A stretch of 64,000 nt of DNA, taken from contig CAKZKD010000005.1 of the NCBI GenBank assembly GCA_937121175.1, positions 1 through 64,000 of the forward strand, read 5' to 3'. Each line of letters opens with the position of its first letter. The stretch's first letter is position 1. Of the stretch, positions 1-64,000 are shown piece by piece. A program made the position numbers and the translations under genes. The notes below the pieces were generated by a model. That model saw only the letters and a program-made list of their open reading frames with translations, was not told the DNA's origin and did no database searches. The stretch is from an uncultured Flavobacteriales bacterium. Its GTDB lineage: Bacteria; Bacteroidota; Bacteroidia; Flavobacteriales_G; Salibacteraceae.

Positions 1-1
1 G

Positions 2-76
2 TCGGGGTGGCAGGATTCGAACCTGCGACCTCCGCGTCCCAAACGCGGCGCGATAACCGGGCTACGCTACACCCCG
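2..76 (-). tRNA. tRNA-Pro (anticodon TGG)
   Basis: The reverse strand folds as a full tRNA of 75 nt. The acceptor stem pairs CGGGGTG with CACCCCG, the discriminator is A, the T-loop reads GTTCGAATC, and a five-pair anticodon stem CCGCG/CGCGG encloses the loop TTTGGGA. The anticodon TGG lies at 39..41. The window ends one base past the discriminator, so a CCA tail cannot be judged. The gene lies downstream of the minus-strand lipoprotein gene that ends at 202. Confidence 0.95.
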
Positions 77-169
77 AAACGGTTATCTAAAATGTTGTTT
101 GTACCTATAATGGCGAAACTACATCCCGAAATTCAACTAACACCAAAAAGGCTCGTTTTATTCGGGCGG

Positions 170-177
170 CAAAAATA
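170..177 (-). promoter_or_regulatory. Candidate -7 element for tRNA-Pro
   Basis: The reverse strand reads TATTTTTG followed by CCGCC, which fits the Bacteroidota -7 consensus TAnnTTTG. It lies about 90 bases upstream of tRNA-Pro in the gap after the lipoprotein gene. No matching -33 TTG is seen at 19 bases, so this is only a candidate. Confidence 0.35.
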
Positions 178-201
178 ATTTACTTTTTTGGAATACCAGT
201 A

Positions 202-1083
202 TTAGTTGTGAGAATTTATTTCATTCTCTAAAACCAATATTTTTTTTCGCAATTGATCAAACAATTCAGTATCGATATTGCCCCTCGACTTTACCAATAA
301 TTCAATCTCAGGGCTAATGGTATCAAGACTTTTAATATAGACAGCTGGCGAATCCATTTTATCCTTACTTTCATTAAGTAATCGCACACAATTGTAATAA
401 CTATAGGTTTGATCGTACAAATTCAGCGCAACGTTTTTATCTGTCAAATAATTCCCACATACTTCATAGCTTAGCTTCATTCCTTGCAGCCATCCGCCTA
501 ACACCATGTAACTTACCAAAAGTGCTTTTTCTTCAGAGTACATCAATTCGGTCGCCTTCAAATAAGCCTTGGTTAAAACCGCGGATTTATCAATTGCTGG
601 ATCAGGGTCGTAAAGCATGCGCAACTGATCTTCATTAAATGCATCTCTAATTCCTAATTCAGAACTTATTGATAGCACCTCAGTTAAGTAGCTATTCGCA
701 TATTGAGTTTGTTCATAAGAGGCCGTGTAAACAAACATTGAAGCATATTTACCCATGGCTAAGGCTTTTACTCTAGAAGTGTTGAAGCTTGGAAAAACAT
801 CGGAAACCAAGTTGGAGTTAAACGGACATTCCGCACTGTACAAACGCTTATATAAATTAGCTGCTTGTTCAATATTTTTACGAACTGTACCCAATTCGTG
901 AGTCAAGTCATTTGCATCCGCATTTTGATTGGCTTCATCCAGTGATAAGTCGAATTGCTCTTTATTGGAAACTTCATTCATCGCAGATTCATCGCAACTC
1001 ACCAAAGTTAATGCGGCGCAAAAAAAGAAAGCATGTGTAAATAAACCGATTTTTGTCATTATCACAATTTTACGTAAGAACAT
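202..1083 (-). CDS. Putative lipoprotein, paralogue of the divergent neighbour
   Basis: This 293-residue protein has no function I recognise. A hydrophobic N-terminal segment ends in the lipobox LVSC at about residue 30, so it is probably lipidated and exported. ATG at 1059 would give a more typical 22-residue signal and may be the real start. The mature part looks mostly helical. A middle stretch with 'KYASMFVYTASYEQTQYANSY' style residues and a later 'VSYMVLGGWLQGMKLSYEV' segment line up by eye with matching segments of the divergent lipoprotein at 1145..2029 (GVYSADLSYCVL; FYTGAWVESAYIAMN). The two therefore look like diverged paralogues sharing a 61-base intergenic region. It is followed by tRNA-Pro. 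Confidence 0.8.
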   Translation of the reverse strand: MFLRKIVIMTKIGLFTHAFFFCAALTLVSCDESAMNEVSNKEQFDLSLDEANQNADANDLTHELGTVRKNIEQAANLYKRLYSAECPFNSNLVSDVFPSFNTSRVKALAMGKYASMFVYTASYEQTQYANSYLTEVLSISSELGIRDAFNEDQLRMLYDPDPAIDKSAVLTKAYLKATELMYSEEKALLVSYMVLGGWLQGMKLSYEVCGNYLTDKNVALNLYDQTYSYYNCVRLLNESKDKMDSPAVYIKSLDTISPEIELLVKSRGNIDTELFDQLRKKILVLENEINSHN

Positions 1084-1144
1084 TGAGTTATCGTGTATCC
1101 AAAGCTCATATTATTTCACCTAATTAACTACTTTCGTTAATCGA

Positions 1145-2029
1145 ATGAAAAAAACAGTTAAATCAAAATCTCTTTTCACTTTAATACTCTTTGGGTTTTC
1201 TGCTCTGTTATTCGGCTGTGACAACACTGTTGAGAAAGCTCCGGTAAACGAAGACCAATTGGCACAAGAAGCAATTGAGGATTTTGAGAACTATCGTTTG
1301 AAGTTAACCTTATTGGATAGCCACAAACTAGAATTCCCTTCTCCAGTCGAACTTGCACAGAACTATAAAAATACTGGAATAACTTTTATTCCTGGCTTAA
1401 CCAATAGCGCAAATAACTACGAGAATTATGTAACCAACACCAAAAAGTCGTTGAATTTCGGAGTTTATTCAGCGGACTTGAGTTACTGTGTGCTAAATGA
1501 CCAAGGACAGTGCGCATCGGACTATTTTATGGCCATCCAACGCTTAAGTGACAAGATTGGTCTTGCAGAAATATTCAGGTATGAATTAATTCTCACCAAT
1601 TTTAACTCTAGCCTTGGAAACAAAGACTCCATGTCGAGAATGGTAGCTGGAATACAAAAAGACTTGGACAAAACCTTACGAGCAAATGGCACTCAGGACA
1701 AAGCAATTCTCTTTTACACTGGAGCTTGGGTTGAAAGTGCTTACATTGCCATGAATGCCAAAAAGAATTTTTCTAACACCGTTGATACAGCTACTGTTTC
1801 TGAAATTTCGAATCAAATAAACATGTTGGAAGATATTCTTGTTGAATTTGACAAAATGGAAGATAAAAACCAAGAGGTTCTAGATCTGGAAAATAAACTG
1901 AGAGAATTCCAAGAAATTTCTTCAAACATTAGAATTACTTCAACCGGAGATTCGATCATCATTAACCTTCAAGACCTGCAAAAAATACGAGCCAAAATTG
2001 AAGAAATACGTGCTTACGTAGTCAGCTAA
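1145..2029 (+). CDS. Putative lipoprotein, paralogue of the divergent neighbour
   Basis: This 294-residue protein begins with a clear lipoprotein signal: MKKTVKSK, a hydrophobic stretch, then the lipobox LLFGC at residues 21-25. The rest is predicted largely helical and has no catalytic motif I recognise. The segments GVYSADLSYC and FYTGAWVESAYIAMN resemble positions in the oppositely oriented lipoprotein at 202..1083, and the two proteins have almost equal length. This supports an old duplication into a head-to-head pair. A candidate -7 box TACTTTCG (one mismatch to TAnnTTTG) lies at 1129, only 16 bases before the ATG. thrS follows under its own promoter. Confidence 0.82.
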   Translation: MKKTVKSKSLFTLILFGFSALLFGCDNTVEKAPVNEDQLAQEAIEDFENYRLKLTLLDSHKLEFPSPVELAQNYKNTGITFIPGLTNSANNYENYVTNTKKSLNFGVYSADLSYCVLNDQGQCASDYFMAIQRLSDKIGLAEIFRYELILTNFNSSLGNKDSMSRMVAGIQKDLDKTLRANGTQDKAILFYTGAWVESAYIAMNAKKNFSNTVDTATVSEISNQINMLEDILVEFDKMEDKNQEVLDLENKLREFQEISSNIRITSTGDSIIINLQDLQKIRAKIEEIRAYVVS

Positions 2030-2058
2030 TTACTCACTCGATTCAAGTACAGAATATC

Positions 2059-2088
2059 TTGCTCCAGTAGGTTATAATCCTATCTTTG
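2059..2088 (+). promoter_or_regulatory. thrS promoter, Bacteroidota sigma-A type
   Basis: TTG at 2059..2061 is separated by exactly 19 bases from TATCTTTG at 2081..2088, a full match to the Bacteroidota TTG-N19-TAnnTTTG form. Transcription should start near 2094, about 20 bases before the thrS ATG. That leaves no room for a T-box or other long leader. Confidence 0.75.
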
Positions 2089-2112
2089 CCGCCCAAAATT
2101 TTTTGAAAAATC

Positions 2113-4053
2113 ATGATTAAAATTACTCTACCCGACGGCTCTGTTCGTGAATACGAATCTGGTATTACTCCATTTGACGTTGCCAATGATATTTCATCGG
2201 GATTGGCCCGAAATGTTCTATCCGCATCGGTAAACGGAAATACGGTAGAGTCAGTTACCCCAATTACCGAAGACGCCAACCTGGTTCTATTTACTTGGGA
2301 CAACGATGAAGGTAAAACGGCATTCTGGCATTCGTCAGCTCACATTTTAGCGCAAACTTTAGAGGATTTGTATCCAGGGATTAAATTAACCATTGGACCA
2401 GCAATCGAAAATGGGTTCTACTACGATGTTGACACGCTAGACTATGTAATTTCAGAAAATGACACCCAAAAAATTGAAAAACGCTTTCTGGAATTAGCTC
2501 GTGAGAAAGCTCAATTTAAAATGCGTGAAGTAAGTAAAGCTGACGCCCTTGGTTTATATAAAAAACAAGGAAATGAATTTAAAGTTGAGTTGATTGAAAA
2601 CTTAACCGACGGAGATATTACTTTCTGTGACCATTCAAATTTCACGGATTTGTGTCGTGGAGGCCATATTCCTCATACTGGTTTTGTAAAAGCAGTAAAA
2701 ATATTGAGTATTGCTGGTGCATACTGGCGGGGTGACGAAAACAAACCTCAGTTGACTAGAGTTTACGGTATTACTTTTCCGAAGCAAAAAATGCTGGAGG
2801 AATACCTCAATATGCTTGAAGAAGCAAAAAAACGCGACCACCGAAAACTGGGTAAGGAATTGGAGTTATTTACATTTTCTGAAAAAGTAGGCCAAGGCCT
2901 TCCTTTGTGGTTACCGAGAGGAGCTGAGTTAAGAGCTCGATTAGAAGACTTCCTAAAACGTGCTCAAGTAAAAAGCGGCTATCAGCCTGTAATGACACCG
3001 CATATTGGAAACAAACAATTGTATGTAACCAGTGGTCATTACGAGAAATATGGTGAAGATTCGTTTCAACCTATAAAAACACCAAAAGAAGACGAAGAGT
3101 TCTTGCTAAAACCTATGAACTGTCCTCACCATTGTGAAATTTATAAATCCAAACCACGCTCCTACAGAGATTTACCGGTTCGATTTGCAGAATTTGGAAC
3201 AGTATATCGTTACGAACAGTCTGGAGAGCTGCATGGCTTAACCAGAGTTAGAGGTTTTACTCAGGATGATGCGCATTTATTTGTACGTCCAGACCAATTG
3301 ATTGAAGAATTCCAAAATGTTATTGATTTAGTAAGCTACGTATTCACTTCTTTAGGATTTGAAGATTATGAGGCCCAAATCTCTTTACGTGACCAAGAAA
3401 ATCATTCCAAATACATTGGTTCTGATGAAAACTGGGAGAAATCTGAAAGTGCAATTTTAAAAGCGGTTGAAGGTAAAAATCTAACCACTAAAATCGAGTA
3501 CGGCGAGGCTGCTTTCTACGGTCCTAAGCTGGATTTCATGGTAAAAGATGCCTTGGGAAGAAAATGGCAATTGGGAACCATTCAGGTAGATTACAATTTA
3601 CCGGAGCGTTTTGAATTGGAATATATGGGTAGCGACAACCAAAAACATCGCCCAATAATGATACACCGTGCGCCCTTCGGTTCAATGGAGCGATTTATTG
3701 CAATCCTGACTGAGCACTGTGCGGGTAAATTTCCGTTGTGGTTAACACCCGACCAATTTGCAATTCTCACCATTTCAGACAAGTACAATGAAGTAGCTGA
3801 AAATATGCTACTTTTGCTCGCCCAAAAAGGGCTGCGTGGTTATGTAGATGACCGTTCAGAAAAAATTGGGAGAAAAATTAGAGATACCGAGCTAGCAAAA
3901 ATTCCTTTCATGCTAATTATTGGCGAAAAGGAAGCCGAATCTGGACAGGTTTCAGTTCGAAAACAAGGTGAAGGAGATTTAGGAAACTATTCTCCAGCAT
4001 CGTTTGCAGAATTGGTGGAAAAAGAAATAAAAGAGTTAGTAAAAGATTTTTAG
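2113..4053 (+). CDS. thrS: Threonyl-tRNA synthetase
   Basis: This cytoplasmic class II synthetase charges tRNA-Thr with threonine using ATP. The 646-residue length is normal for the family. An N-terminal TGS domain (about 1-62) is followed by the editing domain with HSSAH at 73-77 and the [10 protein letters not shown] segment. The catalytic core carries the zinc ligands Cys337 (MNCPHH), His388 (DDAH) and His518 (HRAPFGS), and ends in a C-terminal anticodon-binding domain. The gene heads a translation operon with infC, rpmI and rplT, an order conserved in many bacteria. A strong promoter lies just upstream with a very short leader. infC follows after 25 bases. Confidence 0.98.
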
Positions 4054-4063
4054 TAAAATTAAT

Positions 4064-4070
4064 AAGGAGG
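4064..4070 (+). promoter_or_regulatory. Strong Shine-Dalgarno for infC
   Basis: AAGGAGG lies 8 bases before the AUA codon at 4079, an ideal distance. Such a complete Shine-Dalgarno is rare in this window, where most starts are preceded only by A-rich sequence. It fixes the infC start at a non-standard codon, because the frame is closed by TAA at 4073..4075. Confidence 0.85.
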
Positions 4071-4078
4071 AATAAGCC

Positions 4079-4627
4079 ATAGCAAGAAGATTCAGATCCC
4101 CGCAACCTAGGCAAAAAGACCCCATCTTTAGAACAAATGGGAAAATTTTTGCAGACCCAGTTCGTTTAGTTACGGATGGTGATGGTGCTGAGGTACTTGC
4201 GCTCGAAAAAGCGCTAGCAAAAGCAGACGAAGCAAGTTTAGATTTGGTTGAAATATCGCCAAATGCTAAACCACCAGTAGTTAAAATACTAGACTACAAG
4301 AAGTTTGTGTACGAGCAAAAGAAGAAGAAAAAAGAAATGCAATCGAAGGCGACTAAGGTTGTGGTAAAAGAAATCCGTTTTGGACCTAATACCGATGAGC
4401 ATGACTTTAATTTCAAACTGAATCATGCAAGAAAATTCCTTGAAGAAGGTGCAAAGCTTAAAGCCTTTGTGTTTTTTAAAGGAAGGACTATTGTTTTTAA
4501 GGAAAGAGGTGAAATTCTTTTATTGAAACTCGCTCAAGAATTGGCTGACATTGGCGACGTAGAGTCGTTACCAAAAATGGAAGGTAAACGTATGATTATG
4601 TTCCTTGCTCCTAAGAAGAAAAAATAA
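4079..4627 (+). CDS. infC: Translation initiation factor IF-3, AUA start
   Basis: IF-3 binds the 30S subunit, keeps it free of 50S and checks the start codon. The frame continues upstream of the first TTG at 4244 and reads ARRFRSPQPRQKDP, then FRTNGKIFADPVRLV, the typical IF-3 N-terminal domain. The linker KKFVYEQKKKKKEMQ and the C-terminal domain (KEIRFGP, MIMFLAPKKKK) complete a protein of about 182 residues, normal for the family. No ATG, GTG or TTG precedes 4244. The only start that fits the Shine-Dalgarno at 4064 is ATA at 4079. IF-3 of E. coli starts at AUU and represses itself through that codon. An equivalent autoregulation here is an inference. It is the second gene of the thrS operon. 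Confidence 0.93.
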   Translation: MARRFRSPQPRQKDPIFRTNGKIFADPVRLVTDGDGAEVLALEKALAKADEASLDLVEISPNAKPPVVKILDYKKFVYEQKKKKKEMQSKATKVVVKEIRFGPNTDEHDFNFKLNHARKFLEEGAKLKAFVFFKGRTIVFKERGEILLLKLAQELADIGDVESLPKMEGKRMIMFLAPKKKK

Positions 4628-4665
4628 TTCCCTTATATATTGTTTAATCAGTAAAAAGCAGAGAA

Positions 4666-4863
4666 ATGCCTAAGATGAAAACAAAATCCAGTGCCAAAAA
4701 GCGATTTAAGCTTACCGGTTCTGGTAAAATCAAAAGGAAACACGCTTTCAAAAGCCATATCCTTACAAAAAAAGAAACAAAACAGAAGCGTAATCTTACG
4801 CAATCTGGATTGGTTCACAAAGCGGATGAGCGCAATATATTGCAACAGCTCAACCTTAAGTAA
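4666..4863 (+). CDS. rpmI: 50S ribosomal protein L35
   Basis: This small, very basic protein of 65 residues is a structural part of the large ribosomal subunit. The N-terminus [20 protein letters not shown] and the [11 protein letters not shown] segment are the family signature, and the length is normal. It sits between infC and rplT as in most bacteria, 38 bases after infC. It is transcribed with the thrS operon. Regulation by L20 is known for the corresponding E. coli genes but cannot be shown here. Confidence 0.97.
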
Positions 4864-4911
4864 TCAGATTAAAATTTGGTTTATTCTTTTAACCCGGGTA
4901 TCAGTAACTAA

Positions 4912-4936
4912 GCAGTTTGAAATAGAAACTCACTGC
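4912..4936 (+). promoter_or_regulatory. Possible hairpin in the rpmI-rplT leader
   Basis: The 92-base gap between rpmI and rplT is long for this operon. It contains GCAGTTT and AAACTCACTGC, which can pair with a small bulge into a hairpin, preceded by ACCCGGGT, which is itself a palindrome. L20 represses its own operon in E. coli and Bacillus by binding an mRNA mimic of its 23S site. Whether this element does the same is an inference. Confidence 0.3.
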
Positions 4937-4955
4937 CACTCAAAAAATGTAAATT

Positions 4956-5300
4956 ATGCCTAGATCAGTAAATTCAGTAGCATCACGAGCAAGACGCAAA
5001 AAAGTGATGAAAATGGCCAAAGGATACTTTGGTCGTAGAAAAAATGTTTGGACTGTTGCGAAAAACGCCGTTGAAAAAGGGTTAGTATATGCGTACAGAG
5101 ACAGACGTCAGAAGAAACGTAATTTCAGATCACTTTGGATTACGCGTATCAACGCGGGAGCCAGATTGAACGGAATGTCGTATTCTCAGTTTATGGGTAA
5201 AGTAAACAGTGCTAATATCGATTTGAACCGAAAGGTTTTGGCCGATTTGGCAATGAATCATCCAGAGGCTTTCAAAGCTGTGGTTGACAAAGTGAAGTAG
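4956..5300 (+). CDS. rplT: 50S ribosomal protein L20
   Basis: L20 binds 23S rRNA early in assembly of the large subunit. The 114-residue protein has the signature start [30 protein letters not shown] (given in parts: [16 protein letters not shown], then GYFGRRKN) and the [19 protein letters not shown] segment, at the normal length. It is the last gene of the thrS-infC-rpmI-rplT operon and is followed by a strong intrinsic terminator at 5354..5378. The 92-base leader in front of it may carry an autoregulatory structure. Confidence 0.98.
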
Positions 5301-5348
5301 GCCTGTTTTAGTACGAGCCTCTTTATAAAATGTAATAAAGGGAATTAT

Positions 5349-7172
5349 TTAAAGGTCGCCATTTGGCGGCCTTTTTTTGTATAGCTTAACTCGGCCAAAA
5401 TCTCGAACGAGCTTATAGTCTTTATGGGTATCGTTTATTAACGAAATATAAAGGTCATTTCGTTCTAAAAACAATTCATCTCCATGCAAATAATCGACCA
5501 CATCACCTCTATTTAAAAATGATTTGTGTGTATGCTCATTTATTAATAAATAGTCCGAGGAGTTCTTTTCAATTATAGCGTTAGAAAGCCCCCAATATGT
5601 ATAGAAAGTACTGTTTAAACTATATGGAATGTACACGTACTTATCAGCAGTTATTGAAACCGAATTGTTTAAGTTTTCCTTAATCCACTCTCCTGACCTT
5701 AACTCTGCTGATTCAGTATATTCTTCTACCCTTTCATGAGTATAAATTGATGCTTTATAGAAAAACCAAACGCCTAATACTAAGGATATTGTTACAGATA
5801 AATTCCTTTCAACTACATTTAAATTAAGCAAAGCAATAATTTTTGCCAAGACAGCATTAATTGCTGCTGAAGCATACAGAAATAAAAACGGAATAACTGG
5901 AATTAAATAATGGCTAAAGTGTGATTTTACTCTAAAAACTACAACCAAACAAAACATCAATATCCACAATATGGGCACGTACATTGGGTTTAAAAAAACT
6001 ATTCTTCTTGATTTCAACGATGTGACTATAACCCAAATTAAACCTAGTATTCCAAATACTGCTAACCATACTGGAACCACATCAGATTGGATCAGTACCT
6101 TTACCCAACCATACCAGCCAGATTCATCTCGAAACCAATGTCCATCTTTATGGATTCCAGCCACATATATCAATCCATTTAAAAATCGAAACCCAATAAT
6201 AGATTGTGGCGACCCTATTGAAAAACCAACACAGAATATAAGCCCAACCAAATACGTATTCGATAAAGATTCAATGGCTCTTCTTATCCATAAAAACTGA
6301 TTGGAACATCGGATATAAAGGGCAAGTATGGTAATTAAACAAATCGATATTGAAGCGTAATGTAATATTTTGAACAGAGCCAAAACATCTGCGACCAATT
6401 CTGCATCTCCTTGTAAATATCCTTGTACCCAAGAAGGGTAACTCAAAAATGCAAAACCGGCACTAAGCGTAATGGTTGTTAGGTAAGCATATGTTTTTAA
6501 CGCCCCATCTTTGTTTTCCTTAATAAATAAGGCCAAGAGCAAGAGCACTGGAAGAAATGCAATACCCACAAACTTTGTTGCAAAGGCCAAGCCTGAAAAT
6601 AACGCGGCAATTAATAAGAAAATAAATTTGTTGAACTTGAGGTACTTAATGGCAAAAAGCACACCCATACTAACTAAGAATACTTGTGCTAAATCCGGAT
6701 GAACCATAGCACCATAATTAAGCATTGTATGACTACTCAAAATACTTAATACAAATACCAAAAGACTATGTGATTTAAAAACCGAGTGATAAATTGCACG
6801 AATCGCGAAGGCATTAGCAATCAAGAAAAAACTTGAAAGTAAGCGCATAATCATTATTGCAGAATGTTCTGTAAGAGGGCTGATAAAATCGCTTACATAA
6901 AAGCAGAGCAATCCTATGTTATAATAGAAAAGTCCGTAATCAAATCTGCCAATATTAAAATCTCCTCTATAAAAAGCGTTTAACATAGGTTGCAGAAACT
7001 CCACCTCATCCGTGTTAAATGCGTCTGCGATTCGCAAATCAAAACTTGCAATTTCTGCTATAGGAAAACAAAGAAAACTAAAGACAATAATTGCAACTAG
7101 AACCACAATTGAATTGTCGATTCGATTCATTGTATTAAAAGTATATGGCAATTTATTTGTATTATTTTCCAT
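5349..7172 (-). CDS. GT39-like integral membrane glycosyltransferase
   Basis: The 607-residue protein has about 11-13 hydrophobic segments and resembles the GT-C fold of protein mannosyltransferase and ArnT-like enzymes. These use polyprenyl-phosphate sugars outside the inner membrane. The first loop contains FNTDEVEFLQPMLNAFYRGDF, with an acidic pair where the family has its catalytic Asp/Glu, then FDYGLFYYN and a later MVHPD. The C-terminal part is a soluble periplasmic domain. ATG at 7172 is chosen over GTG at 7178. The gene lies 10 bases after the TPR lipoprotein gene and is probably cotranscribed with it. Its last codons contain the terminator of the convergent rplT operon. The substrate is unknown. 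Confidence 0.75.
   Translation of the reverse strand: MENNTNKLPYTFNTMNRIDNSIVVLVAIIVFSFLCFPIAEIASFDLRIADAFNTDEVEFLQPMLNAFYRGDFNIGRFDYGLFYYNIGLLCFYVSDFISPLTEHSAIMIMRLLSSFFLIANAFAIRAIYHSVFKSHSLLVFVLSILSSHTMLNYGAMVHPDLAQVFLVSMGVLFAIKYLKFNKFIFLLIAALFSGLAFATKFVGIAFLPVLLLLALFIKENKDGALKTYAYLTTITLSAGFAFLSYPSWVQGYLQGDAELVADVLALFKILHYASISICLITILALYIRCSNQFLWIRRAIESLSNTYLVGLIFCVGFSIGSPQSIIGFRFLNGLIYVAGIHKDGHWFRDESGWYGWVKVLIQSDVVPVWLAVFGILGLIWVIVTSLKSRRIVFLNPMYVPILWILMFCLVVVFRVKSHFSHYLIPVIPFLFLYASAAINAVLAKIIALLNLNVVERNLSVTISLVLGVWFFYKASIYTHERVEEYTESAELRSGEWIKENLNNSVSITADKYVYIPYSLNSTFYTYWGLSNAIIEKNSSDYLLINEHTHKSFLNRGDVVDYLHGDELFLERNDLYISLINDTHKDYKLVRDFGRVKLYKKRPPNGDL
5354..5378 (+). terminator. Intrinsic terminator of the thrS-rplT operon
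   Basis: A seven-pair GC-rich stem, GGTCGCC (5354..5360) with GGCGGCC (5365..5371), encloses ATTT and is followed by seven T residues. The whole hairpin lies inside the last codons of the convergent glycosyltransferase gene, where it encodes the residues KKRPPNGD. Confidence 0.9.
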
Positions 7173-7182
7173 CAACACGGGT

Positions 7183-8181
7183 TCATTCTAGCCTATTCAA
7201 ACCCTTAGCTGCCAATAGGTGTGTTGGGTCAAGTTTCAGAACTTCCCGATAAGTCTTTTCCGCATCCAACGACCTTCCATTCAGCTCCATAGAATAACCC
7301 ACCATGTATAATGCGTTGAGGTAAGTTGAATCTAAGGCAAAAGCCTTATTGAACAATACTTCAGCGGTATCCATTTCCTCCAACATAAGCAACTTCACAT
7401 ACCCCATGTTGTAATGTGCCTGAACATGATTGGAATCGATGTCTAAAATAGATTGATAATCTGCCATGGCCTTATCTGCCTTTTCAGAATTTTGATAATA
7501 CAAGCCTCTTCCGTAGTAAGCCTCGGTACTACTTGAATCAATTCGAATAGCATTTGTGTAATACGATGGCGCCAAAGCATGTTGCTCTGCAGCGTACAAA
7601 CTAGCCAATTGCATATACGCCTCATAGTGATTTATATCTTGTTCAACAGCGGTCTGAAAACTGGTTACAGCTTTTACGGTGTCTTTTCCAAATTTGTGCG
7701 CCATTCCTTTTAGGTAATATGCCTCTGCATTATACACATCAAAATCTAATGCGGCATTAGCCCAGCTGACACATTGTTGCAAGTCGCCAGTAATGAGATA
7801 CATTTCCGATTTTTTCAATATTAAGGGTACTGAACCAGGGGCTTTAAATATGGCATTATCTAAAACGTCCTTCGATTCCTTGAATCGCTTCAAATCAAAC
7901 AATAATTCAGACTTCAAAACGTACCAATTATCATTCAAAGAATCCACTTCAATTGCGCGGTCAAGGTCTCCTAATGCCAACTCAAACTCTTTATCATTTT
8001 GCCTTAATTCTGAACGATAAACATACAGAGATGCTTTATCCGGCTTTGCTTTGATAAGTGCATTAATACTATCGTAAGCCGTTTCGTATTCAATGATGTT
8101 ATCCTCTTTATCTGAAGAAACTGCTGAGTCTGAAGAACAGGAATAAAAAACAATGGCTAATAGAAAAGTTATGTATTTCAT
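7183..8181 (-). CDS. TPR-repeat lipoprotein
   Basis: This protein of 332 residues starts MKYITFLLAIVFYSCSS, a short lipoprotein signal with Cys near residue 13. It continues with about seven or eight tetratricopeptide repeats (for example AYYLKGMAHKFGKDTVKAV and AYYGRGLYYQNSEKADKAM). TPR stacks bind other proteins, so a scaffold role at the periplasmic side of the membrane is likely, with unknown partner. The ATG at 8181 is preferred over the TTG at 8187. The gene is followed by the GT39-like gene at 10 bases, which suggests a two-gene operon. The recA terminator ends immediately before this gene. Confidence 0.85.
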   Translation of the reverse strand: MKYITFLLAIVFYSCSSDSAVSSDKEDNIIEYETAYDSINALIKAKPDKASLYVYRSELRQNDKEFELALGDLDRAIEVDSLNDNWYVLKSELLFDLKRFKESKDVLDNAIFKAPGSVPLILKKSEMYLITGDLQQCVSWANAALDFDVYNAEAYYLKGMAHKFGKDTVKAVTSFQTAVEQDINHYEAYMQLASLYAAEQHALAPSYYTNAIRIDSSSTEAYYGRGLYYQNSEKADKAMADYQSILDIDSNHVQAHYNMGYVKLLMLEEMDTAEVLFNKAFALDSTYLNALYMVGYSMELNGRSLDAEKTYREVLKLDPTHLLAAKGLNRLE

Positions 8182-8185
8182 AATC

Positions 8186-8233
8186 AAAAAAATAAAATCC
8201 CTTTAGGTAATTAATATTACACCAAAGGGATTA
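8186..8233 (-). terminator. Intrinsic terminator of recA
   Basis: On the minus strand AATCCCTTT pairs with AAAGGGATT (arms 8225..8233 and 8196..8204). An inner GGTGTAAT/ATTACC pairing extends the stem, and it is followed by TTATTTTTTTG. The T-run ends five bases before the ATG of the TPR lipoprotein gene, so that gene's own promoter must overlap the terminator or lie upstream in recA. Confidence 0.8.
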
Positions 8234-8269
8234 CAAATTTATACGCCAAAAGGCAATACGCTATACCAA

Positions 8270-9262
8270 TTAGGCAGCGGACAGTTTTTCTTTTAAATGT
8301 GCTTCTATTTCGTCCGCTAATTCAGGGTTATCTCCAATCAATTCCTTTACTGCGTCTCTACCCTGCCCTAGTTTAGTATCTCCATAACTAAACCATGAAC
8401 CCGATTTTTTAACGACATCATTCTCAACAGCTAAATCCAACAATTCGCCAGTTCTAGAAATACCAGCACCGTACATTATATCAAATTCTGCTTTGCGGAA
8501 AGGCGGAGCTACTTTATTCTTTACTACCTTCACTCTGGTTCGGTTACCAATAACCTCATCACCTGATTTTATTTGAGTTGAACGTCTGATGTCTAAACGA
8601 ACTGAAGCATAAAATTTAAGTGCGTTTCCACCGGTAGTGGTTTCCGGATTTCCGAACATTACCCCAATTTTTTCTCTTAATTGGTTAATGAAAATGCAGC
8701 AACAATTAGTTTTATGAATAGTTCCAGTAAGTTTTCTTAATGCCTGAGACATCAATCTTGCATGCAATCCCATCATAGAATCGCCCATTTCGCCTTCTAT
8801 TTCTGCTCTTGGAGTAAGGGCGGCCACTGAATCAATAACCAATAAATCGATAGCTCCAGAACGAATCAGGTTATCCGCTATTTCTAGTCCTTGCTCTCCG
8901 TTATCCGGTTGAGCTATTAGGAGGTTTTCAGTATCCACACCTAAACTCTCTGCATAAAAACGGTCAAAAGCATGCTCAGCATCAACTATGGCAGCAATAC
9001 CACCTTGCTTTTGCACTTCGGCTATTGCGTGAATTGCTAAGGTTGTTTTACCTGAAGATTCTGGACCATAAATTTCTACAATTCTACCTTTAGGGTACCC
9101 ATTGATTCCTAGAGCAGCATCTAAGGTTATTGAGCCAGAAGGAATAACATCAACTTTCTCAACTGCATCATCCCCTAATTTCATTACGGAACCTTTTCCG
9201 TACATTTTATCCAGTTTGTCTAGGGTTAGTTTCAGTGCTTTTTCTTTTGCGTCTTGTGACAT
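8270..9262 (-). CDS. recA: Recombinase RecA
   Basis: RecA coats single-stranded DNA, promotes strand exchange in homologous recombination and, where a LexA exists, triggers its cleavage. The 330-residue protein has Walker [10 protein letters not shown] at 66-74, Walker [11 protein letters not shown], and the DNA-binding loop region [20 protein letters not shown]. The C-terminal tail is short and acidic ([14 protein letters not shown]). Its length is slightly below the 350 of E. coli, as in many Bacteroidota. No lexA is seen in the window. It is probably monocistronic, with a clear terminator at 8186..8233. An imperfect -7 box (TTTATTTG) lies upstream. Confidence 0.98.
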
Positions 9263-9382
9263 ATTTTTTTTGTTTTCTAATTATTATAAGGCAAATAAAC
9301 GGGGGCTGACCGTAACCTTTTTACGTTGTGAAATTAAATATTTCGATTGGTCGAATTAATCGATTTTTCAAGAATTTATACA

Positions 9383-10603
9383 TTAATAAAACACAAATTC
9401 CACTCTTCTGTTTTTTCGTTTTCCCTCGACAGTTTCGTTTGATACTACTGGCTTTTCGGCTCCATAACCATGCGAATACAGCCTCTCTGATAAAACTCCT
9501 TGTTCCTTTAACCAGTTCTCAACCCAGTTTGCTCTGCGCTCCGATAATTTTAAGTTGTAATCATTAGCTCCTTGATTATCCGTATGACCCTCAATTTTGA
9601 CTTTCAATCCTTCATTAGACACCAATAAATTAGACACTTGAATCAATTGAACCAAATCTTCTGCATTGGTAACCTCAGATTTGTCGGTTTCGAAATTCAG
9701 GTGCAACTCCAATACAACCGAATCTCCACGCTCCGATACTTCTTCATTCTCAAATAACGCAATCAATTCATTTTTTACGGCAATCTCTTCTTTTTTCTCC
9801 TCCGCGTGAAATGAGTTACTTTTAAGAAATACAGCCGAATCAAATACTCCATCACCAGCGTCGGCAATTGCTATTTTCAAATGATAAGCAACATTTGGAG
9901 TTACGTCAGCAGAAGCGGTCAACCATTTGGTTAGGCCATCAAATTGAAAATTGTAGGCGTATTCATTTACTTCATGATTACCTTCTACAATTTTAGGGCT
10001 GTTTAGGCTCCAATATTCGTTTTTAATGAAGTACTGAGCGTTCTTTTTGTGATTGATATTATCAACCGAAATAGGATCGTTGGTTCCTGGCACAACGGCT
10101 AAATTCACCACATTCTTTTTTTCCAATTCGTTCAAGAAAAATCCAAAAACGTCGTTTACGCCTTTATTGATGTATTCCGGATATTCCTCCGAAGCAAACA
10201 CGAACTGAAATTCGATTTTATTGTACTTCGGCACAAAATCGAACTCCAATATACAGGCATCCATGGTTACATTGTTAGCAAGGCGAACGAGTTGGCGGTC
10301 ACCAGGCATGTGTAAATATTGCCCTGCTCCTCCTCCATTATTAGGTCCTTCGGCATCTTTCGCAAATCCGGTAGAAAGGATGAGGCCACTTTTAATGTCA
10401 ATATGAGCCGATTCTTCTGTTTTGAATTTTCCAATAGAATACTGTGCTCCTTTGTACTTAATATTCAGTATTCGCAGACCAGAATTTTGGCCAATTAAAT
10501 CTTTCCAGACCAATGCAGAAGGAGAAATTCCAGTGGTTACGGATAGCTGAGCCAAGCCAGTCAACGAAACCAATAGACATAAAAAAAGAGATACAAATCG
10601 CAC
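9383..10603 (-). CDS. Secreted anchor-L domain protein with C-terminal OmpA domain
   Basis: The 406-residue protein begins at GTG with a signal peptide ending near LTGLAQ (about residue 19). Residues about 25-265 match the Bacteroidota 'choice-of-anchor L' domain, with LSTGFAKDAEGPNN, FDFVPKYNKIEFQFVFASEEYPEY and NDVFGFFL. Residues about 295-406 are an OmpA-type peptidoglycan-binding domain with GHTDNQGANDYNLKLSERRA and NRRVEFVFY. The anchor-L domain is usually found in long T9SS adhesins. Here it is joined to a domain that would hold it at the cell wall in the periplasm or outer membrane. No in-frame ATG is available near the signal, so GTG is the start. It stands alone between recA and a lipoprotein gene. 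Confidence 0.82.
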   Translation of the reverse strand: MRFVSLFLCLLVSLTGLAQLSVTTGISPSALVWKDLIGQNSGLRILNIKYKGAQYSIGKFKTEESAHIDIKSGLILSTGFAKDAEGPNNGGGAGQYLHMPGDRQLVRLANNVTMDACILEFDFVPKYNKIEFQFVFASEEYPEYINKGVNDVFGFFLNELEKKNVVNLAVVPGTNDPISVDNINHKKNAQYFIKNEYWSLNSPKIVEGNHEVNEYAYNFQFDGLTKWLTASADVTPNVAYHLKIAIADAGDGVFDSAVFLKSNSFHAEEKKEEIAVKNELIALFENEEVSERGDSVVLELHLNFETDKSEVTNAEDLVQLIQVSNLLVSNEGLKVKIEGHTDNQGANDYNLKLSERRANWVENWLKEQGVLSERLYSHGYGAEKPVVSNETVEGKRKNRRVEFVFY

Positions 10604-10660
10604 CCTTCAAATATAGATCAGTTCAAACTTTGTGTACGATTGATCGCATCAAATAACATG

Positions 10661-11371
10661 TTAAGGTTTGCCGTCTACGTGCACCTTATCAATGATTGGC
10701 AAGCCAGATACACTGAATGTATCTACATATTTTAAAATACTATCTGTTCGATTTCCAATGGAGTATTCAAATGCTAATCTTTTAAATTCATTGAAGTCTG
10801 TTGACCAAACCATGATTCTATCCTTAGATTGAACAAGATTTCTATTTTGGTTTTCTCTAACCGCGAAATCACCTTGCCAAGAAAAACAATTAATCTCTTT
10901 TATTGTGGTCGAGCCTGTGATACTATTAGGTTCTATGCTATAATACAACGTATCTTCTGAGTTCCAATCAATTTCTACGATAGCCTCAACCTCGCCTCTT
11001 CGTGGTTTTAAATACCAGTCTTGATTGTAATTTAAATTAGCAACAATTCGAGACAAAGCTTGTGAAAACCCATCTACGGTAGTAACAGAAAATTCCAACG
11101 TTTCACCCTCCAAAATGTCTAACTCTTCATACTCGTATTTGAAATAACCGTTATTGTCCGATTTGAAACAGGTACTAAAATTGTAATCCTCAAATTCACC
11201 AAAAACACCTTTGCGGCTATATGCTTCTAAACCAATTGTAGCGTTCTGAATTGTACTTGTACTATCCCAACTAAGCACTGAGCCTTCAAAAATAAACATG
11301 CGTTTATCCACCTCTTCTTTTTTACAAGAGAACATGGTTAGGGCAATACAAACTGCAATTTTCAGCCTCAC
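10661..11371 (-). CDS. Putative lipoprotein with carboxypeptidase-regulatory-like fold
   Basis: This 236-residue protein starts at GTG and has a short signal with lipobox TMFSC near residue 16. The mature part is rich in beta-strand and aromatic residues (FEGSVLSWDS, NATIGLEAYSRKG, DNNGYFKYEYEEL). It resembles beta-sandwich domains of the carboxypeptidase regulatory-like type often found in Bacteroidota lipoproteins, but I cannot assign a family with certainty. No catalytic residues are recognised. It lies 57 bases upstream of the anchor-L/OmpA gene on the same strand and could be cotranscribed with it. Confidence 0.75.
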   Translation of the reverse strand: MRLKIAVCIALTMFSCKKEEVDKRMFIFEGSVLSWDSTSTIQNATIGLEAYSRKGVFGEFEDYNFSTCFKSDNNGYFKYEYEELDILEGETLEFSVTTVDGFSQALSRIVANLNYNQDWYLKPRRGEVEAIVEIDWNSEDTLYYSIEPNSITGSTTIKEINCFSWQGDFAVRENQNRNLVQSKDRIMVWSTDFNEFKRLAFEYSIGNRTDSILKYVDTFSVSGLPIIDKVHVDGKP

Positions 11372-11444
11372 GGAAAAACCAATTGATTGGAGTAAATTTA
11401 ATCAATTTGTATAGATTAGAAAGTCGCGATAGGAAGCAATGTAC

Positions 11445-11897
11445 CTACGCCACTATCTGCTCGAAGTGTTCTTTGGTTTTTACTTTTCCAATTACCTCTT
11501 CTATTACTCCCTTTTCATCAATTACAAAAGTGGTTCTATGAATACCGTCGTATTCTTTGCCCATAAATTTTTTTGGGCCCCAAACTCCATAGGCATTCAA
11601 AACAGTATGGTCTTCATCAGCCAATAATGAAAATGGTAAATCGTATTTACCGATGAATTTTTGATGTCTTTTGGGTGAATCGGCACTAACACCCAATACT
11701 TCGTATCCCTGCTTTAATAAGACATCGTAGTTATCTCTTAGATTGCACGATTGAGTAGTGCAACCAGGTGTCATATCTTTTGGGTAGAAATATAAAACCA
11801 ACTTTTTCCCTGCAAAATCTGCTAATGAAATGGTTTCTTCTTTTTCGTTTAATCCAGAAAAAACTGGTGCTTTATCTCCTGCTTTGAGTGTTGACAT
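11445..11897 (-). CDS. bcp: Thioredoxin-dependent peroxiredoxin (Bcp type)
   Basis: This cytoplasmic enzyme reduces hydroperoxides with electrons from thioredoxin. The 150-residue protein has the peroxidatic Cys46 in DMTPGCTTQSC and a resolving Cys51 five residues later, as in the atypical two-Cys Bcp class. GVSADSPKRHQKFIGKY and the GIHRTTFVID segment near the end complete the AhpC/TSA fold. The length is typical. It stands alone, with a short repeat-like intergenic element upstream. No OxyR-type gene is nearby. Confidence 0.95.
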   Translation of the reverse strand: MSTLKAGDKAPVFSGLNEKEETISLADFAGKKLVLYFYPKDMTPGCTTQSCNLRDNYDVLLKQGYEVLGVSADSPKRHQKFIGKYDLPFSLLADEDHTVLNAYGVWGPKKFMGKEYDGIHRTTFVIDEKGVIEEVIGKVKTKEHFEQIVA

Positions 11898-11950
11898 AAT
11901 GAATTGTTTTCTTCTAATACAAACCGAATAAAATGGTGTTCACTTTTTCT

Positions 11951-12016
11951 AGATTCCGGACAGAAGTTTCCCTAATCTCCTTCGTCGCTAGGTTCAACTA
12001 TTCTTCCGGAATGACG
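11951..12016. repeat. Small inverted-repeat element, CGTCATTCCGGA type
   Basis: Read on the minus strand this gap contains CGTCATTCCGGA and, about 50 bases on, TCCGGAATCT. The arms ATTCCGGA (11953..11960) and TCCGGAAT (12005..12012) are exact inverted copies. The layout resembles the better preserved two-hairpin elements at 20285 and 37693. It lies between bcp and paaY and codes for nothing. Confidence 0.5.
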
Positions 12017-12049
12017 AATTCTGTTAAAATGAAAATCTGCGAGTAATAA

Positions 12050-12640
12050 TTACTTCGTCTTTTTCCAAGTTTTAAATAATTCCTCTTGCTTGGGTCTAAA
12101 TGGAGGCATTCTAGTTAACGGCTCACATTCTTTCAAAGTATTCACGCAATCCTTAGGTAATTGCTGATACAATTCTGTTCCCTTCGTTTTCCATTTTATC
12201 ATATCATCTGAAACGTCTTTAACCACTTTGGCTGGGTTACCAACCGCAACTTTACGGTTTGGAATGTTTGTTTCTCCAGGCACAAAACACAATGCTCCAA
12301 CAACACATTCATTTCCGATTATACAATTGTCCATGACTACCGCATTCATTCCTACTAGGGTATTTTCACCAATCGTTCCTCCGTGAATTATTGCCCCATG
12401 ACCAATATGAGCAGCTTTTTTTAATCGTGTGGTTGTACCCGGAAACATGTGAACCACACAATTTTCTTGAACATTGCAGCCATCTTCTATAATTATTTCG
12501 CCCCAATCGCCGCGAATAACAGCTCCTGGTCCTATATAAACATTCTTACCAATTATAACATTTCCGGTCACATTTGCTTGTGGATGTACAAAAGAACTTG
12601 GGTGAATTACAGGTTTGTATCCGTTGAATTCGTAAATCAT
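12050..12640 (-). CDS. paaY: PaaY-like gamma-carbonic-anhydrase-fold protein (thioesterase)
   Basis: The 196-residue protein forms a left-handed beta-helix of hexapeptide repeats (VTGNVIIGKNVYIGPGAVIRG). It has the three metal-binding histidines of the gamma-carbonic anhydrase family in NCVVHMFPG and HIGHGAIIHG. PaaY hydrolyses dead-end CoA thioesters formed during phenylacetate degradation and so protects the CoA pool. The C-terminal extension with RMPPFRP is typical of PaaY. ATG at 12640 is chosen, since the longer frame would overlap paaJ. It starts 2 bases after the paaJ stop, so the two genes are translationally close. The context supports PaaY over a housekeeping paralogue. Confidence 0.88.
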   Translation of the reverse strand: MIYEFNGYKPVIHPSSFVHPQANVTGNVIIGKNVYIGPGAVIRGDWGEIIIEDGCNVQENCVVHMFPGTTTRLKKAAHIGHGAIIHGGTIGENTLVGMNAVVMDNCIIGNECVVGALCFVPGETNIPNRKVAVGNPAKVVKDVSDDMIKWKTKGTELYQQLPKDCVNTLKECEPLTRMPPFRPKQEELFKTWKKTK

Positions 12641-12642
12641 AA

Positions 12643-13848
12643 TTATACCCTTTCGATTATTACTGCATACCCTTGTCCTACTCCAATACACATTGTACAT
12701 AACGCATATTTCTTGTTTTGCTTTTGCAATTCAATTGCAGCATTTTGGATAATTCTTGTTCCACTTACACCTAGCGGGTGCCCTAGCGCAATTGCTCCAC
12801 CATTAGGATTAATACGAGCATCCGTATCTTCTAAACCTAAGTTCCGAGTGCAGGCCAAAGCCTGAGCGGCAAAGGCTTCGTTTAGTTCAATAACATCCAT
12901 ATCGTCAATGGTTAGTCCTGCTCTTTTCAGTGCCAGGTTTGAGGCACCTACAGGTCCAATTCCCATAATTCGAGGTTCAACTCCAACTACTCCAGAACTC
13001 ACTACTCTGGCAATTGGTTTCAGATTTTGTTGTTTGCATCCTTCTTCGGTTGCCAATAACATGGCAGCAGCTCCGTCGTTCAACCCAGAAGCATTTCCAG
13101 CGGTAACGGTTCCGTCCTTTTTAAATGCAGGACGAAGTTTCGCTAAAATCTCTGCACTACTTTTTGGTTTTACAAATTCATCTTGTGAGAATATAATGGG
13201 GTCTTTTTTTCGTTGTGGAATTTCAACTGAAATAATTTCTTCGGCAAGTCTTCCAGATTCTTGAGCAGCAGTAGCTTTTTGCTGAGACCATAGAGCAAAA
13301 GCATCTTGGTCTTCCCTAGAAATGGAATAGAGTTCCGCTAGATTCTCAGCGGTATTTCCCATTCCATCAACACCGTACAACTCTTTCATTTTAGGATTGA
13401 TAAAACGCCATCCGAAAGACGAGTCGTGCATTGCTGCATCTCTACCAAAAGGTTTAGAAACTTTCGATATTACCCAAGGGCCTCTAGTCATGTTTTCAAC
13501 TCCTCCTGCCACAAACACATCTGCGTCGCCGCTCTTTAAGGCTCTTGAAGCATGCACCACAGCGGACATCCCTGAAGCACACAATCTATTCACCGTTTCC
13601 CCTGGAACAGACCAAGGTAAACCTGCTAACAACAACGACATTCTGGCAACATTACGGTTATCCTCTCCAGCCTGATTTGCACAGCCCATAACCACATCAC
13701 CAATCGAAGCTGGGTCTAGTTTCGAGTTACGACTCATGAGTTCTTTTAACGCAATTGCCCCTAAATCATCTGTTCTTATGGTGGAAAGTGTTCCGCCAAA
13801 ATTTCCTATTGGAGTTCGTATTGCGTCAATTATATATGCCTCTTTCAT
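12643..13848 (-). CDS. paaJ: 3-oxoadipyl-CoA/3-oxo-5,6-dehydrosuberyl-CoA thiolase
   Basis: The thiolase catalyses the last steps of phenylacetate degradation, releasing acetyl-CoA and succinyl-CoA. The 401-residue protein has the acyl-accepting Cys90 in NRLCASGMSA, NEAFAAQAL, the GHPLGVSGTRI histidine motif near residue 357 and the second Cys in CIGVGQG near the C-terminus. It belongs to the PcaF/PaaJ group, and the context (paaI upstream, paaY downstream) indicates PaaJ. paaY follows at 2 bases. paaI lies 58 bases upstream on the same strand, so I-J-Y probably form one unit. Confidence 0.93.
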   Translation of the reverse strand: MKEAYIIDAIRTPIGNFGGTLSTIRTDDLGAIALKELMSRNSKLDPASIGDVVMGCANQAGEDNRNVARMSLLLAGLPWSVPGETVNRLCASGMSAVVHASRALKSGDADVFVAGGVENMTRGPWVISKVSKPFGRDAAMHDSSFGWRFINPKMKELYGVDGMGNTAENLAELYSISREDQDAFALWSQQKATAAQESGRLAEEIISVEIPQRKKDPIIFSQDEFVKPKSSAEILAKLRPAFKKDGTVTAGNASGLNDGAAAMLLATEEGCKQQNLKPIARVVSSGVVGVEPRIMGIGPVGASNLALKRAGLTIDDMDVIELNEAFAAQALACTRNLGLEDTDARINPNGGAIALGHPLGVSGTRIIQNAAIELQKQNKKYALCTMCIGVGQGYAVIIERV

Positions 13849-13906
13849 TGAATATTATTTTGTAATTACAAGAATACAAAGCCAAGCTCATTTCTGCACG
13901 GTTTTG

Positions 13907-14326
13907 CTAAACTTTCCATTCATTTTTTGTGCGGTAAACAGTGCCCTTAAATGAGGCAATTTTTTCTTGAAGTTGATTGGTTATTACTACTTCGTAAACC
14001 GCAATTTTATTCGATTTCGAAACTTCGTTTGACACAGCCGTTAAAACATCACCTTCCTTAGCAGGTTTATGGTAGTGAATGCTGTTCTCGATAGAAACAC
14101 ATTGAATTCCATGCGAATTTGCAGCAAAAGCCAAGGCACTATCTGCCAAGGCAAAGGAAATACCACCGTGAAGAATTTTGAAACCGTTTAGCATTTCAGC
14201 CCTTACTTTTAGGCTTACTATGGATTGTCCTGTGCTATCTTTTATCCGTTCGATACCTAACCACTGAGAAAACAAGTCGTTTTGCATCATTACGTCTGTC
14301 ACCTTTTTAGGTAGGTCATCGTTCAT
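13907..14326 (-). CDS. paaI: Hydroxyphenylacetyl-CoA thioesterase PaaI
   Basis: This hotdog-fold thioesterase of 139 residues removes CoA from stalled phenylacetyl-CoA intermediates. The core NGFKILHGGISFALADSALAFAAN holds the HGG and Asp motif of the PaaI family, and IENSIHYHKPAKEGD follows. The length is normal. It is the first gene of the paaI-J-Y group and lies 70 bases from the divergent DUF5723 gene, so a bidirectional promoter region is likely. In other bacteria paaI sits inside the main paa operon, whereas here the rest of the operon lies 4 kb away. Confidence 0.92.
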   Translation of the reverse strand: MNDDLPKKVTDVMMQNDLFSQWLGIERIKDSTGQSIVSLKVRAEMLNGFKILHGGISFALADSALAFAANSHGIQCVSIENSIHYHKPAKEGDVLTAVSNEVSKSNKIAVYEVVITNQLQEKIASFKGTVYRTKNEWKV

Positions 14327-14396
14327 AAAGTAAGATTTTGAACCAAAATTAGAATATTGTTACTACTATGTTTGTCGGTTGCAGTAAAGTTAAGCC

Positions 14397-15836
14397 TTGA
14401 GAAGTTTATTCATTTATTTGGGAGTTAGTTTACTACTCGTTTTTTCGAGTAAAGCACAGCACAATAGTGCGGTTTCGGATAGATTTACTCCGACCAATTC
14501 AGTACTAATGAACCCAGCGAGTATAGCAGACCCACGGCCATATATTGATTTCCGATTAGTGGGCTTATCAGTACAAGCAGAAAACAACTTGTATTTTCTT
14601 CCCGGTTCTAATTTGTCCGATGCAATAGAGGCTGGTGTTGAACCTGATAAAAAATATCACGGAGCAGTAAATGCCGAAATTTATGCACCGGCATTAGTTA
14701 TTGCTAGAGGTACTCGGTCTTTTGGATTTAATATTCGACAACGAAACATGGTTTACGCTAAAAGTATTCCGTACGATATTGCTGGGTTTATAAAAAATGG
14801 GTTGAACTACCCAGCTCAGCACAATCAGACTTTCGAAGGCAATAATTACCACCTTAAATACATGAGCTGGGCCGAGTTGGGTTTAAACTATGCGCAAATT
14901 ATCCATAGTAATGGTGATGTAATAATTTCTGGCGGGGGTTCGTTCAAATTGCTCAATGGGATGGGACATGTTGCCAAACTCACTCAAAACATGAAATACA
15001 GTGTGGATTCAAACCATGTGTATATTCATAGCGGAACAACAAAAATGGGTTTAAGCGTTCCAGGTCCTTCTCTGGGGTTTGGTGCTGGTGTAGATGTTGG
15101 TTTTGAATTTAAAAAAATGCTGACCGATGACAACAGCTTTCATATTCCACACAGTGTAGCTAGGCGTTGCGCTGTAAAGGAGTATAAATACAAATTTGGA
15201 GCGTCAATAACCGATTTAGGTTTTATCAACTTTAAGAAAAACACCAACCATTGGACTTTCGACAATGACTCCTTATTTTGGAACAATTATGAAGCAAACC
15301 CTATTACGGGTATAACTCCGTTAAACGACATTCTCACGAACTCCTCAAATAACGCAGGTTCTTCTCCAACAACTAAATCAAAATTTGTAGCCATGATGCC
15401 TCTTGCGCTAAACGCACAATTTGATTACAATTTTGGAAACAATGTGTTTTTTTACTCAGCATTAGAACTTGGGTTACATCAGCGACTGACTATGGGTGCT
15501 GAGCGGGTATCTCGTTTGAGTTTAATTCCTAGATACGAACGAGAACGGTTTACAGCGGCAATACCTCTTACAATTTCGCGACATCAGGCTCCGGGATTAG
15601 GCTTTTATGTGCGTGCATATTTTCTGAGTTTTGGTATGAATAATTTCGTTCCTTTATTGTTTCGCAGAGACATGTATGGAGCAGATTTTTATATGAGTTT
15701 GAACTGGCAAATATTGCATTCAAAAGATTGCCAGACCTACTTTAAGAAAAGAAAAAATTACTGTCCTAAACCTGAAAGGCGTCTATTTAAAAAGAAGAAA
15801 AAGAAACCAAGAGAATTAAATTTAGAATGGAAATAA
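14397..15836 (+). CDS. DUF5723 family outer-membrane protein
   Basis: The 479-residue protein starts at TTG, the only start after the in-frame stop at 14391. It has a signal peptide ending SSKAQ near residue 20. The motif NSVLMNPASIADPRPYIDFRLVG and alternating aromatic strands through the chain fit the DUF5723 family, found across Bacteroidota and probably a beta-barrel or barrel-like surface protein. The C-terminus is short and very basic (KKRKNYCPKPERRLFKKKKKK). The next gene begins inside its last codons with a 10-base overlap. No function is known. It interrupts the paa region on the opposite strand. Confidence 0.82.
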   Translation: MRSLFIYLGVSLLLVFSSKAQHNSAVSDRFTPTNSVLMNPASIADPRPYIDFRLVGLSVQAENNLYFLPGSNLSDAIEAGVEPDKKYHGAVNAEIYAPALVIARGTRSFGFNIRQRNMVYAKSIPYDIAGFIKNGLNYPAQHNQTFEGNNYHLKYMSWAELGLNYAQIIHSNGDVIISGGGSFKLLNGMGHVAKLTQNMKYSVDSNHVYIHSGTTKMGLSVPGPSLGFGAGVDVGFEFKKMLTDDNSFHIPHSVARRCAVKEYKYKFGASITDLGFINFKKNTNHWTFDNDSLFWNNYEANPITGITPLNDILTNSSNNAGSSPTTKSKFVAMMPLALNAQFDYNFGNNVFFYSALELGLHQRLTMGAERVSRLSLIPRYERERFTAAIPLTISRHQAPGLGFYVRAYFLSFGMNNFVPLLFRRDMYGADFYMSLNWQILHSKDCQTYFKKRKNYCPKPERRLFKKKKKKPRELNLEWK

Positions 15837-16504
15837 AATATTTTACGAAAGACTACCTTGATTTTTTTAAAGAATTAGCAGCCAACAATCACAAAAACTG
15901 GTTCGATGAAAATCGGAAACGATACGAAAAGAGTGTTAAGGCTCCGTTCAAAAATTTTGTATCGAGATTAATCTCAGAAATTGAAGCAATTGATGCTGAG
16001 CAAAAAGAAATAGAACCTAAACATTGCATCTTCAGAATCAATCGTGATGTTAGATTCAGCAAGGACAAAACACCATACAAACTGAGTAATTCTGCAATTG
16101 TTTCACCGGGTGGAAAGAAGGCAAAAGACATTCCCGGAGTTTACATTGAAATTGGGCCAGAGCATGTTCGTTTGTATGGAGGTGTATATGGGTTGGACAA
16201 ACAAAATTTGGAAGATTTTAGGTATTACGTTGCAGCGAATCAAGAGTTATTTGAACAACTTATTAATCACAAAGACTTTGTAAAAACTTACGGAGAAATT
16301 AGAGGTGAAAAAGCCAAAAGGTTACCGAAAGACTTAAAAGAAGCTGCCGAAAAACAACCTTTGATTTACAACAAGCAGTGGTACTTTTTCACTGAGTATA
16401 GTCCTGAGATTATTCTTCAAGACGACTTTATTCCTACCTTGGTTAAAGACATTAAGAAAGGGTTTCCCCTCACTCAATTTATCCGAAAAGGCATCCATTA
16501 TTAA
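15827..16504 (+). CDS. DUF2461 domain protein
   Basis: The 225-residue cytoplasmic protein matches the DUF2461 (TIGR02453) family. It starts with FLKELAANNHKNWFDENRKRYE-type residues, then LISEIEAID, FRINRDVRFSKDKTPYK and VYIEIGPEHVRLYGGVYG. These are conserved and the length is normal. The biochemical role of the family is unknown. The start overlaps the DUF5723 gene by 10 bases, and its stop overlaps the probable AUU start of the hydrolase gene, so the three genes are likely read from one transcript. Confidence 0.9.
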   Translation: MEIKYFTKDYLDFFKELAANNHKNWFDENRKRYEKSVKAPFKNFVSRLISEIEAIDAEQKEIEPKHCIFRINRDVRFSKDKTPYKLSNSAIVSPGGKKAKDIPGVYIEIGPEHVRLYGGVYGLDKQNLEDFRYYVAANQELFEQLINHKDFVKTYGEIRGEKAKRLPKDLKEAAEKQPLIYNKQWYFFTEYSPEIILQDDFIPTLVKDIKKGFPLTQFIRKGIHY

Positions 16505-17711
16505 AGTAATAGTTACCCTTCTACTTGCAACATTATTTGGGTTTTCATCAGCCCAAGAATTTTACGAACCACTTTTTGCAACGCAAACCACCTACAGTAT
16601 TCCTTACGATACGGTTTTAAATTACAAAGGAAAAAAGCAAGTCTTGAAAATGGATGTCTATGCACCTCTTGTTAACTCCAAAAAACCTCGACCAACTGTT
16701 GTACTATGCTTTGGCGGTGGGTTTTATTGGGGAGACAAAAACAATTATCCAATAGAAACGATTTGCAATCGCTTGGCACAAATGGGCTTCGTTGCGGTTT
16801 CAATAGATTACAGAACGCGATGGAAAACCAATCAATCAGAAATTGATAAGGGAGGAAAAACGCTGTACAGAGCTGTTCTGGATTTGAATTCTGCGCTTTC
16901 CTACATAGAAAATCAAATAAATAACGACAACCCCTATAGCATGGATGGCTCAAAGCTGTTCATTGGCGGTAACTCATCGGGTGCTATAACCTGCCTTAAC
17001 TATCATTTCGTAAATGCAAACTCCTCCAATATTTTTAGTAGTTATAAAGACGAAATTGGAGCCTGTAAAAAATCGAACATAGAACCGATTGGAATAATAA
17101 ATATGTGTGGTGCTATGAGCGATACAAATTTGATTACCAAGAGAACCCCTATTCTATCGATTCACGGAGATGAAGACAACATTGTACCCTATCAATCTGC
17201 TGTAGTTGATTTTAAAGTTCCGTTAATTACAACCTTTCCAAAGGTTAAACTTGAAGGTAGTTTTTTGATTAATCAACGCACTAAAAATATTGGAGCGAGC
17301 AGTTATTTATACACGTATAAACATCAGCGTCACTCCCCTTTTGATAAAATGTTGGAACCTAAAATTTATCAACCTAACATGGATGTAGCCATCAATCTAA
17401 TCCGAAATTTTTTGTACAATCAAATGAAGTCAACAGAATCTATTGATATGGGGTCAAACCTGCATGTTAATCATACTTCTGAATGCTCTATTGAAACCGC
17501 TGGAAACGAATGGTATTTTTATCCAGTCGATAAAACGATAAAAAAGATTTACCTAAAAGTGGAAGATGCGACGGGCAAAAAAATACTGAGAAGGAAAATT
17601 CGAAAAAAACTCAAGAAATTCAATTACCAGCCAAAACTGAAATCCGGAGATTACACTCTAAAAGTGGGTTATGGTACTTTTCAGAAAACGGTAAAAGTAG
17701 GTGTGAATTGA
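16500..17711 (+). CDS. Secreted alpha/beta hydrolase, probable AUU start
   Basis: A carboxylesterase/lipase-like alpha/beta hydrolase. GGGFYWG forms the oxyanion loop, GNSSG contains the nucleophile Ser (about residue 159), Asp is in HGDEDNIVPY and His in HQRHSPFD. The first TTG (16644) lies inside the mature protein. Upstream the frame stays open and encodes a convincing signal peptide, K-VIVTLLLATLFGFSSAQ, directly after an ATT at 16500 that overlaps the TAA of the DUF2461 gene. No ATG, GTG or TTG is present between. I therefore call an AUU start, giving about 403 residues. The C-terminal strand-rich tail (SGDYTLKVGYGTFQKTVKV) loosely resembles a T9SS sorting domain. The next gene converges with only 1 base between stops. 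Confidence 0.75.
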   Translation: MKVIVTLLLATLFGFSSAQEFYEPLFATQTTYSIPYDTVLNYKGKKQVLKMDVYAPLVNSKKPRPTVVLCFGGGFYWGDKNNYPIETICNRLAQMGFVAVSIDYRTRWKTNQSEIDKGGKTLYRAVLDLNSALSYIENQINNDNPYSMDGSKLFIGGNSSGAITCLNYHFVNANSSNIFSSYKDEIGACKKSNIEPIGIINMCGAMSDTNLITKRTPILSIHGDEDNIVPYQSAVVDFKVPLITTFPKVKLEGSFLINQRTKNIGASSYLYTYKHQRHSPFDKMLEPKIYQPNMDVAINLIRNFLYNQMKSTESIDMGSNLHVNHTSECSIETAGNEWYFYPVDKTIKKIYLKVEDATGKKILRRKIRKKLKKFNYQPKLKSGDYTLKVGYGTFQKTVKVGVN

Positions 17712-17712
17712 A

Positions 17713-18210
17713 TTAAGCTTCACCTAAAGCTTCACCTACAACCGCCATGCAAGCAAACATTTTTGCAATTTTTTCTTCCGAAAGTCTGAAATATTGTTCC
17801 GAGAAAAATTCATCCGCCAAATAATTTACAATCGCTGGTTGTGATGAAGCAGCAATAATATTCTCCATGTCCTCATCGTCATTATCATCTGAGAATGAAA
17901 CTATCTCTTCAAACAAATTTGTCATGCGATTATCTAATGCGGTTAATTGAGTTTCTGAAACCGTATTCAGTGTATCGTTTTTTGAAAGTTCCACAGAATG
18001 CCAAAGTATAGTGGTCAAATAAAATAAATCTTCAGCTGCTTCTTCGTCCTCTAAACCTTCACCCAAACCAACTACAAACCCCATAACATGAGGCTGCTGA
18101 CTAGACATTCTTTCAAACAAATTATTCAATTCTTGGTCGGTCATATTCTCTAAGTGCTCCAGTGCCAAGTCGATTGCACTATCAGCTACCATATTTTCTC
18201 TTACAGGCAT
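17713..18210 (-). CDS. Acidic conserved hypothetical protein
   Basis: This 165-residue protein has no signal peptide or membrane segment and is strongly acidic (DDNDDEDMEN in the middle). It appears all helical, with LALEHLENMTDQELNNLFERM near the start and AKMFACMAVVGEALGEA at the end. I do not recognise a family. It lies 80 bases downstream of paaH on the same strand and could be transcribed with the paa genes, though no paa gene of this type is known to me. Its stop codon is 1 base from that of the convergent hydrolase gene. Confidence 0.8.
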   Translation of the reverse strand: MPVRENMVADSAIDLALEHLENMTDQELNNLFERMSSQQPHVMGFVVGLGEGLEDEEAAEDLFYLTTILWHSVELSKNDTLNTVSETQLTALDNRMTNLFEEIVSFSDDNDDEDMENIIAASSQPAIVNYLADEFFSEQYFRLSEEKIAKMFACMAVVGEALGEA

Positions 18211-18290
18211 TTTTCTTCTGTTTTAATTCTGCAACAAGTTAGAAAAAGTTTCACTCAATATAGCTACAGATGTATATTATTTCTTGAAAT

Positions 18291-19451
18291 CTAATTATAG
18301 AAGCACTCGCCATTGCTTGCCATTCTCTTTAGCAACACTGATGGACGATAACGATCTTCGTCATATTCGCTGTGCAAATTTTCTAGCGTTTCCAAAACAT
18401 TCGAAACTCCAATTTCGTCAGCCCACGCCAATAAACCTTTTGGGTAATTCACACCTTTGGTCATGGCTGTATCCAAGTCTTGTTTCGATGCAATGTTTAA
18501 GTACAGCGCATCTACCGCTTCATTTATTAGCATAGCCAACACACGTTCAACAATCTTTTTCCCCAACACTTCATCTTCTGTTGGTTTCGGTTGTTCAACG
18601 CCTTCGGTGTAATCGTAAAAACCCCTACCCGATTTTCTGCCATAAAATCCGGCTTCGACCAGTCTTTTTTGTGAAATTGAAGGTTTGTATCGCGGGTCAA
18701 AGTAAAACTCCTTAAACACCGTTTCGGTAACAATGTAATTTACGTCATGGCCAATAAAATCAGTTAATTCGAAGGGTCCCATTCTAAAACCACCAATGGT
18801 TTTCATAGCCCAATCAATGGTCGGAATATCAGCGATTCCTTCTTCATAAATGCGAATAGCTTCACCATAAAAAGGTCGTGCCACTCTGTTGACAATAAAC
18901 CCGGGAGTATCTTGTGCAATAGCCGGTGACTTTCCCCACTCAAACATTAATTCTTTTAATTGATTCGCGAGTTCTGGAGCCGTAGAAATAGCCGGAACAA
19001 TTTCTACCAATGGCATTAGCGGAGCTGGATTAAAAAAATGCAAGCCAATAACGCGTTCAGGTTTATCGCAAGCTGCTGCAATTGATGTTACCGAAAGTGA
19101 AGAGGTATTCGTTGCTAAAATGCACTCATCACTTACCAAATTTTCCAATTTCCGAAAAACTTGTTTCTTTACATCCAGATTTTCAACGATGGCCTCAACA
19201 ACCATATCGCTATCATCGATGTGCTCCATACTGTGCGTCAATTCTATTCTTGATAAAATAGCATCAGCTTCTTCTCTTGTCTTTCTTCCCTTTTCAACCA
19301 AACGGTCAAAAATCTTAGTATATTTTTTTGATGCTACCTCTAGAGCATCTGGATTATTATCATACAACGTAACCTCACATCCCGCTTGTGCCGCCACTTG
19401 AGCGATTCCAGCACCCATAGCTCCCGAGCCAATTACACTAACTCTCTTCAT
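18291..19451 (-). CDS. paaH: 3-hydroxyadipyl-CoA dehydrogenase PaaH
   Basis: The NAD-dependent enzyme oxidises 3-hydroxyadipyl-CoA to 3-oxoadipyl-CoA in phenylacetate degradation. The 386-residue protein has the Rossmann motif [11 protein letters not shown] at the N-terminus, the active-site region [12 protein letters not shown] and [13 protein letters not shown], and a C-terminal dimerisation domain ([27 protein letters not shown]). It lacks the fused hydratase domain of FadB-type enzymes. The start is 2 bases after the paaG stop, so the two are tightly coupled. The context defines its role as PaaH rather than a butyryl-type HBD. Confidence 0.92.
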
Positions 19452-19453
19452 TT

Positions 19454-20230
19454 TTACTCTCCTTTGTAATTTGGTTTTCTTTTTTCTAAAAATGCGGTTA
19501 CCCCTTCGTTGTAGTCGTAAGATTGTCCTGCTAAAGTTTGCAGTTCTCCTTCTAACGCCAATTGCGATTTTAAGTCGTTGGTAAACGAAGCATTTAATGC
19601 TCTTTTAGTTAAACCCAAACCGTAGGTGGCCATTTTTGACAATCGAGTTGCCGTTTTAGTGGCCTGTTCCATCAACTCCTCGGCTTCAACAACCTTGTAA
19701 ATCATGCCCATTTTCTCTGCTTCTTCTGCAGATACTTTGTCTCCGAGCATCATTAAAGCCGTTGCTTTTTGCCATCCAACTAGCCTTGGCAAAGTGTAAG
19801 TTCCACCACTATCGGGAATTAGACCAATTGCCGAAAATGCTTGAATAAAGGAGCTCGATTTTGAAGCAAAAACGATATCACACGCCAAAGCAATATTAGC
19901 ACCAGCTCCTGCCGCTACTCCATTTACGGCACAAACTACTGGTTTTTCAATCTGTCTAATCAACTCAATAATGGGGTTGTAATGCTCTTCTACTATTTTA
20001 GTCAATTCAGGACCATCTTCTGAGATTGCTTCAGCCAAATCTTGACCTGCACAAAAAGCGCGACCATTTCCGGTTATCAAAATTGCACGAATATCCTTAT
20101 CCGATTCGCATTGCTTTAATCGGTCTTGGAATTCCAAAGCCATTTCACGGATAAAACTGTTCAGTTTATCTGCCCTGTTTAACGTAATAATCGCAAGATT
20201 ATCAACCTGTTCAAATTGAATTAAACTCAT
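19454..20230 (-). CDS. paaG: Epoxyphenylacetyl-CoA isomerase PaaG
   Basis: A crotonase-fold enzyme of 258 residues that converts ring-1,2-epoxyphenylacetyl-CoA to the seven-membered oxepin. [12 protein letters not shown] and [20 protein letters not shown] form the CoA and oxyanion sites. [21 protein letters not shown] has the Asp-Ser-Gly-Gly signature of PaaG in place of the Glu of ordinary enoyl-CoA hydratases. paaH follows 2 bases after its stop. A two-hairpin repeat element separates it from paaD upstream. A separate PaaF hydratase is not found in the window. Confidence 0.9.
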
Positions 20231-20284
20231 TTCTCTATAGTTTCAATAAGTGATAAAATTAGACAGTGCAATCGAATAATCTAC

Positions 20285-20354
20285 CGTCATGCTGAATTTA
20301 TTTCAGCATCTCCACCTTGTGCGACGTCTATGAGATTCTGAAAGAAGTTCAGAA
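20285..20354. repeat. Two-hairpin repeat element, CGTCATGCTGAA type
   Basis: The gap between paaD and paaG starts CGTC and holds two hairpins. One is ATGCTGAA/TTCAGCAT (20289..20309) and the other is TTCTGAA/TTCAGAA (20336..20354). The outer layout matches the element at 37693..37761, which carries a different core. It resembles REP-like palindromes scattered in many genomes. A polar effect between paaD and paaG is possible, as no other separation is present. Confidence 0.65.
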
Positions 20355-20389
20355 CAACATCAGGCAAGTTTCTAAGTACCTGATTTATT

Positions 20390-20890
20390 CTAAATACACT
20401 TAAAATAATCGAAGGTCTCCCCACAATTCGTACATGTATAAACGGCTTTGCAAGCTGTAGAACCAAACTGGCTTAATAGCTTAGTTTCCTTAGAGTTGCA
20501 TTGTGGACAGGCTACTTCTTTTGGACCAGACGCAAAGAGAACTCCTTTATCGTTGGTTCCTTTTTGAGGTGGCGCTATTCCATACTTGCGCAATTTTTCT
20601 AAAGCGGCATTACTCATCCAATCGGTTGTCCATGCAGGGGAGAAAACCGTTTTAATTTCAACTTTCGGAAAACCCTTTTCTTCCAATGTGAAAATAATAT
20701 CGTCCTCAAAAACTTTCATTGCAGGACAACCAGAATAAGTTGGAGTTATGGTGATTAATGTTTTATCGGATTGGGCTTCAACTTTACGAATAACACCCAA
20801 TTCAACAACAGAAATAACGGGAATTTCAGGGTCAGGAATTGACTCCAATATGTCCCAGATTTCTTTGTGCTTTTGTTCAGTTGTCGTCAC
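20390..20890 (-). CDS. paaD: Phenylacetyl-CoA epoxidase accessory subunit PaaD
   Basis: PaaD is needed for maturation of the phenylacetyl-CoA monooxygenase, probably for iron or iron-sulfur handling. The 166-residue protein has the DUF59/MIP18 fold at its N-terminus (SIPDPEIPVISVVELG, TYSGCPAMK). A C-terminal zinc-ribbon-like part has CPQC and CTNC and a further Cys in DYFKCI. Length equals that of the E. coli protein within a residue or two. It starts at GTG. It is the fourth gene of the A-B-C-D order and lies 92 bases after paaC. Confidence 0.95.
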   Translation of the reverse strand: MTTTEQKHKEIWDILESIPDPEIPVISVVELGVIRKVEAQSDKTLITITPTYSGCPAMKVFEDDIIFTLEEKGFPKVEIKTVFSPAWTTDWMSNAALEKLRKYGIAPPQKGTNDKGVLFASGPKEVACPQCNSKETKLLSQFGSTACKAVYTCTNCGETFDYFKCI

Positions 20891-20982
20891 CTATCTCTAT
20901 CGTTGTATTGTACTACGAATCATGTGTTACGTTTTTAGTGAACTGACATAATACGTTGAACGTGGTACGTTATACAATAAAA

Positions 20983-21744
20983 CTACGACCAAGTAGAATC
21001 TGGATAAGTTCTTGGAATAGATTGAAAAATTGGAAGGATATGACCTAGGTATTCGCTGTGGTGTCCTCTACGACCACCAGTTGCTTTCCAGCCTTCAGCA
21101 ACTTCATCAATAGTTGCTCTATCCAATACTTCTTTGATTGAATTCTCAAATCGCGCTTTCAACGTTGTGGTATCTGGTATCAATCCCGCTTCAACTAAAG
21201 TTGTATCAACCTCATCTTGCTCAAAAAGCTCGTGACGGTAACTCCAAATTTCGTTTAATGCATCTTTAATTCTCCAGTGCGACTCTTCAGTTCCATCTCC
21301 CAAACGAACCACCCATTCAGCAGAATGACGCATATGATAAGTAGTTTCTTTAACCGATTTAGCAGCAAAAGCAGCTAAATTTTCGTTCGGGCTGTTTTTT
21401 AATTCTGAGAACAAGTGATAATAGAAAACGGAAAAAATTAGCTGACGTGCAATTGTATTTCCGAAATGGCCATTTGGTTGTTCAACCAACAATACGTTCT
21501 CAAATTCTGGCTCAAGACGGTTGTATGCAAAATCGTCTTCTTTTCTGCCCTTTCCTTCCAGTTCACCTGCCGTAGTGTACATCATTCTGGTTTGGCCAAA
21601 TAGGTCGAGAGAGATATTTGTAAGAGCAATATCTTCTTCCAAATAAGGACCTTTTGAACACAACTCACTCAGTCTATGGCCAAGAATCATGGCATCATCA
21701 CCCAAACGGAGGCAATATTTTACTAAAGCTTCATCTACAGTCAT
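20983..21744 (-). CDS. paaC: Phenylacetyl-CoA epoxidase structural subunit PaaC
   Basis: PaaC has the ferritin-like fold of the catalytic subunit PaaA but no di-iron site, and forms the heterodimer core with it. The 253-residue protein contains RLGDDAMILGHRLSELC, EDIALTNISLDLFGQ and MRHSAEWVVRLGDGTEES, all conserved in the family. It follows paaB after 9 bases and precedes paaD, the standard gene order. It acts in the cytoplasm with PaaA, B and E to epoxidise the aromatic ring of phenylacetyl-CoA. Confidence 0.96.
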   Translation of the reverse strand: MTVDEALVKYCLRLGDDAMILGHRLSELCSKGPYLEEDIALTNISLDLFGQTRMMYTTAGELEGKGRKEDDFAYNRLEPEFENVLLVEQPNGHFGNTIARQLIFSVFYYHLFSELKNSPNENLAAFAAKSVKETTYHMRHSAEWVVRLGDGTEESHWRIKDALNEIWSYRHELFEQDEVDTTLVEAGLIPDTTTLKARFENSIKEVLDRATIDEVAEGWKATGGRRGHHSEYLGHILPIFQSIPRTYPDSTWS

Positions 21745-21753
21745 ATTTCTTGC

Positions 21754-22044
21754 TTAAATGTGTTTTGCACCTTCAGGCATTGTGTAATACGTTGCCGCTC
21801 GGTAGATTTTATCTTCCGCTGGGTCAAAGAACGCATCGGAATCATCTGGATTTGAAGCTACTATTTGGTCTGTAGGCACTACCCAAATCGAAGTTCCTTC
21901 CTGTCTTCGAGTATATAAATCTCTTGCGTTTTGCAGCGCTAACTCAGCGTCAGCAGCATGCAAATTTCCAGCATGCTTAAATGGCAAACCTGTTTTACTT
22001 TGAATGAATACTTCCCATTGTGGAAATTGATTATCCGCGCTCAT
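21754..22044 (-). CDS. paaB: Phenylacetyl-CoA epoxidase subunit PaaB
   Basis: This small bridging subunit of 96 residues matches the E. coli protein in length. WEVFIQSKTGLPFKHAGNLH and ALQNARDLYTRRQEG, with IWVVPTDQI, are characteristic. PaaB joins PaaA-PaaC heterodimers into the functional epoxidase. It lies 20 bases after paaA and 9 bases before paaC in the minus-strand operon. Confidence 0.96.
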   Translation of the reverse strand: MSADNQFPQWEVFIQSKTGLPFKHAGNLHAADAELALQNARDLYTRRQEGTSIWVVPTDQIVASNPDDSDAFFDPAEDKIYRAATYYTMPEGAKHI

Positions 22045-22064
22045 AGTTGTAGTGTTTTATTAGC

Positions 22065-23006
22065 CTAAGCTACTTTCTTTTTATCTCGTTGTTTTTGGGC
22101 ATAAGCATTTGCAGCTTCTCTTACCCAAGCACCTTCTTCATGTGCTTTTCTGTGATGATTCAATCGTTGTTTGTTGCAAGGTCCACATCCGTGAATTACT
22201 TCTTTCAACTCCGACCAATCGATTTTACCAAAATCGTAATGTCCTCGTTCTTCGTTCCATTTCAAATCAGGATCTGGAATCGTAAGACCAATTACCTCAG
22301 CTTGCTGAACTGTTTTATCGATAAACTTTTGACGCAATTCATCATTAGTTTCTCGTTTGATTTTCCACTTTGTGGCGTTTCCAGTATTAGGAGAATCTGC
22401 ATCATGGGGACCAAACATCATAAGAGACGGCCACCACATTCTGTTCAACGCATCTTGCGCCATTTGCTTTTGTTCTGGTGAACCTAAAGCCATATCTGAG
22501 ATTACTTCATATCCTTGACGTTGATGAAAGCTTTCTTCTTTACAAATACGAACCATTCCTCTACTGTATGGGCCGTAAGAAGTCCTTTGAAGAGAAACTT
22601 GATTGACAATTGCAGCACCATCAACTAGCCAACCTACAGCACCCATATCGGCCCAAGTAAGTGTTGGGTAATTAAAAATACTGGAATATTTAGCTTTTTC
22701 GGTGTGCAATTGCTCTAATAATTCATCCCTAGAAATAGAAAGTGACTCTGCAGCGGAATACAAATACAGTCCGTGTCCAGCTTCATCTTGCACTTTTGCA
22801 AGTAATACCACCTTCGCTCTCAAACTGGGAGCTCTTGATATCCATTGACCTTCCGGTTGCATTCCAACAACTTCTGAATGGGCATGCTGAGAAATCTGAC
22901 GAATTAAGTGTTTTCTGTAATCGGCTGGCATCCAATCTTTTGGTTCTATTTTTTCTTCTCGGTCAATCTTAGCTTGAAAAGCTTCAAGTTTATTTACATC
23001 TTCCAT
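22065..23006 (-). CDS. paaA: Phenylacetyl-CoA epoxidase catalytic subunit PaaA
   Basis: The di-iron oxygenase subunit of 313 residues, close to the 309 of E. coli. It inserts one oxygen atom of O2 into the ring of phenylacetyl-CoA. Segments with the metal-binding Glu and His residues are present: [15 protein letters not shown] and [14 protein letters not shown]. The [18 protein letters not shown] region is also conserved. It is the first gene of paaA-B-C-D and lies 188 bases from divergent paaE. Its own -7 box is weak (TAAAATTG on the minus strand). No PaaX/PaaR-like regulator is near. Confidence 0.97.
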
Positions 23007-23133
23007 AGAAATATCTGTTTTAAGAGATTACAATTTTAAATAATTATTCCACTCTAAAATCGAGGGAATGGCAGCTAAAAAACTGACAATAATCAGCGTA
23101 ACCATTAATCTATATAACCATTGACAGAATCAA

Positions 23134-23163
23134 TTGTTTTAAAGAACAACAATACTATTTTTG
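23134..23163 (+). promoter_or_regulatory. paaE promoter, Bacteroidota sigma-A type
   Basis: TTG at 23134..23136, a 19-base spacer and TATTTTTG at 23156..23163 give a full match to TTG-N19-TAnnTTTG. The expected start near 23170 leaves a leader of about 25 bases before the paaE ATG at 23195. Confidence 0.72.
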
Positions 23164-23194
23164 CACTCCCTAAAATTAGCATAAACTTCATTGT

Positions 23195-24256
23195 ATGTTC
23201 TATAATATCAAAGTTCAGAAAATAACTAAAGAAACTGCCGACACGGTATCCATCACCTTGGATGTACCCGAAAATCTAAAAGAGCATTTTGAGTATAAGC
23301 AAGGCCAATATTTAGCGTTTAAACAAACGATTAATTCTGAAGAATTGCGTCGTTCATATTCGCTGTGCAGTAGCCCAGTAACTGACAATGCATTGCAGGT
23401 TGCTGTAAAGCAAGTGGAAGGTGGTAAATTTTCTACTTGGGCAAATAACGAACTGAAAGAAGGTGATGTGTTGGAAACAATGGCACCTGCCGGAAATTTT
23501 TACACTGAAGTTAGTGCCAATCAGAAAAAGAAATATGTACTTTTTGGCGCAGGAAGTGGTATTACTCCTTTATTATCTATCATTAAAACGATATTGGCAA
23601 CCGAAGCCGAATCAGAAGTTGTATTGGTTTACGGAAACCGCTCTAACGAATCGATTATATTCAATGACCAATTGAACGATTTAGTAGGAAGCTCAAACGG
23701 TCGTTTTAAAAGAATAGATGTATTGAGTAGAGAAAATATATCTGACCCAATTTTTTCTGGAAGAATTGGAAAAGAAAAATGTATTGAAATCGACCTTAAA
23801 AGCCAAAAAATACTGGATGCTGACGAGTTTTTCTTGTGCGGACCAGAGAGTATGATTATGGATGTAAAGGGTTGGTTGGAAAGTAATGATGTTTCTAAAA
23901 ATAACATTCATTTTGAGTTGTTTACTACTCCTGTAGCAGCGGCTAAAAAAACGGTAGACCCAAATATTAAAATCACGTCAAAGGTCACCGTAATAATGGA
24001 TGACGAAGAGTTTGAATTTGACCTTTCAAGTAAGGGTGACAGTATTTTGGACGCTTCTGTTGATGCTGGAATAGATGCCCCATATTCTTGTAAAGGAGCT
24101 GTTTGCTGTACCTGTAAGGCCAAAATTGTAGAAGGTTCTGCAAGAATGGAAATGAACTATGCACTAGATGATAAAGAAGTTGCAGATGGTTACGTCCTTA
24201 CCTGCCAGGCTCACCCAACTTCTGAGAAGTGTGTGGTGGATTATGATGTGATTTAA
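23195..24256 (+). CDS. paaE: Phenylacetyl-CoA epoxidase reductase PaaE
   Basis: PaaE passes electrons from NAD(P)H through FAD and a 2Fe-2S centre to the PaaABC oxygenase. The 353-residue protein has a ferredoxin reductase part with RRSYSLCSSP (FAD) and GAGSGITPLLSIIKT (nucleotide), then a C-terminal plant-type ferredoxin. The four iron ligands are Cys299, 304, 307 and 337 (C-x4-C-x2-C, then C). It is transcribed away from paaABCD from its own promoter, whereas in E. coli it is the fifth gene of the same operon. A similar protein is HmpX-like reductase, but the context favours PaaE. Confidence 0.95.
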   Translation: MFYNIKVQKITKETADTVSITLDVPENLKEHFEYKQGQYLAFKQTINSEELRRSYSLCSSPVTDNALQVAVKQVEGGKFSTWANNELKEGDVLETMAPAGNFYTEVSANQKKKYVLFGAGSGITPLLSIIKTILATEAESEVVLVYGNRSNESIIFNDQLNDLVGSSNGRFKRIDVLSRENISDPIFSGRIGKEKCIEIDLKSQKILDADEFFLCGPESMIMDVKGWLESNDVSKNNIHFELFTTPVAAAKKTVDPNIKITSKVTVIMDDEEFEFDLSSKGDSILDASVDAGIDAPYSCKGAVCCTCKAKIVEGSARMEMNYALDDKEVADGYVLTCQAHPTSEKCVVDYDVI

Positions 24257-24270
24257 GACTACCACAGTTG

Positions 24271-24296
24271 TCGTTATTCCTTGCTTTACAAGGAAT
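24271..24296. repeat. Hairpin after paaE, possible degraded repeat element
   Basis: ATTCCTTG (24276..24283) and CAAGGAAT (24289..24296) form an eight-pair stem with a CTTTA loop, preceded by TCGTT and followed by CTG. This looks like one half of the CGTCATTCC-type elements. It could also act as a terminator between the convergent paaE and SRPBCC genes, but there is no T-run. Confidence 0.4.
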
Positions 24297-24374
24297 CTGT
24301 AATTTTAACGAATTTGATTCATTTAATGCTCATGTATGTCTGATTAAAGAATCTAAATTCCTCTAATAGTTAAG

Positions 24375-24944
24375 TTACTTGGCGTTTTCTTTTTCGGCCT
24401 GTATTTTTAATTCTCGGTTAAACAAGGGGAAGAATTTCACCGTAATTTTAGCAACTTGTTCAGCGGAAAGCTCTTTATTTCCTACTCCTTTAAAATCATC
24501 AACTTGAATGAAAAGAGTTTTAGAATCGGATATTTTCTCCACTCTAAATCTGTGGTTATCTTGAAGTCCTTGAAAAGTGCCTTCCATTTCGTCCGACCAA
24601 CCAAATTCCTTCAATTCCTCATAAATAAATTCATGCGGCGTGCTATATGTTTTTCCATCCACTAAGTACGAGACATTCACTTCCCCATTGTTCCGAATAT
24701 CCCCAGTAATACTAATGAGGGAACTGCTCCAACTTGAAATATTATTCCAATCGGTTAATACACTCCACACTTTTTCAATTGGCGCATCAATCACAATATC
24801 CGTATAGGTTTGCCAATGATTTGAATCGAGCTTTCTTACTTCTATATTTTCTAATTTCACCTTTGTTTGGTTCTCTTGATTAACATCGAAATTACAAGCC
24901 AATAAAACAGTAACCAAGAATATAGAAGTAATCGTTTTTAGCAT
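24375..24944 (-). CDS. SRPBCC-domain lipoprotein
   Basis: The 189-residue protein starts with a lipoprotein signal (MLKTITSIFLVTVLLAC, Cys17). The rest matches the polyketide cyclase/dehydrase SRPBCC fold, a helix-grip cavity that binds hydrophobic ligands: TDIVIDAPIEKVWSVLTDWNNISSWSS, then strands with HEFIYEELKEFGWSDE. Ligand and role are unknown. A lipid-anchored SRPBCC protein is less common than cytoplasmic ones. It lies 25 bases downstream of the saccharopine-dehydrogenase-like gene on the same strand. Confidence 0.82.
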   Translation of the reverse strand: MLKTITSIFLVTVLLACNFDVNQENQTKVKLENIEVRKLDSNHWQTYTDIVIDAPIEKVWSVLTDWNNISSWSSSLISITGDIRNNGEVNVSYLVDGKTYSTPHEFIYEELKEFGWSDEMEGTFQGLQDNHRFRVEKISDSKTLFIQVDDFKGVGNKELSAEQVAKITVKFFPLFNRELKIQAEKENAK

Positions 24945-24969
24945 CTTTATTCGCCTAACAATTAAAAAG

Positions 24970-26331
24970 TTACTTCGGCTCCTTCCAATAAAACTCCGGA
25001 GTCATTTCTTTTTCTGTGAAAGAGATTCCATATTGTTCTAACTCGTTTAATATAGGAATATAAATGGAAGGGTCAATTGGTCTATGAATTCCAGGCTTAT
25101 TAATCACACCATCCAAAACCATTTTTGCCGCAATTCCAGTCGGTAATCCAACCGTTTTTGACATTGACGTATAAGTTTGATCATCTCCCTTTACGACCAT
25201 AGAGGATGTCATCATTTTCTTTTCACCCGAGGCATTTTCCCATCCGAATTTGTGCCACATGACTATCATGTCTTTATCGTTTGGCTCAAGCCCCCATTTT
25301 TTTTCTAAAATATGCTGTAAGACTTGAGCAGGCGTAGCATCATCAATTTCAATCGGTGTATCATCAAAAATGCCTAACCAATTCAACTTATCCATTACTT
25401 CTGAATCTTGAGGAATGTTAAGGTAATGCATCAACTTTAGCTCCACCGAATCATGGGGATTGTAAGCTAAAAAAGAATTTATAAACTCACGATTAGTCAT
25501 TGGTAACTTCCCTTTCACTTGGTAGGTATCATCAGTTGCTCCGAGTTTAACAAAAGCATCCCAAGCTCTAGAGAATCCGGGACGACGCAAGGTGCCTCTG
25601 TAAATTGTAGGAATATCATCTAGTCCGTAAACCGAACGGTAGCTCAAAGAATCTCGATTGGCATACCCTTCGAAACGACCATAACCATCTATTGTAATGT
25701 ACTCCGTTCTTCTGAAAAGTCGGTGATACGGAATGTACTTATACTGCCCTTCTTGAATAAACTTTGCAGCTCCACCCTGACCAGCAAGCACCACATTTCT
25801 TGGGTTCCAAGTGAACTTATAATTCCAAGGGTTATTGTCACTTTCCGGTGCAACCAATCCACCTGTAAATGATTCGAAAAGCAACATTTTTCCACCGTTA
25901 TCTCTAATTTGGTCAATGAGTTTCATGGCAGACATGTGGTCAATACCAGGATCTACTCCTACTTCCATCATTATGGGAATTCCAGCTTGTTCAGCTTTAG
26001 TTTTTAAAGCTTCAATTTCAGGTGTCATATAAGATGCGGTTACGGCCGGTTTTTTATGTTCAATACATACTTCCAAAACTGATTTGTGAAATCGGGCCGG
26101 AAGCATCGAAATTGTAATGTCGTGTGCTGGAATTAGTCTTTTCCAATCTTCATCAGATTCAGGTTGTACTATTTTCACATTATTATACCCATCGGTTTTC
26201 TTTTCTGCAAACTCTGGTGAACGCTCAACAATGGTAAGTTCCCAATCGTTGTTATGAGAATTTTCTAGTAAGTACTTAATCAAATTTGATGCTGACCGAC
26301 CAGCACCGAGTAACAAAATTCTTTTTGGCAT
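24970..26331 (-). CDS. Saccharopine dehydrogenase family protein
   Basis: The 453-residue cytoplasmic protein has an N-terminal Rossmann motif LLLGAGRSASNLIKYLLEN and the family segments SMLPARFHKSVLEVCIEHKK, GVDPGIDHMSAMKLID and SFTGGLVAPESDNNPWNYKFTWNPRN. It is close to LYS9-type saccharopine dehydrogenase (glutamate-forming), acting on the lysine-glutamate adduct in lysine catabolism. No lysine-ketoglutarate reductase is beside it, so the substrate is inferred. ATG at 26331 is chosen because the longer frame (26397) would overlap the divergent DUF4476 gene. Confidence 0.88.
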   Translation of the reverse strand: MPKRILLLGAGRSASNLIKYLLENSHNNDWELTIVERSPEFAEKKTDGYNNVKIVQPESDEDWKRLIPAHDITISMLPARFHKSVLEVCIEHKKPAVTASYMTPEIEALKTKAEQAGIPIMMEVGVDPGIDHMSAMKLIDQIRDNGGKMLLFESFTGGLVAPESDNNPWNYKFTWNPRNVVLAGQGGAAKFIQEGQYKYIPYHRLFRRTEYITIDGYGRFEGYANRDSLSYRSVYGLDDIPTIYRGTLRRPGFSRAWDAFVKLGATDDTYQVKGKLPMTNREFINSFLAYNPHDSVELKLMHYLNIPQDSEVMDKLNWLGIFDDTPIEIDDATPAQVLQHILEKKWGLEPNDKDMIVMWHKFGWENASGEKKMMTSSMVVKGDDQTYTSMSKTVGLPTGIAAKMVLDGVINKPGIHRPIDPSIYIPILNELEQYGISFTEKEMTPEFYWKEPK

Positions 26332-26388
26332 GTAATATGATTTGACGCTTTTTCTTAAATAATTTTGACAACTATAAAAACAAAACAA

Positions 26389-27378
26389 ATGAAACATTTT
26401 ATCCTTAACTCGCTGCTCTTAATTTTTATTTCCAGCGGAATTTTTGCACAATCAGATTTGGTAGTTTATTCCAACGATGGAGTTAAATTTACTCTTGAAG
26501 TAAATGGAATTCAACAAAATGCCGAAGCTTCAACCAACGTAAAAGTTGAAGGACTTACTCAAGAGTTCATTTCTTTACGGTTATTATTTGCGGATGGAAA
26601 TATTCCCCCACTCAAAAAGTCATTCACTTTGGTGAATAATAAAGAAACTTCTGCTCAACTTATTTTGAACAAAAAAGGGCAATACAAATTGAGGTACATG
26701 GGCGAAAATGCAATCAAAAAAACAGCTGCGCCTAGTCAAACAGTAATCAGTTATGGTGAAGAACCTGTAGCTGTGAGTTCTGAAAGCTCAATCACATCTT
26801 CCGAAATATCTCCAGTTGATGCAGAAACAACTACTACAAGTACAACCGTAACTACTACCGCAACGAATAGCAGTACTCCTGTGGATGGCGAAACAGTTAA
26901 TATGAATGTAAATATTGGTGGACAAAGTATTGGTATTTCTACCTCAGTCTCTGGAATGGAAACATCTAGTAATAGCACAGTTACGGAGACTACAACGGTA
27001 ACTACTTCTTCAAGTAGTTCAGTTTCTTCAACTTCTTCTGCACCAGCAACAATGTCAAGTGCTGAAACTATTTCTTCAGGCGGTTGTGATGCACCCATGC
27101 CATCAGGCGAATTTAATTCTGCTTTGGGTTCGATGGACACAAAATCTTTTGAAGATTCTAAAATGACGTTAGCCAAACAATTTACAAAGGCTAACTGCTT
27201 AAGCGCTGAGCAAGTAAAGCGAGTGATGCAAAAATTCACTTATGAAGAAAGCAAGTTGGACTATGCGAAATTCGCCTATGAATTTTGCTTGAATCAAAAC
27301 AGCTATTACAAGGTGAATGATGCATTTGAATTTGAACTTACAATTGACGAATTGAATGAATTCCTTGAAGAACAATAA
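26389..27378 (+). CDS. DUF4476 domain secreted protein
   Basis: A 329-residue exported protein: MKHFILNSLLLIFISSGIFAQ is a type I signal. The N-terminal third is a beta-rich domain. A long Ser/Thr linker (about residues 125-230) follows, and the C-terminal 95 residues match DUF4476, with FNSALGSMDTKSFEDSKM and VKRVMQKFTYEESKLDYAKFAY. DUF4476 is a small helical domain frequent in Bacteroidota and of unknown function. The linker probably spans the cell surface or periplasm. ATG 26389 is chosen over TTG 26365. The DUF423 gene overlaps its last 23 bases. Confidence 0.88.
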   Translation: MKHFILNSLLLIFISSGIFAQSDLVVYSNDGVKFTLEVNGIQQNAEASTNVKVEGLTQEFISLRLLFADGNIPPLKKSFTLVNNKETSAQLILNKKGQYKLRYMGENAIKKTAAPSQTVISYGEEPVAVSSESSITSSEISPVDAETTTTSTTVTTTATNSSTPVDGETVNMNVNIGGQSIGISTSVSGMETSSNSTVTETTTVTTSSSSSVSSTSSAPATMSSAETISSGGCDAPMPSGEFNSALGSMDTKSFEDSKMTLAKQFTKANCLSAEQVKRVMQKFTYEESKLDYAKFAYEFCLNQNSYYKVNDAFEFELTIDELNEFLEEQ

Positions 27379-27784
27379 CCCGTTTAGGGTATATATGATA
27401 ATAGGAACGGCGAGTTTATTACTCGCCGTTTGTTTTGGCGCTATGGGTGCTCATGCACTCAAGGAAGTTTTAACCGTCCAACAATTAGCTAGCTTTGAAA
27501 CGGGTGTACGCTACCAATTTCTGCACGGACTCACTATTTTGTTTTTACCGGCATTAAAACCCCACTTTTCCGATAAAAACATCAAACAAGCTTCTATGCT
27601 TTTCTCTGTCGGGATTTTGTTTTTTTCGTTCTCCATTTATCTTCTTAACCTCAGAGAATTACTAAATGCTCCTGGTTTAAAACTTCTTGGCCCCATTACT
27701 CCTCTTGGTGGGTTACTTTTCATTTCAGGATGGTTGTTACTCCTCATTCAATTGATTTTTGGTAATAAAAACATCGAAGATTAA
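27356..27784 (+). CDS. DUF423 family inner-membrane protein
   Basis: The 142-residue protein has four hydrophobic helices and the family motif GAMGAHALKEVL near the N-terminus, with FETGVRYQFLHGL and PLGGLLFISGW. DUF423 (YgdD) proteins are small bacterial membrane proteins of unknown function. ATG at 27356 overlaps the end of the DUF4476 gene by 23 bases. An internal ATG at 27395 is an alternative start that removes the overlap. It is probably cotranscribed with the upstream gene. Confidence 0.9.
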   Translation: MNSLKNNNPFRVYMIIGTASLLLAVCFGAMGAHALKEVLTVQQLASFETGVRYQFLHGLTILFLPALKPHFSDKNIKQASMLFSVGILFFSFSIYLLNLRELLNAPGLKLLGPITPLGGLLFISGWLLLLIQLIFGNKNIED

Positions 27785-27812
27785 GCTAATCAAGCAACGA
27801 AATTTTCAACGA

Positions 27813-27883
27813 TTAACAACGGCAATTGTTAACAATCCAGATTAAGAAATTGTTAAGGCAAATAACTAATACTGTTACATTTG
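27813..27883 (+). promoter_or_regulatory. pckA upstream region: TTGTTAA repeats and -7 element
   Basis: TTAACAA (27813..27819) and TTGTTAA (27826..27832) form a perfect inverted repeat with a 6-base spacer. A further TTGTTAA lies at 27850..27856. TACATTTG at 27876..27883, followed by CCGC, matches TAnnTTTG and places the transcription start near 27890. The three heptamers ahead of the -7 box could bind a regulator of gluconeogenesis, which is an inference. Confidence 0.5.
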
Positions 27884-27907
27884 CCGCTTCAATTCAGAAA
27901 AATTTAA

Positions 27908-29524
27908 ATGATGAACGAAAAAGGACTGAAAGCAGATAATGCCACAGTTGAATCGTACGGTATCAAAGACGCTACCGCACATTGGAATTTAGACCCTCTT
28001 GTACTCAGTAAGATTGCGGTTGATTTAGGTCAAGCAACTGAAACAAGTACTGGAGCTATTACGGTAGAAACAGGTGAATTTACAGGACGGTCCCCAAAGG
28101 ACCGTTTTATCGTTAAAGACGGTGTTACTGAAGATGCTATTTGGTGGGGAAATATCAATATCCCTTTCGAATCGGATGCGTTTGATAAGTTATATGACAA
28201 AGTAGTTGACTACCTATCAGGAAAAGAAATTTATGTGCGTGATGCCATTGCTTGTGCAGACCCTGCGTACAAAATGAACCTGAGAGTTGTGAATGAATAC
28301 CCATGGTCAAACATGTTTGTGTACAACATGTTTATTCGCCCTACCGAAGAAGAAGTAAAATCTTTTGACCCAGAATGGACAGTAATTAATGCCCCTGGAT
28401 TTATGGCAGACCCTACTGTTGATGGAACACGTCAGCACAACTTTGCTATTCTGAACTTTACCAGAAAGATTGCCTTAGTTGGTGGAACCGGTTATACTGG
28501 TGAAATTAAAAAAGGAATTTTCTCTGCGTTAAACTTTATTCTTCCTCATCAAAAGAATACGCTAAGTATGCACTGCTCTGCCAATATTGGTAAAGACGGT
28601 GATACTGCTATATTCTTTGGTCTTTCGGGTACTGGAAAAACAACACTATCTGCCGACCCAAATCGAAAATTAATTGGTGATGACGAGCACGGCTGGAGTG
28701 ATGAAAACTCTGTTTTCAATTTCGAAGGTGGTTGTTATGCAAAAACTATAGATTTAACAGAAGAAAAAGAACCGGACATTTTTAGAGCAATTAAGCCAGG
28801 CGCTTTATTGGAAAACATTCGTTTTAAGCCGGGAACTAACGAAGTTGATTTCGAGGATACTTCAATTACTCAGAATACAAGAGTTTCTTACCCAATCTAT
28901 CATATTGATAACATTGCAGAGCCATCAATTGGTCACAACCCAAAGAATATTTTCTTTTTGACTTGTGATGCTTTTGGTGTTTTACCTCCAATTTCTAAAA
29001 TGACACCCGGTCAAGCGGCTTATCATTTTATATCTGGATATACGGCAAAAGTTGCTGGAACAGAAGCTGGAATTACTGAGCCTGTAACTGCATTTTCTGC
29101 ATGTTTTGGAGCACCATTCATGCCATTACACCCAACAGCTTATGGCGAAATGTTGAGTAAAAAAATGGAAGAGAACGGTGTAAACGTTTGGTTAGTAAAT
29201 ACTGGCTGGTCTGGTGGTTCTTATGGTGTTGGTGAAAGAATGAGTCTTAAAATTACTCGTGCATTAATTACTGCTGCGCTTAACGGTGAGCTTAATGATG
29301 TGAACTTTGAAACACACGATGTATTTGGATTAAATTTCCCAACGGAATGTCCAAATGTGCCGAATGATGTGCTTAGCCCACGAAACACTTGGGAAGACAA
29401 AAACGCATACGATAAAAAAGCGAATGAGCTTGCAGCAAAATTTGTAAATAACTTCAAGCAATTTGCAGACAATGCAAATGATGAGATTATGGCTGCTTCT
29501 CCTGTGGTTGCGCAGAACGCATAA
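27908..29524 (+). CDS. pckA: Phosphoenolpyruvate carboxykinase (ATP)
   Basis: The enzyme converts oxaloacetate and ATP to phosphoenolpyruvate, the entry step of gluconeogenesis. It would be needed to make sugars from acetyl-CoA and succinyl-CoA released by paa degradation. The 538-residue protein has the P-loop GLSGTGKTT at 238-246, DDEHGW for Mn binding and the ATP-type family segment FTGRSPKDRFIV. The length is normal for the ATP-dependent class. It has its own promoter region with heptamer repeats and a strong terminator at 29549..29577. Confidence 0.98.
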   Translation: MMNEKGLKADNATVESYGIKDATAHWNLDPLVLSKIAVDLGQATETSTGAITVETGEFTGRSPKDRFIVKDGVTEDAIWWGNINIPFESDAFDKLYDKVVDYLSGKEIYVRDAIACADPAYKMNLRVVNEYPWSNMFVYNMFIRPTEEEVKSFDPEWTVINAPGFMADPTVDGTRQHNFAILNFTRKIALVGGTGYTGEIKKGIFSALNFILPHQKNTLSMHCSANIGKDGDTAIFFGLSGTGKTTLSADPNRKLIGDDEHGWSDENSVFNFEGGCYAKTIDLTEEKEPDIFRAIKPGALLENIRFKPGTNEVDFEDTSITQNTRVSYPIYHIDNIAEPSIGHNPKNIFFLTCDAFGVLPPISKMTPGQAAYHFISGYTAKVAGTEAGITEPVTAFSACFGAPFMPLHPTAYGEMLSKKMEENGVNVWLVNTGWSGGSYGVGERMSLKITRALITAALNGELNDVNFETHDVFGLNFPTECPNVPNDVLSPRNTWEDKNAYDKKANELAAKFVNNFKQFADNANDEIMAASPVVAQNA

Positions 29525-29548
29525 TTTTTTTAGCATACCTAAATAAAA

Positions 29549-29577
29549 ACTCTGCTCTCTTGAGCGGAGTTTTTTTT
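29549..29577 (+). terminator. Intrinsic terminator of pckA
   Basis: A nine-pair stem, ACTCTGCTC with GAGCGGAGT (one G-T pair), encloses TCTT and runs into eight T residues. It lies 25 bases after the pckA stop, before the convergent subtilase gene. Confidence 0.9.
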
Positions 29578-29616
29578 GCTCAAAACTTTTGAATTTAGTA
29601 CTTCAGAAAGCGAAGA

Positions 29617-32061
29617 CTAATATTTGAGAAACGACAAATAAATGGGCTGTCGATTTTCACTTAACACTAAGATTACATATACACCGGCATTAAAATCTGA
29701 TACGTCGATAACTTCAGATAAACCTCCTTTGAATTCTTTCATGATTTCTCCAACACCATTAATAATCAAGGCATTATAGTTTCCTGATTCGAAAGTAATT
29801 GTAATATAATCGTGCGTTGGAGATGGGTAAACTGAGTACCCTGAATATGATTCATGATAACTATTGGAAGCAGGTGCCTCATACTCGAAACACTCAGATA
29901 CAAATTGACAATGATTATAATTTATCTTCAACTTGGCTTCGGGGAATGAACCTGAGAGTTCAAATTGGTTGCTATTTTCACCATTAATATTCAATCCATT
30001 ACAAGACACCCACTGGTATTTATAGCCACCTCTGATAATGGCTTCAATTTTATTCTCTGTTCGACTTATAGTCTCATTAATGTCATAAACCGAAAGTTCA
30101 ACTTCTATTATGCTATCACAACCGTAACTATTACTTAGCGTATCAAAGTAGGTTCCAGTGGTAATCCATGAGTACTTTCCACTTGGAGAAATGTAATCCG
30201 AACAAGACGAATCAACCAACTTAACATTGCTAATTTGATTGGTAAAATCAATTTCTAAAACTGAATCACATCCAAAACTCGATTTAAGCGTATCTAAATA
30301 AATCCCAGAGTTTGTTACCATCCGAGAGTTGGATGGAAGAGTATAGCTACCACATTGTTTAACCACCATCTTTTCTAAATACGAATCAAACTTGAAATCA
30401 ACAATAATGATACTATCACACCCAAGGTAATTTTTCAAAGTATCTGAATATTTTCCCGGAATAGACCAAACAAATTTACCGCTAGGACTTAAAGTCGGTT
30501 CGCAAGCTTCTATTGTTAGGCTATCGTATTTTTTTGGAAACTTAATATCCACCATATAAACGGTATCGCACCCGTTGGGATTGAATATTGTGTCTCGGTA
30601 TAGTTTTTCTTGATCCCAGATTTGATTTCCACTTCTACTTACGATACCTGGGCAAACTAGTTTCTCCTTTGCCGTTGCCATAAGCAACGAATTAAAAGCA
30701 TTAATAATACCCCAGCCGTGATGGTCATCAAACCCGGCAATATCTTCATTCGATCTACCCAATTGATCCATGGCTCCGGCTTGTATAAAATCGATAATCT
30801 CATTTACCGTAAAAGAAGTATCGACACTTTTTAGTAATGCCGCTAGACCACTAACGTGCGGTGCTGCCTGAGAAGTACCGCTCCAATACCAACCGTATGC
30901 TGTATCTGATAAGTGATTTAATCCATAAATTCTATTTCCTGGTGCTGAAACATTAATATGCCTACCAAAACTACTTCCACTTCCCCAGGAAAATGGAGAA
31001 GCCCTGGAATAATCTACATCGGTTGCACCAACGGCAAAAACACCTGGTATTGCGGCTGGATATTCTAGCACCGCATTATTTCTGTTGCCCATAGATGCAA
31101 CAATCAGCACATTGTTGACTAAAGCATAATTTACAGCGTTAGTCATCGACAAAGACGAAGCTGTACCTCCAAGCGACATGTTGATAATATCTGCTCCATT
31201 ATCCACTGAGTAGTAGATTGCCGATATCCACCACGAATAAAACCCTCTTCCCGCGGTATCAAGAACTTGACAAGTCATAAGCTTACAATTCTGGGTTACT
31301 CCAGCATATCCAATGTTATTATTTCCAATTGCTCCAATTATTCCAGTAACATTCGTTCCGTGTCCGTGATCGTCGGTAGGGTCATTATCGTTATTTACAA
31401 AATCCCAACCCACTATATCGTTCATAAATCCGTTACCATCATCGTCAATCGAATTCAGTGGATTTTCGTTTTTATTCTTCCAAATTCTACCCGAAAATTC
31501 TGGATGGTCTAATTTCAATCCCGAATCTAACGTACTGATTACCACTACAGAATCCCCTTCTTCTATGGTCCAAGCTAAATCTAAGTCAATATCAGCCCCT
31601 GCAACGCTTTGGGAATTAAATGTGCCATCATTACGATAACTCCATTGCCTATTGTTGTGCTTATCATTTCTGGAAACTTTGCAAACACCATGTGCCTTAG
31701 AAACGTAATCGAATTCAATAATATCAAAGCACTTTAGTTTTCTCAAGAGTTCTACTGTATTTTCTGAAGCAAAATCATGATTAAACTCTAAGAGCATCGG
31801 GTCAGCATGTAGTCCTTTAGAATTTTTGGAATAATCGCGTCGAAGAAGTGGTTTCAATGTCTTCGCGCCAATCTGAGCCAATTCCATATTGATTGATGGG
31901 TCAGTGAAAACCACGTAATTTTTTTGATACCAATTCACGTCAACATCATCTGCAAGGGAAACCAGCAAACGTTTTGAGTGAAACTCCGAGTTTTGCGCCA
32001 ATAAACTAGTACCTAGACAGAATAAAAATGCAAGACAAATTGAAATTGCTGGTTTGAACAT
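29617..32061 (-). CDS. Secreted subtilisin-like S8 protease with T9SS sorting domain
   Basis: The 814-residue protein has a signal peptide ending SLLAQ (about residue 22) and a propeptide-like segment. The S8 catalytic domain carries Asp179 (STLDSG), His234 (HGHGTNVTG), the oxyanion Asn326 region (SMGN) and Ser397 (GTSQAAP). Residues about 480-690 are four repeats of some 50 residues, each ending GCDS(I/V) or GCDT and often starting SPSGK. The last 75 residues (YSVYPSPTHDYITITF to the end) form a type A T9SS sorting domain. It is therefore probably exported by T9SS and anchored or released at the cell surface. It may degrade proteins for nutrition. Monocistronic. Confidence 0.93.
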   Translation of the reverse strand: MFKPAISICLAFLFCLGTSLLAQNSEFHSKRLLVSLADDVDVNWYQKNYVVFTDPSINMELAQIGAKTLKPLLRRDYSKNSKGLHADPMLLEFNHDFASENTVELLRKLKCFDIIEFDYVSKAHGVCKVSRNDKHNNRQWSYRNDGTFNSQSVAGADIDLDLAWTIEEGDSVVVISTLDSGLKLDHPEFSGRIWKNKNENPLNSIDDDGNGFMNDIVGWDFVNNDNDPTDDHGHGTNVTGIIGAIGNNNIGYAGVTQNCKLMTCQVLDTAGRGFYSWWISAIYYSVDNGADIINMSLGGTASSLSMTNAVNYALVNNVLIVASMGNRNNAVLEYPAAIPGVFAVGATDVDYSRASPFSWGSGSSFGRHINVSAPGNRIYGLNHLSDTAYGWYWSGTSQAAPHVSGLAALLKSVDTSFTVNEIIDFIQAGAMDQLGRSNEDIAGFDDHHGWGIINAFNSLLMATAKEKLVCPGIVSRSGNQIWDQEKLYRDTIFNPNGCDTVYMVDIKFPKKYDSLTIEACEPTLSPSGKFVWSIPGKYSDTLKNYLGCDSIIIVDFKFDSYLEKMVVKQCGSYTLPSNSRMVTNSGIYLDTLKSSFGCDSVLEIDFTNQISNVKLVDSSCSDYISPSGKYSWITTGTYFDTLSNSYGCDSIIEVELSVYDINETISRTENKIEAIIRGGYKYQWVSCNGLNINGENSNQFELSGSFPEAKLKINYNHCQFVSECFEYEAPASNSYHESYSGYSVYPSPTHDYITITFESGNYNALIINGVGEIMKEFKGGLSEVIDVSDFNAGVYVILVLSENRQPIYLSFLKY

Positions 32062-32126
32062 TATTAAATATTAAGTAGCAGGTAATTAATGAATTACTTC
32101 CTTTGTTGATTCAAATATAATAACCT

Positions 32127-32822
32127 GTGCACAAAATTTACTCTCCTATTCCCATTAACGGCTCGCTGACTCTTTCCGAAGAAGAATCAAAGCACCTTTG
32201 CAAGGTCATGCGCAAACAAGTTGGTGACCAAGTTTTGGTTTTGGATGGAAAAGGTAGAAAAGCAGTTGCAGAAATCTCACTCGCTCATCCAAAACATGCT
32301 GAAGTAACCATCATTAAGGTCGAAGAAAAATCCAATAGAAAGACAATTAACTTGACCATTGCAATAGCGCCAACCAAAAACATTAGCCGTATCGAATATT
32401 TTGCCGAAAAAGCAACGGAATTAGGCATAGACGCCATTCACCCAATTTTATGTTCCCAAAGCGAAAGAAGAGTACTGAAGATTGACCGTATTAATAAGAT
32501 TATGGTAGCGGCAATGAAACAATCTGGTCAAGTGTTTTTACCTAAAATTGAAGAACTAACGGTTCTTAAAGAATTCATCAAAAACCACCCAAATGGATTG
32601 ATTGCGCATTGCCCGAATCATTTAATCAACCCAAAGCTATTAAATGAAGTTAAGAATCGTGATGCTGTAACGGTTCTTATTGGACCCGAAGGTGATTTCA
32701 CTGAAGAAGAGGTTAACTTCGCGTTGGAGCACGGATACAAAACCGTAAGTCTGGGTAATTCAATTTTGAGAACTGAGACTGCTGGAATTTACGTTTGCGC
32801 CGTTTTAAGCACTTTAGATTGA
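32127..32822 (+). CDS. rsmE: 16S rRNA m3U1498 methyltransferase RsmE
   Basis: A SPOUT-class methyltransferase of 231 residues that methylates U1498 of 16S rRNA with S-adenosylmethionine. The knotted C-terminal core has LIGPEGDFTEEEV and VSLGNSILRTETAG, the family signature. The N-terminal PUA-like domain includes EEESKHLCKVMRKQVGD. The gene starts at GTG. The DUF4159 gene begins within its stop codon (TTGA), so the two are translationally coupled. Confidence 0.96.
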   Translation: MHKIYSPIPINGSLTLSEEESKHLCKVMRKQVGDQVLVLDGKGRKAVAEISLAHPKHAEVTIIKVEEKSNRKTINLTIAIAPTKNISRIEYFAEKATELGIDAIHPILCSQSERRVLKIDRINKIMVAAMKQSGQVFLPKIEELTVLKEFIKNHPNGLIAHCPNHLINPKLLNEVKNRDAVTVLIGPEGDFTEEEVNFALEHGYKTVSLGNSILRTETAGIYVCAVLSTLD

Positions 32823-33481
32823 AAATTTTACTCATCTTCTTATTCACGTTGTCCTCGTTTGGAACATTTGCACAGCAAGCTCAACTTGGTTTGTTGAAGT
32901 ATAATGGCGGCGGAGATTGGTACGCAAATTTGGAAACCTCCTTACCTAATCTCATCAACTTTTGTAACAAAAACATTTCTACTCAAATCAGCACAAAGCA
33001 GGGAATTGTAGAAGCTGGAAGTGAGGAATTATTCAATTATCCTTTTATTCACCTAACGGGACACGGAAACATCATTTTTAACGATTCCGAAATCGATAAT
33101 CTTAGGAAGTATTTACTTGGAGGAGGCTTCTTGCATATTGATGATAATTACGGCCTAGACAAGTTTATTCGGCCTCAAATGAAGCGCGTATTTCCTGAAT
33201 TGGAATTTGTAGAAATACCTTACAATCACCCAATTTACCACCAGTCGTATGACTTCAAAAATGGCCTACCAAAAATCCACGAACACGACAACGGTTTTCC
33301 AAAAGGATATGGGTTGGTTCATGAAGGAAGACTGATTTGTTTCTATTCTTTCGAATGTGACCTAGGAGACGGCTGGGAAGACCAAAGCATACACAATGAC
33401 CCTCAAGAAAAACGTTTGCAAGCGTTGCAAATGGGTGCCAATTTGGTGGAGTATGTTTTTAAGGGAGTTGGGTTGGAGTAA
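32819..33481 (+). CDS. DUF4159 domain secreted protein
   Basis: The 220-residue protein has a signal peptide (KILLIFLFTLSSFGTFAQ) and matches DUF4159, with KYNGGGDWYANLETSLPNLI, HLTGHGNIIF and LGGGFLHIDDNYG. The domain resembles class I glutamine amidotransferase-like folds found near BatA/MoxR clusters in other bacteria, with unknown activity. I choose the TTG at 32819, which overlaps the rsmE TGA as TTGA and gives a clean signal peptide, over the TTG at 32795. It is linked to rsmE by this overlap. Confidence 0.87.
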   Translation: MKILLIFLFTLSSFGTFAQQAQLGLLKYNGGGDWYANLETSLPNLINFCNKNISTQISTKQGIVEAGSEELFNYPFIHLTGHGNIIFNDSEIDNLRKYLLGGGFLHIDDNYGLDKFIRPQMKRVFPELEFVEIPYNHPIYHQSYDFKNGLPKIHEHDNGFPKGYGLVHEGRLICFYSFECDLGDGWEDQSIHNDPQEKRLQALQMGANLVEYVFKGVGLE

Positions 33482-33546
33482 AGTTCCGTTAAAACAATTG
33501 CCTTAGAAATCAATCAACCCTTCTTCAATTTTTCTACTTTCACAAC

Positions 33547-35106
33547 ATGAGAATAATTTTCATTACCATATTGGGGTTTGTAGTGTGTTGGCTCACAAAT
33601 TCTTTGCAAGCTCAAAACGTATTGATTAGTGATTCTCTTGGCACTGCAGAACCTTCTATTAATTTCGATCCATCAAAACCAAATATTATAGTTGCTGGCT
33701 CCAATACAGCTAGCCAATATTATAGCCATGATTACGGAAAAACGTGGCAGCGGCAAACACTAATATCGCCATACGGAGTCTGGGGTGACCCTGTTATAGA
33801 ATTGGACAACAAAGGTCATTTTTACTTCTTTCATTTATCAAATCCACCTCAGGGAAATTGGATTGATAGAATAGTATGTCAAAAATCTATGGATGGAGGT
33901 AAAACTTGGACAGAAGGCACCTACACTGGACTCAACGGAACTAAAGCTCAGGACAAGCACTGGAGTTGCTTTGACAAAAAAAATAAAATCATGTACCTAA
34001 CTTGGACACAATTTGACAAATACGGAAGTGTACAACTTACGGATAAAAGCAATATCCTATTCTCAAAATCAACTGATTTTGGTGAAACTTGGAGCAAAGC
34101 CAAACGAATTAATAGAGTTTCAGGTGGTTGTATTGACGATGACAACACGACGGAAGGGGCCGTGCCTGCAGTAGGCCCAAAAGGTCAAGTTTACGTGGCT
34201 TGGGCAGGGCCAAACGGATTAACATTTAACAAGTCGGAGGACCAAGGAGAAAGTTGGTTGAATGAAGAGACATTTATTGACTCCATGCCAGGCGGATGGG
34301 ATTTGGACGTTCCTGGAATATACAGAGCCAATGGCTTACCGATTACAAAATGCGACCTGAGTACTGCTCAGACCAATGGAACTATATACGTGAATTGGAC
34401 AGACCAGCGCAATGGTCTAGACGATACAGATGTCTGGTTGGCAAAATCTACCGATGAAGGAGAAACATGGTCGAAACCTATTCGCGTAAATGATGACTTG
34501 CCGGGTAAACATCAATTTTTTACTTGGATGGATATTGACCAAACCAATGGCTACTTGTATTTCGTATTCTACGACCGCAGAAACTATACAGATAACATGA
34601 CCGACGTCTATTTAGCGATTTCAAAAGACGGTGGAAAAACCTTTGAGAATAAAAAAATAAGTGACAGCCCTTTTGAGCCAAGCGCCACTGTGTTCTTTGG
34701 TGACTATACCAACATTAGAGCACACAACGGAATGGTTCGACCAATATGGACCCGAGCAGATGGACGTTTTTTAAGTTTATGGACGGACGTTTCTTTAAAT
34801 GCCAGGGTAACAACAGAAGCCAATCAAAAAGAGAATTCCATTGATTTAAGAGCAACGCAATACCCTAACCCAAGTAAAGATGTTACGCATTTCTCGTATA
34901 AATTGCGTGAATCAGATTTCGTATCTCTTCGCCTTTTTGATTTTCACGGTCGGTTAATTTATACCGTCATTGACTTTAAGAAAACTTCGGCCGGGAAGTA
35001 TGTCGAAAGCATATCGAAATCAGAATTAGGTTTATCTGATGGAATTTACCATGCTGTTTTAACAGTTGGCGAAAAAGAAAAAACGTTTAAGATGGTTTTT
35101 GAGTAA
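33547..35106 (+). CDS. Secreted Asp-box (sialidase-like) protein with T9SS domain
   Basis: The 519-residue protein has a signal peptide ending SLQAQ and six Asp-box motifs of the form S-x-D-x-G-x-T-W: SHDYGKTW, SMDGGKTW, STDFGETW, SEDQGESW, STDEGETW and SKDGGKTF. These mark a beta-propeller like that of sialidases and BNR-repeat glycosidases. I do not see a full sialidase catalytic set, so exo-alpha-sialidase activity is only possible. The C-terminal 80 residues, starting ATQYPNPSKDVTHF, are a type A T9SS sorting domain. It ends 6 bases from the convergent gene at 35113. Confidence 0.88.
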   Translation: MRIIFITILGFVVCWLTNSLQAQNVLISDSLGTAEPSINFDPSKPNIIVAGSNTASQYYSHDYGKTWQRQTLISPYGVWGDPVIELDNKGHFYFFHLSNPPQGNWIDRIVCQKSMDGGKTWTEGTYTGLNGTKAQDKHWSCFDKKNKIMYLTWTQFDKYGSVQLTDKSNILFSKSTDFGETWSKAKRINRVSGGCIDDDNTTEGAVPAVGPKGQVYVAWAGPNGLTFNKSEDQGESWLNEETFIDSMPGGWDLDVPGIYRANGLPITKCDLSTAQTNGTIYVNWTDQRNGLDDTDVWLAKSTDEGETWSKPIRVNDDLPGKHQFFTWMDIDQTNGYLYFVFYDRRNYTDNMTDVYLAISKDGGKTFENKKISDSPFEPSATVFFGDYTNIRAHNGMVRPIWTRADGRFLSLWTDVSLNARVTTEANQKENSIDLRATQYPNPSKDVTHFSYKLRESDFVSLRLFDFHGRLIYTVIDFKKTSAGKYVESISKSELGLSDGIYHAVLTVGEKEKTFKMVFE

Positions 35107-35112
35107 AGAATT

Positions 35113-36135
35113 CTACTGATCTTGAAATTCTTTCATACAGGGTCGAATAAATTCTTTCTTATACTTACTTATACAATCCAATAAATTTTCTGCACCAGAA
35201 TATTCTGAAATTACAGTTTTAAATTGCTTAGTACCCCGAATTGCAACTGGCATATCCTCTAGTCCTTTTGAAATGTAACATTCATACCCAACTTTATAGC
35301 CTGAACCGAGCTCCTGTGCAACATTCTCGTAATAAAAAACTCTGTCATTTGAAACTAAGACCATAGGAAAACCATGTTGCTGAACCCGAATGAGTCCCCC
35401 CTTATGGGTAAACCCCCAAATTTCTTTTCCCTTCACTTCTACCCTTTTTGACCCTTGCTTAAAAGCATAATTACACTTTGCTCCTTCATAGCTACAATCG
35501 AGTAATTTGGTATATTCTGTTCCTTTTTTTGCAGCAAATTCTGCATAAGTTTTGTAAACTATTGTCTGTTGCTTAACCGTCGAATGATAGTCTGCGACAC
35601 ATTCTCTCATTGTACTTTCGTTCAAATGTCCATACGGTGTTTCCTTTAAACATTCATACAGTTTTTGATATTCAGGATATAGTTTCTTAAAGCGAATGTA
35701 CCCAGCACCTTCGGTTGCATAAATATTTGATTCTAACGATTGAGATAAATAACAGGCGTCACCAAACTTGTATGAGACTGTTGAAGATTTAGAGTTTTCG
35801 TTATCCAAACGATTTATATGTGCCTCTCCATTCTCGTAATAACAAAACTTTCCCTCTCTAACCAACATCACTGGGAAACTTTCAATTTTATAAATACGAA
35901 ACAGGGCATCCTTGTATTTAAAACCCCACAACTTATTACATTCTATTTTTTCTTTAGTAGTCCTATCCTTTATGAAGCAAGTGACTTTTTTACCAACGTA
36001 AACATACCCAAAGACACCTTCGGCTAGAACCTGCCCATTTTTACTTGAATAATCTTCGTGGCTATAATACAGTTCAACTTGGGCATTGGATAGGTAACTG
36101 GTTGAAATCAATAAAACTGTTAGTATAGTTCTCAT
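35113..36135 (-). CDS. Secreted protein with internal duplication, function unknown
   Basis: The 340-residue protein has a signal peptide ending SNAQ (about residue 18) and no domain I can name. It contains two related halves. KLWGFKYKDALFRIYKIESFP followed by VREGKFCYYENG in the first half corresponds to EIWGFTHKGGLIRVQQHGFP and SNDRVFYYENV in the second. Each half also has a Cys-containing GDACYLS or GYECYIS and an ending with paired Cys (YECLKET, LLDCISKY). The repeats are about 170 residues. It lies 30 bases downstream of hutH on the same strand. Confidence 0.8.
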   Translation of the reverse strand: MRTILTVLLISTSYLSNAQVELYYSHEDYSSKNGQVLAEGVFGYVYVGKKVTCFIKDRTTKEKIECNKLWGFKYKDALFRIYKIESFPVMLVREGKFCYYENGEAHINRLDNENSKSSTVSYKFGDACYLSQSLESNIYATEGAGYIRFKKLYPEYQKLYECLKETPYGHLNESTMRECVADYHSTVKQQTIVYKTYAEFAAKKGTEYTKLLDCSYEGAKCNYAFKQGSKRVEVKGKEIWGFTHKGGLIRVQQHGFPMVLVSNDRVFYYENVAQELGSGYKVGYECYISKGLEDMPVAIRGTKQFKTVISEYSGAENLLDCISKYKKEFIRPCMKEFQDQ

Positions 36136-36165
36136 ATGAAAAATGTTTTTAAAAATTAAAATTAC

Positions 36166-37644
36166 CTATCTCAACACAAACAACTCAGCCTCTCGCATCA
36201 AATCACTAAGTACTCTATCTTTCTCAACAAACGGAACTACTTTGCGGAATTCAGCAACGTATTCTTCAATGCGCACTGAGGATTTCAGCGGCCGTCTAAA
36301 TTCCAAAGCTTGAGCACCGTTCATCAATTCAATGCCTATAACGCGCTGTAGGTTTTTCACCACTTTGTAGCATTTAGTAACTGAATTAGCACCCATACTT
36401 ACGTGATCTTCTTGCCCGTTGCTACTATCAATAGTATCTACCGAAGAAGGCGCACACAATTGTTTGTTCTGGCTAACAATACTTGCAGCCGTATATTGCG
36501 GAATCATAAAACCAGAATCCAGTCCCGGTTTTGCGACTAAATACGCTGGTAAACCTCTTGTACCAGAAATCAATTTATAGGTTCTTCTTTCTGAAATTGA
36601 AGCCAACTCAGCACAAGCAATTGCTAACATGTCAGAAACTAATGCTAAAGGTTGTCCATGAAAATTCCCTCCAGAGAGAATCTTATCCTTTTCGGGGAAT
36701 ATTGTGGGGTTGTCCGTTACCGCATTGATTTCGTTTTCAATTACTTTTTCGATGTGCTTCAGCGTATCTTTTGTTGCTCCATGAACCTGAGGCACACAAC
36801 GAAACGAATAAGGGTCTTGAACATGTTCTTTCTCTTGTTTGGCAATCTCGCTACCTACCAAATATTGACGAATGTTCTTTGCCGTTTTTAATTGGCCCGT
36901 ATGATTTCTAATGATGTGCAAATCTTCATCAAACGGCTCCACTCTTCCGTCAAATGCTTCTAGCGAAAGTGCAGCAATTAAATCTGCTTTTCCGCTCAAG
37001 TTTTTTGCGTTAACGAAATTGTAAACCGAATACGCACTCATAAACTGCGTACCATTAAGCAAAGCCAACCCTTCTTTGCTTTTGAGTTCAATGGGTTCCC
37101 AGCTAAATTCTTCTAATACTTCAGAGGCATGCATTCTGCGCCCTTGGTAGTTTACTTCACCAAGACCTAACAAAGGCAGACACATATGCGCCAGCGGAGC
37201 TAAATCGCCTGAAGCCCCTAAAGAACCTTGCTGATACACTACAGGTAAAATATCGTTGTTGTAAAAGTCTAATAATCTGTGAACGGTGGCCAGTTGCACT
37301 CCAGAATGACCGTAGCTCAATCCTTGAATCTTAAGCAACAACATCATCTTCACAATCAATTGGGGAACTTCCGAACCCATTCCACAAGCATGTGACATTA
37401 CTAAATTTTTCTGCAATTCACCTAAATCGTCATTCGAAATAGTGGTGTCACACAACGAACCGAAACCCGTGTTAATACCATATATAGGCTTAGTTGCCTT
37501 GGCTATTTTTTTGTCTAAATAATCTCGGCACATTTGAATCCGTTCAGCAGCTCCATCGCTCAACTCAATATAAGCTTTGGTTTCGATGATTTCTTCAATT
37601 ACTTCCATCGTTAAACGATAACCTGAGATATTATAGACTTCCAT
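36166..37644 (-). CDS. hutH: Histidine ammonia-lyase
   Basis: The enzyme removes ammonia from histidine to give urocanate, the first step of histidine use. The 492-residue protein has the ASG tripeptide at 144-146 (LGASGDLAPL) that forms the MIO electrophile. It also has the SHACG motif with His85 expected in histidine or tyrosine lyases, and QEDHVSMG, with the Glu that favours histidine. Tyrosine lyase is the main alternative. No hutU, hutI or hutG is in the window, so the rest of the pathway must lie elsewhere. The upstream gap holds a direct repeat and a two-hairpin element before hisS. Confidence 0.92.
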   Translation of the reverse strand: MEVYNISGYRLTMEVIEEIIETKAYIELSDGAAERIQMCRDYLDKKIAKATKPIYGINTGFGSLCDTTISNDDLGELQKNLVMSHACGMGSEVPQLIVKMMLLLKIQGLSYGHSGVQLATVHRLLDFYNNDILPVVYQQGSLGASGDLAPLAHMCLPLLGLGEVNYQGRRMHASEVLEEFSWEPIELKSKEGLALLNGTQFMSAYSVYNFVNAKNLSGKADLIAALSLEAFDGRVEPFDEDLHIIRNHTGQLKTAKNIRQYLVGSEIAKQEKEHVQDPYSFRCVPQVHGATKDTLKHIEKVIENEINAVTDNPTIFPEKDKILSGGNFHGQPLALVSDMLAIACAELASISERRTYKLISGTRGLPAYLVAKPGLDSGFMIPQYTAASIVSQNKQLCAPSSVDTIDSSNGQEDHVSMGANSVTKCYKVVKNLQRVIGIELMNGAQALEFRRPLKSSVRIEEYVAEFRKVVPFVEKDRVLSDLMREAELFVLR

Positions 37645-37649
37645 AGTTG

Positions 37650-37683
37650 TAGTTTTTAGTTATTAGTAACTAGTTTTTAGTTA
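37650..37683. repeat. Direct repeat of TAGTTTTTAGTTA upstream of hutH
   Basis: The 13-mer TAGTTTTTAGTTA occurs exactly at 37650..37662 and 37671..37683, 21 bases apart, with TTAGTAAC between. Spacing of two helical turns on one face is compatible with a protein-binding site. It lies immediately upstream of the hutH ATG. Confidence 0.55.
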
Positions 37684-37692
37684 ACCCGTGGT

Positions 37693-37761
37693 CGTCATTC
37701 CCGCGCAGGCGGGAATCTGAAAACTCCATCCCAGTAGATTCCTGCCTTCGCAGGAATGACG
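37693..37761. repeat. Two-hairpin repeat element, CGTCATTCC type
   Basis: CGTCATTCC (37693..37701) and GGAATGACG (37753..37761) bound the element as a perfect inverted repeat. Inside are two hairpins, ATTCCCGC/GCGGGAAT near 37698..37716 and ATTCCTGC/GCAGGAAT at 37738..37757. The ATTCCCGC...GCGGGAAT core resembles small repeats known from other bacteria, including neisserial dRS3. It lies in the gap between hisS and hutH and may also end hisS transcription. Confidence 0.75.
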
Positions 37762-37792
37762 GGTAGGAAAAGTGGTGACCACAGAGCATTAC

Positions 37793-39115
37793 CTAATTCA
37801 ATTCATTAATTAATTCCTTCATTGATAGGGAACTTTGATCCCCCGTCAACATATTTTTTACCGTTGGTTGTTGTGCTTCTATTTCTCTATCGCCTACTAA
37901 AAGCACATAAGGAATAGATTTATCGTTGGCGTATTTCATTTGCTTTTTCATTTTGGCCGAATCAGGGTAAACTTCTGTTCGGATACCTGCTGCTCTTAAT
38001 TCCTTCGCCCACAATTGGCACTGAGCTGCTTCATTTTCACCAAAATTCACAAACATCACCTGAGCGCTTAGCCCAACTTGCTCAGGAAATAAATTCTTAT
38101 CCAACAGCAAATCATAAATTCTGTCCGCACCAAAAGAAACCCCAACTCCAGAAACGTCTTTAAGACCAAAGATTCCCGTAAGGTCATCGTATCGGCCGCC
38201 TCCACAAATGCTAGAAGGAAAATCTGGATGCGTAACTTCAAAAATTGCTCCTGTGTAATAGTTTAATCCTCTTGCCAAGGTCGGGTCAAATTCACAAATG
38301 CTTACTCCTAATTTTTCGGAGGAGGCAATCACTGTTTTTAATTCTTCAATTCCTTTAAGACCAATTTCTGAACTAGCTACAAACTTCGCTACAGAATCTA
38401 GAGACACGTTTTCAAACAAAACTCCCAGTTTAGCAATTGCTTCTTTTCCAATTCCTTTGGTAGCCAATTCCGCTTCTACTTTTTCACGACCAATTTTATC
38501 GAGTTTGTCTAACGCTACAGTTATGTCAATCAGCTTATCCGGCTCGCCGATAACCTCGGCAATTCCTTGCAATATTTTTCGGTTATTGATTTTTATAGAA
38601 ACCTCCGGCAAGCCCAATTTGGTGAATACGTCCGCAATGATTTGAGTAAGCTCCACTTCATTCAATAAGGAGTTGGAACCAATCATGTCTACATCGCATT
38701 GGTAGAACTCTCGGTAACGCCCTTTCTGTGGTCTATCGGCTCTCCAAACGGGTTGTATTTGATAACGCTTAAACGGAAAGCTCAATTCGTTTTGGTGCTG
38801 CACTACAAAACGTGCAAACGGAACGGTTAGGTCGTAGCGGAGGGCTTCTTCAGAAGACTTTTCTACTCTATTGTGTTCGACTGCCTTCTTTAGCTTTTCA
38901 CCACGCGCTAAAACCTTAAAAATCAATCTATCCCCTTCTTCTCCGTATTTACCCATTAGGGTTTCGGTGAGTTCCATTGCCGGAGTTTCTATGGGCGCAA
39001 AACCATAAGTATCAAATACACCTCGAATGGTATCGAAAATGTAGTTTCTTCTTGCCGCTTGTTGCGGTAAAAAATCTCGTGTTCCTTTTGGCGTATTTAA
39101 ACCAGCCTTTGCCAT
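37793..39115 (-). CDS. hisS: Histidyl-tRNA synthetase
   Basis: A class II synthetase of 440 residues that charges tRNA-His. The signature GLNYYTGAIFEV lies near residue 280, preceded by RPQKGRYREFYQCDVDMIG (motif 2) and followed by CGGGRYDDLTG. The C-terminal anticodon-binding domain has the expected VMFVNFGENEA and PYVLLVGDREIE strands. A candidate promoter lies 28 bases upstream. The gene is downstream of the accessory insert at 39.3-40.8 kb, which is oriented the other way. Confidence 0.98.
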   Translation of the reverse strand: MAKAGLNTPKGTRDFLPQQAARRNYIFDTIRGVFDTYGFAPIETPAMELTETLMGKYGEEGDRLIFKVLARGEKLKKAVEHNRVEKSSEEALRYDLTVPFARFVVQHQNELSFPFKRYQIQPVWRADRPQKGRYREFYQCDVDMIGSNSLLNEVELTQIIADVFTKLGLPEVSIKINNRKILQGIAEVIGEPDKLIDITVALDKLDKIGREKVEAELATKGIGKEAIAKLGVLFENVSLDSVAKFVASSEIGLKGIEELKTVIASSEKLGVSICEFDPTLARGLNYYTGAIFEVTHPDFPSSICGGGRYDDLTGIFGLKDVSGVGVSFGADRIYDLLLDKNLFPEQVGLSAQVMFVNFGENEAAQCQLWAKELRAAGIRTEVYPDSAKMKKQMKYANDKSIPYVLLVGDREIEAQQPTVKNMLTGDQSSLSMKELINELN

Positions 39116-39142
39116 TATTGCTTTCTTTTTTTGAGCGGATTG

Positions 39143-39173
39143 CGAAGTTAGTGTTTCCGAATATGTAGAGCAA
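39143..39173 (-). promoter_or_regulatory. Candidate hisS promoter
   Basis: On the minus strand TTG (39171..39173) is followed after 20 bases by TAACTTCG (39143..39150), one mismatch from TAnnTTTG. The distance to the hisS ATG is 27 bases. The variant ending TTCG is also seen before the lipoprotein gene at 1145. Confidence 0.4.
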
Positions 39174-39329
39174 CGGCTTTGGATTTATTTGTTGATCCGT
39201 TCATTTTTCTTCCATTGAGATTTATGTAGTACCACGGATAGCTAATGCAAAAAGTACAGTTTACCTTTAGCGAATATTATTAACACCTTACCCGGTCTTA
39301 AACGCTTACAAATATTTAATAATAGAAAA

Positions 39330-39340
39330 GTGCTGTTAGC
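39330..39340 (+). other. Cassette-boundary motif GTGCTGTTAGC, left end of insert
   Basis: GTGCTGTTAGC occurs here and, inverted, at 40814..40824, 1.48 kb away and just beyond the parE stop. The 248-base gap from hisS to the first insert gene otherwise holds only the hisS promoter candidate. GTTAGC is compatible with the GTTRRRY end of attC sites. Confidence 0.45.
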
Positions 39341-39363
39341 CCTGAGTTGTAGTGCATTAGACA

Positions 39364-39771
39364 ATGAACGAAAAAATAGGAGCATATAAATCACCTGGGA
39401 AGACGCATGGATTCGATTTCATATTTGAAGGAGAAATACGCTTTGGACCTGAGTATTATAAACTGAAATTGAATGGCGAGTTGATTCCAAATAGGATTTT
39501 TGGATTTGAATTCAAATGGCATCCGGATTCTAAATTTCTTGCTCTTCAAGAATGGTTAACAACCGACTATAAAAAAGGACCGGTAACAAGTTTGACCATA
39601 ATAGATTTGAATGACAGAAAATATGCAAGAATCTCAAAAGCTGATAAAGGATTTATAAAGCCATTAAGGTTTGAAAATGATTCTATAATCTTTGAGAAAG
39701 AATATCTCGGAACAGGAAAGAACGCTGAATATGAAATCAATTTAGGAGAAATTCAAAATTGGGAAAAATGA
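39364..39771 (+). CDS. Hypothetical protein, first gene of the accessory insert
   Basis: The 135-residue cytoplasmic protein has no signal or membrane segment and I recognise no family. It is rich in aromatic residues and alternating strands (FDFIFEGEIRFGPEYYKLKL, FGFEFKWHPDSKFLALQEWL), which suggests a small beta-sheet protein. It starts 24 bases after the boundary motif at 39330. The next gene starts on its stop codon (ATGA), so the two are probably made together. The form is reminiscent of single-domain immunity proteins, but that is only a guess. Confidence 0.7.
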   Translation: MNEKIGAYKSPGKTHGFDFIFEGEIRFGPEYYKLKLNGELIPNRIFGFEFKWHPDSKFLALQEWLTTDYKKGPVTSLTIIDLNDRKYARISKADKGFIKPLRFENDSIIFEKEYLGTGKNAEYEINLGEIQNWEK

Positions 39772-40157
39772 GTTACGCAGAATTTCAAGAAGACTTTGAA
39801 AAAGAAGGAGAAAAATGGTCAAAAAAGTACGACCAGATGTCGGAAGATGAAATCTTATCATTAATTAAAAAAGGCAAATGGGATTGGACTTATCAAATTT
39901 GGTTTTCAATTCGTACAAAAGGCACAATCCAAAAGTCTTCTCCCGTCCTGATGAAAGTATTAAGAAGGAGGTTTACGAGTTTCTTACACAGAAAACATTG
40001 TGCCGATGCATTATTCCTAATTGCCAAAATCAAAGATGATGAACTAAAAAAAAGAGTAACAGGCTCTCTTAATCGGTTTCGATTATCTTTTGATAGAACG
40101 AGAGCTTTGAATGAATTAGAAATAAAATTAAAAACGACACCACAACAAGGTGTATAG
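39768..40157 (+). CDS. Hypothetical protein, coupled to the gene upstream
   Basis: The 129-residue protein starts at the ATG in ATGA, overlapping the stop of its neighbour by four bases. It is predicted all helical, highly charged, and basic towards the C-terminus (RRRFTSFLHRKHCADALF, RVTGSLNRFRLSFDRTRALN). A HEAT-like helical repeat is possible. No family is recognised. Its stop codon lies inside the imperfect palindrome at 40141..40206, as is common for genes in integron cassettes. Confidence 0.7.
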   Translation: MSYAEFQEDFEKEGEKWSKKYDQMSEDEILSLIKKGKWDWTYQIWFSIRTKGTIQKSSPVLMKVLRRRFTSFLHRKHCADALFLIAKIKDDELKKRVTGSLNRFRLSFDRTRALNELEIKLKTTPQQGV

Positions 40158-40206
40158 TACATAGCACCCTGCGGGATGCTACGACACCATACACGGAACG
40201 TTAGCG
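40141..40206 (+). repeat. attC-like imperfect palindrome
   Basis: GTGTAT (40150..40155) pairs with ATACAC (40189..40194), and inside TAGCA-CCC pairs with GGG-A-TGCTA with one extra A and a TGC loop. The site ends in GGAAC followed by GTTAGCG (40200..40206), which fits the GTTRRRY core of attC sites. The matching RYYYAAC start is poorly kept (CCACAAC). It separates the hypothetical gene pair from the toxin-antitoxin pair. Confidence 0.5.
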
Positions 40207-40252
40207 AGTATTGCACCAGAGCAACCACCGAATTTCCAGTAGATTCATATTT

Positions 40253-40268
40253 GGTGTATATTTACACC
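40253..40268 (+). promoter_or_regulatory. Operator-like inverted repeat before parD
   Basis: GGTGTA (40253..40258) and TACACC (40263..40268) form a perfect inverted repeat with a TATT spacer, 13 bases before the parD ATG. ParD-type ribbon-helix-helix antitoxins bind such palindromes to repress their own operon. Confidence 0.6.
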
Positions 40269-40281
40269 ATATTTTAAAATT

Positions 40282-40536
40282 ATGGCAAGACAAAGCATAT
40301 CACTTACAAATCCAAATGACGAATGGCTTAAAAGCCAAGTTGCGAATCAAGAATATTCAAGTAAAAGCGAAGTAATAAATGATTTAGTTCGACAAGCAAG
40401 AAATCAGCAGGCACAAGTTGATTGGTTAAGAAATAGACTTGTGAAAGCAGAAACAAGTGGTTTTACTTCAGATAGTAAGGAATCTATACTAAAAGAATCG
40501 AAAACAAGATTGAATGCCGAACTTCAAACTGAGTAA
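40282..40536 (+). CDS. parD: ParD-like ribbon-helix-helix antitoxin
   Basis: The 84-residue protein starts MARQSISLTNPNDEWLKSQV, then SSKSEVINDLVRQAR, the short strand and two helices of the CC2985/ParD DNA-binding fold. The C-terminal half (ESKTRLNAELQTE) should bind the toxin. It neutralises ParE and, with it, represses the operon, probably at the palindrome at 40253..40268. The toxin gene overlaps its end by 23 bases. The symbol is by family resemblance. Confidence 0.9.
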   Translation: MARQSISLTNPNDEWLKSQVANQEYSSKSEVINDLVRQARNQQAQVDWLRNRLVKAETSGFTSDSKESILKESKTRLNAELQTE

Positions 40537-40801
40537 AGCAGCCAAGGAAGACCTTATTCGAATTCACCAATATGGAGTTAGAAAATTCGGTGAAGCTCAG
40601 GCAGATCATTATTTTAACCAGTTTTTTGAACGCTTTGAATTAATTGCTGAAAGACCTGTTGCGTTTGAGACTATTGAATTCATTAAACCAGGATACAGGA
40701 GATGCGTCTGTGGAGTTGACAGTATTTTCTACCGTATTGAAAATGATACCGTTGAAATAATGGCAATAATAGGTCGACAAGATATTTCCTTGATACTTTA
40801 A
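40514..40801 (+). CDS. parE: ParE/RelE-family toxin
   Basis: The 95-residue protein has the ParE fold: SKAAKEDLIRIHQYGVRKFGEAQAD, a helical hairpin, then strands with GYRRCVCGVDSIFYRIENDTVEIMAIIGRQD. ParE toxins usually poison DNA gyrase, whereas RelE relatives cut mRNA. ParD as partner and the absence of RelE active-site residues favour ParE. The start lies inside the antitoxin gene. An inverted copy of the boundary motif follows its stop by 12 bases. Confidence 0.9.
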   Translation: MPNFKLSKAAKEDLIRIHQYGVRKFGEAQADHYFNQFFERFELIAERPVAFETIEFIKPGYRRCVCGVDSIFYRIENDTVEIMAIIGRQDISLIL

Positions 40802-40809
40802 CCAAGCAC

Positions 40810-40824
40810 ACTCGCTAACAGCAC
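40810..40824 (-). other. Cassette-boundary motif, right end of insert
   Basis: ACTCGCTAAC (40810..40819) is the exact inverse of GTTAGCGAGT at 40200..40209, and GCTAACAGCAC (40814..40824) the inverse of 39330..40. The remaining 160 bases to ettA hold no gene. A possible partner end of a decayed palindrome could not be located with confidence there. Confidence 0.45.
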
Positions 40825-40987
40825 CCAAATAAGAAATAGGAAGGTCTGTTGTAAATGTGAATCGAATGAAATTTAATAACCCATACCCAAGCTCCGAAGT
40901 TTGCGCAGCACGAAAGGCCAACTACTCATGGACGCGGGGCGCTAGTTCTAATTTAAAAGACTAAACCATCATCCCATATTCATTCAC

Positions 40988-42676
40988 TTACCCCCTCACC
41001 AATTTCTTGTACTTCAATCGAGTAGGTTGCGTATCGCCTAAACGCTTGCGTTTGTTTTCTTCGTATTCGGAGTAACTTCCTTCAAAATATTTCACCTGAG
41101 AATCGCCTTCAAAAGCCAAAATGTGAGTACAAATACGATCTAAGAACCAACGGTCGTGTGAGATAACCACGGCACAACCCGCAAAATTCTCTAACGCTTC
41201 TTCCAAAGCACGGAGGGTATTTACGTCAATGTCGTTGGTAGGCTCATCGAGTAACAACACGTTGGCTTCCATTTTTAATGTCATGGCCAAATGCAAACGA
41301 TTGCGCTCTCCACCAGAAAGTACATTTACTTTTTTCTGTTGGTCTGAACCTCCAAAATTGAACTTGGTACAATATGCTCGAGCATTGATTTTATTGTTTC
41401 CAATTTCAATCCAATCTGCACCATTTGAAAGTACATCGTAAACCGTTTTTTCTGGGTCGATGTCAGCATGAGATTGGTCAACATAAGCAACCTTTACGGT
41501 ATCTCCTACTTTAAACTCGCCGGAATTTGGTTTTTCCAAATCCATAATCATTCGGAAAAGCGTAGTTTTTCCAGCACCGTTTGGTCCTATGATGCCAACT
41601 ATTCCGTTTGGTGGTAATTTAAAATCTAGGTTCTCGTACAACAATCTTTCGTCGTAACCTTTAGCAACATCAACAGCCTCAATTACCTCAGCACCCAAAC
41701 GTGGTCCAGGCGGAATGAAGATTTCAAGGTTCTCCATTTTGTCCTTACCTTCTTCGTTCACCATTTTTTCGTAATTGGCAATACGAGCTTTCGATTTACT
41801 CTGTCGAGCTTTCGGCGCCATTCGAACCCATTCCAGTTCTCTTTCCAGCGTTTTTCTGCGCTTGCTTTCGGTTTTTTCTTCTTGTGCCATACGCTTGGTT
41901 TTTTGGTCTAACCAAGACGAGTAATTACCTTTCCAAGGAATACCTTGTCCTCGGTCCAATTCCAAAATCCAACCGGCAACGTTATCCAAGAAATATCTAT
42001 CGTGAGTAATGGCAATTACAGTTCCTTTATACTGCTGTAAATGTTGCTCTAACCAATACACCGATTCGGCATCCAAGTGGTTGGTTGGTTCGTCTAGTAA
42101 TAGAATATCCGGTTCTTTTAGGAGTAACCTGCACAATGCAACTCGACGTCTTTCTCCTCCAGACAAATTCTTGACGTTTGCGTCAGAATCTGGACAACGT
42201 AATGCGTCCATCGCTATGTCTAATTTGGTTTCTAATTCCCAAGCGTTGTGTTGTTCGATTAGGTCGTTTAGTTTGCCTTGACGTTCAATCAATTTTTCCA
42301 TTTTATCTGGATCTTCCATGACGGCCGGGTCCATAAAAGCGTTGTTCACTTCTTCGTATTCTTTAAGTATGTCAACGACTTCTTGCACGCCTTCTTTTAC
42401 GACTTCAATCACCGTTTTAGAATCGTCCATTTGTGGCTCTTGCTCCAAATAGCCTACCGAGTAGCCTTCGGAGAAATGAATATCGCCTTGAAAAGACTTT
42501 TCTTCTCCTGCAATGATGCGCATCAAGGTAGATTTACCTGAACCGTTAAGACCAATAATTCCAATCTTAGCTCCATAAAAGAAAGACAAGTGAATGTTTT
42601 TTAGAATCTGTTTTTGAGGTGGAATCACTTTAGAGATTCCATTCATGCTAAAAATTACTTTCTTATCGTCTGACAT
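40988..42676 (-). CDS. ettA: Energy-dependent translational throttle EttA (ABC-F)
   Basis: A 562-residue ABC-F protein with two ATPase domains and no membrane part. Walker A GLNGSGKST and signature LSGGERRRVAL lie in the first domain, GPNGAGKTT and LSGGERNRLHLAM in the second, with a linker rich in Lys and Arg (QKTKRMAQEEKTESKRRKTLEREL). EttA binds the ribosomal E-site and gates the first step of elongation according to the ATP level. ATG at 42676 is chosen; the longer open frame has no support. The length equals that of EttA rather than other ABC-F types. Confidence 0.96.
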   Translation of the reverse strand: MSDDKKVIFSMNGISKVIPPQKQILKNIHLSFFYGAKIGIIGLNGSGKSTLMRIIAGEEKSFQGDIHFSEGYSVGYLEQEPQMDDSKTVIEVVKEGVQEVVDILKEYEEVNNAFMDPAVMEDPDKMEKLIERQGKLNDLIEQHNAWELETKLDIAMDALRCPDSDANVKNLSGGERRRVALCRLLLKEPDILLLDEPTNHLDAESVYWLEQHLQQYKGTVIAITHDRYFLDNVAGWILELDRGQGIPWKGNYSSWLDQKTKRMAQEEKTESKRRKTLERELEWVRMAPKARQSKSKARIANYEKMVNEEGKDKMENLEIFIPPGPRLGAEVIEAVDVAKGYDERLLYENLDFKLPPNGIVGIIGPNGAGKTTLFRMIMDLEKPNSGEFKVGDTVKVAYVDQSHADIDPEKTVYDVLSNGADWIEIGNNKINARAYCTKFNFGGSDQQKKVNVLSGGERNRLHLAMTLKMEANVLLLDEPTNDIDVNTLRALEEALENFAGCAVVISHDRWFLDRICTHILAFEGDSQVKYFEGSYSEYEENKRKRLGDTQPTRLKYKKLVRG

Positions 42677-42702
42677 AGCTTTTGGATTTGAATTAACGGG
42701 CT

Positions 42703-42733
42703 CAAATGTAATTTTTAGAGTTGGCAATTGAAA
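42703..42733 (-). promoter_or_regulatory. Candidate ettA promoter
   Basis: On the minus strand TTTC (42730..42733), a 19-base spacer and TACATTTG (42703..42710) fit the Bacteroidota promoter except for the last base of the -33 box. The -7 box is 26 bases before the ettA ATG. Confidence 0.5.
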
Positions 42734-42816
42734 GAGGTTAACGCACATTAATACGTTCAGAAAAATTGGTATTCTCGATACACAAAAGCAACGCAAATTC
42801 TACTTTGGCCTTCGAT

Positions 42817-43341
42817 ATGGATACTAAAACCACAGTTACAATTCTCGTTTTGAGCGCCATTGCGTCAGTTGTTGGCTTTATCATGATGTTCCTTTTCCCG
42901 AATGAACTTGGGCCAAAACTAGCTTTGGGAGGCTCGGCGATTAGTCAGTTGGCTGCAATAATTTATTTATGGCCATCAGCTACAATTACCAAAAAGAAAA
43001 CTTGGAAATTTATTATTGGCAGTATAGCTCTTACTGCAGTTGGCGCTTACGTTAACCAATTTTCCATGACTTGGGGTTCCACCTTATCGTTCATTGGCTA
43101 TATTGGGGTAATTGGCTTGTACTTTATTCATTTCTCACAGAAAAAATCCAGAAGCAAATTAGATTTAATCAAGGTGCTTTGGGTTGTTACAACGTATTTT
43201 TTGGTCATGCTAAATGCCCTTTTCTCATCTATTCCAACCGATTTAGAATTCCTAACTACTCCATTGCTGTGGTACGGAGCTTATTTGTTTTATCAGCAAA
43301 AAGAAAATGCTGATTCAGACCGTAAACGCGCTGGATGGTAA
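42817..43341 (+). CDS. Small integral membrane protein, unknown function
   Basis: The 174-residue protein is predicted to have five or six membrane helices (VTILVLSAIASVVGFIMMF; IIGSIALTAVGAYV; TLSFIGYIGVIGLYF), with short loops and a basic, charged end. No family is recognised. ATG at 42817 is chosen because the preceding codons would overlap the ettA promoter region. It is divergent from ettA and ends 5 bases before the stop of the MFS gene on the other strand. Confidence 0.72.
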   Translation: MDTKTTVTILVLSAIASVVGFIMMFLFPNELGPKLALGGSAISQLAAIIYLWPSATITKKKTWKFIIGSIALTAVGAYVNQFSMTWGSTLSFIGYIGVIGLYFIHFSQKKSRSKLDLIKVLWVVTTYFLVMLNALFSSIPTDLEFLTTPLLWYGAYLFYQQKENADSDRKRAGW

Positions 43342-43346
43342 TATTG

Positions 43347-44555
43347 CTAATTCGTTTTTGAAAACCGCCAAGCAGCGATCATTCCAATAAAAGAGAAACC
43401 AGAAAGCACGGCAAATACTAATCTGTGACCCAACTCACCTTCAAAATTATCAAGTAAATAGCCCATTAATGGGCTCATAAAAACATCAGGCGTATAACCG
43501 ACAATAGATATAATTCCCACCGCTGTTCCTGTTGTGGCTACTCCAATTTTAGCGGAATCCATTATGGCAAAATAGACTCCTCTCAAGCCGTAAATTCCAG
43601 CTGCTATTACAACCAAGTTCACCAACGGTAGAATTACTCCAATACTTGAAATCCCCAAGCTCAAAAGAATACCGCCAACGATCGAAATCAAAAATGCAGC
43701 AGTTATAATTTTTCCGCCAGAGAATCGGTCAGCCATAAGCCCTGCTGTTATTGCAAATACTGGTCGTAGCCAAATTGCTCCAGTGCCTACCCAAGAAGAT
43801 TGTACTTCATCAAAGGACAGAACATCACTAGCAAAAAGGGAGAAATCGTCGGTGATTTTATACCCTACGTATGCACAAACCACGATTATCGATTGCAACC
43901 ACAATTTCTTATTCTTCAATAATTGACTCCAATCAATAGTTGATTGATTTTCAAGTGACTTTTCCATTTTAGGTAAACCAAAAAACACAACTACCCCAGC
44001 CAAAAAAGTGACTGAACTGGTCACCAATAAAACCATTTGAAACGAATCGGTATTGTCCGTAGTTTCCATTTGATTTGCAAAAACAGCAACACCCAATGTA
44101 CCCATCAAAGCTGCGAGCAGCCCTCTTCCGCCTTCTAGGAAACCAAAAGCTTTTCCTTGCAAGTGAGCGCCACCCCACAATCGCGTTGACTTGATTAGTG
44201 CTGCCCAAAAAACTAAAATGGTAGAGCAACCCCAATATGCATACAACCCAATTCCATAAATACTTGGAAATATAATTAACGCAAAGCCTCCAAGTGCCGT
44301 TAAAACAAGACCTAATGAAAGCAAGTTTTTCGGTTGAAATTTATCGGCTAGTGGTCCTCCAATAATATAGGATATCATGGCTACAATTCCGTAAGCCGAG
44401 AAGTAGGTTCCTAACTCAGTATTCGAAATTTCATAAACGGAAAGAATGGAAGGGCGAAAAATTCGAGGAATAACAAAGGGCAGAAAAAAAACGGCTTCTC
44501 CTGCTAAAACCAACAGGATTAGTGAACCGTAATTTCTATTTGCGTTAGCCATCAT
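43347..44555 (-). CDS. Major facilitator superfamily transporter
   Basis: The 402-residue protein has about twelve membrane helices. The first cytoplasmic loop has GGPLADKFQPKN, a variant of the MFS motif A, with GLMADRFSGGK in the second half. This suggests the usual duplicated 6+6 fold. The substrate cannot be told from sequence. The second ATG (44552) or the first (44555) is the start rather than GTG at 44564. A single gene, convergent with the small membrane protein gene. Confidence 0.88.
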   Translation of the reverse strand: MMANANRNYGSLILLVLAGEAVFFLPFVIPRIFRPSILSVYEISNTELGTYFSAYGIVAMISYIIGGPLADKFQPKNLLSLGLVLTALGGFALIIFPSIYGIGLYAYWGCSTILVFWAALIKSTRLWGGAHLQGKAFGFLEGGRGLLAALMGTLGVAVFANQMETTDNTDSFQMVLLVTSSVTFLAGVVVFFGLPKMEKSLENQSTIDWSQLLKNKKLWLQSIIVVCAYVGYKITDDFSLFASDVLSFDEVQSSWVGTGAIWLRPVFAITAGLMADRFSGGKIITAAFLISIVGGILLSLGISSIGVILPLVNLVVIAAGIYGLRGVYFAIMDSAKIGVATTGTAVGIISIVGYTPDVFMSPLMGYLLDNFEGELGHRLVFAVLSGFSFIGMIAAWRFSKTN

Positions 44556-44645
44556 CAACTGCACAAATATCAGAAATGTGGGTCAACTTCATAACTGACG
44601 GTTATCAATTTTCATTTTAAAAAGTCGGACTATTTTCGGTTCGAG

Positions 44646-45158
44646 ATGAAAGTACCTCCAAAGGAAGAACTATCGATTAGGGAAATTCGCCCAAGGTTTA
44701 ATCAAGATGTAGATTATTCATTCGAAGAATTAAAAGAACTTTTAGAAACGGCCTTAGCTGAACCAAACTCACCAGTAACGGGTAAAGTTCACCGAGGCTA
44801 TGCTTCATTTTTTATTCCTCTGAAAGACCAACACTATTGGTCGCCCCAACTTTCGGTAACTTTTGAAGAACTAAAAAACGGCACGCACATTAGAGGACTT
44901 TACGGCCCAAAACCATCCGTTTGGACCATGCTAATGTTCTTTTATGCTCTTATTGGGTTTGCGAGTATTGTTGTCACTATTATGGGATTTGGGTTGCAGT
45001 CGTTAAATAAAGACGGCAGCATTTTGTGGGCACTACCTTTTTTAATCGCAGCCTTTTTTTCGATCTATGCAGTTGGCTACTTTGGAAAAAAGAAAGGTTA
45101 CGATGAAATAGTAACTATCCACAACTTTTTTGAGAATGCCATTGGTGAAGAGTTTTAA
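44646..45158 (+). CDS. Membrane-anchored hypothetical protein
   Basis: The 170-residue protein has a cytoplasmic N-terminal part of about 95 residues (SIREIRPRFNQDVDYSFEELKEL; HRGYASFFIPLKDQHYWSPQLSV) and two membrane helices (WTMLMFFYALIGFASIVV; LPFLIAAFFSIYAVGYF). I recognise no family. A candidate -7 box TATTTTCG, one mismatch from consensus, is 15 bases before the ATG. The gene stands alone between the divergent MFS gene and a T9SS cargo gene. Confidence 0.75.
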   Translation: MKVPPKEELSIREIRPRFNQDVDYSFEELKELLETALAEPNSPVTGKVHRGYASFFIPLKDQHYWSPQLSVTFEELKNGTHIRGLYGPKPSVWTMLMFFYALIGFASIVVTIMGFGLQSLNKDGSILWALPFLIAAFFSIYAVGYFGKKKGYDEIVTIHNFFENAIGEEF

Positions 45159-45237
45159 TACTCCCAAACCACTCTCATATCTTTTCGTTCATTTTACTAG
45201 ACAGGATAACCTCCACAAAAAAGGTGGTTTATCTTAC

Positions 45238-45245
45238 TAAATTTG
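45238..45245 (+). promoter_or_regulatory. Candidate -7 element for the 45266 gene
   Basis: TAAATTTG matches TAnnTTTG and lies 21 bases before the chosen ATG. No TTG is found 19 bases upstream. A small imperfect hairpin (AACCTCC/GGTGGTT) precedes it. Confidence 0.4.
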
Positions 45246-45265
45246 TGAAACTAAATAGCACGATT

Positions 45266-47233
45266 ATGAAGCATTGGATAGGAGTTTTTTTGGCGTTGGC
45301 AGTTGCTTTTCAGGTGACAGCACAGGAGTACCGAACCACAGAACATTTCGCTAAAAAGATAAACACCTTCGAGCCTAAGAAAACGTCTAACGTTTACAAT
45401 GCTCGCATCGAGCCGAAATCAGAAGCCCCCTACCCTTCAGGCAAGGACTACCGCTCGTATCTCATGAAAGTAAAAACAGATTACGCCAAAAATCATCCTG
45501 CAAAATTCTATGAAGATGATTTTGCTTCCAGAGCCGATGCACCTTCTATTATTCAGGATTTTGGAACGTATTTCTTCCCACCAAATAGAGACCCTATATT
45601 ACATACTGGGGGAACACCAAACGACAATTCTCTAGCTTTCGCGAATAATGGTAATTTGATGGTCGCATGGAATTCTCAAATTTATGCTCACGACGTTCAA
45701 GCCGATACTCCGATTTTCAGAAATGGCCCGTTTTTAACTACGCTGACGTTTCAGGATTTTGCTGGAAACTATACAACCGACCGTCCTTTTGACCCTAAGA
45801 TTCTGTATGATGCTGAAGAGGATAAGTTCATCCTTTTGTTTTTAAGTGGGAGAGATACAGCTAATTCTAAAACTATTATCGGTTTCAGCACCACTAACAA
45901 CCCTTCCGATAAGTGGAACGTTTATGAAATTGATGGAAACCCGCTAAAAAACAATACCTGGACTGATTATCCTCAGGTTGCGCTTACAAGTAACGAATTG
46001 TTCTATACGGTGAATTTACTCAAAGCTGGAGAAAGCTGGATTGCTGGTTTCGACCAGACGATTGTTTGGCAAATTGACAAACATTCTGGTTTTGATGGAG
46101 ATTCAACCTTAAGCCTAAAACTGTGGGACAATATAACATACGCTGGGAAACCGCTCCGTTATTTCAGGCCTATTAAAAACGGTTCAGGTCCTACAGGTAG
46201 TAATATGTATTTCATTTCTAACAGAGGTGTTCCGGTTGAATGGAACGATACTTCGATCGTTAAAAACGATTCGATATTCTTACTAGAAATCACAAACGAA
46301 ATGAATGCTTCACCTCAACTTACCGTAAAAGCAATGAAAGCTAATGACACCTATCAAACTCCAACGAATGCAACTCAGGCCGACGGACATATATTCTTTA
46401 CCAACGACTCTCGAGTACTAGGAGGGTTTTACAACAACAACGAAATTCAATTTGTAGGGAATACAATGGATAAAACTACAAACCGACCTGCGGTTTATCA
46501 CGGTATAATTAGAAACGTAAGTTCCACTCCTACTGTATCCTTAAAAACCATTGGCCATGGTAGTTTAGATTACGGATTCCCAAACATCGCCTACACTGGC
46601 ATAAGTACTGTAAATCAGAGTTCTGTAATAGGATTCAATCACACTTCTGCAACTGATTTTGCAGGGTATTCTTGTGTTTATTATGACGGAAGTGGGACCT
46701 ATTCTGCTCCAAAAATCTTGAAAGAAGGCGATAATTACGTTGATGGTATTCCTTGGTCGAATGGCGATAGAACGTATGAACGTTGGGGCGATTATTTTGG
46801 CATTCAACGTAATTTCAGAGCACCAAAACAAGTTTGGTTGTCTGGCTACTTTGGACAAAGCACCAAGCAGCCAGCATCTTGGATAACCCATGTAAAAGCG
46901 CCCTTTGATGCCAATGACCCAGATGATGGAATAGATACTTCCTATTATCCGCTCAATACAAACGAGTCAACAATTTCCACAGAAAGTCGAGTTTACCCTA
47001 ACCCAAGTAACGGTGAGATTAACGTAGAATTTAGTTCAAGTAAAAATCAGGTGGTTACCGTTAAACTCATATCAATGAATGGAAACGAGCCTATTAAATT
47101 GCTTGAAGGACAAATTTTCGCAGGAATCAACGAACTGAAATTCGAAGGCAACTCTTTCAGTCCTGGTATATATGTTCTAACAATTTCTGCCCAAGATGAA
47201 GCTATTTACAAGCAAAAGTTGATTATTGAATAA
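45266..47233 (+). CDS. Large secreted T9SS cargo protein, unknown function
   Basis: The 655-residue protein has a signal peptide (MKHWIGVFLALAVAFQVTAQ), a long beta-rich body, and a type A T9SS sorting domain of about 75 residues starting RVYPNPSNGEINVEF and ending QKLIIE. The body holds repeated strand patterns such as DPKILYDAEEDKFILLFLSG and NDSLAFANNGNLMVAW (in part), like a beta-propeller with no catalytic residues I know. ATG at 45266 is chosen over an upstream frame start. The last 11 bases overlap the 3' end of the convergent subtilase gene, inside a perfect palindrome. Confidence 0.85.
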   Translation: MKHWIGVFLALAVAFQVTAQEYRTTEHFAKKINTFEPKKTSNVYNARIEPKSEAPYPSGKDYRSYLMKVKTDYAKNHPAKFYEDDFASRADAPSIIQDFGTYFFPPNRDPILHTGGTPNDNSLAFANNGNLMVAWNSQIYAHDVQADTPIFRNGPFLTTLTFQDFAGNYTTDRPFDPKILYDAEEDKFILLFLSGRDTANSKTIIGFSTTNNPSDKWNVYEIDGNPLKNNTWTDYPQVALTSNELFYTVNLLKAGESWIAGFDQTIVWQIDKHSGFDGDSTLSLKLWDNITYAGKPLRYFRPIKNGSGPTGSNMYFISNRGVPVEWNDTSIVKNDSIFLLEITNEMNASPQLTVKAMKANDTYQTPTNATQADGHIFFTNDSRVLGGFYNNNEIQFVGNTMDKTTNRPAVYHGIIRNVSSTPTVSLKTIGHGSLDYGFPNIAYTGISTVNQSSVIGFNHTSATDFAGYSCVYYDGSGTYSAPKILKEGDNYVDGIPWSNGDRTYERWGDYFGIQRNFRAPKQVWLSGYFGQSTKQPASWITHVKAPFDANDPDDGIDTSYYPLNTNESTISTESRVYPNPSNGEINVEFSSSKNQVVTVKLISMNGNEPIKLLEGQIFAGINELKFEGNSFSPGIYVLTISAQDEAIYKQKLIIE

Positions 47234-47244
47234 TCAACTTTTGC
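47212..47244. terminator. Perfect palindrome shared by two convergent gene ends
   Basis: GCAAAAGTTGATTAT (47212..47226) and its exact inverse (47230..47244) form a fifteen-pair stem with a three-base loop TGA. On each strand the palindrome encodes the end of a T9SS sorting domain: QKLIIE-stop on plus and QKLIIQ-stop on minus. It can act as a two-way terminator, although no T-run follows on either strand. Confidence 0.65.
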
Positions 47245-50200
47245 GTTTGTGTTCCTTTCGAATGCTGTATTTCTATTAAATATACTCCGCGTTCCAATTG
47301 AGAAACATCTAACTCTAATTCAGTTGTACTTGTCTCTAGATTAGGCACTAAAACTACTTTACCATTAATATCCTGAAGAGAAACTTGAACCTCACTCAAA
47401 TTAGATTTATTCCAATTTAACGTTACAAAGTCTTCTGCGGGATTTGGATAAATGGATACACTACCAAGTGATTTTAATTCAGCGATATCCGTTAAAACTT
47501 CCATTTTCACTGAATCTACACCACATTGTGTTTCCACTTTTAGGAATACAACATGCTCTTCTCCAGAGTAAAACTCGTACGTCGGACTACTCGCAGTTGA
47601 TGTATCAACGTTGCTAAACTCCCAGTAATAGCTAATAGCTCCCGGAGTTGTTACATTAAACTCATACTTCCCATTTGGCAACTTAGTGTAGGTGAAATTT
47701 GCCTTTGGAACGTCTGTAAACTTTATATCATCTAGAGCAATATCGCTGCGAATTCCATTACCAGTTATTCCTCTAAATCGGATTCGAATTACAGAACCTA
47801 TATGAGTTGACAAGTCAATCTCGTTATTTGTCCAACGGTTGCCAACATCTCCAGAAACAATTGTTGTAATATCATTTGTCCACACACCATTTTTATACAA
47901 ATCGACATGCAGTTCGCCCATATCTACACCATACATGTGGTACCAATAGTTGAGTTTTGGATTTCTTCCTCCGGTTAAATCAATGCATGGACTTATGAGA
48001 GAAGCCTCTTGATTAGCACAATCACCTGAAGATTCTAAATACACATATTTACCTGAGCCATTACCAGTGGTATTATCTACCGTAGGACCTGTTGTTCTAG
48101 TATTAGTTCCCGCACGATCAACTCTCCAATCAATATCATCTTCAAATCCATTGATTGCATTTATCCAACCTTCGGTTAAACTACAAGTAGTGATACCACA
48201 GTCGTTTTCTACGCCACATAAATCAACACTTTCAAAATCATAGGTGTAACAAGATGGCTGAACAACGTCACTTTCATAAATCTCCACATTAGAAACCAGC
48301 GTATCATTAAATCTGTTTTGGTCAGCAGGGTCATCCATCCATACTTTCAATGTATTCGAACCTAAATTATAAGTGGCCTTCTGTGTAAATGTATAATAAA
48401 TCGTTTGTCCAATTCCTATTAAACCAACGTAGGATTCTTTAACAACGGCTCCACCGTTTACTTGCATATAAACATCCAAATTATTAAAGGTTGAGTTTTC
48501 TTTATTTTCAATTTCAACCTTAACCGTTTTTTGGTTGTTTACTGTTCCACAATCAACTATACTTCCCCCACCTTGCGCAATTGTAGTAACCTCTAAATCA
48601 GAAGACAACGGACAATTAAGTAATCTTGGTACTTTTATAATAGACTTGGTCCTTCGACTTTTTGTTCCATCAGCGTTTACTGCATCAAGCGCGAAGTGCA
48701 TCTCTTGAAATGGATTATAATTTGCTCCCTTATAAACATACGGCGATTGCATTTGTGTGGCTATTACTTCCATATACTTCTGCCCCATAGTATATATATT
48801 AAAATTGGCTGCTCCATTCATATTTGCCCACGACAACTCCATACTATCTGGACATATTTTTGTGATGTTTATACCAGATGGCTGAGGCGAAATTGTGAAT
48901 GTATTAGACTTATCAGAAATACCGTTTGCGGAAATATTTATCATAGCTTTTCCAGTGAATCCGTTTACTACTCTCCATTCGTAAAACCTATCCCTTGCAG
49001 GTACAATTGTCGAAATTGTATTCCAAGTATTGCCACTATCCAAAGAATACTCTAAGGTAAATGTTCCAACCTTGACAGGTGCGCTCCAACGAATTACTTC
49101 ATTTTCTCCAGGAACAAAAGATTCACCACCTGTTGGGTATTCCAATTCTATTCCTTCATCTTCTAAGTAATAGATGACATGATATTTCTGCGGTCCTTGT
49201 GCCAATGCAGTTCCCTTAACATTAATCGTATAAGAGCCTGTAGGCATATTTGTAATTGCTATTTGCTCCATATTGTTAATGTTATCTACCCCATTTTTGG
49301 CCGGGTTATCCAAAGAGTCCACAGAAGAAATATCTAATACAAATGGCAAATAGGTTTTATTATTTGGATCCACCAATTCCAAATCAAGATTGTTCACTAA
49401 AGGAACACTTGCATTAGCCGCCCCTCTTGGGTCATTCCAAGCCAACATAATTTTCGCCAACTTTTTATTGGCGGGAATTGTTATTTGATGAGAATTACTT
49501 CCTCCATTGGCAACAGTTCCCGAAAAATGTGTTGCACCATCGATAACTTTAAATGCCTTTCTCGCATTAATTCTTCCGAAACCGTACTTGAAATCAGGTC
49601 CAGCGTTTCCTACATCGTCGGCGGTATTACAAGCAACGGCTTTCATAAAAACCGCTTCGGGATACATGTTATTGTGCTTTTCCTTATATGCTTGGTACAG
49701 CAAAGCCATTGTACCAGATACTCCTGGGCACGACATGGAAGTACCTGTTTTGAATACATAGTCATTCACATCTGAGGTGCTCCAAACTTGCGTTCCTACA
49801 GCTGATATTTCTGGTTTTATTCTTCCATCCTGTGCTGGACCTCTACTGCTCGAAGCATTCACCTCATCCAAGTAAGTCAAGTTAGCCACGGCCAAAACGT
49901 TTTTCGCCACCTTATGACCACCTGTAATATTATACCAACCACCATTATTTCTTCCGGCGTTTCCAGCAGAAAACACATGCAACAATGAAGGCATTTGCTC
50001 CGTTTGAATATCTAATTCTCTAGCAAAACTGGTATAGCCAGCGTTTTGTCCATTTGAATATGAGGTACTCGTTATTTTTATGTCATGCTTGCTGTAATGA
50101 CTTGCAATCGAATCGAAACCTGGATATCCTTCACCAGCCGCACCATAAACATAAATTGTGGCAGCTGGAGCCATTCCCTTTCCTAGAGGGTCTAAATTTC

Positions 50201-51029
50201 CAGCAGCCATTATTGTTCCACCACAATGGTCCCCGTGGTCACCATTGTTAGTTGCAATGTACTGTGCGCCTATTCTACCAGCGTAATCAAGGTGTGGTCC
50301 AATAACACCATCATCTTGCAGCATAACACTAATTCCGGATCCGTCTAATTCTTTACTTAAGCCTGTAAAGTTCTTGGTTAAACTTCCCACTCGATGTGAA
50401 TTTCGAGCTTTATAATTTTCAGGTTCCCCTTTCTGATCAATTGGCTCAATAAATTGGACAAAATCTAAGGCTGCTACTTTCGATAAATTGTACATTGGAA
50501 CTTGCACTCTAAAGGTTGATGCCAAGGCACTCACTTTAACCACCTGAACTTCAAGTTTCGCAAATTCCGAATGAACATTCGCCTGATGGGCATATTCAGA
50601 AACAATTACATTTAGTTTTAATAACCCATCTACAAGAACATGTTCAGGAAAAGAAAATCCGCTGTTGAGAGTAGGATCAAGCTTTACAGATGCAGGTAAT
50701 TTTTGTAGTCCAAGAACACCGAATGTTGTGAGCTCAGCTTTGGTTACCTCTTCATGAATATAAATGTAATAACATTGGTTCCCAACATAATCGCCTATTG
50801 CAATTCCCCTTTGTAGTAATTCTTCTCGTTGATTTGCGTCAAAAAAACTTTGAGACAATGCAACTCCATAAAAAGGTGAGTGTGATGAAATTTTTTCTAA
50901 TAAAGCACCTTCGACTTCATGTTTTATTTCAATCGTACCTCCCAAGAGGTTCAATTGAGAGTATTTCAGTTGTGCATGAACATTAAACGATAATACAAAA
51001 CCTAGTAAAATAAGGGTAAAGCGAACCAT
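47223..51029 (-). CDS. Large secreted subtilisin-like protease with T9SS domain
   Basis: The 1268-residue protein has a signal peptide (ending FNVHAQ) and an S8 catalytic domain: Asp near 240 (LQDDGVIG), His near 268 (HGDHCGGT), Asn in SAGNA, and Ser near 431 (GTSMSCPG). After it come a P-domain-like strand region, fibronectin or Ig-like domains, a MAM/concanavalin-like domain (residues about 950-1120; TGGRNPKLNYWYHMYGVDMG), a PKD domain (YYWEFSNVDTS) and a C-terminal type A sorting domain (SIYPNPAEDFVTLNW to QKLIIQ). It is predicted to be exported by T9SS to the cell surface. ATG 51029 is preferred over TTG 51035. Its 3' end overlaps the convergent gene by 11 bases. Confidence 0.92.
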   Translation of the reverse strand: MVRFTLILLGFVLSFNVHAQLKYSQLNLLGGTIEIKHEVEGALLEKISSHSPFYGVALSQSFFDANQREELLQRGIAIGDYVGNQCYYIYIHEEVTKAELTTFGVLGLQKLPASVKLDPTLNSGFSFPEHVLVDGLLKLNVIVSEYAHQANVHSEFAKLEVQVVKVSALASTFRVQVPMYNLSKVAALDFVQFIEPIDQKGEPENYKARNSHRVGSLTKNFTGLSKELDGSGISVMLQDDGVIGPHLDYAGRIGAQYIATNNGDHGDHCGGTIMAAGNLDPLGKGMAPAATIYVYGAAGEGYPGFDSIASHYSKHDIKITSTSYSNGQNAGYTSFARELDIQTEQMPSLLHVFSAGNAGRNNGGWYNITGGHKVAKNVLAVANLTYLDEVNASSSRGPAQDGRIKPEISAVGTQVWSTSDVNDYVFKTGTSMSCPGVSGTMALLYQAYKEKHNNMYPEAVFMKAVACNTADDVGNAGPDFKYGFGRINARKAFKVIDGATHFSGTVANGGSNSHQITIPANKKLAKIMLAWNDPRGAANASVPLVNNLDLELVDPNNKTYLPFVLDISSVDSLDNPAKNGVDNINNMEQIAITNMPTGSYTINVKGTALAQGPQKYHVIYYLEDEGIELEYPTGGESFVPGENEVIRWSAPVKVGTFTLEYSLDSGNTWNTISTIVPARDRFYEWRVVNGFTGKAMINISANGISDKSNTFTISPQPSGINITKICPDSMELSWANMNGAANFNIYTMGQKYMEVIATQMQSPYVYKGANYNPFQEMHFALDAVNADGTKSRRTKSIIKVPRLLNCPLSSDLEVTTIAQGGGSIVDCGTVNNQKTVKVEIENKENSTFNNLDVYMQVNGGAVVKESYVGLIGIGQTIYYTFTQKATYNLGSNTLKVWMDDPADQNRFNDTLVSNVEIYESDVVQPSCYTYDFESVDLCGVENDCGITTCSLTEGWINAINGFEDDIDWRVDRAGTNTRTTGPTVDNTTGNGSGKYVYLESSGDCANQEASLISPCIDLTGGRNPKLNYWYHMYGVDMGELHVDLYKNGVWTNDITTIVSGDVGNRWTNNEIDLSTHIGSVIRIRFRGITGNGIRSDIALDDIKFTDVPKANFTYTKLPNGKYEFNVTTPGAISYYWEFSNVDTSTASSPTYEFYSGEEHVVFLKVETQCGVDSVKMEVLTDIAELKSLGSVSIYPNPAEDFVTLNWNKSNLSEVQVSLQDINGKVVLVPNLETSTTELELDVSQLERGVYLIEIQHSKGTQTQKLIIQ

Positions 51030-51257
51030 AATCAAGTTTTTTAATGAGCCGTTGAAAGTACTTATAAATTGTTTTTTAAACTGTTAAAGAAGAGACGTTT
51101 TTATAAGTAGAAATGTTCCGGACTCAAATTTCATGGATGTAATATCCGCCAATCACTTCTTTTTCAATGTTTTTACCATATCCAACTTTGCTTTGGAATG
51201 CCAATGCAGAAAGAATATTTATTTTCGCAGCTTCATTTTTTAGAAAGAAAACACATT

Positions 51258-51950
51258 ATGACTTTAAAGAAATTGGCAATTTTAGCCGTGGGTGCAGCAA
51301 CTTTAGCATCATGTAACGAAGGAGGAAATTCCGCAACAAGCGATAAAGCTTTAACTAGTAATTGGGATAGCCTTAGCTACAGTTTGGGTGTTAGTGTTGG
51401 AACCGGTATCACCGACCAAGATTTAATTGAAGTTGACCCTGCAATTATTGCACAAGGTATCAGCGATATTATGGCTGATCAACCAAAAATTTCTAAAGAG
51501 GATGCAAATCAACTGATTGGTGCATTTATGGAAAAAAGAAGAACTGAAAAGGCAGCTGAAGCTTCTGCTGCTTCATCTAGCTTTTTAGAAGACAATGCCA
51601 AGAACCCAGATGTTGTTGTAACGGCATCAGGACTTCAGTACATTGTTATAGCTGAAGGCGAAGGCGACAAGCCAGCTGCAACTGACAAGGTTAAAGTACA
51701 TTACCACGGAACATTGGTGAATGGCAATGTATTTGATAGTTCGGTTGACCGTGGTGAGCCAGTAACGTTTCCAGTAAACGGAGTAATTCCGGGTTGGGTT
51801 GAAGCATTGCAGTTAATGTCTGTTGGATCTAAATACAAGTTATTTATTCCTTCAGATTTGGCTTATGGTGACCAAGGTGCTGGTCAAATGATTGGACCAG
51901 GCGAGACACTAATATTTGAAGTGGAGTTGCTTGACATTATTAAAGAATAA
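51258..51950 (+). CDS. FKBP-type peptidyl-prolyl isomerase lipoprotein
   Basis: The 230-residue protein has a lipoprotein signal (MTLKKLAILAVGAATLASC) and the FkpA/Mip architecture: a helical N-terminal dimerisation part (SLSYSLGVSVG; KRRTEKAAEASA) and a C-terminal FKBP domain with VKVHYHGTLVNGNVFDSS, IPGWVEALQLM and IPSDLAYGDQGAG. It should catalyse proline isomerisation and assist folding of exported proteins from a membrane-anchored position. ATG 51258 is chosen. A close paralogue starts 5 bases after its stop. Confidence 0.93.
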   Translation: MTLKKLAILAVGAATLASCNEGGNSATSDKALTSNWDSLSYSLGVSVGTGITDQDLIEVDPAIIAQGISDIMADQPKISKEDANQLIGAFMEKRRTEKAAEASAASSSFLEDNAKNPDVVVTASGLQYIVIAEGEGDKPAATDKVKVHYHGTLVNGNVFDSSVDRGEPVTFPVNGVIPGWVEALQLMSVGSKYKLFIPSDLAYGDQGAGQMIGPGETLIFEVELLDIIKE

Positions 51951-51955
51951 AAATC

Positions 51956-52672
51956 ATGAAAATTAAATTATTGACTCTTGCACTGTGTGTTGGATTTTTT
52001 GGAACAGCCTTAGCCGGTAAGAAAAAAAAGAAAGACAAAAAAAGTGACAAGACTGAAACAAAAAAGATGGAATTAAAAAACGAATTAGATTCACTTTCAT
52101 ACGCATTAGGAATTAGCATTGCTAACAACCTAAAATCTCAGGGCGTAGAGGATATTAACTCAAAAGCAATGTCTGCAGCTTTGAAAGATGTTTATGCGGG
52201 AAACGACACCGTAATGAAAGCTGAAGACGCAAATCAGTTTATCAATTCATACTTCGCTGGAGCTGCTGAAAGAAAGTCGAAAGAAGCCCAGAAAGAAGGC
52301 ATTAAATTTTTAGAAGAAAACGCCAAAAAAGAAGGTATTGTAGTTCTTCCAAGTGGTATGCAATATAAAGTTTTGAAAATGGGAGATGGGCCAAAACCAG
52401 CTGCGACTGATAAGGTTACCACCCATTATCACGGAACTTTAATAGACGGTACCGTTTTCGACTCTTCTGTAGATCGAAACCAACCGGCTACATTTCCTGT
52501 AAATGGAGTTATTCCAGGGTGGATTGAAGCGTTGCAGTTGATGCCAGTTGGTTCGAAATGGAAATTATTCATTCCATCTGATTTAGCTTATGGCGACAGG
52601 GGCGCAGGCCCAAAAATTGGCCCTGGTGCAACTTTGATATTCGAAGTGGAGCTATTGAAAATTGGCGAATAA
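51956..52672 (+). CDS. FKBP-type peptidyl-prolyl isomerase, tandem paralogue
   Basis: The 238-residue protein has a type I signal (ending GTALA) followed by a strongly basic KKKKKDKKSDK stretch, so it is probably soluble in the periplasm, unlike its lipidated neighbour. The dimerisation helices and FKBP domain (THYHGTLIDGTVFDSSVDR, IPGWIEALQLMPVG, IPSDLAYGDRGAGPKIGPG) are nearly the same as in the upstream gene, showing a tandem duplication. It lies 5 bases downstream and ends in a strong two-way terminator. Confidence 0.93.
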   Translation: MKIKLLTLALCVGFFGTALAGKKKKKDKKSDKTETKKMELKNELDSLSYALGISIANNLKSQGVEDINSKAMSAALKDVYAGNDTVMKAEDANQFINSYFAGAAERKSKEAQKEGIKFLEENAKKEGIVVLPSGMQYKVLKMGDGPKPAATDKVTTHYHGTLIDGTVFDSSVDRNQPATFPVNGVIPGWIEALQLMPVGSKWKLFIPSDLAYGDRGAGPKIGPGATLIFEVELLKIGE

Positions 52673-52695
52673 TAAATTCGAAAAAAAACACTACC

Positions 52696-52722
52696 AAAAA
52701 AGGCGCACGTTGCGCCTTTTTT
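52696..52722 (+). terminator. Bidirectional intrinsic terminator
   Basis: Six A residues, GGCGCA, loop CGT, TGCGCC and six T residues form a twelve-pair stem (52696..52722) with an A-run and a T-run at opposite ends. It can stop the FKBP operon on plus and the nnr operon on minus. It overlaps the first two bases of the minus-strand nnr stop codon. Confidence 0.92.
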
Positions 52723-54220
52723 ATTTTACAAACTTTTTGAAGGCTTCTGGTATATATTCAATAATATCACTGGCCTTCATGGCTTCTTGGCCATATCGCA
52801 CGGCCGCCAAATCCCCAGCCAGACCATGCAAATAAACTCCAAGGATTGCAGCATACATAGAATGATAGCCTCTAGCCAACAACCCTGTAATTAGGCCAGT
52901 AAGTACATCTCCACTACCTGCGGTTGCCATGCCTGGGTTTCCAGACGAATTAAAAAACACTCTACCATCGGGTAAGGATACTTGAGTGTATGCACCTTTT
53001 AGAATCATTACACAATTAAATTTTTTACTGAATTCTATCTGAGCCATTAACCTTGCTTCCGAATCATCAGAATTTAATACGAGCCTCTTGAACTCTCCAA
53101 CATGCGGCGTGAATATGCAATTTTCAGGAATGAAATTCAACCAAGTTTTATTTTCTGCTAGCAGGTTTATTGCATCTGCATCGAACACTATTGGGACTTG
53201 AGTATTTTGAATCAATAGCTTCAATGAATTCGCTGTAGATTTATGCATTCCAATTCCCGGACCTATACCTATCCCTGAATAACCTTCCAAATTTCCAGTT
53301 TCTTGCAACACATCCTCGCCTAACAGTTTCAGCATGGCTTCTGGTAACTGAGTTTGTAAAGAGAATTTTAGTGACTCAGGAATACCCATGGTCAACCAAC
53401 CTAAACCAGATCGCATGGCAGCTTTTGCCGCCAGCACAGCAGCTCCACCCTTTTCAGTACTTCCTGCTAGAATATACCCGTGGCCAAAATGTCCTTTGTG
53501 TTGGTGAATTGTTCTGGTTTGAATTATTGACGAAATATCATTAGGCTCAATAAAATGATATTGAGCAGTAAGTGAATTAAAATAAGATTTAACCAGACCT
53601 ATGTCCAGTATATGCCATTCTCCAATAAATTGGTCATTTTCTACAAATAAGAAACTCAATGGGACAGATTGAAAAGTAAGCGTAAAATCAGCTTGTACTG
53701 AAAGTTCCTTTTTCAAATTCAACTTATCCATAAATAACCCAGAAGGAGTATCAATAGCTATCACTATCGAAATTGATTTATTTATTTCTGAAATACGCTT
53801 ACACAACGTACCTGCTATGGGCTTACTCAATCCCAAACCAAATATTGCATCTACAATTATCTCGTTTTCTTGAATATCCAACTGAGCATCAACTCCAATT
53901 TTATTGACTGTTAATCCCGATTTAATGCCTTGTTTCAGATTCATCTCAAAGTCTGGTGTACCCTTTTCTGATACGCACAGAACTGAAACTTTAACGATAC
54001 ATTTTCTCTGTTTCAGCAAACGTGCAATGGCCAAGCCATCGCCACCGTTGTTTCCTGTACCAGTCACAACATGATAGTTTGAGTGTGTTCCAAAACGTTC
54101 AAAAATCCAATCTGCACATTTACCAGATGCCCTTTCCATTAATTTGATAGAAGATATGGGCTCATTGTTAATGGTGAACTGGTCTGCGTCTTTGCGTTGC
54201 TTTGTGCTAAGTATTTTCAT
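52721..54220 (-). CDS. nnr: Bifunctional NAD(P)H-hydrate epimerase/dehydratase
   Basis: This repair enzyme restores NAD(P)H from its hydrated, damaged form. The 499-residue protein joins the YjeF N-terminal epimerase domain (VTGTGNNGGDGLAIARLL at about 52) and the ribokinase-like C-terminal ADP/ATP-dependent dehydratase domain (GHGYILAGSTEKGG; NPGMATAGSGDVLTGLITGL). Both active-site motifs are intact. It overlaps coaE by 14 bases and lies last in the coaE-ybbR-yajC-DUF1573 operon before the terminator. Confidence 0.95.
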   Translation of the reverse strand: MKILSTKQRKDADQFTINNEPISSIKLMERASGKCADWIFERFGTHSNYHVVTGTGNNGGDGLAIARLLKQRKCIVKVSVLCVSEKGTPDFEMNLKQGIKSGLTVNKIGVDAQLDIQENEIIVDAIFGLGLSKPIAGTLCKRISEINKSISIVIAIDTPSGLFMDKLNLKKELSVQADFTLTFQSVPLSFLFVENDQFIGEWHILDIGLVKSYFNSLTAQYHFIEPNDISSIIQTRTIHQHKGHFGHGYILAGSTEKGGAAVLAAKAAMRSGLGWLTMGIPESLKFSLQTQLPEAMLKLLGEDVLQETGNLEGYSGIGIGPGIGMHKSTANSLKLLIQNTQVPIVFDADAINLLAENKTWLNFIPENCIFTPHVGEFKRLVLNSDDSEARLMAQIEFSKKFNCVMILKGAYTQVSLPDGRVFFNSSGNPGMATAGSGDVLTGLITGLLARGYHSMYAAILGVYLHGLAGDLAAVRYGQEAMKASDIIEYIPEAFKKFVK

Positions 54221-54797
54221 TTGACCACAAATTATGAATTTTCATGACCTGTTGAATCAAAGATTGGTCTTCCACATTTTCAATAATGACATCGGCAAGA
54301 TCTAGCTTTCTTTCTTCTGGCCACTGGTGAGCAATTCGAGCTTTTACTTCCTCTGCACTCACTTCGTCTCTTTCTTGCACACGAGTAATTCGAACTTCTT
54401 CGGGCGCTGTAACCATTATTATGTTATCGCAATCTTTGTAACTACCGCTTTCGAATAGAATTGCCGCCTCTTTGATTAGGTAACTAGCATTTGAATTTTC
54501 GTCTCTCCAAGAAGCAAAATCCGAAGCCACAGCGGGGTGAAGAATTCCATTTAACTGTGCCAATAAATCTGAATTGCTAAAACACTTCTCTGCCAGGAAT
54601 TTCCTATCAGCCACGTCGCCGATATAGCTTTTTTCTCCGAAAATTTCAACAACTTTATTTCTTACAAAAAGATCTTTATCTAAAATGGCTTTGGAGCGCT
54701 CATCGGCGGTATAGATTGGCATTCCTAAGAGCCGGAAAATTCTTGAAACAGTAGTCTTCCCGGCACCAATCCCACCTGTTAAGCCAACTATCTTCAT
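54207..54797 (-). CDS. coaE: Dephospho-CoA kinase
   Basis: The last enzyme of coenzyme A synthesis phosphorylates the 3' hydroxyl of dephospho-CoA. The 196-residue protein has the P-loop GGIGAGKTTVSRIF at residues 8-21 and the CoA-binding segments HPAVASDF and LIKEAAILFESGS. Its length is normal. It starts 1 base after the ybbR stop and overlaps nnr by 14 bases, so it is tightly embedded in the operon. Confidence 0.96.
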   Translation of the reverse strand: MKIVGLTGGIGAGKTTVSRIFRLLGMPIYTADERSKAILDKDLFVRNKVVEIFGEKSYIGDVADRKFLAEKCFSNSDLLAQLNGILHPAVASDFASWRDENSNASYLIKEAAILFESGSYKDCDNIIMVTAPEEVRITRVQERDEVSAEEVKARIAHQWPEERKLDLADVIIENVEDQSLIQQVMKIHNLWSNENT

Positions 54798-54798
54798 C

Positions 54799-55788
54799 TT
54801 AATTTTTAAGAATGTATTCTACCCTTCGGGGACTGAAACTAATTATTTCTGTCCCTTGAGCCTGCTTTACGAGTTTTACTTTTAAGTACTTTTTGGTCAA
54901 TTCTATTTCTTGAACATTCACTTCAAACCTAAATTCTTTTGCTGAAATTTTATCAAAATCAGATAATCCTATTTTAACCTTCACTTTTACAAACTGCGGG
55001 AATAGCTTCACAGTGTTCCCGTTCTTTGTTGAAGTAATGTCAATTGGGACAATTATTTCCTTCTCAGTTGTTCGATCAACCTTTAGAGATACGCGAACCT
55101 TTTTGGTGAGGCAGCTAAAGTTATCAGGCAAGTTCAATCCAACATCCTTAGTGACTGATTTATCTAAAACACCTAACGATATAGTTTGAGTAGATAACTC
55201 GTGTAATTTTTCTAACAGCGTAGTTGGCCCAGATAGTAGCACACTTTTAGGAGCCACTTCAATTGAGTCTTTTAAGTAATAATAGTTCTCTAAAGTATAA
55301 TTCACCTCAGGCCGTATTCGAATTATTTTGTCCGAAATAGGATCTGTACAAATTCGAAGTGAATCTATAGCTATTCCCTCTATCCTTATGTCAGCAGGCA
55401 GTACTGAGGAAGCTATAGATTTGAGTTGTGTTCTCGGTATAATAGAAAGTGAACCTCCTTTTCGGTACTTTTTAATTCCAGTCGAGTAATCAACATCAAC
55501 GGAATCTAGACTTCCAAAAATGTAAAACGATAGTAATTTGAATCCAAATCCATTTACCTCCACCGCCAGAAAACGTGGCAAATCATTGACTATGATTTCA
55601 TGCTCAGGCAGGTTTACATACTTTATTGGATAATTGAGCTCAGTAGAATAGTCTTTTGTAAATGCATTTAAAAACCAGAAAACCGAAGTTAGCAAAAGAC
55701 AAACAAGAAATATCGAGAGGTTTTTACCCAGTTTAATCCCAAAGAACACTTTGGATTTATCATTAGAATGGTAATCTACCTCATCCAC
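54799..55788 (-). CDS. YbbR-like membrane-anchored protein (CdaR-type)
   Basis: The 329-residue protein starts at GTG, has one N-terminal membrane helix (LSIFLVCLLLTSVFWFLNAF) and a large periplasmic part of YbbR-like beta domains (EVNYTLENYYYLKDSIEVAPKSVLLSGP; VPIDITS). In Firmicutes YbbR/CdaR regulates the cyclic-di-AMP cyclase. In Bacteroidota the homologue sits, as here, between yajC and coaE, and no cdaA is next to it. Its role here is unknown. It follows yajC after 3 bases. Confidence 0.87.
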   Translation of the reverse strand: MDEVDYHSNDKSKVFFGIKLGKNLSIFLVCLLLTSVFWFLNAFTKDYSTELNYPIKYVNLPEHEIIVNDLPRFLAVEVNGFGFKLLSFYIFGSLDSVDVDYSTGIKKYRKGGSLSIIPRTQLKSIASSVLPADIRIEGIAIDSLRICTDPISDKIIRIRPEVNYTLENYYYLKDSIEVAPKSVLLSGPTTLLEKLHELSTQTISLGVLDKSVTKDVGLNLPDNFSCLTKKVRVSLKVDRTTEKEIIVPIDITSTKNGNTVKLFPQFVKVKVKIGLSDFDKISAKEFRFEVNVQEIELTKKYLKVKLVKQAQGTEIISFSPRRVEYILKN

Positions 55789-55791
55789 ACA

Positions 55792-56127
55792 TTACTTATT
55801 TTTTTCAATCTCAGCTACAGCTTCTGTCGCATTTCCAGCAGAGAAGTCCATTGAAATTGCAGATTTTTCAACACGCATTTTAGCGCCACCATCAGTTTCA
55901 AGCATGATGGTAGTTTCATTCAAGTCTTTAATCTTACCATGAATTCCACCTATAGTTACTACCTTATCTCCTTTCGCAAGAGAAGTTCTAAACTTCTTTT
56001 GCTTTTTAGACTTAGTTGCTTGCGGGCGAATTATGAAAAAATAAAACACCAAAGCAAGAGCTCCAAAGAACACCAAGTTCATTGCTCCACCACCTGCAGC
56101 TTGTAATAATATCATATTAAAAGTCAT
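55792..56127 (-). CDS. yajC: Preprotein translocase subunit YajC
   Basis: A small accessory subunit of the Sec translocon, with one N-terminal membrane helix (LVFFGALALVFYFFIIRPQ) and a short SH3-like cytoplasmic part (FRTSLAKGDKVVTIGGIHGKI; MRVEKSAISMDF). The 111-residue length is normal. Its ATG directly follows the TAG of the DUF1573 gene, and ybbR follows after 3 bases, so these genes are translated in close sequence. No secD or secF is in the window. Confidence 0.95.
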   Translation of the reverse strand: MTFNMILLQAAGGGAMNLVFFGALALVFYFFIIRPQATKSKKQKKFRTSLAKGDKVVTIGGIHGKIKDLNETTIMLETDGGAKMRVEKSAISMDFSAGNATEAVAEIEKNK

Positions 56128-56610
56128 CTAGTTTTCTCTTGTTTCAGCCTCGGTAGAAGCAGGTTTAATTATGTTTCCAGTTAGCGCAACTACAGTTGTA
56201 CTAGGCTGTGTATTTGCCACAACAGAAACTTTTTTATGTTGTTTCCCTGATTTTCCTTCACTGTTAAACACCACTCTAATTTCAGCTGACTCTCCTGGAG
56301 CGATTGGCTTTCTTGGCCAATCCGGAACAGTACATCCACATGAACCTTTGGCCGAACTTATAACCAATTCAGCATCTCCAACATTGGTAAACTTATAAGT
56401 GAATTTTACTTTTTCACCTTGAGTTATTTCACCGAAATCATACAATTCATTTTCAAATTTAATTGCTGCTAATTCTTCATCAGAAACAGTAACCTCTGCA
56501 GATTCGCTTGCAGTATTTGGATTCTTTACAATATCCGTAGATACATCCTCATTTTCGCTAGAGCAAGCCAATAACATGATTACGGATGATAAAATTGCTA
56601 AGTATTTCAT
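56128..56610 (-). CDS. DUF1573 lipoprotein
   Basis: The 160-residue protein has a lipoprotein signal (MKYLAILSSVIMLLAC) and an immunoglobulin-like DUF1573 domain: KFENELYDFGEITQGEKVKFTYKF, SSAKGSCGCTVPDWPRKPI, and NSEGKSGKQHKKVSV. The CGCT motif is characteristic. DUF1573 proteins are common in Bacteroidota, often next to yajC; the function is unknown. It is the first gene of the DUF1573-yajC-ybbR-coaE-nnr operon. Confidence 0.93.
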   Translation of the reverse strand: MKYLAILSSVIMLLACSSENEDVSTDIVKNPNTASESAEVTVSDEELAAIKFENELYDFGEITQGEKVKFTYKFTNVGDAELVISSAKGSCGCTVPDWPRKPIAPGESAEIRVVFNSEGKSGKQHKKVSVVANTQPSTTVVALTGNIIKPASTEAETREN

Positions 56611-56669
56611 TTTTCTTTCTTATTAGTATTTGCGGCAAATTTAGTTAAAGCTATTTGCATCAATCTATA

Positions 56670-57566
56670 TTATTTACCTTTTAAAAGTGATTTTAATCTT
56701 TTTATCATTCCATTAGATTGATAGTGAAAATACGTTTCTTTTTCAGCACCATAACTCTTATAAAACCTGACTAAACCCTCCTTTTCACTTCCTTCAAAAT
56801 CAAAAAGAACATCTTGATTGGCAAACTTTTCTAGAATGGCATCAATCAAGAAGGACATTCCATTTAATTTCCTTCCCATTTCCGTTTGCGCCGTAAACAG
56901 TAAGGTAATCCTAGATTGGCTTCGAACTAAAAGAACATAGGCCAATTCCATGTTCTTGATTTTCAATCCGTAAGTTTGAGCGTATTCTTCGGTAGCTACA
57001 TTTCTTAGGCTCTCGTACCATTCATTGGTAAGGTCAAAATTCTTTTCTTCTTGAAATATATTAATTGCTTGGTTTAAGCCATTTACTCCAAACTCTAACA
57101 ACTCAAAACCTTGCCTTTTACCGCTATTAATTTTCCGAACTAAATTTTTGCTGTAAGATTTTCGAATTTCACTGATGGGTCTATTAAGGTTCAATACATA
57201 ATTTGAACGCTTAACAACATCGAGGTTCAACTCCACATCATTAACTAACATGAAATCGAATTCTGTAGCAAGGCTTGAAATACATTTGGCTACATCACCA
57301 TACGTTTTCGGTAATTCAATGGTGCTATAAACTGCTGATCGCTGGACGTGGTGTGTTTGACATAAATAGCTCAACCCCATTTTTTTCTTTCTAAACAGAG
57401 GAAGTACTGCTTCATAATCACCTAAAATACATCCAAGCCAGGGCGCACCAACTGCATCAAGATAATATGTATAACCGTAGATATGCTCTTCCTTAGACTG
57501 TTCAACAACCTTGTTCCATTTTTGATCATTGACAGCGGCACGCTGAACCAATTTCCAGTTTTTCAT
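56670..57566 (-). CDS. GNAT/FemAB-like protein
   Basis: The 298-residue protein lacks a signal and resembles the FemAB/BcsL-type GNAT proteins of Bacteroidota, which transfer amino acids or acyl groups in cell-surface glycan synthesis. There is a divergent N-terminal part (EHIYGYTYYLDAVG, AVLPLFRKKKMGLSYLCQTHHVQR) and a C-terminal GNAT-like part with LLFTAQTEMGRKLNGMSFLIDAILEKF and FDFEGSEKEGLVRFYKSYGAE. The substrate is unknown. It overlaps the deacetylase gene by four bases (ATGA), so the two are likely partners in polysaccharide modification. Confidence 0.8.
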   Translation of the reverse strand: MKNWKLVQRAAVNDQKWNKVVEQSKEEHIYGYTYYLDAVGAPWLGCILGDYEAVLPLFRKKKMGLSYLCQTHHVQRSAVYSTIELPKTYGDVAKCISSLATEFDFMLVNDVELNLDVVKRSNYVLNLNRPISEIRKSYSKNLVRKINSGKRQGFELLEFGVNGLNQAINIFQEEKNFDLTNEWYESLRNVATEEYAQTYGLKIKNMELAYVLLVRSQSRITLLFTAQTEMGRKLNGMSFLIDAILEKFANQDVLFDFEGSEKEGLVRFYKSYGAEKETYFHYQSNGMIKRLKSLLKGK

Positions 57567-58882
57567 AATCTATTTAGAGCAAATAATGTTTTTTCAAGAG
57601 CACCTTCCCAACCCTTCCACGGCTCCTCTCCACTGATAGAATCTGAGTGCCATACGAAACAAAACTCTCCATTTACCTGTTGTACGGTTTTTGCAAATTG
57701 AACTGCCTTATTGGTCATTTCCTGTGGATTTTTAGGATGGTAGTACTTATACGTGGCTTCCATAAAACAAAATGGATGGACCAATAAATTTGTTTCAACC
57801 TCCAGTTCTAAATCGTAGAAGTAAAACGGACTACAAATTGACGCTCTAAAACCAGATTCTTCCGGGTATCCCATTGAATAATCATCAGTAATACCAAGTT
57901 CCAATAAGTTTCGGTAAGTTGCTGGTAAATGGAGTTTTAAAAAGTGTTGTCTGCTACTTTTTACGGGGTAGTGAAGCACACCTGATAGTCGGTTGACTTC
58001 ATTAACTAGCTTGGCTTTATTTTCGTTCGAAGCAAAACTCGGATGTAAACCAACGCTCGAATAGTCATTAACATGCTTGATAACCGATTGAAATTTTCTA
58101 GAGGTAATGGAAATATTTTTATCGTTCTTATCATAATCACCTACCAAGAAAAAATAGGTAAATCTCCAACCGTATTGGTTTTGGTACTTAATCAATTGAT
58201 CGAAAACATCAAACGGATCAGATACTTTACCCAAAATTGCACTTACCCTATGCTTGAGAGCATTAAATTCTCCTGAAAAAACATCCTTGGCGCAACCAGC
58301 AATGGTGCGGACAAGGCCTTTGTGTTTGAAGGCAAATGCACTATCAACATCAATGGTTGGATTAACAGAAAACTTTTTGGGAGATGGAGATAGATTGAGT
58401 GAAGGAATATTTTGTTCCAGAATCTTTTGAAGAACTTGCGCCCACTGGTTGACTATTGGCTGTATCAGAAAGTCATTTTTATAGGCTATGCTGTGCTTTG
58501 CAGAAAATCGACCATGTTTATCTTTTACATGGGGCAAATATTCTTCGTATCGGGTCACTAAATAAAATGTTGCCGAAAAAACGTCAAACTCAAACGGAGA
58601 TTCGTTTACTTTAAACATCCCCTTGCCCAAATCCGTTTCAAAAACATGCACATCAAATTGCTCAATTCCTCTTTCAAACAACAAACCATGTGGCACGAAA
58701 TTCAATGCTTCGCAAACAGGCTGATAGCTGTAAGATATTTTTGACCCGTGAAATTCAATAAATGATTCTTTATCGGATGTAAACGAAACTTGAAGCGAAA
58801 GCAAATCACGCAAAAGTACTTCTACAGCGTACTTTACTCTTGGGGTCAATTGCTGTGCGTAAACTAAAATTTCGTTATTCAT
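57563..58882 (-). CDS. Polysaccharide deacetylase-family protein
   Basis: The 439-residue protein resembles a Bacteroidota group of NodB-like carbohydrate esterases with an N-terminal extension. The C-terminal two-thirds contain PTIDVDSAFAFKHKG, with the Asp of the NodB motif, SVGLHPSFAS with a His, and SRQHFLKLHLPATYRNLLELGITDDYSMGYPEESGFRAS (in parts: SRQHFLKLHLP, GITDDYSMGYPEESGFR). No signal is seen. It overlaps the GNAT-like gene by 4 bases and lies 5 bases after radC. The exact substrate is unknown. Confidence 0.85.
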   Translation of the reverse strand: MNNEILVYAQQLTPRVKYAVEVLLRDLLSLQVSFTSDKESFIEFHGSKISYSYQPVCEALNFVPHGLLFERGIEQFDVHVFETDLGKGMFKVNESPFEFDVFSATFYLVTRYEEYLPHVKDKHGRFSAKHSIAYKNDFLIQPIVNQWAQVLQKILEQNIPSLNLSPSPKKFSVNPTIDVDSAFAFKHKGLVRTIAGCAKDVFSGEFNALKHRVSAILGKVSDPFDVFDQLIKYQNQYGWRFTYFFLVGDYDKNDKNISITSRKFQSVIKHVNDYSSVGLHPSFASNENKAKLVNEVNRLSGVLHYPVKSSRQHFLKLHLPATYRNLLELGITDDYSMGYPEESGFRASICSPFYFYDLELEVETNLLVHPFCFMEATYKYYHPKNPQEMTNKAVQFAKTVQQVNGEFCFVWHSDSISGEEPWKGWEGALEKTLFALNRL

Positions 58883-58887
58883 ATTAG

Positions 58888-59580
58888 CTAAAGTAAGCCT
58901 TCGTCTGCAAAACTGAAGTACGAATTTTCAGCCACTATTAGATGATCTAAAATTGGAATATCCATAACCTTTCCCGCTTCAGATAGTTTCTTAGTTAAAG
59001 AAATATCTGCTTGACTTGGTTTCAAATTTCCCGATGGATGATTGTGTACTAAAATTACTGCACTTGCTAAATGGTCTATAGCTTCCTTAAATATAATTCT
59101 CGTATCTGCCACAGTTCCACTAATGCCACCAGAACTAATTTTTATCTTATTTAGTACTTTATTAGCACGATTTAAGGCGACAATCCAAAACTCTTCCGTG
59201 TTTAAATCGCTCAATTGACCGTGCAATAATTCAAAAACATCATGGCTACCGGTTATTTTCTTTTTGTCTAAATGCTCCTGTTCTCGTCTCCGTCGTCCAA
59301 TTTCAAGAGCCGCAGAAATACCAATGGCTTTTGCTTCTCCAACTCCCTTAAACTGTTGCAAATCTGTTAGGCTATACTTTCCAAGCTGAACTAAATTATT
59401 CTTCGCATTGGTTAAAATTCGTTGAGCTAATTCTACAGCGCTTTCTTCTCGATTTCCGCTTCCTAAAATAATCGCAATTAATTCCGCATCGCTCAAAGAA
59501 GCTCTCCCCTTTTGCACAAACTTCTCTCGTGGTCTATCGTCTTCTGCCCAATACTTGATGGCACTTTTTTGATTGTTCAT
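58888..59580 (-). CDS. radC: RadC family protein
   Basis: The 230-residue protein has an N-terminal helix-hairpin-helix-like part (LQQFKGVGEAKAIGISAALEIGRR) and a C-terminal JAB/MPN metalloprotease-like domain with VHNHPSGNLKPSQADISLTK, the HxH...D zinc motif. RadC was once thought to act in recombination repair; its true role is uncertain. The length is normal. It is preceded by the terminator of the acidic lipoprotein gene, and the deacetylase gene follows it after 5 bases. Confidence 0.95.
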   Translation of the reverse strand: MNNQKSAIKYWAEDDRPREKFVQKGRASLSDAELIAIILGSGNREESAVELAQRILTNAKNNLVQLGKYSLTDLQQFKGVGEAKAIGISAALEIGRRRREQEHLDKKKITGSHDVFELLHGQLSDLNTEEFWIVALNRANKVLNKIKISSGGISGTVADTRIIFKEAIDHLASAVILVHNHPSGNLKPSQADISLTKKLSEAGKVMDIPILDHLIVAENSYFSFADEGLL

Positions 59581-59594
59581 GTGGGTAAATTAAA

Positions 59595-59626
59595 CAAAAA
59601 AGCCCTTTCACAAAAGTGAAAGGGCT
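59595..59626 (-). terminator. Intrinsic terminator of the acidic lipoprotein gene
   Basis: On the minus strand AGCCCTTTCAC pairs with GTGAAAGGGCT (eleven pairs, TTTT loop) followed by TTTTTTGTTT. It lies between the lipoprotein stop (59650) and the radC start (59580). Confidence 0.9.
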
Positions 59627-59649
59627 CATATTTTTTTGAAAGAGTAAAT

Positions 59650-59919
59650 CTACTTTTTCTCTTCCATCATTTCTTCAGCTTCTTCTTTCACCTCTTCTAC
59701 TGCTTCTTCCATAGCTTCACCAGCTTCTTCTGCCGCTTCTTCCATCTCCTCGCCAGCATCAGACGTTTCGTCCGCTACTTCTTGCAACATATCCTCAGCT
59801 TCATCGACAACTTCTTCTGTCGCTTCAGTTACTTCTTCAGTAGCTTCGGTCTTTTTTTCCCCTTCAGCGCAAGCAATAAACATTGCAGCTGACATAAAAA
59901 TCATTAGTACTTTTTTCAT
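59650..59919 (-). CDS. Acidic low-complexity lipoprotein
   Basis: The 89-residue protein has a lipoprotein signal (MKKVLMIFMSAAMFIAC) followed by about 70 residues made almost only of Glu, Ala, Val, Met and Asp (EEAAEEAGEAMEEAVEEV), in short repeated units that fit an amphipathic helix or coiled coil. Such short acidic lipoproteins are common in Bacteroidota, with no known function. ATG at 59919 is chosen from the signal peptide. A TATCTTTG -7 box lies 22 bases upstream, and a strong terminator follows. Confidence 0.85.
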   Translation of the reverse strand: MKKVLMIFMSAAMFIACAEGEKKTEATEEVTEATEEVVDEAEDMLQEVADETSDAGEEMEEAAEEAGEAMEEAVEEVKEEAEEMMEEKK

Positions 59920-59940
59920 CTCGATTTTTTTTTGTTTACC

Positions 59941-59948
59941 CAAAGATA
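59941..59948 (-). promoter_or_regulatory. Candidate -7 element of the acidic lipoprotein gene
   Basis: The minus strand reads TATCTTTG, a full match to TAnnTTTG, 22 bases before the ATG at 59919. The -33 region is not clear. Confidence 0.45.
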
Positions 59949-60030
59949 AATCTATGAACGTAACACGAACATATATTTTCAAAGGTTATATACAATTGTA
60001 TCTTAATTAAGTTGACGGAAATTTGGCACA

Positions 60031-60058
60031 AAAAAAAGCCCTTTAAAAAGGGCTTTTT
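60031..60058 (-). terminator. Intrinsic terminator of rpsT
   Basis: AAAAAGCCCTTT and AAAGGGCTTTTT form a stem with a very small loop, flanked by A- and T-runs, 24 bases after the rpsT stop on the minus strand. The arms are symmetrical, so it could work in both directions. Confidence 0.85.
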
Positions 60059-60081
60059 AAATTTGAATATTTTTTCTGTTA

Positions 60082-60333
60082 CTATAAAGCTGAAACTTTC
60101 TTTGAAAGTTTAGACTTCAAGTTAGCTGCTTTATTCGAATGAATAATATTGTTTTTAGCCAATTTGTCAATCATTGAAAATACTTTAGGAAGACTTGCAG
60201 AGGCTGCTTTTTTATCAGTCTCTTCTCTTAAATCACGAATAGCGTTACGTGTAGTTTTAAAGACGTAACGGTTACGTTCTCTACGTACTTTAATTTGTCT
60301 AATTCTTTTTAATGCTGACTTGTGATTTGCCAT
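60082..60333 (-). CDS. rpsT: 30S ribosomal protein S20
   Basis: The 83-residue, very basic helical protein is a structural part of the small ribosomal subunit. [21 protein letters not shown] and [19 protein letters not shown] are the family signatures. It lies 23 bases downstream of tRNA-Glu on the same strand, possibly in one transcript, and has a strong terminator. Confidence 0.97.
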
Positions 60334-60356
60334 ACTATCTTTTATTTAAAAAATTG

Positions 60357-60428
60357 TAGCCCATAGGAGAATCGAACTCCTGTTACCAGGATGAAAACCT
60401 GGCGTCCTAACCACTAGACGAATGGGCC
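60357..60428 (-). tRNA. tRNA-Glu (anticodon TTC)
   Basis: The minus strand folds as a 72-nt tRNA. GGCCCAT pairs with ATGGGCT (first pair G-U), the discriminator is A, CCAGG/CCTGG encloses TTTTCAT, and the T-loop is GTTCGATTC. The anticodon TTC is at 60393..60395. CCA is not encoded after the discriminator. rpsT follows closely downstream. Confidence 0.95.
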
Positions 60429-60603
60429 ATTTTGTTATTTAACTCTAGGCATTGCCTGTAGTTTAAATTATTTCAAAGCGTTGCTTTCTTTAAAAGCGAG
60501 TGCAAAATTAACCTTACTTTTTCAATCACAAAACAAAAAGTCTTTTTTTTTAGTCTTAAATCGTTTTAATATTAACAGGTAATGCAATCTAAAAAGTAAG
60601 CAA

Positions 60604-60621
60604 ATTGTACATTTGTACAAT
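60604..60621 (+). promoter_or_regulatory. Palindrome over the start of the NqrM-like gene
   Basis: ATTGTACA (60604..60611), TT, TGTACAAT (60614..60621) is a perfect inverted repeat that ends on the first two bases of the ATG. It also contains TACATTTG (60608..60615), a full match to the -7 consensus TAnnTTTG. If used, transcription would begin at or near the ATG and a repressor bound to the palindrome would block it. Confidence 0.45.
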
Positions 60622-60811
60622 GAAAGTTATTCTTCTATCTATTGGTTTACTTGGGCTCGGAATTGCCGGAATTGCAATTAAGATTTGGGCAAAGAAAGAT
60701 GGGAAATTCGCTGGCACATGTGCTTCCAACAATCCTGTATTAAACGAAGAGGGTCAGCCTTGCAGTTTTTGCGGGGCGCTGCCTGATGAACAATGCCAGA
60801 AGGAGGATTAA
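60620..60811 (+). CDS. Small membrane protein, NqrM-like
   Basis: The 63-residue protein has one N-terminal membrane helix (MKVILLSIGLLGLGIAGIAIKIW) and a short soluble tail with four cysteines: GTCASNNP, then CSFCGALPDEQC (C-x13-C-x2-C-x6-C). NqrM (DUF539) of gammaproteobacteria is also a single-helix protein with four essential cysteines and is needed to mature the Na+-NQR iron centre. Here the gene lies 3 bases from convergent apbE and next to nqrF. I infer that it is the Bacteroidota counterpart of NqrM. ATG at 60620 is preferred to TTG at 60605. A palindrome with a -7 box overlaps the start. Confidence 0.75.
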   Translation: MKVILLSIGLLGLGIAGIAIKIWAKKDGKFAGTCASNNPVLNEEGQPCSFCGALPDEQCQKED

Positions 60812-60813
60812 AC

Positions 60814-61920
60814 CTACTGTAAGTCAATCTCTAATCTATCTTCTACTCCTTTTGTTGTGAAGAATTTATACTCCCCTTTTTCGGAATAAATAAGAAAAGC
60901 ATCTAATGTTTTTCCATCCTCAGTACTCAAGAACCCAACGCTCTGTTCAAACCCCATAACCATAAATGCTGTTGCAAATGCATCTGCAGTTGCACAGTCA
61001 TCGGAAATAACAGTAGCACTTAGCAAACTATTTTTTGCAGGGTAACCTGTTTTGGGGTTTATGGTGTGATGAAACTTTACCCCATCTATGTCAGTAAACT
61101 TCCTATAGTTACCTGATGTAGCAATTGCTTTATCCTCTACCCTCAATTTTGCCTGTAAAGTCCTTTTCCCAACATCCTCAGTTGGCTTGTCAATTCCAAT
61201 CAACCAGTTTTCTCCTGCTGGGCGTTTGCCTTTAGCGTACATTTCTCCTCCTAGCTCAATAAGAAAAGATTTTAATCCTCGATACTGACAAAATTGGCTC
61301 AGCACATCAACCGAATACCCTTGAGCGATTGCATTAAAATCCAATTGCTGTTTACAAGCGTTCTGTAATAATTTAATAGCTGAACCTTTATCTGAACTTA
61401 GTAACAGACCATTCAAATCCAAGGTTCTTTCTCCTAACAATACGTTTATTGAATCCATTTTAGCACACTTCAAAATTCGAGAAACCTCTGAAGAATCAAT
61501 TTCTATATTATTCGAATTGTTTGCTCCTAAGCCATAATAGTCGAGCAAAGGTTTTACAGTTGGATTAAAAGCACCTTCAGTTGACCTAGAATAAATGTGC
61601 GACATTTCTAAATTCCGAATAAAGTGCCTATCCAGTAATACAGAATCTTGTCCATTGTTGAATTTGGAAATAATACTTTCCGAATTCCAGGTTGACATCG
61701 AAAAATCAATTTCAAGTAAAATGGAATCTATTTCTGCTTTGACCAACTCAATACTATCCGAATAATAGACTATTGAATAGGTAGTGCCTTGTGCCTCTCC
61801 TTTAATCGTCTTTCTCAGATTAGTTTTCTTCGCTAATAAAGGGGCTTCGTACTGGCAACTAACAACCAAAAACGCTAAACCCAGAGTAATACTAAAGTGG
61901 ACTATTCTTTTTATACACAT
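60814..61920 (-). CDS. apbE: FAD:protein FMN transferase ApbE
   Basis: ApbE attaches FMN covalently to Thr residues of NqrB and NqrC, activating Na+-NQR. The 368-residue protein is a lipoprotein (signal ending VVSC), so it acts at the periplasmic face. Its family motifs are GEAQGTTYSIVYY, FNAIAQGYSVDVL, ELGGEMYAKGKRP and HHTINPKTGYPAKNSL, with the C-terminal DDCATADAFATAFMVMG. It follows the nqr operon on the same strand, separated by a weak terminator, and converges with the NqrM-like gene. Confidence 0.95.
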   Translation of the reverse strand: MCIKRIVHFSITLGLAFLVVSCQYEAPLLAKKTNLRKTIKGEAQGTTYSIVYYSDSIELVKAEIDSILLEIDFSMSTWNSESIISKFNNGQDSVLLDRHFIRNLEMSHIYSRSTEGAFNPTVKPLLDYYGLGANNSNNIEIDSSEVSRILKCAKMDSINVLLGERTLDLNGLLLSSDKGSAIKLLQNACKQQLDFNAIAQGYSVDVLSQFCQYRGLKSFLIELGGEMYAKGKRPAGENWLIGIDKPTEDVGKRTLQAKLRVEDKAIATSGNYRKFTDIDGVKFHHTINPKTGYPAKNSLLSATVISDDCATADAFATAFMVMGFEQSVGFLSTEDGKTLDAFLIYSEKGEYKFFTTKGVEDRLEIDLQ

Positions 61921-61960
61921 ACAGAAACTATAATTGTGTTTCCGAAAATACTCAGAAACA

Positions 61961-61991
61961 AAAAACCCTCTCCAAAATGGAAAGGGTTTTT
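61961..61991 (-). terminator. Terminator between nqrF and apbE
   Basis: AAAAACCCT (61961..61969) and AGGGTTTTT (61983..61991) form a nine-pair stem extended by TCC/GGA across a single mismatch. It lies 8 bases after the nqrF stop on the minus strand and provides a T-run there. Read-through to apbE is possible, since the stem has a mismatch. Confidence 0.7.
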
Positions 61992-61998
61992 AAAAATT

Positions 61999-63291
61999 TT
62001 ATCCTCCAAAATCATCAAAGGCCACATTCTCTGGAGGAACTCCCCAGTCATCGCACATTTTAAGAACTGCCTGATTCATCATTGGTGGTCCACAAAAATA
62101 AAATTCAATATCCTCTGGAGCATCATGTTTTGAAAGGTAGTTATCTATCACAGATTGGTGAACAAAGCCGACGAATCCATCACCTTCATCTTCCATGTCC
62201 TTCTTCACTTTCCAATTATCTTCTTCTAATGGTTCTGACAATACTAAATGAAACTTGAAGTTTGGAAAATCTTTTTCCAACGCGTAAAAATGATCTAAGT
62301 AGAATAATTCTCTTTTAGACCGCCCGCCATACCAATAGCTTACTTTTCTTCCCGTTTTAATGGTTCTAAATAGTTCATACAAATGAGAACGCATCGGCGC
62401 CATTCCAGCACCACCGCCTATGTACAACATTTCAGAATCGTTATCTTTAATAAAGAACTCTCCGTAAGGACCTGAAACAGTTACTTTATCACCTTCTTTA
62501 CAATTGAAAATATAAGAAGAAGCAACCCCAGGATTTACATCCATCCAATCGTTTTTATCTCTATCCCAAGGTGGTGTAGCAATACGCACATTCAACATGA
62601 TTCTTCTTCCTTCTGCAGGATAGGAAGCCATAGAATATGCACGTTCAACCAGCTCATCATTTTTCATGGTAAGTGGCCATAAATTGAATTTATCCCATTC
62701 TAATTTGAACTTATCTGGCTCTCCTGGATGTTCTTGCGGATGAGCAGTAATGTCCATTTCCTTAAAGTTGGTTACCGTTTTTGGAATTTCAATCTGAATA
62801 TAACCACCTGCTTTGTAGTCCATATCCTCAGGTAATTCAACAATAAACTCTTTGATGAATGAAGCAACATTGTAGTTAGACACCACGGTCGCTTCCCATT
62901 TCTTAATTCCAAAAATTTCTTCTGGAATTGAAATTTCCATGTTCTCTTTCACCTTTACTTGGCAACCAAGTCGATAATCTTCGGAAATTTCTTTTCTTGA
63001 AAAATGTGGTTCTTCAGTTGGTAGAATTGAACCACCTCCTTCATGAACTTGACAAGTACACTGAATACACGTTCCACCTCCGCCACAAGCAGAGGGTAAA
63101 AATATACCAGCGTTACCGAGAGTAGAAAGTAACGAACTTCCACCCTCAACCTCTATTTCTTTTTCTCCATTTATCTTAATCATAACTGGACCAGATGAAG
63201 ATAACTTAGCTTTTGCGAACAAAAGCAACGACACCAATAGAAGAGTAACTATTAAGAAAACAACTATGGCTGCTGTAAGCGTGATTCCCAT
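61999..63291 (-). CDS. nqrF: Na+-translocating NADH:quinone reductase subunit F
   Basis: NqrF is the entry point of the sodium-pumping NADH dehydrogenase. The 430-residue protein has an N-terminal membrane helix and a 2Fe-2S ferredoxin domain with Cys69, Cys75, Cys78 and Cys110 ([15 protein letters not shown]). A FAD domain follows (RAYSMASYP) and a NADH domain ([19 protein letters not shown]), ending with [12 protein letters not shown] and AFDDFGG. The length is normal. It lies 21 bases after nqrE, the last nqr gene. The complex moves electrons from NADH to quinone and pumps Na+ outward. Confidence 0.97.
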
Positions 63292-63312
63292 TGTGTAAAT
63301 TTTATCGTTTAA

Positions 63313-63930
63313 TTATAATTCGATTCCCATGAAACTCATGAATGCAATTCCCATAAGTCCAGTAATAATAAATGTAATTCCCAAACCTCTCAGCGGAGCT
63401 GGAACATGAGAATATTTAATTTTTTCTCTAATCGCTGCAATGGCAACAATTGCCAAAAACCAGCCAACTCCAGAGCCTAAACCAAATGAAGTGGCCTCAG
63501 CAATAGTCGCGTATTGTCTTTCTTGCATAAACAATGCACCACCCAATATTGAACAGTTCACAGCAATTAATGGCAAGAAAATACCCAAAGCACCGTAAAG
63601 CGCAGGAGCAAATTTTTCTACAATCATTTCAACCAATTGCACCATGGAAGCAATTACTGCAATGAACATGATAAAAGAAAGAAAACTTAAATCTACAGTT
63701 GCAAACTCACTTCCTAACCAAGAAAGTGCTCCCTCTTTCAACACATAATTTTCTAACAAGTAGTTAATGGGTACCGTAATTCCCAATACGAAAATCACGG
63801 CAGCTCCAAGACCAACTCCGGTTTTTACCGTTTTTGATACCGCCAAGTATGAACACATACCTAGGAAGTAGGCAAATATCATATTGTCTATGAATATGCC
63901 TTTTACAAATATGTTTACTAATTCAGTCAT
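63313..63930 (-). CDS. nqrE: Na+-translocating NADH:quinone reductase subunit E
   Basis: The 205-residue integral membrane subunit has six helices, with the NqrE/RnfA signature [23 protein letters not shown] near the start and [38 protein letters not shown] in the second half. Its inverted partner NqrD should lie directly upstream. NqrD and NqrE together hold an iron centre within the membrane. It lies between nqrD (end seen at 63952) and nqrF. Confidence 0.96.
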
Positions 63931-63951
63931 GATTTTTTTCCTTAAATGAAA

Positions 63952-64000
63952 TTAGTGCGATTCTATTAATGCAGTGTTCTTAGAACGCTGAATCCAAATA
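63952..64000 (-). CDS. nqrD: 3' end of nqrD (partial)
   Basis: The last 49 bases of the window hold the end of a minus-strand frame reading IWIQRSKNTALIESH and a stop at 63952. It lies 21 bases before the nqrE start, the same spacing as nqrE to nqrF. A membrane-helix end followed by charged residues fits NqrD, and gene order predicts it. The fragment is too short to prove identity. Confidence 0.55.
   Translation of the reverse strand, partial: IWIQRSKNTALIESH

Follow-up and report, generated by a model that had tools for sequence, protein, structure and literature searches.

At its far end, the window (the whole stretch of 64,000 nucleotides that was analysed) raises the question of what a 63-aa, four-cysteine membrane protein does beside apbE and the genes of a Na+-NQR. 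The first-pass annotation had taken it for a distant NqrM. In Vibrio cholerae, insertion of the intramembrane [2Fe-2S] cluster of NQR seems to require NqrM, according to the available portion of PMC12174285. The features on which our argument draws are as follows.

60604..60621, no strand: inverted repeat ATTGTACA-TT-TGTACAAT, that is ATTGTACATTTGTACAAT, covering the -7 box plus the A and T of the ATG
60608..60615, plus strand: -7 promoter box TACATTTG, separated from the ATG by 4 nt, with the A of the ATG (60620) as predicted +1
60620..60811, plus strand: coding sequence of the 63-aa NqrM-like protein, an open reading frame with its stop codon (60809-60811) included
60623..60691, plus strand: single membrane helix, codons 2-24 (AlphaFold2 helix 2-24)
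60719..60721, plus strand: Cys34, the first cysteine, in an F-x-G-T-C-A motif, invariant in alignments A1, A3 and A5
60761..60796, plus strand: Cys48, Cys51 and Cys59, a CxxCG knuckle and the last cysteine (sequence and alignments)
60814..61920, minus strand: apbE, FAD:protein FMN transferase (PF02424, E 3.3e-70)
61999..63291, minus strand: nqrF (TIGR01941, 573.8 bits)
63313..63930, minus strand: nqrE (TIGR01940, 305.7 bits)

The small gene is a real open reading frame whose product has one N-terminal helix (residues 2-24), in agreement with the earlier description. The four cysteines of the pattern C-x13-C-x2-C-x6-C first read from it are also present, but the last spacing is seven residues and not six: the translation gives a hydrophobic helix followed by C34-x13-C48-x2-C51-x7-C59. 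AlphaFold2 models the helix with mean pLDDT values of 89 (residues 1-10) and 88 (residues 11-20), and the prediction is poor in the tail (mean pLDDT 68.3, pTM 0.35). Across 157 orthologous loci, the 12 residues preceding G-T/S-C carry a mean net charge of +2.3, a basic stretch that points to a probable N-out/C-in topology.

The reported position beside apbE and nqr is likewise borne out, with apbE, nqrF and nqrE inside the window and nqrD, nqrC, nqrB and nqrA following nqrE just beyond its edge. The small gene and apbE are convergent, their open reading frames lying 2 nt apart. The genome holds one NqrE-type match at E≤1e-20, a second, RNF-type NqrE match being absent from it, and its NqrD and NqrE carry the motifs GICSAL/TNCIIMG and GMCSYL/VNCSILG, whose cysteines we take to be the cluster ligands. 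On the other side of the small gene, a tRNA-Glu (ttc) gene lies upstream on the opposite strand (60356-60428, minus). Farther out, overlapping inverted repeats AGCCCTTTAAAAAGGGCT/TTAAAAAGGGCTTTTTAA (60037-60060) lie just downstream of a minus-strand 83-aa open reading frame (60082-60333), presumably rpsT-like, and are perhaps its terminator.

Pfam and NCBIfam scans of the 63-aa protein gave no family over threshold and only sub-threshold matches, which we took as composition; the plasmid search with it returned no match at E≤0.01, and PDB sequence searches returned nothing better than E 0.04. The protein nevertheless belongs to a family. In a panel of 60 related genomes, our own included, 47 matched at E≤0.1 and 44 at E≤1.5e-5, including two fragments that lie at the end of a contig; the weak matches in G018, G045 and G051 (E 0.02-0.06) fell inside frames of 329-401 codons and were discarded. 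One relative, G010, has two equal-scoring gene copies (G010:C34:5878-6054 and G010:C12:139835-140011), either a true duplication or assembly redundancy.

We examined 171 loci (L004-L094 and L133-L212), of which 157 yielded a usable orthologue together with its 60 upstream nucleotides, corresponding to 153 distinct and 127 dereplicated sequences, 93 of the latter with the promoter box; one set of relatives was limited to the best 80 of 589. Four cysteines are present in 155 of the 157 and five in the other two, so that the protein is certainly no product of chance; the first four are spaced 13-2-(6 to 10) in 154, and the first is residue 34 in 126. Throughout a diverse set of 20 members, G32, C34, C48, C51 and G52 are invariant and F30, T33, P39, L41 and C59 nearly so. 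Judged by their listings, the open-access papers found on NqrM, DUF539 and Bacteroidetes NQR maturation do not describe this family, the primary NqrM papers, which may mention it, lying outside that search; the available portions of papers on the NQR of Prevotella and Bacteroides fragilis contain neither "apbE" nor "maturation".

What ties the family to NQR is its distribution. Our phylum panel comprised 296 Bacteroidota genomes of at least 95 completeness, our own included, 56 of which have NqrE over the cut-off. The family profile matched 46 genomes, 45 of them NqrE-positive; the remaining match, in G113, a genome with no NQR (E 0.009, 29 residues, 37-codon frame), was rejected as chance. 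With that fragment set aside, the family occurs in 45/56 NqrE-positive genomes vs 0/240 others (Fisher p 3.7e-43, uncorrected for kinship), so that within this Bacteroidota panel all 45 credible carriers are NqrE-positive and an NQR-only distribution holds. Where the only NqrE match is RNF-like and stays below the cut-off (21 genomes), the family is absent. The pattern is repeated within a single genus (g41), where G140, G210 and G341 carry both NQR and the family, and the NQR-negative genomes among those listed (G079, G083, G113, G124 and G198) are without a credible member.

Neighbourhood alone does not explain this link, for in 13 of the 45 genomes the family gene and nqrE share a contig but are separated by 36 kb or more. 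The two genes are within 10 kb of each other in 14 genomes and on different contigs in 18, where contig ends could hide linkage. The family and NQR thus travel together without having to be neighbours. An apbE or nqr gene was found near the family gene in 39 of 77 loci with mostly 1.5-kb flanks and in 18 of 76 with flanks of up to 4 kb, which is often but not always; where both apbE and the small gene were found, they are convergent in 59 of 61 loci.

The same co-occurrence would be expected if the protein stabilised the completed Bacteroidota NQR or served it as a small accessory subunit, with cysteines that bind Zn or Fe structurally, and the CxxCG knuckle does match zinc-ribbon families and rubredoxins, weakly and non-significantly. 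We consider such a role unlikely. Convergence with apbE makes the gene a separate transcription unit, and its distance from nqr in at least 13 of the 45 panel genomes would be unusual for a stoichiometric subunit. Two reviews, in the portions available, give NQR six subunits, and the helix and the position of the first cysteine equal those of NqrM.

A promoter is predicted at the start of the small gene. In Flavobacterium psychrophilum, the -7 box occupies positions -12 to -5, and leaderless transcripts make up 5.5% of the 890 mRNAs mapped (PMC9723704, available portion); with a box at this distance, a 4-nt spacer would make the A of the ATG the +1. Of the 153 distinct orthologues, 115 have a TAnnTT[TC]G box no more than 30 nt from the start (shuffled mean 5.8, maximum 13); in 36 of them its distance to the ATG is exactly 4 nt (shuffled mean 0.19, maximum 2). 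The other spacings are 5 nt in 5 orthologues, 14-20 nt in 68 and 22-27 nt in 6, no box being found within 30 nt in 38, and no -33 TTG at a fixed distance is evident across the orthologues. Our genome as a whole shows no excess of TANNTTTGN4ATG (81 occurrences vs 70 of the reversed pattern), and none of the 61 window open reading frames of at least 100 aa has the box at spacing 4. The conserved 4-nt spacing lends support to the leaderless start proposed earlier, and in this clade the small gene probably has a housekeeping-type promoter of its own that yields a leaderless mRNA.

The first-pass annotation had further described an 18-base perfect palindrome that contains the TAnnTTTG box and overlaps the ATG, and had suggested control by a repressor, perhaps iron- or redox-sensing. 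The box does lie inside the repeat, which extends over the A and T of the start codon, but the repeat is not perfect over its length: two 8-bp arms flank a TT centre, so that 16 of the 18 bases pair. That it serves as an operator on the leaderless promoter is, in our judgement, quite improbable. Its position exactly over the -7 box is suggestive, and inverted repeats near this box recur among the 93 dereplicated boxed orthologues: arms of at least 8 in 4 vs 0.24 shuffled (maximum 4 of 300 shuffles), of at least 7 in 5 vs 0.93 (maximum 5) and of at least 6 in 9 vs 3.0 (maximum 9). These shuffles kept base composition only, however, the box and start codon already fix one side of several pairs, and the four palindromes with the longest arms differ in sequence. 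Because three same-genus loci lack the palindrome and the genome holds a single perfect copy of it (three further places have one mismatch, and the reversed-pattern control gave 1), a repressor regulon is unsupported. The window contains 16 inverted repeats with arms of at least 8 and gaps of 0-4, overlaps counted, vs 8.0 ± 2.6 in 10 first-order simulations, and ATTGTACATTTGTACAAT is weakly at best beyond chance; it seems to be a peculiarity of this locus. Palindromes unrelated to it overlie the gene's -7 box upstream of the orthologue L203 of Cellulophaga baltica, with 16-bp arms, and in family f16 (L080-L082), where TAAATTTGCGCAAATTTA is present in two of three loci and a near copy in the third.

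We compared the family with ten true NqrM proteins from plasmid-collection records, eight annotated as nqrM, one as hypothetical and one unannotated, all of which match PF04400 (formerly DUF539) at E≤1. In the alphaproteobacterial sequences C33 is followed by a CxxC pair and a distant cysteine, in the gammaproteobacterial ones by CDCPEPC. In V. harveyi NqrM, loss of the first cysteine is reported to abolish function, with milder effects at the other cysteines. Several features are shared. The 63-aa protein is short, with a single N-terminal membrane helix (2-24), a basic stretch and an [FI]-x-G-[TS]-C motif whose first cysteine stands just after the helix, at residue 33 or 34, followed by more cysteines; Cys34 corresponds to C33 of the fetched NqrM proteins in alignment A2, and in the records and the window examined the gene lies near apbE or nqrF. 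Other features set the two apart. The family has GTCA-S-x-N/S-P-x-L and CxxCG where NqrM has GSCGG and CDCPEPC (gamma) or C-x2-C plus a far cysteine (alpha), and its gene has its own promoter and converges on apbE, whereas the fetched NqrM genes share the orientation of apbE or nqrF. Neither the window protein nor any of the 20 diverse members matches the PF04400 or NCBIfam NqrM models at E≤1, which leaves the family short of the PF04400 gathering cut-off of 22 bits. The proposed likeness to NqrM is therefore upheld by architecture, gene neighbourhood and co-occurrence with NQR, but it does not extend to Pfam membership.

Profile comparison gave a divided answer. With hhalign, the ten NqrM proteins aligned to the diverse Bacteroidota set at 94.7% (E 6e-8, 53 columns), the first three cysteines being in register with the alphaproteobacterial NqrM row; against the narrower set A1 the figure was 63.5%. 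When the NqrM tail columns were shuffled, the score was still 34.0 ± 2.1 (maximum 44.5 of 200) vs the real 40.5, and the tails alone scored 11.1 vs 9.1 ± 2.3 shuffled (maximum 20.0), which is not significant; the match is carried mostly by the helix. A CcoS control profile, built from 8 of 27 fetched loci, reached 1.1% vs NqrM and 65.6% vs the 63-aa family over 20 columns. Given the helix-driven score and this control, we regard shared ancestry of the family and NqrM as likely, not proven, and keep the family outside PF04400.

CcoS/FixS and FeoB-associated cysteine-rich membrane proteins, which are small and have a single TM segment, are linked to metal enzymes, as the 63-aa protein may be. 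A role in iron handling or in another membrane redox enzyme in the style of these proteins, with life style accounting for the co-occurrence with NQR, is very unlikely: beyond that 20-column alignment, its matches to FixS/CcoS and FeoB_associated are weak and sub-threshold, the CcoS sequences compared are without the four cysteines, CcoS is a separate protein with its own gene in our genome, and presence of the family tracks NQR within one genus and is accompanied by the apbE/nqrF neighbourhood.

A true NqrM elsewhere in the genome, which the first-pass annotation had named as evidence against its reading, was not found, the best PF04400 score being 15.8 bits. The PF04400 matches in our genome lie inside large frames of 1478 and 2839 codons, the 15.8-bit one in the 1478-codon frame. 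PF04400 was over its cut-off in 0/296 panel genomes, in a search without a positive control (0/14 control genomes matched at E≤0.01); a match in G337, in a 68-codon frame antisense to a long open reading frame, was rejected.

Eleven NqrE-positive panel genomes are without the 63-aa family at threshold, and the same cysteine pattern, scanned for in seven of their nqr loci, was not found. A looser scan of four nqr loci from family f35 showed in each a protein of 68-75 aa, with a single helix followed by a CCGGGxC...C tail, located as follows.

L068:5652-5861, minus strand: CCGGG-type protein, near nqr and directly beside apbE
L069:12304-12555, plus strand: CCGGG-type protein, near nqr and directly beside apbE
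L073:12560-12775, plus strand: CCGGG-type protein, near nqr, apbE not found
L074:5537-5740, minus strand: CCGGG-type protein, near nqr and directly beside apbE

At E≤0.001, the CCGGG profile matched 8 of the 296 genomes, precisely the eight f35 exceptions, all NQR-positive and all with the gene within 3.6 kb of nqrE. This form (alignment A4) shares the architecture and genomic niche of the 63-aa family and is mutually exclusive with it in the panel. It differs in its CCGGGxC motif and Gly/His-rich tail, and the alignment between the two spans helix columns only; against NqrM, hhalign gave it 91%, and 84.5% and 88% on reprocessed columns.

Two further exceptions, G286 and G294 of family f30, whose nqr neighbourhood we take to read like that of Bacteroides, encode a distant family homologue (E 7.7e-8 and 6e-6) with a single cysteine.

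L125:1447-1725 (G286) and L126:1453-1725 (G294): one-Cys distant homologues, NGHVSGN replacing GTCASN

Searched back over the panel, this homologue matched 11 genomes, all NQR-positive: itself in two, the known family locus in eight and, in G290, a different place with an internal stop. The last exception, G300 (nqr contig L070, contamination 3%), is NQR-positive, and none of the three forms was found in it. Together, 45 + 8 + 2 = 55 of the 56 NQR genomes carry one of the three forms. The one-Cys form, represented by only two genomes, is striking because the NQR of B. fragilis is active (PMC7002350, available portion), and it offers a naturally occurring variant with which to probe the cysteines.

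Taken together, the architecture, the co-occurrence in the panel with NQR and not with RNF alone, the frequent pairing with apbE and the lack of any Pfam NqrM found lead us to regard the 63-aa protein as probably the Bacteroidota counterpart of NqrM, a dedicated Na+-NQR assembly factor. That it performs the NqrM step in Bacteroidota is the economical reading. We infer a mechanism in which the helix would anchor the protein in the inner membrane with the cysteine tail in the cytoplasm, and the four cysteines, one by the membrane, two in the CxxCG knuckle and the last, would bind iron or a nascent cluster. This would then pass to the cysteines that hold the intramembrane [2Fe-2S] between NqrD and NqrE.

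A published phylogeny, in the portion available (PMC4014512), places the origin of NQR in the Chlorobi/Bacteroidetes. It is conceivable, and we offer it tentatively, that this line has no fewer than three forms of the assembly factor (GTC-CxxC-C, CCGGG and one-Cys Bacteroides-like) and that the proteobacterial NqrM is one derived branch. If the Bacteroides-like one-Cys form works, a cysteine-based model of iron delivery cannot be general, and the natural cysteine variants allow the role of these residues to be asked. Na+-NQR is functional in Bacteroides of the gut, and its potential as a drug target in pathogens is under discussion, according to the available portions of PMC7002350 and PMC12682751. 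As Pfam recognises no NqrM in the Bacteroidota panel, heterologous production and assembly models miss a part, and the 63-aa protein is a strong candidate for this missing NQR assembly part in Bacteroidota.
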